Below, in pieces: positions 1 through 26,695 of a stretch of DNA of 26,695 nt. Positions within the stretch are counted from its first letter, which is position 1, and each line of letters begins with the position of its first letter. The notes under the pieces were generated by a model. The model ran no database searches and was not told the origin of the DNA. It was given only the letters and a program-made list of their open reading frames with translations. This stretch comes from a virus. A program made the translations under genes and the position numbers. The DNA is taken from positions 1 to 26,695 of IMG/VR virus record IMGVR_UViG_3300046530_000365; one strand, given 5' to 3'.

Positions 1-1035
1 TCACTTCGTGGGAAGCACCTTTAGGCCTTTGCGGCGCCGGATGTACTGCTCAGTCATGCCGACAGTTGTGTGCCCCAACTGATCTCTCGCGTCGCGAATA
101 CTGCCTGTCGACTCCTCCTTGTCTGTTGCCGCTTTTGCGCGAAGGTCGCGCATCTGAAATGCAGACTTTTCAATCCCGGCCTTCAGCCTGGCCGCGTCAA
201 ATCTCCCCCTGAGCATGCTCGTAGTCATCGCCTGGCCGTTGTCCATTACGACGAGCCTTGTTGATCGAATCTTGTGCCCTTTTTTCCTTTCCAGAATGCG
301 GTCAATTACCACCTTCAGCTCTCCCACAACCTCGATGCGGCGTTTTGCACTCGTTTTTCCCTGCTTTATCAGCAACTGGTTATCAAGCAGGTCACGTTCG
401 TCTATCTTGAGCGTGTCGCCTATGCGCTGTGCTGTGAGATAGAACAGGTCCAATGCGTCCTTGAGTGGCTGGTCAGCGTGCAGATACACGGCCGCAAACA
501 TTTCGTCTTCGACGTAGGTGTCCCGGCCGGTCTCCTTGTTTCCTTTGATGCCGGCGCACGGGTTGGCCAGCGACGTATAGCCACTCTGACGAGCGAAATT
601 CCAGATAGCGCTGAGCAGGGCCTTCTCTCGGTTGGCACGCACCTTCGCAGTCTTCGACCGATAACGCAGGTACTGAACGACGTGCTTTGGCTCGATCGCC
701 TCAAGAGGGCCGGGCGGATCATTGAAAAAGATCAGAAGCTGCTTCAGCTCCCTAGTGTTGTCCTTTTGAGTGGTCGAAGACTTCGTAGGCACAACCTCTT
801 CCATGTACTTGGTAGCGACGTACTCAAAAGTCAGTACGGCTCCGACAAGCGCACTCGCCGCACGGCTCTTTTCAAGTCGGGCGTACTCAACGATTGCTGC
901 TCCGTAGTCGGAACCAAGCGCTATCTCCCTTCTCGGTTTATCGCCTGCGTCGTAGTAGTAATAAACCCTTCCCCCTGACCGCAGGCGCTTTCTCAGCCGA
1001 GGGATGCTGCCGGGGTTGGTCGGTCGTCGTGCCAT
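1..1035 (-). CDS. int: Tyrosine-family site-specific integrase
   Basis: A 344-residue phage integrase that should recombine phage and host attachment sites. The catalytic set of the tyrosine recombinases is readable: Arg204 in TAQRIGDTLKI, a probable hairpin Lys at 227, Arg299 in MRDLRAKAA, His322 in LGHTTVG, and nucleophile Tyr331 in TEQYIRRR. The usual HxxR histidine is replaced by Arg296 (RDLR), an accepted variant position. Residues 1-60 are basic with a YYYY stretch, as in arm-binding N-termini, and about 70-150 is the SAM-like core-binding domain. The ATG directly abuts the stop of the upstream DUF4224 gene. Its place as the last gene of the leftward operon fits a lambda-type layout. 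attP would lie just beyond the left edge, outside the window. Confidence 0.96.
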   Translation of the reverse strand: MARRPTNPGSIPRLRKRLRSGGRVYYYYDAGDKPRREIALGSDYGAAIVEYARLEKSRAASALVGAVLTFEYVATKYMEEVVPTKSSTTQKDNTRELKQLLIFFNDPPGPLEAIEPKHVVQYLRYRSKTAKVRANREKALLSAIWNFARQSGYTSLANPCAGIKGNKETGRDTYVEDEMFAAVYLHADQPLKDALDLFYLTAQRIGDTLKIDERDLLDNQLLIKQGKTSAKRRIEVVGELKVVIDRILERKKGHKIRSTRLVVMDNGQAMTTSMLRGRFDAARLKAGIEKSAFQMRDLRAKAATDKEESTGSIRDARDQLGHTTVGMTEQYIRRRKGLKVLPTK

Positions 1036-1251
1036 TTACTGAGTTCCCATCCTTGGTTGCCATTCAGCTTTTTCGGGTTGCCGATCCTTTTTCCCCGCCA
1101 GCAGTGAAGCGGAGATCACGCATGGCCAGCCGTTGCGCTTGATAGTGTGGCGGATGCCGTTGCGGGAAAGGACCAAGATCTGACCTGCTTTTGTTTTGGC
1201 GCCAGTGAGCTCACAAACGTCTTCGTGCGACAGGAACTGAATTCCGTCCAT
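1036..1251 (-). CDS. DUF4224-type small protein in excisionase position
   Basis: A 71-residue protein resembling DUF4224: an FLSHEDVCELTGAK opening, then a QILVLSRNGIRHTIKRNGWP segment. That family is usually found immediately upstream of phage integrases and has a helix-turn-helix/excisionase-like appearance. The ATG at 1251 is preceded by GAGG with a five-base spacer; the frame is open further upstream to another ATG at 1335, but that has no ribosome site and would overlap the membrane-protein gene. The stop codon abuts the integrase ATG, so the two are probably co-translated. Role as recombination directionality factor is inferred from position only. Confidence 0.75.
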   Translation of the reverse strand: MDGIQFLSHEDVCELTGAKTKAGQILVLSRNGIRHTIKRNGWPCVISASLLAGKKDRQPEKAEWQPRMGTQ

Positions 1252-1253
1252 GA

Positions 1254-1475
1254 TTACCTCCAGCCGCCCGCTGTGGGCCGCGCTGTCTTGATGATGTGGA
1301 TGACCAGGCCGAAGGTGATCAGCATCCAGGCGCATGAGCCGGCGAAGGCGTAGATCAGCGCCTCTGTGGTGCCGGCGGCCAGCAGTTCGGGCGCTCCCCA
1401 GAAGATCCAGCCGAACGTTCCAGCCAGGTACAGCAAAGCGCCCAGTAAAATCAGGGTGAGTTTCATGGCGAACAT
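1254..1475 (-). CDS. Small two-helix membrane protein
   Basis: A 73-residue protein with two hydrophobic segments (about residues 4-29 and 38-62), separated by a short acidic turn (GAPELLAAGTTEA), and a basic C-terminus (IIKTARPTAGGWR). It is predicted to be an inner-membrane hairpin. The ATG at 1475 is chosen because AAGGA lies seven bases upstream, directly behind a perfect GCCGC/GCGGC stem-loop; an internal ATG at 1466 has no site. The function is unknown. It ends two bases before the start of the DUF4224 gene, so both are in the leftward operon. Confidence 0.75.
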   Translation of the reverse strand: MFAMKLTLILLGALLYLAGTFGWIFWGAPELLAAGTTEALIYAFAGSCAWMLITFGLVIHIIKTARPTAGGWR

Positions 1476-1486
1476 GGGGTGTCCTT

Positions 1487-1501
1487 GCCGCGCTGGGCGG
1501 C
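1487..1501 (-). promoter_or_regulatory. Stem-loop directly upstream of ribosome site
   Basis: In the leftward transcript, GCCGC-CCAGC-GCGGC forms a perfect 5-bp stem, followed at once by AAGGA and the ATG at 1475. There is no U-tract, so it is not a terminator. It is one of a family of such elements in this operon. Confidence 0.6.
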
Positions 1502-1511
1502 AGAAGGTGGG

Positions 1512-1760
1512 TTAGGCGGGGAGAAGGCCTTTGGCTTTTGCTTCATCACGGCATTGCTGCCGGAATAGTCGCGCCGATTCCAGCGCCTGCTGTTTGGTGG
1601 AGGCCTTCCAGGTAGGTCCGGTTTGCACGAACTTGCCGCGTAGCTTTCCGCACCAGTAATTGACGAAGTTTCCGTTTTCGATCTGGCTGATGATTCCCGC
1701 CGTGGCTTTAGGCGCTGTCGCGTAATCGACCAGTTTTTGTTCGTACGTTAATTCGGGCAT
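1512..1760 (-). CDS. Small hypothetical phage protein
   Basis: An 82-residue protein, MPELTYEQKL to KAKGLLPA, of unknown function. It is soluble and mixed-charge, with an aromatic centre (NFVNYWCGKLRGKF) and a helical Lys/Glu-rich C-terminus. The frame is open well upstream, but the ATG at 1760 has GAGG about nine bases ahead, sitting behind an 8-bp hairpin, so translation most likely begins there. About 50 bases separate it from the Cys-rich gene upstream in the operon. Confidence 0.7.
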   Translation of the reverse strand: MPELTYEQKLVDYATAPKATAGIISQIENGNFVNYWCGKLRGKFVQTGPTWKASTKQQALESARLFRQQCRDEAKAKGLLPA

Positions 1761-1771
1761 AGGAATACCTC

Positions 1772-1792
1772 GCCCGCCGCTCACCGGCAGGC
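1772..1792 (-). promoter_or_regulatory. Stem-loop directly upstream of ribosome site
   Basis: The transcript strand GCCTGCCG-GTGAG-CGGCGGGC gives an 8-bp stem with one G-U pair. It is followed directly by GAGG and the ATG at 1760, and has no U-tract. Confidence 0.6.
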
Positions 1793-1809
1793 ATGTAGGG
1801 GGATTGGGG

Positions 1810-2121
1810 TTAGGGGTTCTTGCGTTCTGGCGGGGAGGGCGGGAATCCAAAGTAGTGCCGGCGCCTTCCGGTGTAGCCGCATTCGCTGCAACCCGTGGGC
1901 GGGCCACAACTGCAACCACCTTCGCAACCGCAGCCACACCCGGAGCAATCCAAAGTGCACCAGCTTTCTTGCTCGACCTCGCCTTCCTGGTTGATCGAGT
2001 AGTTGACTCGGCGGTCGAGGCGAAAGCCGGTGATCTTTTCGGCATCCTCATAGGTCGCCGGTACCGAGCGAAAACCATACTGGGCGGCAGGGTCATCCAC
2101 GAAACGTCGAACAGCTCTCAT
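1810..2121 (-). CDS. Cys-rich small protein, possible metal-binding
   Basis: A 103-residue protein whose C-terminal half is packed with cysteines (about residues 55-81: CTLDCSGCGCGCEGGCSCG, then CSECGY), about ten cysteines in under 30 residues, then a basic RRRHYFGF tail. The density suggests a zinc or other metal cluster; no named family is claimed. The ATG at 2121 overlaps the stop of an 18-codon ORF (ATGA), implying translational coupling. A longer open frame extends upstream inside the ASCH gene, but that part lacks a ribosome site. Confidence 0.7.
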   Translation of the reverse strand: MRAVRRFVDDPAAQYGFRSVPATYEDAEKITGFRLDRRVNYSINQEGEVEQESWCTLDCSGCGCGCEGGCSCGPPTGCSECGYTGRRRHYFGFPPSPPERKNP

Positions 2122-2174
2122 GGCCTTGGCCCCATGTAGATGAAGACGTAGGCGAACCAGAGGGTGGCGATCAT
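2118..2174 (-). CDS. 18-residue hydrophobic mini-ORF coupled at both ends
   Basis: This reads MIATLWFAYVFIYMGPRP and then stops. Its ATG overlaps the stop of the ASCH gene (ATGA at 2171-2174) and its own stop overlaps the ATG of the Cys-rich gene (ATGA at 2118-2121). The peptide is almost entirely hydrophobic with a Gly-Pro-Arg-Pro end, like a very short membrane peptide. It may only serve to relay ribosomes between the two genes. The double ATGA overlap supports real translation; the product's function is unknown. Confidence 0.5.
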   Translation of the reverse strand: MIATLWFAYVFIYMGPRP

Positions 2175-2791
2175 GACGCCACCTGCTTGAACTCGACCAC
2201 CCAGACCCACGGGTTGGCCGTCCAACTGCCGGCGCCGTTGATCGACTCCCACAGCTCTCGCCATGCGGCTGGAAACCAGTCTCGGTAATTGGGTGATGCG
2301 TCATCGCTGGCCATTTCGGGTGGACATTGCAGGCCTTCGGCTCGGATATCGGCACGACTGATCTCCTGCAACCGCTCGACGCGCACGGCGGTGATCTCCA
2401 GCAGGATGCGGCTGGCCCAGCGTGGCATGTGGATGCTGGGCTTCCAGGTTGGCTGCTCCTGCTCGTACGGAGCCAGGCCGTCGGCGCCGTAGACCAGCGT
2501 CCCGTCCTCGAGCGCTTCACGGATGTCCAGGTCATCCGGTTTGAGGTAGGGGCCGCGCATCACTTCGAAGTGATCGCAGTACCAGGTCTCGCGCACCCAC
2601 AGCCGGCCGCCGGGCTTGCCGTAGGGGCAAAGGTCAGCATTGCCAGGCAGTGCCAGAAATTCCGGTTCAAACCCGGCAGCCAAGCAATCAAGCGCTGCGC
2701 GCTTCTTCACCTCGCGCCGCGTGACCGTCTTCCGACCTTCCAGCAATGCTCTGATCATTGGAGCGGAAAACAGGATTGGTCTTTCTTTCAT
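2171..2791 (-). CDS. ASCH-domain-like phage protein (intact copy with recoded 5' end)
   Basis: A 206-residue protein of the kind often annotated as ASCH-domain or morphogenetic protein in Pseudomonas phages: MKERPILFSAPM opening, GRKTVTRR, CPYGKPGGRLWVRETW, then HMPRWASRILLEI and a closing NPWVWVVEF. ASCH folds are PUA-related and thought to bind RNA or modified nucleotides; no specific substrate can be read here. The ATG at 2791 is preceded by AAGGTGG and overlaps the HNH stop (ATGA). Its first 17 codons repeat, with nearly all third positions changed, the 5' fragment found upstream of the HNH gene at 3325. The rest of the gene uses the GC-rich codons normal for the operon. Confidence 0.8.
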   Translation of the reverse strand: MKERPILFSAPMIRALLEGRKTVTRREVKKRAALDCLAAGFEPEFLALPGNADLCPYGKPGGRLWVRETWYCDHFEVMRGPYLKPDDLDIREALEDGTLVYGADGLAPYEQEQPTWKPSIHMPRWASRILLEITAVRVERLQEISRADIRAEGLQCPPEMASDDASPNYRDWFPAAWRELWESINGAGSWTANPWVWVVEFKQVAS

Positions 2792-3252
2792 TTTTTCCAC
2801 CTTGCGGAAGCCATTTCAGCCTTGTGTTCCGCCATATGCTGAGACTGGGTCATCAGCGTGAGATTTTCTGGTTGGTTGTTCGACCTGTCGCGATCTTCGT
2901 GATGAACTATTTCGCCAATAGCGAGGGGCCTTCCGAGCATTGCCTCCATGACGACCTGATGCTCTAAGCGGGGGCCGGCGGGCGTCCACACCTCGATATA
3001 GCCGTCCGGCCTTATTCTGCGACCTCCGCGCCAAGACGGATTGGACGGGCCAGCGTGAATACCCTGGCGGGGAGCCGCGCGCCTTGATAGGCCAAGTGCC
3101 CTCAAAGCAACCCCGATCGGGTAAGTGCTGCAGCCGACGCGATGTGCTATTTCCACAATGGTCATGCCCTGGGCGTGCATTGCGCGGAGAGAGGTTTCGT
3201 CAATTCTGACCTTTCGGTCTTCGTTGCCTCCGCCCTTAAGAGGTCTACCCAT
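2788..3252 (-). CDS. HNH homing-type endonuclease
   Basis: A 154-residue free-standing HNH endonuclease. Residues 17-56 look like a small DNA-binding helix-turn-helix (SLRAMHAQGMTIVEIAHRVG). The nuclease core spans about 83-143: DGYIEVW, LEHQVVME, then VHHEDRDRSNNQPENLTLM with His117/His118, Asn126 and Asn130, and downstream His139/His143, as in HNH_3 homing enzymes. It has no convincing ribosome site of its own. Its ATG lies inside the last codons of a 26-codon remnant of the ASCH gene (3245-3325), so it is probably translated by coupling. Its stop overlaps the ATG of the intact ASCH gene. It may cleave uninterrupted ASCH alleles; that is inference. Confidence 0.85.
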   Translation of the reverse strand: MGRPLKGGGNEDRKVRIDETSLRAMHAQGMTIVEIAHRVGCSTYPIGVALRALGLSRRAAPRQGIHAGPSNPSWRGGRRIRPDGYIEVWTPAGPRLEHQVVMEAMLGRPLAIGEIVHHEDRDRSNNQPENLTLMTQSQHMAEHKAEMASARWKK

Positions 3253-3325
3253 GGCAGTGGAGCCCCAGGATGGCGCGCACCATCGGCGCCGAGAACAGGA
3301 TCGGCCGTTCCTTTACTTCAGGCAT
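3245..3325 (-). pseudogene. Original 5' fragment of the ASCH gene, cut off by the HNH cassette
   Basis: A 26-codon ORF whose residues 5-20 (KERPILFSAPMVRAIL) match the start of the intact ASCH protein, then run into unrelated codons and stop seven bases after the HNH ATG. It keeps the operon's standard initiation signal: a 14-bp hairpin at 3338-3351, AAGGA, a seven-base gap and ATG at 3325. Codons are GC-rich (CGG, CCG, GCG, CGC), as in the body of the intact gene. It now probably acts only as a translated leader for the HNH gene. Confidence 0.75.
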
Positions 3326-3337
3326 GACTTCGTCCTT

Positions 3338-3351
3338 GCCGCTATAGCGGC
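3338..3351 (-). promoter_or_regulatory. Stem-loop directly upstream of ribosome site
   Basis: GCCGCTATAGCGGC is a perfect 14-bp palindrome followed by AAGGA and the ATG at 3325. Its stem (GCCGC/GCGGC) and following AAGGAC are the same as in the element at 1487-1501. Confidence 0.65.
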
Positions 3352-3458
3352 TGAATTTGAAGGGAGAGGGGTTACTGAAGGTCGTGGCGTATTGCTTCTT
3401 TTTGCTCGCGAGGCGTTAATACGATCGCTGCATCTCGCGGCACTTGAGGAGGTCTGTA

Positions 3459-3812
3459 ATGACGCTACGCATAAATAACAGCAGATTTATAGGTAACGAG
3501 TACGCAATCAGTGGCCCATCTACAATGGATGTGATATCCGATGGCAATCTTTTCGTTGGGAACGGCAAGGTGTTTGATTTTCACGAACCCAATATGCTTG
3601 CCGGCCTTGGGCTGCCGGCTGAAACCCCTTCTCAATATTTCAAAGAGCTTCTATCTGACTTAGAGAAGGCGAGAGCTCAGCCGATTGATTCCAAAATTGA
3701 AGTTGTTAAAGCTTCAAAGTTGCAGGCGTGGCTTGCTGGAGCCGCTTCGGTATCTACAGTTACTAAAAACCTTGTCGATATTCTTCCTAAACTACTTCAG
3801 ATGCTGGGGTAA
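3459..3812 (+). CDS. Hypothetical rightward moron protein
   Basis: A 117-residue protein on the strand opposite to the surrounding operon, with an AT-richer sequence than its neighbours. The ATG at 3459 follows a near-ideal GAGGAGG with a seven-base gap. The N-terminal 40 residues (NNSRFIGNEYAISG..DGNLFVGNGKVFDF) show alternating Asn/Gly and hydrophobic positions, like the turns of a right-handed beta-helix. The C-terminal half is helical and ends LVDILPKLLQMLG. No family is recognised. Orientation, composition and isolation suggest a separately transcribed cargo gene, possibly expressed in the lysogen. A promoter in 3352-3443 could not be placed with confidence. Confidence 0.65.
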   Translation: MTLRINNSRFIGNEYAISGPSTMDVISDGNLFVGNGKVFDFHEPNMLAGLGLPAETPSQYFKELLSDLEKARAQPIDSKIEVVKASKLQAWLAGAASVSTVTKNLVDILPKLLQMLG

Positions 3813-3826
3813 GTGCGCGAGGCGCC

Positions 3827-3979
3827 TCAGTCAAAATTCTTCTGGGTCGTCTCGACACTCAATTTCTTCCCGCATGAGTGGCATAAGTGCATGCCGTTCT
3901 CTGCGGGCAGGCCGCCATCGGTGAATTGCCACTCCTTACCGCAGCTGGTGTGCCAGGAGAATCCGCTTTCTGACCAGGT
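3827..3979 (-). pseudogene. Zinc-ribbon-like reading frame after an in-frame UGA, no start codon
   Basis: This continues in the same frame immediately after the TGA of the coiled-coil gene (3980-3982). It runs 50 residues: TWSESGFSWHTSCGKEWQF, then HLCHSCGKKL, then stop. The Cys spacing (one Cys, then CxxC) looks like a small zinc ribbon. There is no ATG, GTG or TTG before the motif and no ribosome site. It is therefore either the degraded C-terminus of a longer protein, a neighbouring gene that lost its ATG (CTGAACCTGG where ATGACCTGG would serve), or a UGA readthrough extension. The conserved-looking motif argues that the loss is recent. Confidence 0.5.
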
Positions 3980-4315
3980 TCAGGTTGGTGGCTTGCTGCG
4001 CTTGAGCGCTGTAAACACCTCGCCGCGCATCGCATCAATCGCCGAAGACGGCACAGACCCTGGGTCACCCTGGATCGCATAGAGCAGTTCGTTTGTCTGG
4101 AGCAGCAACCCCTCCAGCACATCCGCCCGCTCATCCGCAGCGGTCAGGCGCTGTTGCAGGGCGTCACGCTCATCCCTGTATCGCAATCCTTCCATATGCT
4201 TGCCGTGGGCCGAGTCGGCGTTGATCTCGACGTACCGCTTCTGCTGTTCAAGTTCAGCCTCAAGCCTCGCGATCGTCTCGTAGGCAAACTTCAATTTCCC
4301 TGTTGGCGCTTTCAT
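3980..4315 (-). CDS. Coiled-coil hypothetical phage protein
   Basis: A 111-residue protein with heptad-like helices (KFAYETIARLEAELEQQKRYVEINA and RDERDALQQRLTAADERADVLEGLL) and a short C-terminal tail. It is of a type common in Pseudomonas phage early regions, but no function is known. Its ATG overlaps the DUF4406 stop (ATGA at 4312-4315). An open zinc-ribbon-like frame continues directly after its TGA, so the ancestral protein may have been about 160 residues. Confidence 0.7.
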   Translation of the reverse strand: MKAPTGKLKFAYETIARLEAELEQQKRYVEINADSAHGKHMEGLRYRDERDALQQRLTAADERADVLEGLLLQTNELLYAIQGDPGSVPSSAIDAMRGEVFTALKRSKPPT

Positions 4316-4815
4316 GATGCGCTCCTCGCTACCAGATCATGGGCATTCACAACCTTCATGCCGAGCTTCTCGGCGATCACGACTTCCAGGCGGGCGCCTT
4401 GCGACTTCTCCCAGTCGGGCAGCAGGGCGATCACGCCGCACAGACCCAGGCGCGTAAGGTCGTAGGCCATGTAGTCGGCCCACTGCGCGCCCTCGACGAT
4501 TCCGTGATCTGCCGGGTTTTCGACTTCGTAGCCCTGGGCCCGCAGTTGGTCGGCGACGGCATTGAACGCCGGGTAGTTGAAGTCAGCGATACCCGTCATG
4601 GGTCCGGCGACGTACACACGGTTGGCGCGTGCGGCCTGGAGGGTTACGCCTGGCTTGCTGGCGAGCTTCTTGCCGCGATCCAGGCCCATGGCGTAGGCCG
4701 CGTCCTGAAACGTCATCAGCTCATCGGAGAATCGCTCGATCTTGCCCACATAGTTCTGGTGCAGGCGCTCGATAGCGGCATGGTCTTCAGGGTGATTTCG
4801 GCTTTCTGTAGGCAT
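4312..4815 (-). CDS. DUF4406 protein (deoxyribosyltransferase-like fold)
   Basis: A 167-residue protein. The C-terminal half is a DUF4406 domain: RVYVAGPMTGIADFNYPAFN, then NPADHG, a DLTRLGLCGVIALLPDWEKS segment and a final GARLEVVIAEKLGMKV. DUF4406 resembles nucleoside 2-deoxyribosyltransferases, hinting at a nucleotide or modified-base role, but catalysis is unproven. The N-terminal 60 residues are helical and charged. The ATG at 4815 is selected over an upstream start because AAGGA lies nine bases ahead, behind a CCGGGC/GCCCGG hairpin. It overlaps the coiled-coil gene by four bases. Confidence 0.8.
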   Translation of the reverse strand: MPTESRNHPEDHAAIERLHQNYVGKIERFSDELMTFQDAAYAMGLDRGKKLASKPGVTLQAARANRVYVAGPMTGIADFNYPAFNAVADQLRAQGYEVENPADHGIVEGAQWADYMAYDLTRLGLCGVIALLPDWEKSQGARLEVVIAEKLGMKVVNAHDLVARSAS

Positions 4816-4827
4816 GGTGAGTCCTTG

Positions 4828-4842
4828 CCGGGCCATGCCCGG
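4828..4842 (-). promoter_or_regulatory. Stem-loop directly upstream of ribosome site
   Basis: CCGGGC-ATG-GCCCGG on the transcript strand forms a perfect 6-bp stem, followed by CAAGGA and the DUF4406 ATG at 4815. It has no U-tract. Confidence 0.55.
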
Positions 4843-4860
4843 GCGGTGGAGTGGGGGAGT

Positions 4861-6510
4861 TCAGAGTTGTTGCAGAAGTCGGCAGCCGATCCAGCGGACT
4901 ACGGTGACAGCCTTGCTATTGCCGATCGCTTTGTAGCGGGGGCCGTCCGGGCATTCGCTGGCTGGCTTGCCGCGCCAGGGGATCAGCGTGTAGCTGTCGG
5001 CCATACCCTGGAGGCGTTCGCACTCGACCGGAACGAGGCGGCGCACCGAGCTTGTAGAAGACACAACATTGGGGCCCAGGGCTGAATCGGTGTTGTCCAC
5101 CTGCTTTCCGTAGTTGCAGGTGAGCGTCTGGGCCACTTCGCGACATGCAACTATCGGCTGGCCACGCCCTGTACCGTCCTCGCTTCCATCGAACCCTTCA
5201 GCCTTCAGCGTGTGGGTGATATCGCCAGTTATGCAGACTGCGACCTGGCCTCCGGCGTTGGCGTGGCTGCCCGAGTGGCTCATGGCGCGCAGGGTTGGGG
5301 CGATCTCCCCAGCGTCGGCGCCGTGATCCTTGCAGGAAAAAGCAAGCACTGCGTTTTCCTGGCCGTTATTCCTGCCTAAGGCAAAGGCGAGCTTATCGCT
5401 TACACCAGGGTCTTGCGTGCCATGCACTACCAGCAGGCCTGGCTCGGCGTCCTGGTTGGTCGCGCTGCCAGCGGCCTTGCCGTTTGCGTTGAGTGTGCCT
5501 GCGATCAAGTGCCCCGCCTGGGCCTGGTTGTCATCAGCGCCGCAAGTGCCAACACCGTTCGCAGTCAGTGCAGCTACCGGCTTGTCCTGGACGAAGAAAG
5601 TCTCGCTATCCAGATCGTTGCGGCCTTCGTGATGGGTTAGGGTGCCCGCCTTCTCGATAGAGCTGGACATGCGCCCGGCGCCAAAGGCGGGGATGCCGCC
5701 GAACATCGATACCGCTGGCCCGAAGTCGCCCTCGCAGCTCGGGCAGCCATAGGCACCTAAATTCTCGGGGAAGACGTACTCACACCCTTCTCCGCACTGG
5801 AGCGCAGGGCCGTAAGGAGCTGTTCCGGTAACGTCCTGCCCCTGGCCTCGGCGCGGCGCAGTATCCCGGCGCATGCCTTCGCGCTCAAAAAGTACCTCGG
5901 TGGGATCGAATCCGTCACGAGCACTTGCGACAACGAACACACGACGGCGTCGTTGGGCCAGGCCGAAATATTGGGCGTCCAGGACCCGCCACGCGATTGT
6001 TCTTTTGGGTCCATACACACAACCAGCGTCCTGCCATTTCTTCCCTGGAGGCTGCAGCTCGCAGTCTTCCCCAGCAAGCGCGCCAAGAAAGCATCCGAAG
6101 GCGTTCCCTTTGTCGCTGAGGACGCCGGGGACGTTCTCCCAGACGATGACGCTGGCGGGCTTTCGCTGGCCGGCGCGAACATAGTCAACTGCATCTGCAA
6201 GCTCCACGTATTTGATGGTGAGGGCGCCGCGAGGGTCGGTGAGGCCTTCGCGCATACCTGCGACTGAGAAGGCCTGGCACGGGGTGCCGCCGACCAGCAC
6301 GTCAGGCGCGGGGATCTTTCCGGCCAGCACCAGTGCGGACAGCTTGGTCATGTCGCCGTGGTTCGGCACGTCGGGGTAGTGGTGGGCTAGGACCGCCGAG
6401 GGGAACGGCTCAATCTCGGCGAACCAGGCGGCGCGCATGCCCAGCGGGTGCCAGGCCTGTGTCGCAGCTTCGATGCCGCTGCACACAGAGCCATAGGTGA
6501 TATCGGGCAT
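4861..6510 (-). CDS. DNA (cytosine-5) methyltransferase
   Basis: A 549-residue C5-cytosine methyltransferase, probably protecting phage DNA from restriction. Motifs in order: SAM-binding GSVCSGIEAAT (7-17), catalytic GGTPCQAFS with Cys78, ENV (125-127), QRRRR (186-190), and C-terminal RRLVPVECERLQGM and GNSKAVTVVRW (530-540). The region between motifs VIII and IX (about 230-485) is long and contains a CPSC segment plus several degenerate TL-x(n)-Gly/Asp-rich repeats (AGTL, APTL, THTL, AQTL), an unusual target-recognition region. The ATG at 6510 has AGGA behind a short hairpin and matches the family start. A second frame with its own ribosome site lies inside (5757-6194). Confidence 0.95.
   Translation of the reverse strand: MPDITYGSVCSGIEAATQAWHPLGMRAAWFAEIEPFPSAVLAHHYPDVPNHGDMTKLSALVLAGKIPAPDVLVGGTPCQAFSVAGMREGLTDPRGALTIKYVELADAVDYVRAGQRKPASVIVWENVPGVLSDKGNAFGCFLGALAGEDCELQPPGKKWQDAGCVYGPKRTIAWRVLDAQYFGLAQRRRRVFVVASARDGFDPTEVLFEREGMRRDTAPRRGQGQDVTGTAPYGPALQCGEGCEYVFPENLGAYGCPSCEGDFGPAVSMFGGIPAFGAGRMSSSIEKAGTLTHHEGRNDLDSETFFVQDKPVAALTANGVGTCGADDNQAQAGHLIAGTLNANGKAAGSATNQDAEPGLLVVHGTQDPGVSDKLAFALGRNNGQENAVLAFSCKDHGADAGEIAPTLRAMSHSGSHANAGGQVAVCITGDITHTLKAEGFDGSEDGTGRGQPIVACREVAQTLTCNYGKQVDNTDSALGPNVVSSTSSVRRLVPVECERLQGMADSYTLIPWRGKPASECPDGPRYKAIGNSKAVTVVRWIGCRLLQQL
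5757..6194 (-). CDS. Candidate gene nested inside the methyltransferase (same strand, other frame)
   Basis: A 145-codon frame starting MQLTMFAPASESPP, overlapping methyltransferase codons about 106-251. The ATG at 6194 is preceded by GTGGAG with a seven-base gap, a good ribosome site. The C-terminal part reads CSLSQVLVTDSIPPRYFLS then AKACAGILRRAEARGRTLP. From memory, strings of the type 'CSLSxxLExGxxPxRFFLSxKACxGILRRAxxRGKxLP' recur in hypothetical proteins of phages and proteobacteria, which would make this more than a chance frame. The product is basic, Ser/Pro-rich at the N-terminus and helical at the C-terminus. Whether it is expressed, or only mirrors conserved methyltransferase codons, cannot be decided here. 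Confidence 0.45.
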   Translation of the reverse strand: MQLTMFAPASESPPASSSGRTSPASSATKGTPSDAFLARLLGKTASCSLQGRNGRTLVVCMDPKEQSRGGSWTPNISAWPNDAVVCSLSQVLVTDSIPPRYFLSAKACAGILRRAEARGRTLPEQLLTALRSSAEKGVSTSSPRI

Positions 6511-6520
6511 AGGGGATCCT

Positions 6521-6532
6521 CGCCGGCTGGCG
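6521..6532 (-). promoter_or_regulatory. Short stem-loop directly upstream of ribosome site
   Basis: CGCC-AGCC-GGCG followed immediately by AGGA and the methyltransferase ATG at 6510. It is the smallest member of the recurring hairpin set. Confidence 0.45.
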
Positions 6533-6624
6533 TGATTGAGATTTGTGAGTTTTTTAGAAATGTTTTCCCGGTCCGCGTCCGGTAAGCTCGTTAGCCAATC
6601 CCGGTGGGGCAACGAGGCACGGAT

Positions 6625-7407
6625 ATGGCATCGAATCTAGACGGTGCGTTGGCAAGCATTAGTCGTCATACACAGATGATTGATGGTTGTAATGGGCGGG
6701 TTAAGTGGGCAGCGAAAAATGCTGTTTTTCATCTTGAGATGGCGGGCAAGCTTCTCAGCATCGACCCGTTAATGTCTGCGTTTCGTGCTATATGTGCTGA
6801 AGAAGAGGCAGCTACAGCGCTTATCTTTTCGCTTAAACGGCTTAAGTACGAAGGTGCGGGGAAAATCCAGTTCAAAAGCCATCAAGATAAGCAGGCCGTA
6901 ATCTTTTTCATTCATGCAATGAGAGAATGGGTCAACGATTTCAAAGTTGAGGTAAGCCATCTTTTCTCAGATGCACGCTTGTATCCAACGGAAGTGAACG
7001 GGCGTCATGCTGTTGGTATATATCTCCCACTGCTAAACACCGACAAGGCGGTGCATCCAATCCCGCCGCTATCATTGAATGTCCGAGGAAAAAGCTCTTG
7101 GGATGAAATCATTAACGGACTAGTAGCAAAGAAATGCGATGCAGACGGGTTCATTGGATTGAAAGAATATGTTGAAAAGCGTGCAAATACCAGGAACGAA
7201 CTTCTATACGCTACCGACAAAGGTATTCCGGCTTGGAAAACTGGAGTAGAACACTTTGTCATCAATCAATGCGGGATTGTAGAAGCCCTGCTTTTCTCAG
7301 TTGGCCTAATTGATCCATGGGGCGGTAAGGATAAGGATCGTTCACCAATTGTTGAGTCGTGTATTGCTGTGTTTTTAAAGTCATTCCGATTGCCACCAAA
7401 AAATTAG
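6625..7407 (+). CDS. Hypothetical rightward moron protein, 260 residues
   Basis: A 260-residue protein, mostly helical, AT-richer than the flanking genes and on the opposite strand. The ATG at 6625 has GAGG eight bases ahead; a GTG 21 bases upstream has no site. Visible features are a hydrophobic/acidic helix AFRAICAEEEAATALIFSLK near residue 60, an EYVEKRANTRNELLYATDKG segment near 190 and a hydrophobic helix NQCGIVEALLFSVGLIDPWG near 225. The first segment is loosely reminiscent of helical HEPN/AbiV-type proteins, but key residues cannot be assigned, so no family is claimed. Its insertion between methyltransferase and other early genes suggests cargo, possibly anti-phage. Confidence 0.75.
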   Translation: MASNLDGALASISRHTQMIDGCNGRVKWAAKNAVFHLEMAGKLLSIDPLMSAFRAICAEEEAATALIFSLKRLKYEGAGKIQFKSHQDKQAVIFFIHAMREWVNDFKVEVSHLFSDARLYPTEVNGRHAVGIYLPLLNTDKAVHPIPPLSLNVRGKSSWDEIINGLVAKKCDADGFIGLKEYVEKRANTRNELLYATDKGIPAWKTGVEHFVINQCGIVEALLFSVGLIDPWGGKDKDRSPIVESCIAVFLKSFRLPPKN

Positions 7408-7464
7408 GCTCCGGCTGCCAATGCTGTTGAGGCGGCTGAGCCGAAACCGCACTCCGTGATCGAA

Positions 7465-7498
7465 GGTGGCAATTTCGTTTGGTTAGGGGTATTACGGG
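7465..7498 (+). promoter_or_regulatory. Promoter-like element, copy 1
   Basis: This carries TGGCAA (7467-7472), a 17-base spacer and TATTAC (7490-7495), and ends in GGGGTATTACGGG. A second copy of equal length, with the same ends, lies at 9615-9648. Both precede small rightward genes by 34-38 bases. The -35 match is poor, so an accessory factor or a different role is possible. Confidence 0.45.
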
Positions 7499-7532
7499 TG
7501 ACCGGCATGGAGCCGGATCAAGGGGAATTGAT

Positions 7533-7775
7533 ATGGCTTATTGGGACTCTTACGGCTATCCAGAGAATGAACCGAAAGTCTGGATAACCTTCGGTACGCA
7601 GAAGGACGGCCCTCCACAAGCAGCATTCCTCGGGCCGATTCGTCAGCCGGAAGGCGATAGCACGAAGGCTGTCGAGTACTATCAGGAAGTTGCAGGCCGG
7701 TGGACTGATGAGCGTGCCGCACATGACGATCTAAATAAAATCGCTCAAGATATCATCGAGCATAGGCGTCTTTAG
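7533..7775 (+). CDS. Small hypothetical rightward protein
   Basis: An 80-residue soluble protein starting MAYWDSYGYPENEPKVWITF, with a helical acidic/basic C-terminus (DERAAHDDLNKIAQDIIEHRRL). No family is recognised. The ATG at 7533 is preceded by AAGGGG with a seven-base gap; the frame is open upstream to a TTG without a site. It lies downstream of a promoter-like element shared with the gene at 9687, suggesting the two are co-regulated independent transcription units within the leftward operon. Confidence 0.6.
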   Translation: MAYWDSYGYPENEPKVWITFGTQKDGPPQAAFLGPIRQPEGDSTKAVEYYQEVAGRWTDERAAHDDLNKIAQDIIEHRRL

Positions 7776-7793
7776 CGGAAGCCTCCTACAGGA

Positions 7794-8510
7794 TCAGGCG
7801 GCGGCGCTGGAGGTTTCTTTGATCGTCATGATGGCGTTTGCGGCGTGGCGCACGTAGTACAAGCGAGCCATCAGGCTTGGGCATGGCTTGCTGATCGTCG
7901 ACTCCCAGAGGTCGCTGCCACCAATAAGTTCTTCCTTCTCCCGCAGGAAGTCATAGGCCAGAACCACCTCGCTGTCGCGGCCATCGGCGAAGGTCTCGAC
8001 CTCTTCAACTACGTCAGCCAGCTCAGCGAAAGGTAGGCGCTCGTCTTCTGCCTCATCGCGCTCGCGCAGCCATTGAACAAGTTGTTCAGCCTGCTCTAGG
8101 GTGGCACCCTTATTCGGGATGTCCGCGATCCATTCAGGCACTTCATCGCTCGGCAATTCGTAATGGATACGGCCGGCGACGCATTCGCACACGGTGTCGC
8201 GAATCGCGTCGAAGTCGATCACCACACGCTTAATGTCGCCATCCAACTTCTCATGCAGATACCCATCGCTCTGATGGCGCAAGAAGTTGATGCCGTAGCT
8301 GGAGCCGACGTGGAACACGAGAGGACCGATATCGCCCATCATGCTCATACCGAAGCGGGTAACGCAGATGTCGAACCCGTAGCAGCTGCTGCCTGGCCGT
8401 GCGCAGCGCCACACCTCGACGCCGTTTTCGTTCACCAGCTGGGTGTATTGGTGCTGGGCCAAGTCTTCTGCCACGCGGGCGGTTAGTGCGTTGCGTTCAT
8501 GCTCTTTCAT
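7794..8510 (-). CDS. Hypothetical early phage protein, 238 residues
   Basis: A 238-residue soluble acidic protein. The N-terminal half is beta-rich (GVEVWRCARPGSSCYGFDI; MSMMGDIGPLVFHVGSSYGI) and the C-terminal half is helical with a very acidic stretch (RERDEAEDERLPFAELADVVEEV). It resembles conserved hypothetical proteins of Pseudomonas phages, without a known role. GGAG lies seven bases before the ATG, behind a two-tier hairpin (8528-8555). It is placed directly downstream of the NdpA gene in the leftward operon. Confidence 0.75.
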   Translation of the reverse strand: MKEHERNALTARVAEDLAQHQYTQLVNENGVEVWRCARPGSSCYGFDICVTRFGMSMMGDIGPLVFHVGSSYGINFLRHQSDGYLHEKLDGDIKRVVIDFDAIRDTVCECVAGRIHYELPSDEVPEWIADIPNKGATLEQAEQLVQWLRERDEAEDERLPFAELADVVEEVETFADGRDSEVVLAYDFLREKEELIGGSDLWESTISKPCPSLMARLYYVRHAANAIMTIKETSSAAA

Positions 8511-8527
8511 GGATTATCTCCAGTCAG

Positions 8528-8555
8528 GCGCCGACCTCTGTGGAGAGCACGGCGC
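8528..8555 (-). promoter_or_regulatory. Two-tier stem-loop upstream of ribosome site
   Basis: The outer stem GCGCCG/CGGCGC (6 bp) encloses an inner stem CTCT/AGAG with loop CCAC. The ribosome site TGGAG of the 238-residue gene follows ten bases later. It has no U-tract. Confidence 0.55.
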
Positions 8556-8566
8556 TGCGGTTGGTG

Positions 8567-9574
8567 TCAGGCTGCCGCGCGCTTGAGCTGCTCGGTCAGT
8601 TGAGTGGGCAGCCCGCGCAGCGTCAGCGTGCCACCGGCTTCGTCAAACTTGATCTTGTCGCCCAACAGGTGCGCCTCGAAGCTGATCGACATACCTTCAG
8701 CCCTGCCGGTGAAGCGCCGGAATTTGTTGAGGGTCTTCTTGTCCGGTGGCAGGGTTTCTGAAATCCCGTAGTCCTTCGACTTGATGAAGTCGTAGAAGCT
8801 CTTCGGCCGGTCTTCGTCAATCAGGCCCGACAGCTCGTCTAGAGTGATGGGCTCGCCCAGTTTGGCCTGGGCCATCGAGTAACTGACCAAGGTGTGCGTC
8901 TTCTCGCGGGCTGACTCTTCTGGCAGATCCTCGCTTTCGACAAAGTCGCTGAAAGCCTTTAGCAAAGTCCGGGTTTCGCTCGGGCCGTCGATCCCTTCCT
9001 GGCAGCCGATGAAGTCGCGGAAGTAGTCGTTGAGGCGCCGGCCCTGCTTGCCCTTGAGGTAGGAGATGTACTGCTTCGATTGCCGGTTGGTCTGCCATTC
9101 GCTGATGTTGATGCGCGCAGCTAGGCGGATGTGGTCCAAGTCCAGGCGCTTCAGCGTCAGAAGGCTGAGCTCCTCGGTCATGGTCACCGCTTCGGTTTCC
9201 TGCACCAGGGCGATGACCAGGTATTCGGTCAGGCCTTGCTGGTAGTGGCAGAAGAGGGCGTGCCCACCGGTGGTGAGGTTTGATTCTTCCATCAGCTTGG
9301 TCAGGTGTTCGACGGCGGTGGTGCTGAACGCCAGGAAGTCGGTGACGCCGGCCAGGTACTTGCGGAGCCAGCCGCTGAACGGGTAAGCGCCTGATTCTTG
9401 GTGGAAGAACCCCCAGCCCTTGCCGGCGCTGGCGTTGTAGCTTTCGTTGAGCTGGCTCATCAAGTCGTCGCGTGCACCGCTTTCAACCTGCTCGGCCGAA
9501 GCCATGAACAGAACAGCCGGGCTGCCGTCGGGCTTCTTGTCGATCTTGTGGATGACGCTATGGCGTACAGGCAT
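8567..9574 (-). CDS. NdpA/YejK-type nucleoid-associated protein
   Basis: A 335-residue member of the 37-kDa nucleoid-associated protein family (NdpA/YejK), about the usual family length. Recognisable stretches are the [11 protein letters not shown] opening, [38 protein letters not shown], the [20 protein letters not shown] core and FIGCQEG. Such proteins bind DNA and associate with the nucleoid; phage-borne copies occur in Pseudomonas prophages, where they might reshape host or phage DNA during early infection. GAGG lies eight bases before the ATG at 9574. It is leftward, downstream of the RHH gene. Confidence 0.9.
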
Positions 9575-9614
9575 TTCGTTTACCTCAGGCAGGCGCCGCC
9601 CTCCGGTGGCCGGT

Positions 9615-9648
9615 GGTGGCTAATTTTTTGTAGTTGGGGTATTACGGG
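9615..9648 (+). promoter_or_regulatory. Promoter-like element, copy 2
   Basis: TGGCTA (9617-9622), a 17-base spacer and TATTAC (9640-9645). Both ends (GGTGGC and GGGGTATTACGGG) are identical to copy 1 at 7465-7498, with a diverged AT-rich middle. It lies 38 bases ahead of the gene at 9687. Confidence 0.45.
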
Positions 9649-9686
9649 CTTTAGGGTCTAAATTGCTGCAAGGCAGCGGAGGCTGT

Positions 9687-9947
9687 ATGGCATCGGAATA
9701 TTGCAACGACGAGAGCTACCTCGATTACGAGATTCGCACCAGGGTTTTTGGTCCAGTAAAGACCAATCCTCAGGACTCCAGCTGTCAGATGGCACATTAC
9801 CTTGCCACTGTCACGGTGTTCCAAGATGGATCAGAAATCGACGGAGCAAGAACAGCTCTTCAAGGTCAGTATGCGGATCAATATTTGGCCGAAAACTCAG
9901 CCTTTGCACGTGGGCGTGAAACGGTTAATCGGATATTGGCGTTATAA
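9687..9947 (+). CDS. Small hypothetical rightward protein
   Basis: An 86-residue soluble protein, MASEYCNDESYLDYEIRTRV to ETVNRILAL, with two cysteines and an alternating beta-like N-terminal half. No family is recognised. CGGAGG lies about six bases before the ATG at 9687; an upstream TTG in frame has no site. It shares a promoter-like element and strand with the 80-residue gene at 7533. It is surrounded by leftward genes on both sides, hence probably an independent unit. Confidence 0.6.
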   Translation: MASEYCNDESYLDYEIRTRVFGPVKTNPQDSSCQMAHYLATVTVFQDGSEIDGARTALQGQYADQYLAENSAFARGRETVNRILAL

Positions 9948-9984
9948 ATCAGACCCGGTTAACGGATGCAGCGAGCAGGGTGGG

Positions 9985-10311
9985 TTATGCGGGTTCTATG
10001 ATTTCGTCGCCCGGGTCTTTCTGGATGGCGAGAAGGCTTTTATTGCGGAAATCCCGCGCCACGTTTTGCGATATCTCGATTTCGTGGCGCGGCGGATTCA
10101 GTAGAGGCTGGCACTTCGCAGCACCCATCGCATGCAGGTGATGAATCATCAGCGTCATCGCCTCGCCCTGCTCAGTAATGCCTGACCACTCCATCAGGTC
10201 GGCCAGGGCCTGGCGGATGCCTGGGCGAACCCTGAGCCTCAATTCCTCTTCGGCAAGTGCCACGCGCTTCCTGGCGGTTTTCGCCGAGCGCTCCTGCACA
10301 GTCTTGGCCAT
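9985..10311 (-). CDS. Ribbon-helix-helix-like small DNA-binding protein
   Basis: A 108-residue protein with a basic N-terminus (KTVQERSAKTARKRV) followed by EELRLRVRPGIRQALADLME and EQGEAMTLMIHHLHAMG. A short strand followed by two helices is the arrangement of Arc/MetJ-type ribbon-helix-helix DNA-binding domains, so a transcriptional regulator is likely. The C-terminal 40 residues are unassigned. AGGT lies five to six bases before the ATG at 10311. It is part of the leftward operon. Confidence 0.65.
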   Translation of the reverse strand: MAKTVQERSAKTARKRVALAEEELRLRVRPGIRQALADLMEWSGITEQGEAMTLMIHHLHAMGAAKCQPLLNPPRHEIEISQNVARDFRNKSLLAIQKDPGDEIIEPA

Positions 10312-10380
10312 GGGCTACCTCTTGTATTCCGCTGACCGGCAGTGCGAGCCAGGTTTGACGTTTGCGTTGCTGGATGCGGG

Positions 10381-10851
10381 CTATGCGGCGCATGAATCGA
10401 CCTTCATCTGATTCCAGGCGCCTACCGCTTCGAAGATTCGCGCTGCGTGCGCCTCGTCCAGCGATATCGCTTCAGGAATGGCAATCCAGCCCGACGCCAC
10501 CATCTGGCTTTGATTGGCCTCGTCGCGCAGCTTCTTGTAGCAATGCTCGATCACGTCTTCCAGGTGGTCGGAGAGGTAGACGCCATCGGGCGCGACCTCC
10601 ACCGACTTGCTGTAGCGGTCGCCGCGAGCGTCTATGCAAAGCGCGCTGAGGTAGATCGTCCAGCGGTGGGGGATACCGCAGACGGCCTGGCCAATCTTCC
10701 CGGGCGCGATGTTCTTCAGCGACTTGTAATTGATCATGCCCTGGCGGCCGCTGGGGTCGATGTTGACCACGGCGACGTGGTTGGATGCCAGCAGCGAGCG
10801 GCACGACCGGTCAATGCGGGCTTTGAGGTTATGGGGTTTGCGCTTGCTCAT
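10381..10851 (-). CDS. Hypothetical early phage protein, 156 residues
   Basis: A 156-residue protein with a basic N-terminus (MSKRKPHNLKARIDRSCRSL), a beta-rich middle (HVAVVNIDPSGRQGMINY) and a helical end. It is of a conserved hypothetical type in Pseudomonas phage recombination operons, with no known function. GGAGG is four bases ahead of the ATG, which overlaps the upstream gene's stop (ATGA), indicating coupled translation. Confidence 0.75.
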   Translation of the reverse strand: MSKRKPHNLKARIDRSCRSLLASNHVAVVNIDPSGRQGMINYKSLKNIAPGKIGQAVCGIPHRWTIYLSALCIDARGDRYSKSVEVAPDGVYLSDHLEDVIEHCYKKLRDEANQSQMVASGWIAIPEAISLDEAHAARIFEAVGAWNQMKVDSCAA

Positions 10852-11090
10852 AAAGCCTCCGCGAGTTTGCGCAGCGCTTCACGCTCAGCCCGGGTTATGG
10901 GCGGCTTGCGGCGCTTGAGGATGGTTTCGGGATCGATTTTAGTGGAGCGCTTCGGCGGTGGCGGGTTGATCGACGGGCTATCGCCTTGGTAGATCTTCCC
11001 GCCGGCGGCCAGGAACTGCGCGGTGCGCTCCGATATAGAGTCGGCGTGCTGGCGCTGCTGCTCAACCAGATTGAGGTGGTTGCTGCTCAT
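10848..11090 (-). CDS. Small hypothetical early phage protein
   Basis: An 80-residue basic protein with a helical, Gln-rich N-terminus (NHLNLVEQQRQHADSISERT), a proline-rich linker (SINPPPPKRSTK) and a Lys/Arg-rich end with an ITRAEREALRKLAE helix. The function is unknown. AGGAG lies seven bases before the ATG. It sits between the exonuclease and the 156-residue gene, overlapping the latter by four bases. Confidence 0.7.
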   Translation of the reverse strand: MSSNHLNLVEQQRQHADSISERTAQFLAAGGKIYQGDSPSINPPPPKRSTKIDPETILKRRKPPITRAEREALRKLAEAL

Positions 11091-11092
11091 GA

Positions 11093-11755
11093 TCAGGCTC
11101 CTAAACGGTGGGCTTGCGCCCGGGCTTTGTCTGCCACCTCGTCAACCATGCGATTCAGTTCCAGGTTGAACTGGACCAGCTCTTTGTGAAGGTTGGCGAT
11201 GTAGTCTTCGTCGCGGTAGATCGTCTCGATGTAGAGCTGGCACTCTTCATCCTGGCGAGAATCGAATGACAGAAAGTCCCACCACTTACGGCCCGTCACG
11301 AACATGCAACCCTGGACTTGCGGCATGTGTTCCTCGGGCATGCCTTCAAGCCAGGTCCTGACGTGTATCGCTTCGTTGAAAGGGCACTTCGATTCGGTGC
11401 CCCCGTCATCGTTGATGAGACCGTCGGGTGAGCAGCCCAACCAGTCGTACTTTGGGTGAACGATGAACTCCGAGGGCAAAACGATGTTGCCGGTCAGTAT
11501 CTCGTAGGCGTCTTGAGCTTTTTGCTCTTCGGTGTGGCCCCATTTCATGGAGGCGCTACTGACGTTGTGCTTGGACTTCTTTGCCAGCCGCTCAAAGCAC
11601 AGCTCACGCATGTACGAGGTCCGGGCACCCATAGGCTCGCGCTTGCCGCTTTTGTCAGGCTTTCCCCAGGCCAGCACATCTTTGAAGCGGCTGGCTGTCA
11701 CGCGTCCAGATCGGTCCGCATGCCACTTCTCCGTGCCTTGAAGCTCAGTTCTCAC
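11093..11755 (-). CDS. YqaJ-family recombination exonuclease
   Basis: A 220-residue exonuclease of the YqaJ / lambda-Exo type, acting with the RecT annealase in phage homologous recombination. The PD-(D/E)xK core is visible: an acidic helix with Glu76/Glu77 (WGHTEEQKAQDAYE), Asp111 in GCSPDGL, then Glu121 and Lys123 in TESKCP, and a MPQVQGCMFVTG helix. The start is a GTG at 11755 with GAGGAGG seven bases upstream, and the recT stop (TAG) shares one base with it, so the two are tightly coupled. The length matches the family. Confidence 0.92.
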   Translation of the reverse strand: MRTELQGTEKWHADRSGRVTASRFKDVLAWGKPDKSGKREPMGARTSYMRELCFERLAKKSKHNVSSASMKWGHTEEQKAQDAYEILTGNIVLPSEFIVHPKYDWLGCSPDGLINDDGGTESKCPFNEAIHVRTWLEGMPEEHMPQVQGCMFVTGRKWWDFLSFDSRQDEECQLYIETIYRDEDYIANLHKELVQFNLELNRMVDEVADKARAQAHRLGA

Positions 11756-12720
11756 TATGCGGCCTCCTCTGTGCGGACCTGGTCACCGTTGGCGTTCGTA
11801 ATGTCGGTGAAGTCAGCGTCGACGGTTGCCGCCATGCTCTTGAGTGCCTCGTGGCATTCCAGGCCGATTGCCGCGCGCTGCTTCGGCTTGAGGCCAGCCC
11901 AGGCTGCCGCGTAGGCTTCGATGTCTTGGCGCTTGGCAACGGCCAGCAGATCCGCGAATACTCCGTCGATTTCAGGCGACGGGGATTTCGGGCCGAATGA
12001 CACGCCTGCAGCTGCGGCGGTGTTTGCGGTCTGCTCGGCGGGCGTAATGTCGATCTCGTTCCCGTATGAGCCTTCAAACTCGTCAGGCGTGTAAACGCCC
12101 AGGATCACGTCAGGGCAAAATAGGCGAGCCCACTTTTTGGTGGCGAGGTATGCAATTTGCTGTTTTGGATCGTCAGCCCAGAGCGTGGAATTGCGAGTGC
12201 GAGCCTGCGCCATTAGCGTCTCAAGCACTCGCGGCTCATCCTCACCGCGGAGGGTTGCCCAAACTCTGACGCCCAATCCCACTTCGTCGAGCAGGCCCCA
12301 GCCGGGCACGCGGTACTCCTTGTTTTCCGCGTTTTTCTTGACGATGAATTTGCCAACGATTTTTTCCCAAGGACCAAACCAGTCGTAGTGAAGGCGATCG
12401 ATGGTGGGTGCCTTGGATGTGATTACAGCGTTGACCAACTGGGCTTCGTAACTCAGCGCGCCACCCTTAACGATGAACGTTTTCTGGGCTACTGCGAATG
12501 GATTCATCTGCCACTGCATGGCCTGCAAGACGATTGCCATACAGTCGGCCCTGTTGCCCCGGAGATGCTCCGGAACCGTTGTTTTTCCGTCAGCCATCAT
12601 GGTCGCAAGGTCAGTCATCGACCGCATGGTGCCTGGGTCAAGGATGAGCGCGGCCGCGTTGTGCGAAGGGTCGTGATAGGTCGCAAGGCTGGTTTGTGCT
12701 TGGGTGTCTGTATCGGTCAT
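11755..12720 (-). CDS. recT: RecT-family single-strand annealing protein
   Basis: A 321-residue RecT-type annealase. Typical family stretches are the helical NRADCMAIVLQAMQWQMNPF, AQKTFIVKGGALSYEAQLVN and KQQIAYLATKKWARLFCPDV with ILGVYTPDEF following. It should coat and anneal single strands made by the YqaJ exonuclease encoded next. The Ala-rich C-terminus (about 235-321) is variable. The frame opens upstream to 12741, but GGAG six bases before the ATG at 12720 fixes the start. Confidence 0.92.
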   Translation of the reverse strand: MTDTDTQAQTSLATYHDPSHNAAALILDPGTMRSMTDLATMMADGKTTVPEHLRGNRADCMAIVLQAMQWQMNPFAVAQKTFIVKGGALSYEAQLVNAVITSKAPTIDRLHYDWFGPWEKIVGKFIVKKNAENKEYRVPGWGLLDEVGLGVRVWATLRGEDEPRVLETLMAQARTRNSTLWADDPKQQIAYLATKKWARLFCPDVILGVYTPDEFEGSYGNEIDITPAEQTANTAAAAGVSFGPKSPSPEIDGVFADLLAVAKRQDIEAYAAAWAGLKPKQRAAIGLECHEALKSMAATVDADFTDITNANGDQVRTEEAA

Positions 12721-12729
12721 AGCGCTCTC

Positions 12730-12742
12730 CGTGACCAGCACG
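12730..12742 (-). promoter_or_regulatory. Stem-loop directly upstream of recT ribosome site
   Basis: CGTG-CTGGT-CACG, extendable by one G-U pair, followed directly by GGAG and the recT ATG. It is a weak member of the hairpin set. Confidence 0.4.
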
Positions 12743-12773
12743 AGGTGTGTTGGCCGTGAGATGGAAAGGGTGG

Positions 12774-13901
12774 TTAGAAGCGAATGGCACGAAGCCAGGC
12801 GCGAGCAGTTTCGAGTTCGACGTCAAAGCCCAGGGCGACAACCTCAACAATGTCGTCAACTGCCGGCGCGGTCGTAGTCGTATCGTCCTGTTCAGCGCTG
12901 GTCGCCTGTGAGTTGACTGGTGCGACCTCGGCCTTCGCTTCGATCAAGGCAGGAGCCGTAGCAATGACCGGGGCCGGCGCGGCAGCTTGGGCGCGCAGAC
13001 GGACCAGCTCTTCCTGGTCGCGCTGATACTGCGCGTCACGTTCTCGCTGCTGGCGTTGTTGTGCTTCCATGTCGCGGCGCTGCTGGTCCAGCTCGTCCTG
13101 CTGCTTCTTCAACCGCAGACGGTCTTCCTCAGCGCGCTGCTTACGCAGCTCTTCAGCCTCTGCGTCGGCGAGGCGTTGCTTCTCGCGCAGCTCGTCCAGC
13201 TCTTTCTGCTGGGCCAGCAGCTTGGCGGCAGCTTCTTCTCGGTCAATGGCAGCCTTGTGTAGCGCTTCCAACTGCTCAATTGCGTTGTCGCGAGCAATGG
13301 TGCCTTCGGCTTCAAATTCGCCGTATTCTTCGGGCAGGATCACCGACTCCTTAACGCCTTGCAGAATTCCGGCGACGTTGGCAGCGCTGCGGCTTGCGTA
13401 CGCGGCAGCGACAGAGCTGAATCGGGTAATCTTGGCCCGGATGGCTTCGACACGCTCAGCCTCGACACGCTCGCGCTCTGCCTTGGCATCAGCAATGCGC
13501 TTTTCTTCGGCCTTGATCGCTTCATCGACAGGCTCTTCAATTGCCAGCACACGACTCTTGAGCGTTTCACCGAATTCCTTGACTTGATTGACGCGAGCCT
13601 GGGCTTCTTTGACCTTTTGCTGATATGGCACCAACGCGGTTTTGGTGGTCTTATCCAGGGCGTAGCGCACATCGCGGATGTCGACGCGAACTTCCTTCGC
13701 GCTCGCCAAGCCTTCGCCCGTCGAGCAGTCAACGACCAGCTTCGCGTAGGTCGTTTCCAGGCGAACGACTTGTTCTTCGTGCGGCCGATATTCAGCGATG
13801 TCGGTAACCGCTGCTGCAGGGTATACAGCCTTTTGCGCATCTCCGGCTTCGCTCATTTCGAGCGATTCTTGTGCGGGTGCTTTTTTAGGATTGGTGGACA
13901 T
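12774..13901 (-). CDS. Coiled-coil protein of the RecT operon (DUF1351-like)
   Basis: A 375-residue protein resembling the DUF1351-type proteins often encoded just upstream of recT in phages. The N-terminal domain (about 40-200) includes RLETTYAKLVVDCSTGEGLA and ALDKTTKTALVPYQQKVKEA. A long Glu/Arg/Gln-rich coiled coil follows (about 215-305, with runs such as EKQRLADAEAEELRKQ), then an Ala/Pro linker and a C-terminal helical module ending ARAWLRAIRF. It probably assists recombination or organises DNA; this is inferred from context. The start at 13901 is set by GAGGGA seven bases ahead; the much longer open frame upstream runs through a hairpin and lacks signals. Confidence 0.75.
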   Translation of the reverse strand: MSTNPKKAPAQESLEMSEAGDAQKAVYPAAAVTDIAEYRPHEEQVVRLETTYAKLVVDCSTGEGLASAKEVRVDIRDVRYALDKTTKTALVPYQQKVKEAQARVNQVKEFGETLKSRVLAIEEPVDEAIKAEEKRIADAKAERERVEAERVEAIRAKITRFSSVAAAYASRSAANVAGILQGVKESVILPEEYGEFEAEGTIARDNAIEQLEALHKAAIDREEAAAKLLAQQKELDELREKQRLADAEAEELRKQRAEEDRLRLKKQQDELDQQRRDMEAQQRQQRERDAQYQRDQEELVRLRAQAAAPAPVIATAPALIEAKAEVAPVNSQATSAEQDDTTTTAPAVDDIVEVVALGFDVELETARAWLRAIRF

Positions 13902-13915
13902 GACGATCCCTCGCC

Positions 13916-13926
13916 GCGCCTGGCGC
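13916..13926 (-). promoter_or_regulatory. Stem-loop upstream of ribosome site
   Basis: GCGC-CAG-GCGC, extendable by a G-U and a C-G pair, followed by GAGGGA and the ATG at 13901. Confidence 0.5.
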
Positions 13927-13959
13927 AGCATTGAAAGTGTTTGTGGTGTGGTTACGCCG

Positions 13960-14187
13960 TCAAGCGGCGGAAGGGGTGGAGGCGTTGTAGTTGGCGTAGA
14001 TTTTGTCGATGCGCGCCCGGAAATAACGATGCTCGGCGTCGTCAATGATCCGCAGCATGAAGGCCAAGGTGACGCATGATGTTGCCGCCGCGCTGGCATT
14101 GGCCTTGCCCAGGTCGCGAATCATGTTGTCGATCTCGCCCTCGATCCAGCTCACGGCGTTCTGGTGGTCTCGCTGCGCTATGTTCAT
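13960..14187 (-). CDS. Small hypothetical helical protein
   Basis: A 75-residue all-helical protein, MNIAQRDHQNAVSWIEGEID to NYNASTPSAA, of unknown function. The ATG at 14187 overlaps the stop of the previous gene (ATGA), and a CCGCC/GGCGG hairpin lies immediately upstream. The track of open frame extends 24 bases further to a TTG, which would add eight residues without a ribosome site. Confidence 0.65.
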   Translation of the reverse strand: MNIAQRDHQNAVSWIEGEIDNMIRDLGKANASAAATSCVTLAFMLRIIDDAEHRYFRARIDKIYANYNASTPSAA

Positions 14188-14414
14188 TCGATACCGCCTG
14201 CTGGCGGGCAAACCAACTCCATCTGCGCAATGGCTGCGCCGATGCGCAGCTTTAGGCTTGCCCGCTCCTTGAGTCGACGCGCCTCACGCTCATCTAGGTC
14301 ATCTGCCGTGTATTCATGGCACAGGTCGACGTGCTGTTTCTTCCCGAAGTTCGGTAAATCCCAGCGCCTATCGGATTCCCTGGCCTGGGCGCTATCCGCG
14401 TAGCTGGTTGGCAT
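14184..14414 (-). CDS. Small hypothetical charged protein
   Basis: A 76-residue protein with a charged middle (HEYTADDLDEREARRLKERA) and a hydrophobic C-terminal helix (LRIGAAIAQMELVCPPAGG). The function is unknown. GGAG lies seven bases before the ATG at 14414, which itself lies within the 3' end of the preceding gene (23-base overlap). It overlaps the next gene by four bases. Confidence 0.65.
   Translation of the reverse strand: MPTSYADSAQARESDRRWDLPNFGKKQHVDLCHEYTADDLDEREARRLKERASLKLRIGAAIAQMELVCPPAGGIE
14194..14207 (-). promoter_or_regulatory. Stem-loop upstream of start codon
   Basis: CCGCC-AGCA-GGCGG forms a perfect 5-bp stem ending six bases before the ATG at 14187. It lies inside the 3' coding end of the preceding gene. 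Confidence 0.45.
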
Positions 14415-14658
14415 GGCGAGTCTCCAGGCTCCGGGCAAGGGCGCAGGCTTCGTTGTGGTTGCGGCGGAACCCCTTCACCTTGCCGGTGGTGGAGTCGACG
14501 ACGTGGAAGAACTCATTCCCGGCCGGGATCACTCGATAAAGCGGCGAGGTCTTCGGCGCACTGGAGCCGACCAGACCAAGGCAAAGCGCCAAGGCCATAT
14601 TGCGGCGCTGATTCATTGCGAGCGCTACATCGCAGTAAGCGTGCTGACTTTGGATCAT
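14392..14658 (-). CDS. Small hypothetical phage protein
   Basis: An 88-residue protein, MIQSQHAYCDVALAMNQRRN to ETRHANQLRG. A mildly hydrophobic helix (NMALALCLGLVGSS) is followed by a beta-like YRVIPAGNEFFHVVDSTTGK segment and a basic end. The function is unknown. Two ATGs are possible: 14658 (GGAG six bases ahead) is preferred over 14670, whose own ATGGAG forms that site. It is the first gene after the roughly 500-base gene-free stretch. Confidence 0.6.
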   Translation of the reverse strand: MIQSQHAYCDVALAMNQRRNMALALCLGLVGSSAPKTSPLYRVIPAGNEFFHVVDSTTGKVKGFRRNHNEACALARSLETRHANQLRG

Positions 14659-14670
14659 GGTCAACTCCAT

Positions 14671-15169
14671 TCATTGGTTCACCTGTATTCGTCAACACTC
14701 ATGCCTCCCGCTGGTTGCCGATGGGCGCGGGGTGAGTGCTGACGGGTAGAGGCGGGGAAGGGTGCAGGCGCCCGGCACTGCCCGGGATGTGTCGAGTCTG
14801 GCCAGCTATGCCCTCGGACTCGCCTGCGGTGTTCTTCTTCGTTTGGGTTGGGCCTACCTTTTGGCTGATGCGCGGTCACATCGTCGGCCCTGCTTTCCGC
14901 TGCCTGTAGGGTGTTGGGCGAAGCCTTCAGGCTTGCTACGCCACGCGGGTGTATCGTTGATCTACTTCATGGCGGTCACTCCTAACGTTCGCTCACTGGG
15001 AAGGCAGTGGCCACCTGTCGAATCTGCATCGGGGTGTGATCTGCATGACGTTTGTCTGCCTTTGCTCTCGCGCTGGCTGGCGGTACTCAGATCACACTCC
15101 GATGCAGCCTGGTGCTGGGGAGTACCAGGGCTCGGGCAGTTAACGACAGGCTGTCGTGGCGCTGGTTGT
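14671..15169 (-). other. Gene-free structured stretch of the left early transcript
   Basis: No leftward ORF with a ribosome site and plausible composition is seen here. The stretch is dense in inverted repeats: 20-base arms with one mismatch (15024-15043 with 15088-15107), GGTACTC/GAGTACC (15082-15088 with 15120-15126), CCTGGT/ACCAGG (15108-15113 with 15124-15129), ACGACA/TGTCGT (15143-15157) and AAGCC/GGCTT with a four-base loop near 14930-14943. Some are mutually exclusive, as in a switching RNA. A rightward frame stays open from 14762 to 15526, but it has no ribosome site and is probably chance or a shadow. A non-coding RNA or decayed gene is the likeliest content. Confidence 0.45.
15024..15107. 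repeat. Long inverted repeat, 20-base arms
   Basis: The left arm is 15024-15043 (CTGCATCGGGGTGTGATCTG) and the right arm is 15088-15107; they pair at 19 of 20 positions, with the odd one a G-U type change, around a 44-base loop. There is no T-tract at either end, so it does not look like a terminator. Confidence 0.7.
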
Positions 15170-15472
15170 TCAGATGACCGCTGTCATGGTCTTGGTGCCG
15201 TCGCCATGATCTGTGGTGAACATCAGTGGAGCAGGCCGGCCGTTGCGGCGGATCAATGCGTTCGCCTGTGCAAAAACTGGGTATGGCTCGCCAGCTCCAT
15301 CAGGCAGCAACGTGTTGCACGTCAAATTCGAGCAGTCTTCGCCGTTCGGCCCCTCGCCATCGTGACCAATGGAAAAGCTCGCCATCATCGCGATGCCGTG
15401 TTCCTTGCTGATCGCAATAACCTGCTGCATGAGCGGGCTGATCTGGCTGTCGTAAATCTCTTCTTTGTTCAT
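15170..15472 (-). CDS. Hypothetical early phage protein, 100 residues
   Basis: A 100-residue protein starting MNKEEIYDSQISPLMQQVIA, with a GIAMMASFSIGHDGEGPNGE middle and an end rich in Thr/Asp. It is of a conserved hypothetical type in Pseudomonas prophages; the function is unknown. GGAG lies seven bases before the ATG. Its leader carries a hairpin (15497-15520) located exactly as far from the ATG as a related hairpin in front of the next gene upstream. Confidence 0.7.
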   Translation of the reverse strand: MNKEEIYDSQISPLMQQVIAISKEHGIAMMASFSIGHDGEGPNGEDCSNLTCNTLLPDGAGEPYPVFAQANALIRRNGRPAPLMFTTDHGDGTKTMTAVI

Positions 15473-15496
15473 AGTCACGCTCCGGTTGTTTTCCCA

Positions 15497-15520
15497 ATGC
15501 CCACCGCTCTGGATGGGCAT
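15497..15520 (-). promoter_or_regulatory. Leader hairpin E1 (paired element)
   Basis: The stem is ATGCCCA/TGGGCAT (7 bp) with a 10-base loop, flanked 5' by ACTG and 3' by TGGGAAA. The ATG of the 100-residue gene follows 24 bases after the stem. It is paralogous to E2 at 15746-15768, with compensatory changes in the stem. Confidence 0.6.
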
Positions 15521-15535
15521 CAGTGAAAAGGTCCG

Positions 15536-15721
15536 TCATGCCGCAGCCTTGCAGTCAGCCGCCGTCATGCGTTGCCCATCTTCCAGCTCGACCACGCACA
15601 CGCCGTTGGTATATCCACGTTCCGCATTGAGCCGGTTGGCCTCACGGACGCAGGGGGCCAGGTCGCCATCGCTGAATAGCTGCAACTCGCCGCGCAGGGT
15701 GATACGAAGCACTTTGTTCAT
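15536..15721 (-). CDS. Small hypothetical early phage protein
   Basis: A 61-residue protein: a beta-like opening (MNKVLRITLRGELQLFSDGD), CVREANRLNAERGY, then a VCVVELEDGQRM strand and an Ala-rich end. The function is unknown. AAGGA lies seven bases before the ATG. It is the first ordinary-size gene behind pL and carries the E2 leader hairpin. Confidence 0.65.
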   Translation of the reverse strand: MNKVLRITLRGELQLFSDGDLAPCVREANRLNAERGYTNGVCVVELEDGQRMTAADCKAAA

Positions 15722-15745
15722 CCTGTATTCCTTCGTTGATTTCCA

Positions 15746-15768
15746 ATGCCGCCTCATAGAAGCGGCAT
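15746..15768 (-). promoter_or_regulatory. Leader hairpin E2 (paired element)
   Basis: The stem is ATGCCGC/GCGGCAT (7 bp) with a 9-base loop, flanked 5' by ACTG and 3' by TGGAAA. The ATG at 15721 follows 24 bases after the stem, the same distance as in E1. The stop codon of the basic 45-codon leader ORF overlaps its 5' edge. Confidence 0.6.
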
Positions 15769-15905
15769 CAGTAAATCTGTGGGTGTTTCTTTCTCTCCAG
15801 CCGCGGGCCTTTCGGCTTGTTCTCCCGCTGGATAACTGTTCTTGGCGCTTTACGCTGCACGCCCGGGTCAGTTGCCAACCCTCTGAACCGTTTAGGCCGG
15901 TTCAT
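15768..15905 (-). CDS. Small very basic protein in the N-antiterminator position
   Basis: A 45-residue ORF, MNRPKRFRGLATDPG to ERKKHPQIY, with 14 Arg/Lys against about three acidic residues. It is the first ORF behind pL, where lambda-like phages encode the arginine-rich antiterminator N; N-type proteins share little sequence beyond a basic RNA-binding segment, so the call is positional. AAGG lies five bases before the ATG. A GAACCG/CGGTTC hairpin (15885-15903) covers the start region and could be a boxB-like target or translational control. Alternatively it is simply a leader peptide. Confidence 0.45.
   Translation of the reverse strand: MNRPKRFRGLATDPGVQRKAPRTVIQRENKPKGPRLERKKHPQIY
15885..15903 (-). 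promoter_or_regulatory. BoxB-like hairpin over the start of the basic ORF
   Basis: GAACCG-GCCTAAA-CGGTTC is a perfect 6-bp stem with a 7-base loop, beginning within the ATG of the 45-codon ORF. Its size is like a nut boxB hairpin, though no boxA was identified. It could instead modulate translation. Confidence 0.35.
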
Positions 15906-16008
15906 CGCTGCCTTTGAATCTGGGCCGGTGGTGATCCGGCAAGGGGTGAAGCCAAAGAGCGGCGGGCGGAGGCCCTTCGCAGTGGCTGTGTGTCGCTGCG
16001 ATGGAGTT

Positions 16009-16037
16009 AATTTAGCCTCAAGCTAAAATATCGTCAA
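16009..16037 (-). promoter_or_regulatory. Left early promoter pL
   Basis: On the leftward strand, TTGACG (16037-16032), a 17-base spacer and TAAATT (16014-16009). The spacer and -10 are covered by a repressor operator (16011-16027), and a second operator overlaps the -35. The -10 sequence and geometry are the same as in pR at 20984-21012. Confidence 0.85.
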
Positions 16038-16060
16038 TAGCTCCAAGCTAAATATTTAGC
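16011..16060. promoter_or_regulatory. Left operator cluster OL
   Basis: TTTAGCCTCAAGCTAAA (16011-16027) and AATAGCTCCAAGCTAAA (16036-16052) are 17-bp dyads of the type also found at OR. The palindrome GCTAAATATTTAGC (16047-16060) overlaps the second and may add a third site. Binding by the CI-type repressor would block pL. Confidence 0.8.
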
Positions 16061-16164
16061 GATGGGCGAAATTATCAGGATATGCCAGGTCTCGCCGGGC
16101 CGACAAATGAGGTCCATGAGCGCTTTACGCGCCAGTTAGCAGTGAGCTATGATTTTTCCATTAG

Positions 16165-16180
16165 CTGTACGCATATACAG
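16165..16180. promoter_or_regulatory. LexA (SOS) box
   Basis: CTGTACGCATATACAG matches the LexA consensus CTGT-N8-ACAG used in Pseudomonas. It lies 22 bases before the ATG of the DUF1654 gene and overlaps its probable promoter, so this gene should be induced by DNA damage independently of the CI repressor. Confidence 0.8.
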
Positions 16181-16202
16181 TATTTAATCGGGAGGTGATT
16201 TC

Positions 16203-16514
16203 ATGGCGAAGAAGCAGGCGGCACCGGCAGGACGACAGGAAGTAAGCGGGATGGCGCGCCTTGGGCTGCGCGTGTCATCGATGATCAATCACCCCGTGGC
16301 GCAGGCGCAGCGCTGGGTGACGATCCACCGCCTGGACACAGATGGGGATCGAGAGTGGGAAGAGGTGCTGAGTGTGATTGCCGAGACGGACGAGCTTGAA
16401 CTAACGCTCAATGACGACGGCAGCGTGACAGTGAGGTGGGAGCAGCAGGAAGTCGAGGTGGCGGGGAGGGCAGAGGCCGAGTTTGAACAGGAAGAAGAGG
16501 CAGCGCCGTTCTGA
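16203..16514 (+). CDS. DUF1654 protein, SOS-regulated
   Basis: A 103-residue protein resembling DUF1654, a Pseudomonas family: ARLGLRVSSMINHPVAQAQR, then WEEVLSVIAETDELELTLND and DGSVTVRW, with a very acidic C-terminus (EAEFEQEEEAAPF). The biochemical role is unknown. A LexA box just upstream suggests damage induction. A strong GGAGGTGA ribosome site precedes the ATG. It is divergent from pL, with the two promoters about 130 bases apart. A leftward terminator lies just past its stop. Confidence 0.8.
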   Translation: MAKKQAAPAGRQEVSGMARLGLRVSSMINHPVAQAQRWVTIHRLDTDGDREWEEVLSVIAETDELELTLNDDGSVTVRWEQQEVEVAGRAEAEFEQEEEAAPF

Positions 16515-16522
16515 CGGGCATG

Positions 16523-16546
16523 AAAAAGCCCGCTCAGTGGCGGGCT
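16523..16546 (-). terminator. Leftward intrinsic terminator 1
   Basis: On the leftward strand, AGCCCGC-CACTGA-GCGGGCT is followed by TTTTT (16527-16523). It ends the XRE-gene transcript and insulates the DUF1654 gene. It is nearly identical to the hairpin at 17685-17713. Confidence 0.8.
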
Positions 16547-16571
16547 CTGGATTCAGGTCGGAGAGGGTAGC

Positions 16572-16799
16572 CTAGGCTTTATGCGTTGCAGCACAGGGTG
16601 TTCGCTTGCCGGTCACAACATAAAGCACGTCCACGCCAGCCTTGGCGATGTTGGCCAGGTAGATCGCATTCGGTACTCGAACCCCTCGCTCGTATATGCT
16701 TTGGGCGTTCACCTTCACTCCGCCAATGATCGCAAGCTCTTCCTGAGTAAGACCGAGGCGCTTACGCTCTTCGCGTAGACGCCGGGTAATCTCTTTCAT
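16572..16799 (-). CDS. XRE-family helix-turn-helix regulator
   Basis: A 75-residue XRE-type regulator: MKEITRRLREERKRLGLTQE opens the HTH, then LAIIGGVKVNAQSIYERGVR as the recognition part, ending VDVLYVVTGKR. It is essentially only the DNA-binding domain. GGAGG six bases before the ATG at 16799 fixes the start; an upstream in-frame start adds 12 residues without signals. It is divergently arranged with the small gene at 16928, with dyads between that may be its operators. It is followed by terminator 1. Confidence 0.88.
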   Translation of the reverse strand: MKEITRRLREERKRLGLTQEELAIIGGVKVNAQSIYERGVRVPNAIYLANIAKAGVDVLYVVTGKRTPCAATHKA

Positions 16800-16837
16800 T
16801 GGATCCCTCCCGTTGTCGAGCCAGCACTTTACCATTC

Positions 16838-16869
16838 GTGGCGTACAGCCACCATTGGTCTAAAGCCAA
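16838..16869. promoter_or_regulatory. Dyads between divergent XRE and 73-residue genes
   Basis: GTGGC-GTACA-GCCAC (16838-16852) is a perfect 5+5 dyad, followed by TTGG-N7-CCAA (16855-16869). A related GGTGGCT...TAGCC sequence lies near 16895-16915. These are candidate operators for the XRE protein; no promoter boxes could be fixed with confidence. Confidence 0.4.
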
Positions 16870-16927
16870 CTCAATACCCCCGATAGCGAGTAGGGTGGCT
16901 CTAACCATAGCCGCGTTGGAGGCTCAG

Positions 16928-17149
16928 ATGAAACAAGAGCATCGAAGGCTGGCTATGAAGGCCTGGCGTGAATTATTCGCACTGACCGAGAGCAAAATGA
17001 GCGCGGAGGTTAAGTATTTCAGCTTGTTGAGGCGAGCCGATGCGATGGAGCGTGCGGAACTTATTACCAGTGATGAGTGGGTAATGCTCGTAAAGGAAGC
17101 AGGGACTTCACTTGCGAGTACAGCGGAGTGCATGGGCGGGCCGGGGTAG
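16928..17149 (+). CDS. Small hypothetical helical protein
   Basis: A 73-residue helical protein, MKQEHRRLAMKAWRELFALT to ECMGGPG, of unknown function. GGAGG lies five bases before the ATG at 16928. A longer frame opens upstream at 16799, but that part crosses the regulatory region and has no site. It is divergent from the XRE gene and is probably its regulatory target. Confidence 0.65.
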   Translation: MKQEHRRLAMKAWRELFALTESKMSAEVKYFSLLRRADAMERAELITSDEWVMLVKEAGTSLASTAECMGGPG

Positions 17150-17200
17150 GGCACATAGTAACCGCCCGGCGCTGGTCTACCGTAGTGCGTCAAATCGCAC

Positions 17201-17234
17201 GCAAAGAAAAGCCCGCGATGGGGGTTGCGGGCTT
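17201..17234 (-). terminator. Leftward intrinsic terminator 2
   Basis: On the leftward strand, AAGCCCGC pairs with GCGGGCTT around a 10-base loop, followed by TTCTTTG. It ends the DUF2388 transcript, and may also act weakly rightward for the 73-residue gene. Confidence 0.7.
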
Positions 17235-17302
17235 AAAGGTTTTCACTAGGAGCTGAGATAACCATAGGCACTTGACTGTGAAAAGGTCGTGAAAGGTCGC
17301 GA

Positions 17303-17626
17303 TCAGTACGAAGTGACTATGCTCTGGGCAAGTTGGTGGTCAGACATCAGCGGTGGTGTGTAGGTCGTACGGTAGAAGCGCACAGCCTGCTCAAATTGGG
17401 CACCGCGTATGTCACCGTTTGAGCCAATAAATGCGAGCGCGTCAGCCTTTGCGGGCTTGAAGTTATTAGTGGCCAACATGGTGAGCCCGGTAGTTCCTGC
17501 AACGGTGTAGCTTGGAGCCATCAGTACAGACAGCATCGAGTTGTTATAGGAGTCATCGGACCCCTCAGAGGCATGAGCGTTGATCGATACCATGAGGGCT
17601 GCGGCTACAATCTTCCATGAGTCCAT
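17303..17626 (-). CDS. Secreted DUF2388-like protein
   Basis: A 107-residue protein with a signal peptide (MDSWKIVAAALMVSINAHA, likely cut after AHA) and a mature part matching the DUF2388 pattern common in Pseudomonas: GTTGLTMLATNNFKPAKADA, LAFIGSNGDIRGAQFEQAVR, and a C-terminal SDHQLAQSIV. It is probably periplasmic; the function is unknown. The ribosome site is weak (GGAAG nine bases before the ATG). It is flanked on both sides by leftward terminators, making it a single-gene unit. It is likely a lysogenic-conversion gene taken from the host genus. Confidence 0.7.
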   Translation of the reverse strand: MDSWKIVAAALMVSINAHASEGSDDSYNNSMLSVLMAPSYTVAGTTGLTMLATNNFKPAKADALAFIGSNGDIRGAQFEQAVRFYRTTYTPPLMSDHQLAQSIVTSY

Positions 17627-17684
17627 GCTGCGTTGCTTCCATTGCGATCAGAGGGCATCACGATAGCAGAGCAGGGGATCACCA

Positions 17685-17713
17685 GAAACAACAAGCCCGC
17701 TCGGTGGCGGGCT
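17685..17713 (-). terminator. Leftward intrinsic terminator 3
   Basis: On the leftward strand, AGCCCGC-CACCGA-GCGGGCT is followed by TGTTGTTT. It is the same stem as terminator 1 with one loop change. It ends the GHKL/STAS cassette transcript. Confidence 0.7.
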
Positions 17714-17775
17714 ACGGAATCAGATCTGGGGAGCTACAAGAAGACCTGTGTAGCGGGCAAGCTAAGCCTTTGTGA

Positions 17776-18297
17776 TTAAGGCATATCAAGCTTATCAAGC
17801 TCTCGTCCGAGCTTATCCTTCAATGAGCCTGAGGTTGTTGAAATTGTACTGATCGTCGCAGATCTCGGTGCGGAGGCTTCGCGCCTATTTGACTGAAATT
17901 CTCCGCCCGTGACGGCCTGCTTGAATGACAGAAAATCAGAGCTTGCACGAGGCCAAAGAACAGCACTGTATCTGCTGAAACGTGATGATATGTCTTTGAT
18001 CTTTGTATTTATTACAACGCCAGAAGTGCCCGTTTCGCTTCCTGGCTTCATCCAATAATCGATTGCAAGCGCTGTCAGCTCCTCAATGTCTCTGTGGATT
18101 TGCTCGAGCCTTTGCCTTCGCTGGTCTTTCTCGCGATCAATTCTAGCTTTCGACTCAGCAGCAAGCCTCAGCCCCTCTGCTTTCGACTCAGCAGCAATCC
18201 GCAACTCGTCTGCCCTAGCGTTAGTTCTTTTCTGAGCGTATGCGGTCCAGATCGAAATTATCAAGGCGAACCAAGCAGGTATGTCTCCCAGATCCAT
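17776..18297 (-). CDS. Membrane-anchored coiled-coil protein (third gene of the GHKL/STAS cassette)
   Basis: A 173-residue protein. An N-terminal membrane helix (PAWFALIISIWTAYA) is followed by a coiled coil with an internal repeat (ELRIAAESKAEGLRLAAESK), then a helical region (IEELTALAIDYWMKPGSETG), and a Ser/Thr-rich tail (SATISTISTTSGSLKDKLGR). The function is unknown. GAGG five to six bases before the ATG at 18297 is the best start; upstream in-frame ATGs at 18312 and 18342 would overlap the STAS-like gene. Seven bases separate it from the STAS-like stop, so it belongs to that operon and may anchor the system at the membrane. Confidence 0.7.
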   Translation of the reverse strand: MDLGDIPAWFALIISIWTAYAQKRTNARADELRIAAESKAEGLRLAAESKARIDREKDQRRQRLEQIHRDIEELTALAIDYWMKPGSETGTSGVVINTKIKDISSRFSRYSAVLWPRASSDFLSFKQAVTGGEFQSNRREASAPRSATISTISTTSGSLKDKLGRELDKLDMP

Positions 18298-18304
18298 TCC
18301 GGCC

Positions 18305-18619
18305 TCAGGCATGTGCTGCATCAATGTATTGCCAAATCTCATCGATAACGTACGGGTCTTCCTTGTAGCGAAACTTCAATTTCTTGTGAAGCGTTTCTTT
18401 GGTGAATTTTTTCAAGCGCACCAAGCCACCAAACGCCTCCTCAAGAAAAGAGGATCCGTAACCCATGGAGCCGTCTAGATCCACCTCAACTACGTCGTAT
18501 TCACGCAACTTAGGCTCCAGAAGGTCGTCCCTAAACACCTCGCCAGAAAAAGCGCCATCAACGCGGTAACGCCCCGCTGGGTACTGACTAAACTCACTAG
18601 CGATTGCTATGGTTGTCAT
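18305..18619 (-). CDS. STAS-like DUF4325 protein
   Basis: A 104-residue protein with a DUF4325 (STAS-like) pattern: GRYRVDGAFSGEVFRDDLLE, then YDVVEVDLDGSMGYGSSFLE with EAFGGLVR, the part that in this family precedes the final helices. STAS domains typically partner GHKL kinases (as SpoIIAA/SpoIIAB do), and the upstream gene is a GHKL ATPase. GGAAG six bases before the ATG at 18619 favours this start over one two codons earlier. The gene starts inside the 3' end of the ATPase gene (23-base overlap), so the two are translationally linked. Confidence 0.82.
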   Translation of the reverse strand: MTTIAIASEFSQYPAGRYRVDGAFSGEVFRDDLLEPKLREYDVVEVDLDGSMGYGSSFLEEAFGGLVRLKKFTKETLHKKLKFRYKEDPYVIDEIWQYIDAAHA

Positions 18620-19694
18620 GTTCATCTTCCAAATCCTGCATTTCTTTAACCGGGATTGCCCATTGGATCACTGTCCCGAGTATAGATTCAGTGTACGCAC
18701 CGTCTTTATATGTGGGCGGAGCCGTAGAAAAATCAATACCGACAGCTCCCATGTTGCTATAGACCGACAGGCGGCCACCAAGGTCCTCGGCGGCCTTGAG
18801 GATATTTCGCCTCATCCCTTTTCCTCGGTGGTCCTGTTCCGTACGCGTCCGGCCGAGCTCAAGAGACCGCCTGATCATGTTCCTGTCTCGCTTACCTTCG
18901 GAAAGCATAGTGAGCTTTACTATGTCCTCGATCTGTTCGGCCCACTTCTCGGGCAATGTGACTGGAATGCCAAGGCCAAGGTCACAAAATGCTACATGCA
19001 GCCATCCATCTAAGACCTCAGCAAACACCCACCAACGTCGCTCGTCGGCGGATGCCGAGCCGCTTAACCTATCTCCGCGCGGCCTTAGGTAGGCGTGGTG
19101 CACGGCATTATCCATGGCCTCGCCCACTCCCGTTACAAGTTTTTTGTAGCCGGCAGGTAACTGGACTTGGATTATCTTCATAAGGGCATCAGCGCTTAGC
19201 TGATTTACACTCACATCTGACGCATATCGCCATTTCGCGACCGTAGTGTCTTCATCAGTCACCTGCAGCCGATGCCGCTTCTCCAAAATGTCAAATAGGC
19301 CAATCTGCTGAAAAACTTTCTCGACCGTTTCGTCTTTAGGATAGCCGCATTTTAGCCGGCACCTACCTCGCAGAGAGCGGGTTATCCTGTCGATCTCCGC
19401 CAGCATCAGCAACGTTCCGCAGGAATTAACCTTCTCTGTTTGGGCAAAGCTAATTGTGACACTGCCGCGCCTTGTACAGGCTTTCCTCAGGTTCCTCAGG
19501 AAAACTACCAGTTCTGCTTGGATATGTTTGTTATACAGACCAATCACTTTAGGCGCGATCAGCGGCTCTGGCCTTGTGGGCCGTCCCTTTGCTTTAGTTC
19601 GAGAGGAGAGAGGCTTGCCTCGAGACTTTGACGCGAGCCTGTTTCTGGCAATACGTCTTTGTCGTGAAAAATAGTCGTCCGGGTTGAGCTTCAA
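18597..19694 (-). CDS. GHKL-type ATPase with N-terminal STAS-like region
   Basis: A 365-residue protein with the Bergerat ATP-binding fold: N-box VGEAMDNAVHHAY (Glu192, Asp195, Asn196), G1 box FCDLGLGIP (238-243), G2 box HRGKGMRRN (289-297) and a closing GTVIQWAIP strand (340-348). Residues about 55-135 look like a STAS-type domain (RRGSVTISFAQTEKVNSCGT). The N-terminal 45 residues are strongly basic. The start is a TTG at 19694 with AAGGAG six bases ahead; no better ATG exists. It lies about 160 bases downstream of the small gene behind cI, so it may be read in the lysogen from the repressor promoter or a local one. It could be a kinase or an ATP-driven switch; the target is unknown. Confidence 0.85.
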   Translation of the reverse strand: MKLNPDDYFSRQRRIARNRLASKSRGKPLSSRTKAKGRPTRPEPLIAPKVIGLYNKHIQAELVVFLRNLRKACTRRGSVTISFAQTEKVNSCGTLLMLAEIDRITRSLRGRCRLKCGYPKDETVEKVFQQIGLFDILEKRHRLQVTDEDTTVAKWRYASDVSVNQLSADALMKIIQVQLPAGYKKLVTGVGEAMDNAVHHAYLRPRGDRLSGSASADERRWWVFAEVLDGWLHVAFCDLGLGIPVTLPEKWAEQIEDIVKLTMLSEGKRDRNMIRRSLELGRTRTEQDHRGKGMRRNILKAAEDLGGRLSVYSNMGAVGIDFSTAPPTYKDGAYTESILGTVIQWAIPVKEMQDLEDEHDNHSNR

Positions 19695-19856
19695 GCTTCA
19701 CTCCTTGTTTAATGGACCAATCCCTGCATGTTTTCAATAATTTTCAACGCATCAGTGACCTGCTTATCTCCGGTTTTGTCTTGAGTTTGTTAAGTCGTCA
19801 AGCGCTTTGGCAAATGGCATGCCAAACAAGGGCGCACCAACCTGGCTCTGCGCAGT

Positions 19857-20084
19857 TCAGCCAGCCTTCCTACGCACAATCCTTCCCGCCTTCACCTCAT
19901 CCGCATAGCCCACCAACCTGTCCGCTTCTTCGTAAAGCGTACCCACAAGCCCCATCAGCGCTATGGCGTCGGCATCGCTGAGCTTTTCCGCAAGCTTTCC
20001 CAGGTCGACACAGGACTGCTCGAGGTTGAATGCTATCGCCTTGAGATCACGGCGCAGTTGCTGGTTGGGTTTGGTTAAGGCCAT
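19857..20084 (-). CDS. Small helical protein downstream of cI
   Basis: A 75-residue all-helical protein, MALTKPNQQLRRDLKAIAFN to GRIVRRKAG, of unknown function. The ATG at 20084 lies four bases after the repressor stop, with only a weak GGTG ahead, so it is probably translated by ribosomes leaving cI. Expression in the lysogen is therefore expected, as for lambda rex genes. No terminator is visible between it and the GHKL gene. Confidence 0.65.
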   Translation of the reverse strand: MALTKPNQQLRRDLKAIAFNLEQSCVDLGKLAEKLSDADAIALMGLVGTLYEEADRLVGYADEVKAGRIVRRKAG

Positions 20085-20088
20085 GACG

Positions 20089-20970
20089 TCACACCGGTTG
20101 TCCGTTCCACACGTAAAGCACCCGAGCCAGGATATGGGTGTCATCCACTCGAATATCCTCTGGATCGTGGTGCTTGTTGTCCGAGATCATCTTGAAGCGA
20201 TCCTTGCCTTTCTTCTGCAAGCGCTTCACGTACAGCATGTCATCGTGGGAGAACAGGTAGATACCGTCGCCGGTGAACTCCCGGATAGTGATGTCGACGA
20301 GCAGGGGATCGCGATCCTTGATCGTCGGAGCCATCGACTGGCCCCAGCCGGTGATCATCTTGAGGTGGAAGTGTTCTTTGAAGGTGAGGCCCAGGTCACG
20401 CAGGTGCTTTGGGCTGACTCGTATGTCCTGGAGCATTTCCGGGTATTCGTGCGGGATCTGCCCGCCGCCCATCGCTGCCCGAACGTCGTAGTGCGCAATC
20501 CACACCTCATCACCGACCTGTCCGGGACGAGAGAAGTCGACGGTAATGACGTTGCTCGTCTCGTCCGCCGCCGCGATGATTCGGTCACGAGCGGTGCTGG
20601 TTAATCCTTTGACCTTCGAAAGCATTCGCTTTATCTGCTCTGCCGCAGTTTGTGCTGACTGCGCGTCCGGCCGCTCGTCCGGAAAACTTCCGTCAACTGA
20701 CTCCATCGACTCGCCTGGCGATATGGAATCGAACCAACCTCTGGGCAGCTTTTCGATCGCCTCAATTCTCCGCGCGACATCGTCTCCCAAATTTTTCGCA
20801 GTCTTGTCCGACAAAATCTGACTCAGGTGCGCAGGGGCCATCCCCCAGCGCTCGGCGCACGCGCCTTTCCGCTGGGTTCCTATAAGGCTGATCAGTTTGT
20901 GCTTACGAATCGCATAAATATCCATGCGGGCAAGAATGCCAGCGTTTAGCTCAATGCTAAATGTGCTCAT
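20089..20970 (-). CDS. cI: CI-type lysogeny repressor with S24 peptidase-like domain
   Basis: A 293-residue repressor. The N-terminal HTH is about residues 24-58 (GTQRKGACAERWGMAPAHLS). The C-terminal S24/LexA-like domain has Ser212 in GWGQSMAPTIKDRD and Lys249 in YVKRLQ as the serine-lysine pair. The usual Ala-Gly or Cys-Gly cleavage site is not obvious; the YDVRAAMGGGQ stretch (161-171) is where it would be expected. The ATG at 20970 has AAGGAA nine bases ahead and lies within the operator cluster, allowing autoregulation. It is divergent from the Cro-like gene and its predicted targets are OL and OR. Confidence 0.93.
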   Translation of the reverse strand: MSTFSIELNAGILARMDIYAIRKHKLISLIGTQRKGACAERWGMAPAHLSQILSDKTAKNLGDDVARRIEAIEKLPRGWFDSISPGESMESVDGSFPDERPDAQSAQTAAEQIKRMLSKVKGLTSTARDRIIAAADETSNVITVDFSRPGQVGDEVWIAHYDVRAAMGGGQIPHEYPEMLQDIRVSPKHLRDLGLTFKEHFHLKMITGWGQSMAPTIKDRDPLLVDITIREFTGDGIYLFSHDDMLYVKRLQKKGKDRFKMISDNKHHDPEDIRVDDTHILARVLYVWNGQPV

Positions 20971-21010
20971 AGCTAAATATTCCTTGCTGATATATTAGCC
21001 ATAAGCTAAA
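20945..21010. promoter_or_regulatory. Right operator cluster OR
   Basis: Three 17-bp sites: TTTAGCTCAATGCTAAA (20945-20961, inside the cI coding start), ATGTGCTCATAGCTAAA (20961-20977, degenerate left half) and ATTAGCCATAAGCTAAA (20994-21010, over the pR -10). They have the same half-sites as OL. Confidence 0.8.
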
Positions 21011-21012
21011 TT
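20984..21012 (+). promoter_or_regulatory. Right early promoter pR
   Basis: TTGCTG (20984-20989), a 17-base spacer and TAAATT (21007-21012). An operator dyad occupies the spacer and -10 exactly as at pL. It transcribes the Cro/replication operon. Confidence 0.8.
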
Positions 21013-21037
21013 TCTCCTATATTTAAGGAGAGATCCC

Positions 21038-21274
21038 ATGAATGACCATCTGCGTGACTGGCTCGCCAGCGCTTCAAACGAACGGCGCCAGTCAGTGGCT
21101 GCCGCTGCTAAGACGACGGTAGGCCACCTCTGGCAGTTGGCAGGTGGCCACCGAAAGGCTTCGGCCGAGCTGGCGGAACGCCTTCAAGACGCATCTGGCG
21201 GCGAGATCACCATCGTAGGTCTCCGCCCTGATCTTCTCGACCTGGCGCACAAAGTCCTGCGCGGCGCCGCCTGA
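21038..21274 (+). CDS. Cro / YdaS-like regulator
   Basis: A 78-residue small HTH protein: LASASNERRQSVAAAAKTTV, then GHLWQLAGGHRKASAELAER, typical of the YdaS/Cro-like family in which the helix-turn-helix is followed by an ITIVGLRPDL strand. As first gene behind pR and divergent from cI it is expected to compete for the operators. AAGGAG lies seven bases before the ATG. YdaS-like proteins are also called antitoxins when paired with YdaT, which may apply here given the next gene. Confidence 0.85.
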   Translation: MNDHLRDWLASASNERRQSVAAAAKTTVGHLWQLAGGHRKASAELAERLQDASGGEITIVGLRPDLLDLAHKVLRGAA

Positions 21275-21324
21275 CATCCCTTTCCGCCGTTCCATTGAAG
21301 CCAGATTAAAAGAGAGCAGTCCCC

Positions 21325-21942
21325 ATGCAAACGTCCAGTTCCAGACACACCGTACAAACCCGTGATCAGGTGCTGGTCGCCCACGCTGCAAACCAGATCG
21401 CACGCACCAGCTTGAGCCAGGACGATTTTGCCCAGGCGCTGAGCCGCGAACTGCATCTGTCGTGCCCAGAGAAGGCCATCGCCAAAGAGGTGCCTGACTT
21501 CACCTTGTTGACCACGCAGAACGACGTGGCCGATTTTGTGAAGGCGACCGGCCGTTGGCTCAAGCGCGTACAGCGCTGGCTGTCGGGCGATCAGGAAATG
21601 CCGTCCTGGCTGGAGGAGTCTTGGGTCAACGCCCTTGAGCCTGAATACCGCGATCACTGCCTGAACGAGCTAGCAAGCCGCCACGGCCTGACCGGTGCCC
21701 GTCAGATGACCAGCGACCAATGTGCGAACAAAAGCTTCGGTGCGTTGATCCGTGCCCTGGGCGACGTGATCGACACCGGCAGTGAGGTGTTTGACGACCA
21801 GGTGATGTGCGAGCAGGACCTGCCGCACTTGCCTGCGTTCGCCAAGCAGTGCCGCCAGGTTGAAGCGAAGGCGGGGGAGTTGGGGCGCAAGGCTGAGCAA
21901 CTGCTCGCGGCGCACCGGCCAAATTTGAAATCTATCGCTTAA
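21325..21942 (+). CDS. CII-position regulator, YdaT-like
   Basis: A 205-residue protein in the CII position. The segment VADFVKATGRWLKRVQRWLS with DQEMPSWLEESWVNALEPEY and HCLNELASRHGL resembles the core of YdaT-type proteins of the Rac prophage, which follow YdaS. The N-terminal part contains a possible HTH (SLSQDDFAQALSRELHLSCP), and the C-terminus is a long helix. It may act as a regulator of the lysis-lysogeny choice or as a growth-arresting protein. The assignment is by pattern and position. The ribosome site is GAGAG nine bases before the ATG. Confidence 0.55.
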   Translation: MQTSSSRHTVQTRDQVLVAHAANQIARTSLSQDDFAQALSRELHLSCPEKAIAKEVPDFTLLTTQNDVADFVKATGRWLKRVQRWLSGDQEMPSWLEESWVNALEPEYRDHCLNELASRHGLTGARQMTSDQCANKSFGALIRALGDVIDTGSEVFDDQVMCEQDLPHLPAFAKQCRQVEAKAGELGRKAEQLLAAHRPNLKSIA

Positions 21943-21943
21943 T

Positions 21944-21963
21944 TTTCCGCGCATGCGCGGAAA
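21944..21963. terminator. Perfect palindrome after the YdaT-like gene
   Basis: TTTCCGCGCATGCGCGGAAA is a 20-bp perfect palindrome two bases past the stop. It can fold on both strands with flanking T/A runs, so a weak bidirectional terminator or a protein site is possible. Confidence 0.45.
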
Positions 21964-22016
21964 TCGGTGCCCATCGGGTTCGCATTATCAATTAAGCGGA
22001 CCAGAAACCCAGGCAC

Positions 22017-22042
22017 AAAAAAGCCGACGGTCGAGGTCGGCT
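22017..22042 (-). terminator. Leftward-reading intrinsic terminator inside the rightward operon
   Basis: On the leftward strand, AGCCGAC-CTCGACC-GTCGGCT is followed by TTTTT. All neighbouring genes run rightward, so it may block antisense transcription toward cI. Rightward it lacks a T-tract. Confidence 0.6.
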
Positions 22043-22072
22043 AATTCGATAACACTTTGTGAGGCCGATTAT

Positions 22073-22828
22073 ATGCAAACCCCGCCACATATCAATAGCG
22101 CCACCAATCTCGCGCCACGTTTTCCGCAATCTGAAAACGTGGCGCGGTTTCGCGAGGGAAAGGTTTACGCGGTCTTGTTCTCTGATGGCTGGCTTAAGGT
22201 TGGCCGGGGCCGGGACGCGCAGTCACGAATCAATTCCCACATCGGCACCTCATCAATGAGAGGTGCAACGCATGACCGGTCAGTAATTTCTGGAGTGTTG
22301 GCCGATTCTGGCGCAGCCGAGAATGCATTGATCGCGTATTGCTCTGAGCGTGGAGCGAGCGTTCACGGGCGCGAATGGTTCACTGGTGTCGATTTTGAAG
22401 GCGTATCCGAGTTCTTCGGCACTCGCTTCATGGGCGACACGGCGGATTACCTTGCCGCAGCACGAGAGGCTCAATCGCGGCGCGTGGAAACCATGCTGAA
22501 CGCGGTGTTTGCTCGCCCGGGGCTGAATCCGCCATCAGCCACTAATGATGCGGATGACCTGGCACGGTGGGTTGCCTCGGTGACTCACGCTCGAATATTG
22601 GATCGTCTTTATCGCGATGACCTGTACGGCGGCTGGCTCTTCGAGATCAGCGCCTCAGGCATGACCAACTTCTTCAACTATGCCGCCCTCACCGTGAACA
22701 CGCTTGATGAGGGGGGGATCGCTGACCTTTTCTATTGTGCATCTACGAACCCTGGCGAAGCACTGGAGCAGATCACCAGCACTGCACAGGCGTTGATCGC
22801 CGCTTACGCCGCAGAGGTGAATCAATAA
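22073..22828 (+). CDS. GIY-YIG / T5orf172-like protein
   Basis: A 251-residue protein. Residues about 27-125 look like a GIY-YIG/T5orf172-type nuclease fold: KVYAVLFSDGWLKVGRGRDA, then SRINSHIG, an AAENALIAYCSERGASVHG segment and REWFTG, the usual Glu-Trp-Phe signature region. The remainder (about 130-251) is helical with no assignment. Family members are often phage proteins with DNA-binding or nicking roles; activity here is unproven. GAGG about eight bases before the ATG at 22073 sets the start, although the frame is open back to 21953 through the terminator region. The stop shares a base with the next start (TAATG). Confidence 0.6.
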   Translation: MQTPPHINSATNLAPRFPQSENVARFREGKVYAVLFSDGWLKVGRGRDAQSRINSHIGTSSMRGATHDRSVISGVLADSGAAENALIAYCSERGASVHGREWFTGVDFEGVSEFFGTRFMGDTADYLAAAREAQSRRVETMLNAVFARPGLNPPSATNDADDLARWVASVTHARILDRLYRDDLYGGWLFEISASGMTNFFNYAALTVNTLDEGGIADLFYCASTNPGEALEQITSTAQALIAAYAAEVNQ

Positions 22829-23823
22829 TGGCCCGCGCACGTAACATCAAGCCCGGCCTGTTCAGCAACGAGCTGCTGGTCGAGCTTCCAGCATTTGACC
22901 GCCTGGCCTTCATTGGTCTGTGGTGTCTGGCAGATCGGGAGGGGCGCCTTGAGGATCGCGTGAAGCGAATCAAGATCGAACTGTTCCCGTGCGATGACTA
23001 CGACGTGGAAGAGGGCCTGGCACGCCTTGCTGCCGCCGGGTTCATTTCTCGCTACCAGGTGGCAGGGTTCTCGGTCATTGAGATCGTGAACTTCCAGAAG
23101 CACCAGAGCCCGCACGGCTCGGAAAAGGACAGCACCCTCCCGGACATTAACGGTTACCTCACTGTTTACGAACGGAAAAAGAACGTTGTAGTAGCAGGCT
23201 CTCAACGTAAGGTTCTTGTGGGTGAACAGTCTTTTAACGTTAAAGAACCGTTAGAGCCCGTTAACCCACCGTTCGATAACGCCCTGATTCCTGATTGTGG
23301 AATCCTGATTTCTGATTCCGGATTTACTGATTCTCCGAATCAAGATCAACACCACTCTCTCAACGCGGGTGAGGAAATTCCGCAAGTCGAGCCTCAGGCA
23401 ACCCCCGAGGAATCCTCGGTAGTTGAGTCAGATCCAACCCGTGCAAATTTCGCCCTGGTTCAAGCCGATCCAGAACCCTCCCAGGAACCCGTCGACCCAA
23501 AGGCCCCTGTCGAGATGACGCTGGACTGGATGCCTGACGCCAATCTGCTGAAGACGTACTGCCTCCACTTCGGCGTCTCGACTGAGCTGTTCACCAAGGA
23601 CGCCGTGGCCCCTTTCACCGCGCACCATGAAACAACCGGTCTGCTGCAAACCCAATCCAAGTGGGTATCGCTGCTGGTGAAGTGGGTGAAGGACGACAAG
23701 AACCGGGCGAGCAATATCCGCCCATTCCCGAAACCCCAAGCCATTGCAAGGCACACCCTGACCGATACCCGCGATTACAAAGCGGGCACGACGGAGAATG
23801 CCAATGGCACATTCCGTCTCTGA
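22828..23823 (+). CDS. Replication initiator-like protein with DnaT-type C-terminus
   Basis: A 331-residue protein in the lambda O position. The N-terminal domain (1-115) resembles phage replication proteins: MARARNIKPGLFSNELLVEL, FDRLAFIGLWCLADREGRLE, then VIEIVNFQKHQSPHG. The centre (about 140-230) is disordered and Pro/Glu/Asp-rich. The C-terminal region (about 232-292; LDWMPDANLLKTYCLHFGVS and QSKWVSLLVKWVKDDKNR) matches the DnaT single-strand-binding domain. It should recruit host replication machinery with the next gene's loader. Direct repeats of CTGATT lie in its central coding region, as iterons lie inside lambda O. Confidence 0.8.
   Translation: MARARNIKPGLFSNELLVELPAFDRLAFIGLWCLADREGRLEDRVKRIKIELFPCDDYDVEEGLARLAAAGFISRYQVAGFSVIEIVNFQKHQSPHGSEKDSTLPDINGYLTVYERKKNVVVAGSQRKVLVGEQSFNVKEPLEPVNPPFDNALIPDCGILISDSGFTDSPNQDQHHSLNAGEEIPQVEPQATPEESSVVESDPTRANFALVQADPEPSQEPVDPKAPVEMTLDWMPDANLLKTYCLHFGVSTELFTKDAVAPFTAHHETTGLLQTQSKWVSLLVKWVKDDKNRASNIRPFPKPQAIARHTLTDTRDYKAGTTENANGTFRL
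23187..23341 (+). repeat. Candidate replication origin: iteron-like repeats inside the initiator gene
   Basis: Five copies of CTGATT start at 23284, 23291, 23305, 23312 and 23327, spaced in near multiples of seven. Small dyads GATTCC/GGAATC (23286-23304) and GATTC/GAATC (23329-23341) interleave with them. Just upstream (about 23232-23280) lie repeated GTTA/AACGTT units. The stretch is AT-richer than the gene. Confidence 0.5.
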
Positions 23824-24586
23824 CCTCGGCCCGCACCTGGACCGCAAGTTCGGCGTCATTGGGCGCCAGCCGGCGCGTTGTGACATCCACGGCGAATACT
23901 CGGCGGTCATGCTCAAGGCTGGTGGTGTTTCTGGTTGCCCGATCTGCGCCAGTGACAAGCGCGACATGGAAGAGCTTGAGCGCAAGCGCTTTCAGTTCCG
24001 GACGCTGCAGCACGACGCCGCCAAGATCCCCAAGCGCTTCGCTGACAAGTCCTTCGCCAGCTTTGTGGTGTCTTTTCCAGCCCAGCAAGTCGCTCTGGAT
24101 GCCTGCATGGAGTACGTCGACAATTTCTCGAAACACAAGCGGGAAGGGCGCTGCATGTTGCTCCTTGGCAAGGTCGGTACCGGCAAGACGCACCTGGCCA
24201 CATCCGCAGCGAGCGCACTGATCAACGAGCACATGGTCAAGGCGATCTACCGCACTGTCGGCTCCGTTATCGGCGATATCAAGGCGACCTTCAGCGACAA
24301 GTCTGGCGAAACCGAGGCCCACATCATGCGCGAGCTGATTGGTGCTGACCTGCTGGTGCTGGACGAAGTGGGTGCCACCAAGCAGAGCGAGTTCGAGCTG
24401 GCCACCCTGTTCAGCATCATCAACGGCCGGTATGAGCAGGGGCGCCCGATGATCATCGTCAGCAACCTCTCGCCTGCCGAGCTGAACGACGCCCTAGGCG
24501 TGCGCTGTGTCGACCGTATCCGCGAGAACGGCTGCATTGGCGTGGCGTTTGAGTGGGAATCGCAGCGCGGCAAGGAGGGTTTCTGA
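23804..24586 (+). CDS. DnaC-like helicase loader ATPase
   Basis: A 260-residue AAA+ loader. The N-terminal zinc motif is Cys26-x2-His29 with CPIC (45-48). Walker A is GKVGTGKT (122-129), Walker B LLVLDE (183-188), sensor-type IIVSNLS with Asn221, and the likely arginine finger is in VDRIREN (239-240 region). It should deliver the replicative helicase to the phage origin with the DnaT-like protein. The ATG at 23804 has GGAG seven bases ahead and is preferred over the ATG six bases earlier; both overlap the preceding gene. Confidence 0.9.
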   Translation: MAHSVSDLGPHLDRKFGVIGRQPARCDIHGEYSAVMLKAGGVSGCPICASDKRDMEELERKRFQFRTLQHDAAKIPKRFADKSFASFVVSFPAQQVALDACMEYVDNFSKHKREGRCMLLLGKVGTGKTHLATSAASALINEHMVKAIYRTVGSVIGDIKATFSDKSGETEAHIMRELIGADLLVLDEVGATKQSEFELATLFSIINGRYEQGRPMIIVSNLSPAELNDALGVRCVDRIRENGCIGVAFEWESQRGKEGF

Positions 24587-24587
24587 C

Positions 24588-25004
24588 GTGGCCAGCCTCC
24601 AGATCCGGAACGAATCAGACCGTAATAAGGCCATGGGCTACATCGCTGGCCTGGACCTGGCCAAGCCCAAGAAGCTCGCCATCACCGAAGTGGACCGCAG
24701 CGGGGAGCAGAACAAGGCCCTGCACGCGGCGCTGGCCGATATCGCCGCCCAGGTGGAACACGCCGGGAAGAAGTGGGACATCCTGATCTGGAAGCGCCTG
24801 CTGACTGCCGCTTGGCTGCGCGAGTCGGGCGACCAGCCGCAGATGATCCCGGCAGTGGACGGCAACGGCTTCGATGTCATCTACGAGCGCACCAGCAAGC
24901 TCACCGTAAAGCAGTGCGCCGAGTTGATCGAGTGGGTTCATTGTTTCGGCGCCGAGCACCAGGTGCGCTGGACACAGAAAGACAACTGGGGAGGGCGCTA
25001 TTGA
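24588..25004 (+). CDS. ninB: NinB recombination protein
   Basis: A 138-residue NinB (lambda Orf)-type protein, close to the lambda length: DRNKAMGYIAGLDLAKPKKL, then EQNKALHAALADIAAQVEHA, WDILIWKRLLTAAW and a closing VHCFGAEHQVRW. Lambda Orf binds single-stranded DNA and SSB and helps load recombinases. The start is GTG at 24588, one base past the loader's stop, with AAGGAGG nine bases ahead. Its stop overlaps the next ATG (TGATG). Confidence 0.9.
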   Translation: MASLQIRNESDRNKAMGYIAGLDLAKPKKLAITEVDRSGEQNKALHAALADIAAQVEHAGKKWDILIWKRLLTAAWLRESGDQPQMIPAVDGNGFDVIYERTSKLTVKQCAELIEWVHCFGAEHQVRWTQKDNWGGRY

Positions 25005-25159
25005 TGAAAACCGGAGAAGCGATTGTTGTTCTTGTCAGTGGCACGGCCTGGGTTTGCGGTATGGCGCTCGCCAAAGGCTTCTGGATGACTTTGGCGGCGG
25101 TGATTCCGCCGGTTGCCTGGGTGCTGCTTGCCGAGCATGTGCTGGGGGTTGCGGTATGA
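25004..25159 (+). CDS. Small two-helix membrane protein
   Basis: A 51-residue protein consisting almost entirely of two hydrophobic helices (AIVVLVSGTAWVCGMALAKG and WMTLAAVIPPVAWVLLAEHV). It is predicted to be an inner-membrane hairpin; the function is unknown. The ATG overlaps the ninB stop (TGATG), with GGAGG upstream. Its own stop overlaps the ninG ATG (ATGA), so it is read as part of the nin block. Confidence 0.7.
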   Translation: MKTGEAIVVLVSGTAWVCGMALAKGFWMTLAAVIPPVAWVLLAEHVLGVAV

Positions 25160-25752
25160 CGATTGAGCGAAAGCCGCCCAAGCCGAAGAAATGCCGCGTC
25201 GCTACGTGCCGTGCCTCATTCATTCCTGCGCGCCTGGGCCAGACCGTGTGCAGCCACGCATGCGCCCTGATCGACGGTCCACGCCACGCGCCGAAGGCCC
25301 GCAAGGCCCTGGATCAGATCGAGCGCGCCGAGATCAAGGTCCGCAAGGAGAAGCTGAAGTCTCGCGGCGACCATATGCGCGAGGCACAGCAGGCATTCAA
25401 TGCGTACATCCGTGCAAGAGATCAGGCCGCCGGCCATCCGTGCATCTCCAGCGGCAAGCCATTGGACTGGAGCGGTAACGCAGTCGATGCCGGCCACTAC
25501 CGCAGCGTCGGCTCCGCTCCGCACCTGCGCTTCGATGAGCGCAACTGCCACGCCCAGAGCAAGCAGGACAACCGGTTCCTGTCCGGGAATGCCGTGGATT
25601 ACCGGATCGGCCTGATCGCGCGCATCGGCCAGGAGACCGTCGACGCCCTGGAATCCGACCAAGGCGTGCGCAAGTACACCGTGGATGAAATCAAGGCCAT
25701 CAAGGCCGACTACCGGGCAAAAACCAGGGAACTGAAGAGGGCAGCAGCATGA
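25156..25752 (+). CDS. ninG: NinG (Rap-like) recombination protein
   Basis: A 198-residue NinG-type protein. The N-terminal zinc motif has Cys13, Cys18, Cys32 and Cys36 (CRVATCRASF; QTVCSHAC). The central AQQAFNAYIRARDQAAGHPC and CISSGKP lead to the characteristic NAVDAGHYRSVGSAPHLRFD, ending with helices. Lambda Rap is a structure-specific nuclease acting on recombination branches. The ATG overlaps the previous stop (ATGA), and its own stop overlaps the next ATG in the same way. Confidence 0.92.
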   Translation: MTIERKPPKPKKCRVATCRASFIPARLGQTVCSHACALIDGPRHAPKARKALDQIERAEIKVRKEKLKSRGDHMREAQQAFNAYIRARDQAAGHPCISSGKPLDWSGNAVDAGHYRSVGSAPHLRFDERNCHAQSKQDNRFLSGNAVDYRIGLIARIGQETVDALESDQGVRKYTVDEIKAIKADYRAKTRELKRAAA

Positions 25753-26294
25753 CCTATCGCAACGTTGTTTCAGCAGTAGTTCGAGCCCTCGCGGCCGAGA
25801 CCATCAGTTCCGCCGGCGGCTGCGACTTTGAGCCAAAGGTGCAGTGTGCCAAGCAGAAGGGGGAGATCGTCGGCAAGGAGGCGGCGTTTCTCCAGGACTG
25901 CTGGGTGTTTGGTCGGCTGCACAAGGCGCTTAGCCCGGCGCACTGGCGCGCCCTGGTAGCGAAGTACTCCACCCACGAGGAGCGCAAGCACGGCGCGATA
26001 CTGGAGCTGCTGAATTCGGTGAGGTCGCCGGCGCCGAAACGGTTCCGCGAGTGTGCGGTGCTGACCTGGGCCATTCCGCAGGTTGCCGGTGTTGAGGGCA
26101 AACGTTCCGCCGCGGTGCTGCCTGCCGCCTGGTACGACATCACCAACTGGGACAATGACGGTAAGCCCGAGTCGACCCGGTACCGGTGGAGATCGACAAT
26201 CCGCAAAGCGTTGGATGACCAGGTGAACGAGGCGCTCACCGCGGCCCAAGAGCTGCTCGATGCAGAGGGCTTGATCGAAAGTCGAGCGGCGTAG
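25749..26294 (+). CDS. Q-position protein, possible late antiterminator
   Basis: A 181-residue protein directly after ninG, the place of the late antiterminator Q in lambda-like phages. Recognisable stretches are AAFLQDCWVFGRLHKALSPA, HWRALVAKYSTHEERKHGAI and the KRFRECAVLTWAIPQVAG segment, ending in an acidic helix. Similar proteins are common at this place in Pseudomonas phages. The antiterminator role is inferred from position and not from a motif; no zinc finger is evident. Translation is coupled to ninG by ATGA. Confidence 0.55.
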   Translation: MTYRNVVSAVVRALAAETISSAGGCDFEPKVQCAKQKGEIVGKEAAFLQDCWVFGRLHKALSPAHWRALVAKYSTHEERKHGAILELLNSVRSPAPKRFRECAVLTWAIPQVAGVEGKRSAAVLPAAWYDITNWDNDGKPESTRYRWRSTIRKALDDQVNEALTAAQELLDAEGLIESRAA

Positions 26295-26458
26295 CAAATA
26301 GCCATTGCAATGAATGAGAAAGTGAGAGAATATTTACCCATCCTGTCGATCTTGCGCGTTAGGGATTGACACTAAAAGCCCAGTCATAGCACTGGGCTTT
26401 TTTGTGGGTGAGTTGGAGGATATGCTGCGAGCCCTCACTCAAACGCAAGGATGAACTG
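26295..26458 (+). other. Intergenic stretch after the Q-position gene
   Basis: About 80 AT-rich bases precede the terminator, then about 55 bases lead to the DUF2513-like gene. TTGACA occurs at 26366-26371 but has no acceptable -10 at 16-18 bases. A late promoter could lie here but cannot be assigned. Confidence 0.3.
26374..26404 (+). terminator. Strong intrinsic terminator
   Basis: AAAGCCCAGT-CATAGC-ACTGGGCTTT forms a 10-bp stem, followed by TTTTTT. The A-run on the other side lets it act in both directions. It closes the nin/Q transcript and would be a natural target for antitermination before late genes. Confidence 0.9.
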
Positions 26459-26695
26459 ATGAAGCGCAATATTGATGCGGCAAGACAAATTCTCCTCGCC
26501 GTGCAAAATGAAGCATCTTCGGAAGGTGTCGACAGGCTCCACTTGGAGGGCATAGTGACCCAGCTGCTAGGGGTTAGTGCTGATGATTATTTTTACAATT
26601 TCAAACTTCTAGTCAATGATGGGTATCTGCTGCCTGATCATGGGACAATCCAGTTGACTTGGTCTGGGCATGACTTGCTAGACAGCATCGCTTAG
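26459..26695 (+). CDS. DUF2513-like protein, short
   Basis: A 78-residue protein resembling DUF2513: MKRNIDAARQILLAVQNEAS, YFYNFKLLVNDGYLLPD, then IQLTWSGHDLLDSIA and stop. Family members usually continue about 25 residues beyond the (T/S)W-x-GH-x-LD motif, so this copy is short at the C-terminus. A winged-helix-like fold is likely; the function is unknown. AAGGA lies seven bases before the ATG. It sits downstream of a strong terminator, so it needs antitermination or its own promoter. Confidence 0.7.
   Translation: MKRNIDAARQILLAVQNEASSEGVDRLHLEGIVTQLLGVSADDYFYNFKLLVNDGYLLPDHGTIQLTWSGHDLLDSIA

Follow-up and report, generated by a model that had tools for sequence, protein, structure and literature searches.

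A conserved kinase, DUF4325 and membrane-protein cassette downstream of a phage repressor gene is a likely sister of VapKSC

The closest described system to the locus reported here is VapKSC, an operon that encodes the STAS-GHKL kinase VapK, the STAS antitoxin VapS and the PIN toxin VapC (Chambers et al., EMBO J 2026; PMC13373217). It confers ∼2-log protection against one phage, and this protection is lost on mutating VapC, Ser48 of VapS or Phe54 of VapK (PMC13373217). The S48E phospho-mimic of VapS fails to neutralise VapC; for the activation of VapK by ssDNA, the authors state that a direct test was impossible (PMC13373217). CapKS, which is also built from a STAS-GHKL kinase and a STAS substrate, controls the transcription of an adjoining immune operon (PMC13373217).

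The DNA analysed here (the window) is the whole 26,695-base stretch of one virus record, and it resembles a temperate Pseudomonas phage. Three leftward genes, which we call K, S and T, lie within 19694–17776 (−) and are followed by a terminator. Their open reading frames were confirmed at the coordinates below, listed together with the features on which the analysis depends.

18597–19694 (−): K, STAS-GHKL serine-kinase-like protein, 365 aa, TTG start; PHROG 3364, E 5e-38
19245–19565 (−): STAS-like segment of K, residues 44–150, from the strand-helix order in the AF2 model
19089–19121 (−): N-box of K, E192-A-M-D-N196-xxx-H200-A-Y202, from an alignment of 102 sequences
18305–18625 (−): S, DUF4325 STAS-like protein, 106 aa; PF14213
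18449–18454 (−): Ser58-Ser59 of S, candidate phospho-acceptor pair, from conservation
17776–18342 (−): T, predicted N-terminal TM helix and cytoplasmic helical domain; ORF of 188 aa, likely start ATG 18297
18223–18279 (−): predicted TM helix of T, about residues 22–40, from hydropathy and alignment
17694–17713 (−): intrinsic terminator of the cassette, 7-bp stem with 6 G-C pairs and a T-rich tail
20089–20970 (−): S24/CI-type repressor upstream of the cassette; Peptidase_S24 E 1.4e-18, PHROG 4
19857–20144 (−): small gene overlapping the 3′ end of cI; PHROG 6388

K and S overlap by ∼29 nt. The first 10–15 residues of the T open reading frame are absent from its homologues, and a Shine-Dalgarno-like GAGG stands 5 nt ahead of the ATG at 18297; T therefore likely starts at this ATG, 7 nt past the S stop, so that S and T touch without overlapping. 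The preliminary description had three genes that overlap or nearly touch and end in their own terminator, and this picture is kept for the terminator and the K-S overlap, with S and T now placed side by side. Past the terminator, at 17303–17626, lies a DUF2388/TIGR02448 gene, a cargo gene that we did not count as part of the cassette.

The cassette begins 395 nt downstream of the S24/CI repressor gene on the same strand, with only the small gene in between; phage SC_8_H2H8_2017 has a gene similar to this small gene (PHROG 6388) at the same place. On the cassette strand, neither a terminator-like site nor a convincing promoter was found in the interval between cI and the cassette, which makes expression of the cassette in the lysogen plausible. 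In two related Pseudomonas phages, whose cI 3′ ends are 87–90% identical, cI is followed by other, uncharacterised genes (L322 3717–4238 and L323 3532–4284). Since other genes occupy this place in related phages, it looks like a cargo slot, in agreement with the first reading of the region.

To collect loci, an S profile was run on genomes and viral contigs and a K profile on viral contigs, and duplicates were removed. K lies directly upstream of S in 163 of 182 distinct S genes; some of the S genes without an adjacent K are explained by contig ends or by long overlapping start choices. Among 176 third genes, 165 belong to one family, which was built iteratively. When the profile of this T family was run over all 20,840 open reading frames of the fetched loci, 235 of the 238 matches were beside S; of the other three, one traces to a frame that was misread, and two belong to an additional cassette in prophages of one and the same type. 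The full K-S-T order was present in 101 clusters at 60% K identity, as counted in a partial survey. An independent sample of 274 gammaproteobacterial genomes, outside the fetched loci, contained DUF4325 in 40 genomes, K in 9 and T (E < 1e-10) in 6. All six strong T matches adjoin DUF4325, one of the six genomes being the sample centre, which was known beforehand; five weak T matches in this sample (E 1e-5 to 6e-4) lack an adjoining DUF4325 gene and probably come from unrelated proteins. The distances within K, S and T are also correlated (Mantel r 0.42–0.60 vs permutation maxima <0.13), a result that shared descent alone could give. Taken together, these observations indicate that K-S-T is a conserved unit, whose genes cluster far beyond chance. 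The linkage of the three families elsewhere, on which the preliminary description had staked its proposal, is borne out.

The unit is not always complete. S-T pairs without a recognisable K were found at loci L057, L084 and L032 (ORF lists with 6-kb flanks), and on a plasmid of Acinetobacter wuhouensis (L325 2766–5275) an IS3-family element stands ahead of a truncated K, with S and T intact. These cases suggest that S-T can persist without K.

Across many phyla, K-S-T is carried on prophages, plasmids and chromosomes. The set was found in many groups of Proteobacteria, in bins of Clostridia, Cytophagales, Phycisphaerae and Sumerlaeia, in one Helicobacter prophage, and on plasmids of Vibrio, Acinetobacter and Novosphingobium. 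In Francisella phage KIRK, which is inducible, the same three genes (Fhv_0046-48) come after cI (PMC7924643), and in Marinobacter phage AS1 the set (AS1_41-39) adjoins the repressor region. The AS1, KIRK and PHROG 3364/5816 sets agree with the window in families and order and follow the repressor region; their annotations go no further than hypothetical, DUF4325 or TM protein. One Pseudomonas-type prophage contig (locus L097 1–3324, and L101) has two K-S-T cassettes in face-to-face orientation, one with a window-type S-T on the + strand and its K cut off by the contig start, the other a complete divergent K-S-T on the − strand. In bacterial genomes, most neighbours are single housekeeping genes and some are phage integrases. 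PADLOC matches in the neighbourhoods were few (MADS-like, type I specificity, DRT and MzaA), and these are raw occurrences without a baseline.

The preliminary description had proposed the cassette as a candidate for a previously undescribed prophage-borne defence or host-switching system. The cassette is indeed found in prophages, but plasmids carry it too, and on chromosomes it stands among neighbours that are unrelated from one locus to the next. As for novelty, K-S-T is described as a system nowhere in the full-text literature searched (open access, no preprints, few subscription papers); the related VapKSC, however, is published (PMC13373217). No defence system was recognised when the K, S and T proteins of the window were scanned with PADLOC, NCBIfam and Pfam.

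With the HATPase family of Pfam, K alone gives a match with an E-value of 0.002, which is below the gathering score. An AF2 model of K was built from an 85-sequence alignment, and a single-sequence AF2 model (pLDDT 38) was discarded. In the retained model (pLDDT 86.5, pTM 0.83), residues 150–352 have SpoIIAB as the best structural match (1l0o_A; Z 12.1, rmsd 2.9, 136 residues), followed by RsbW (Z 10.1) and then CheA. Judged from this model, the GHKL kinase fold is clear despite the sub-threshold HATPase match. Glu192, Asn196 and His200 are present in 102 of 102 sequences, and Asp238 and Gly240 are likewise invariant. The N-box was scored in loci retrieved by S, and the serine motif of S in loci retrieved by K, so as to avoid selection on the tested motif; of the 124 loci retrieved by DUF4325, 119 have an intact N-box and the remaining five are fragments.

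Residues 44–150 of K follow a STAS-like strand-helix order in the AF2 model; they have no conserved acceptor serine, and positions 91–93 are variable. This segment could be aligned with the VapK-like N-terminal segment by hhalign (E 4e-5, with a probability of only 43%), and a direct profile comparison of it with S gave no match. The term STAS-like therefore refers to the topology of the model and to the weak match with the VapK-like N-terminus. The first 40 residues of K are modelled as one helix and a loop, with no HTH. By analogy with VapKSC, K would be a serine kinase that acts on S.

S belongs to DUF4325 (PF14213; E 3.2e-16, 59.2 bits vs a cut-off of 23), the domain spanning residues 27–91, and a Pfam search with this 106-aa protein gave no HTH match. 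Together with the SpoIIAB-like model of K, this assignment upholds the earlier reading of the pair as a GHKL ATPase with a fused STAS-like segment and a separate STAS protein. Ser59 is present in 102 of 102 sequences and Ser58 in 97 of 102. The motif SFLxExF was found in 63 of the 64 loci retrieved by K alone, the sole exception being cut at a contig end. Ser58 aligns with Ser48 of VapS and would be the phosphorylated residue by that comparison; a simple alignment with SpoIIAA points to Ser59. The N-terminal part of S also carries the motif PAGRYxxDG, of which the VapS-like sequences show no evident counterpart. In a PDB profile search, S gave a weak match to Escherichia VapS (E 0.09), the match that pointed to VapKSC and CapK/CapS as relatives.

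Of 101 T representatives, 85 contain a single hydrophobic segment at the N-terminus. In 81 of the 85 scored homologues, positive residues are commoner after the TM segment than before it; this charge bias predicts an N-out/C-in topology, which would place the helical domain in the cytoplasm. The preliminary description had named T a membrane coiled-coil protein and set it outside the SpoIIAB/SpoIIAA scheme. Its place outside that scheme and its membrane-anchored, helical nature agree with our results, and one N-terminal TM helix with a cytoplasmic helical domain is a better description than coiled coil. In Pfam searches, T and 81 homologues had no PIN match; T has no recognisable toxin domain. 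Sequence matches of T in the PDB were generic coiled-coil matches and were discarded; Pfam matches of T homologues (DUF2554, PspB, FlaC and others) were single and weak and were set aside. A minority of third genes, outside the T family, likewise encode a helical tail preceded by one or two N-terminal TM helices. At loci L312, L313, L087 and L022, the gene after K-S is of another kind, encoding two N-terminal TM helices ahead of a helical tail, and these products are possible alternative membrane effectors. If the parallel with VapKSC holds, T would be the effector of the cassette and may be toxic.

For the comparison with VapKSC, four VapK-like and four VapS-like sequences were used. The VapK set was picked by operon structure, not by published accession, and one of the four pairs (Streptococcus phage Javan172) has no adjacent VapC. 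VapKSC-like operons were found at one genome locus, on one Deinococcus plasmid and on one phage contig, all in the order K-S-effector; a scan of the viral contigs with a VapK-like protein gave no match. The K family matches the VapK-like profile over both segments (hhalign probability 99, E 3.6e-18, 271 columns), and S matches the VapS-like profile over 68 columns (E 4e-7). Like S, the VapS-like proteins fall into PF14213 (DUF4325) above the Pfam cut-off. The ssDNA-stacking position is Trp in four of four VapK-like proteins, and the published residues are Phe54 in VapK and Trp68 in CapK. In the window, the residue aligned with it is Lys88, and an aromatic residue occupies this position in 9 of 102 homologues, a count that depends on the alignment. 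Since lysine replaces the stacking aromatic in K, the trigger may differ from that of VapK.

Three related arrangements were observed along the way. In Streptococcus phage Javan172 (L288), a VapK-like and a DUF4325 gene are flanked by the repressor region on one side and the integrase on the other, and a VapC-like third gene is missing. At L321 2–3142, a VapKSC-like operon, its vapK incomplete at the contig end, is directly followed by a large gene resembling a DNA-methyltransferase-type protein. Single genes of ∼340–360 aa that seemingly combine HTH, GHKL and DUF4325 (L255 685–1701 and others) are common in Gammaproteobacteria; they look like relatives of the kinase-STAS pair made as a single protein.

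On balance, we consider it probable that K-S-T, as a sister of VapKSC, is a kinase/STAS/membrane-effector switch: S would restrain T for as long as K leaves S unphosphorylated. In the resting lysogen, S would bind the cytoplasmic domain of T and keep T inactive. K would become active on a trigger, probably another infecting phage or a related stress, and would then phosphorylate the Ser58/Ser59 site of S. Phosphorylated S would free T, which would then act at the inner membrane, either stopping growth or blocking the invader. The binding and release of T by S and the anti-phage outcome are modelled on VapKSC; the placement of the genes, the intact catalytic and acceptor residues and the survival of S-T without K fit such a phospho-switch. 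In the searched literature, we found no experimental work on the window cassette or on any K-S-T homologue.

S and T might instead form a maintenance element of the toxin-antitoxin type, in which S neutralises T, K only tunes the pair, and the advantage lies in keeping the prophage, plasmid or island, not in defence. The persistence of S-T pairs without K would suit such an element, as would the plasmid copies that adjoin other toxin-antitoxin genes and the scattered single insertions in chromosomes. However, the catalytic residues of K are intact in nearly all loci, and a plain addiction pair needs no kinase; moreover, the nearest analogue, VapKSC, protects against a phage. We regard this explanation as unlikely.

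Also improbable, in our judgement, is superinfection exclusion, with T as a constitutive inner-membrane blocker of phage DNA or receptors that is tuned by K-S, and with no arrest of the cell. The position after cI recurs in many prophages: on viral contigs, 19 of the 46 upstream neighbours of the cassette match a repressor PHROG, and 15 match Peptidase_S24. That position carries other genes in related phages, and T is a small membrane protein. Against it, many copies are chromosomal or plasmid-borne, and a phosphorylation switch would be an odd requirement for a constitutive blocker.

We give little credence to a partner-switching regulator of host genes, of the sigma/anti-sigma type, with T as a membrane sensor or an anchor for K. 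In its favour, the kinase domain of K is nearest to SpoIIAB and RsbW, and the STAS partner of K has a conserved serine pair. But the unit includes no sigma or anti-sigma gene, and its neighbours are varied housekeeping genes; neither the window cassette nor the recurrent neighbours contained a sigma-factor gene. S also lacks the wHTH of CapS, and T stands beside S, in the effector position. Finally, that K, S and T are chance neighbours without joint function is refuted by their conserved linkage, residue conservation and correlated distances.

Beyond the switch itself, we tentatively propose that K-S-T is a distinct and widespread anti-phage system whose kinase would sense a signal other than ssDNA and free a membrane effector, and that, with VapKSC, it may make up a class of immune modules that share a phospho-switch and whose effectors are interchangeable. 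If this is true, the kinase-STAS switch of VapKSC is a general chassis for different effectors, and its membrane-effector form is common on prophages. A family labelled only DUF4325 or hypothetical would thereby gain a residue-level hypothesis, centred on Asn196 of K, Ser58/Ser59 of S and the TM helix of T. It also raises the question of what signal is sensed by a kinase without the known ssDNA contact.

Among known systems, lambda RexAB resembles the cassette only in its position after cI, and the cassette proteins had no match to RexA or RexB in Pfam or PHROG searches. SpoIIAB/SpoIIAA and RsbW/RsbV have in common with K and S the kinase fold, the Glu and Asn of the N-box and a serine that opens the second STAS helix; they differ in that K has a fused STAS segment, the partner is of the DUF4325 type, and a membrane protein is the third gene. 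CapK/CapS is, like K-S, a STAS-GHKL kinase with a STAS substrate, whereas the N-terminal HTH of CapK and the wHTH of CapS are not seen in K and S. VapKSC is the nearest: the gene order of kinase, DUF4325 STAS protein with a conserved Ser/Thr, and effector is common to both, and the VapK-like proteins have, as K does, a STAS-GHKL architecture with no HTH. Different from VapKSC, the third gene of K-S-T encodes a membrane-anchored helical protein in place of a PIN nuclease, and the aromatic residue with which VapK stacks on ssDNA is not conserved in K. Because of these two differences, the best reading is that K-S-T is not a member of VapKSC but its sister with a membrane effector.
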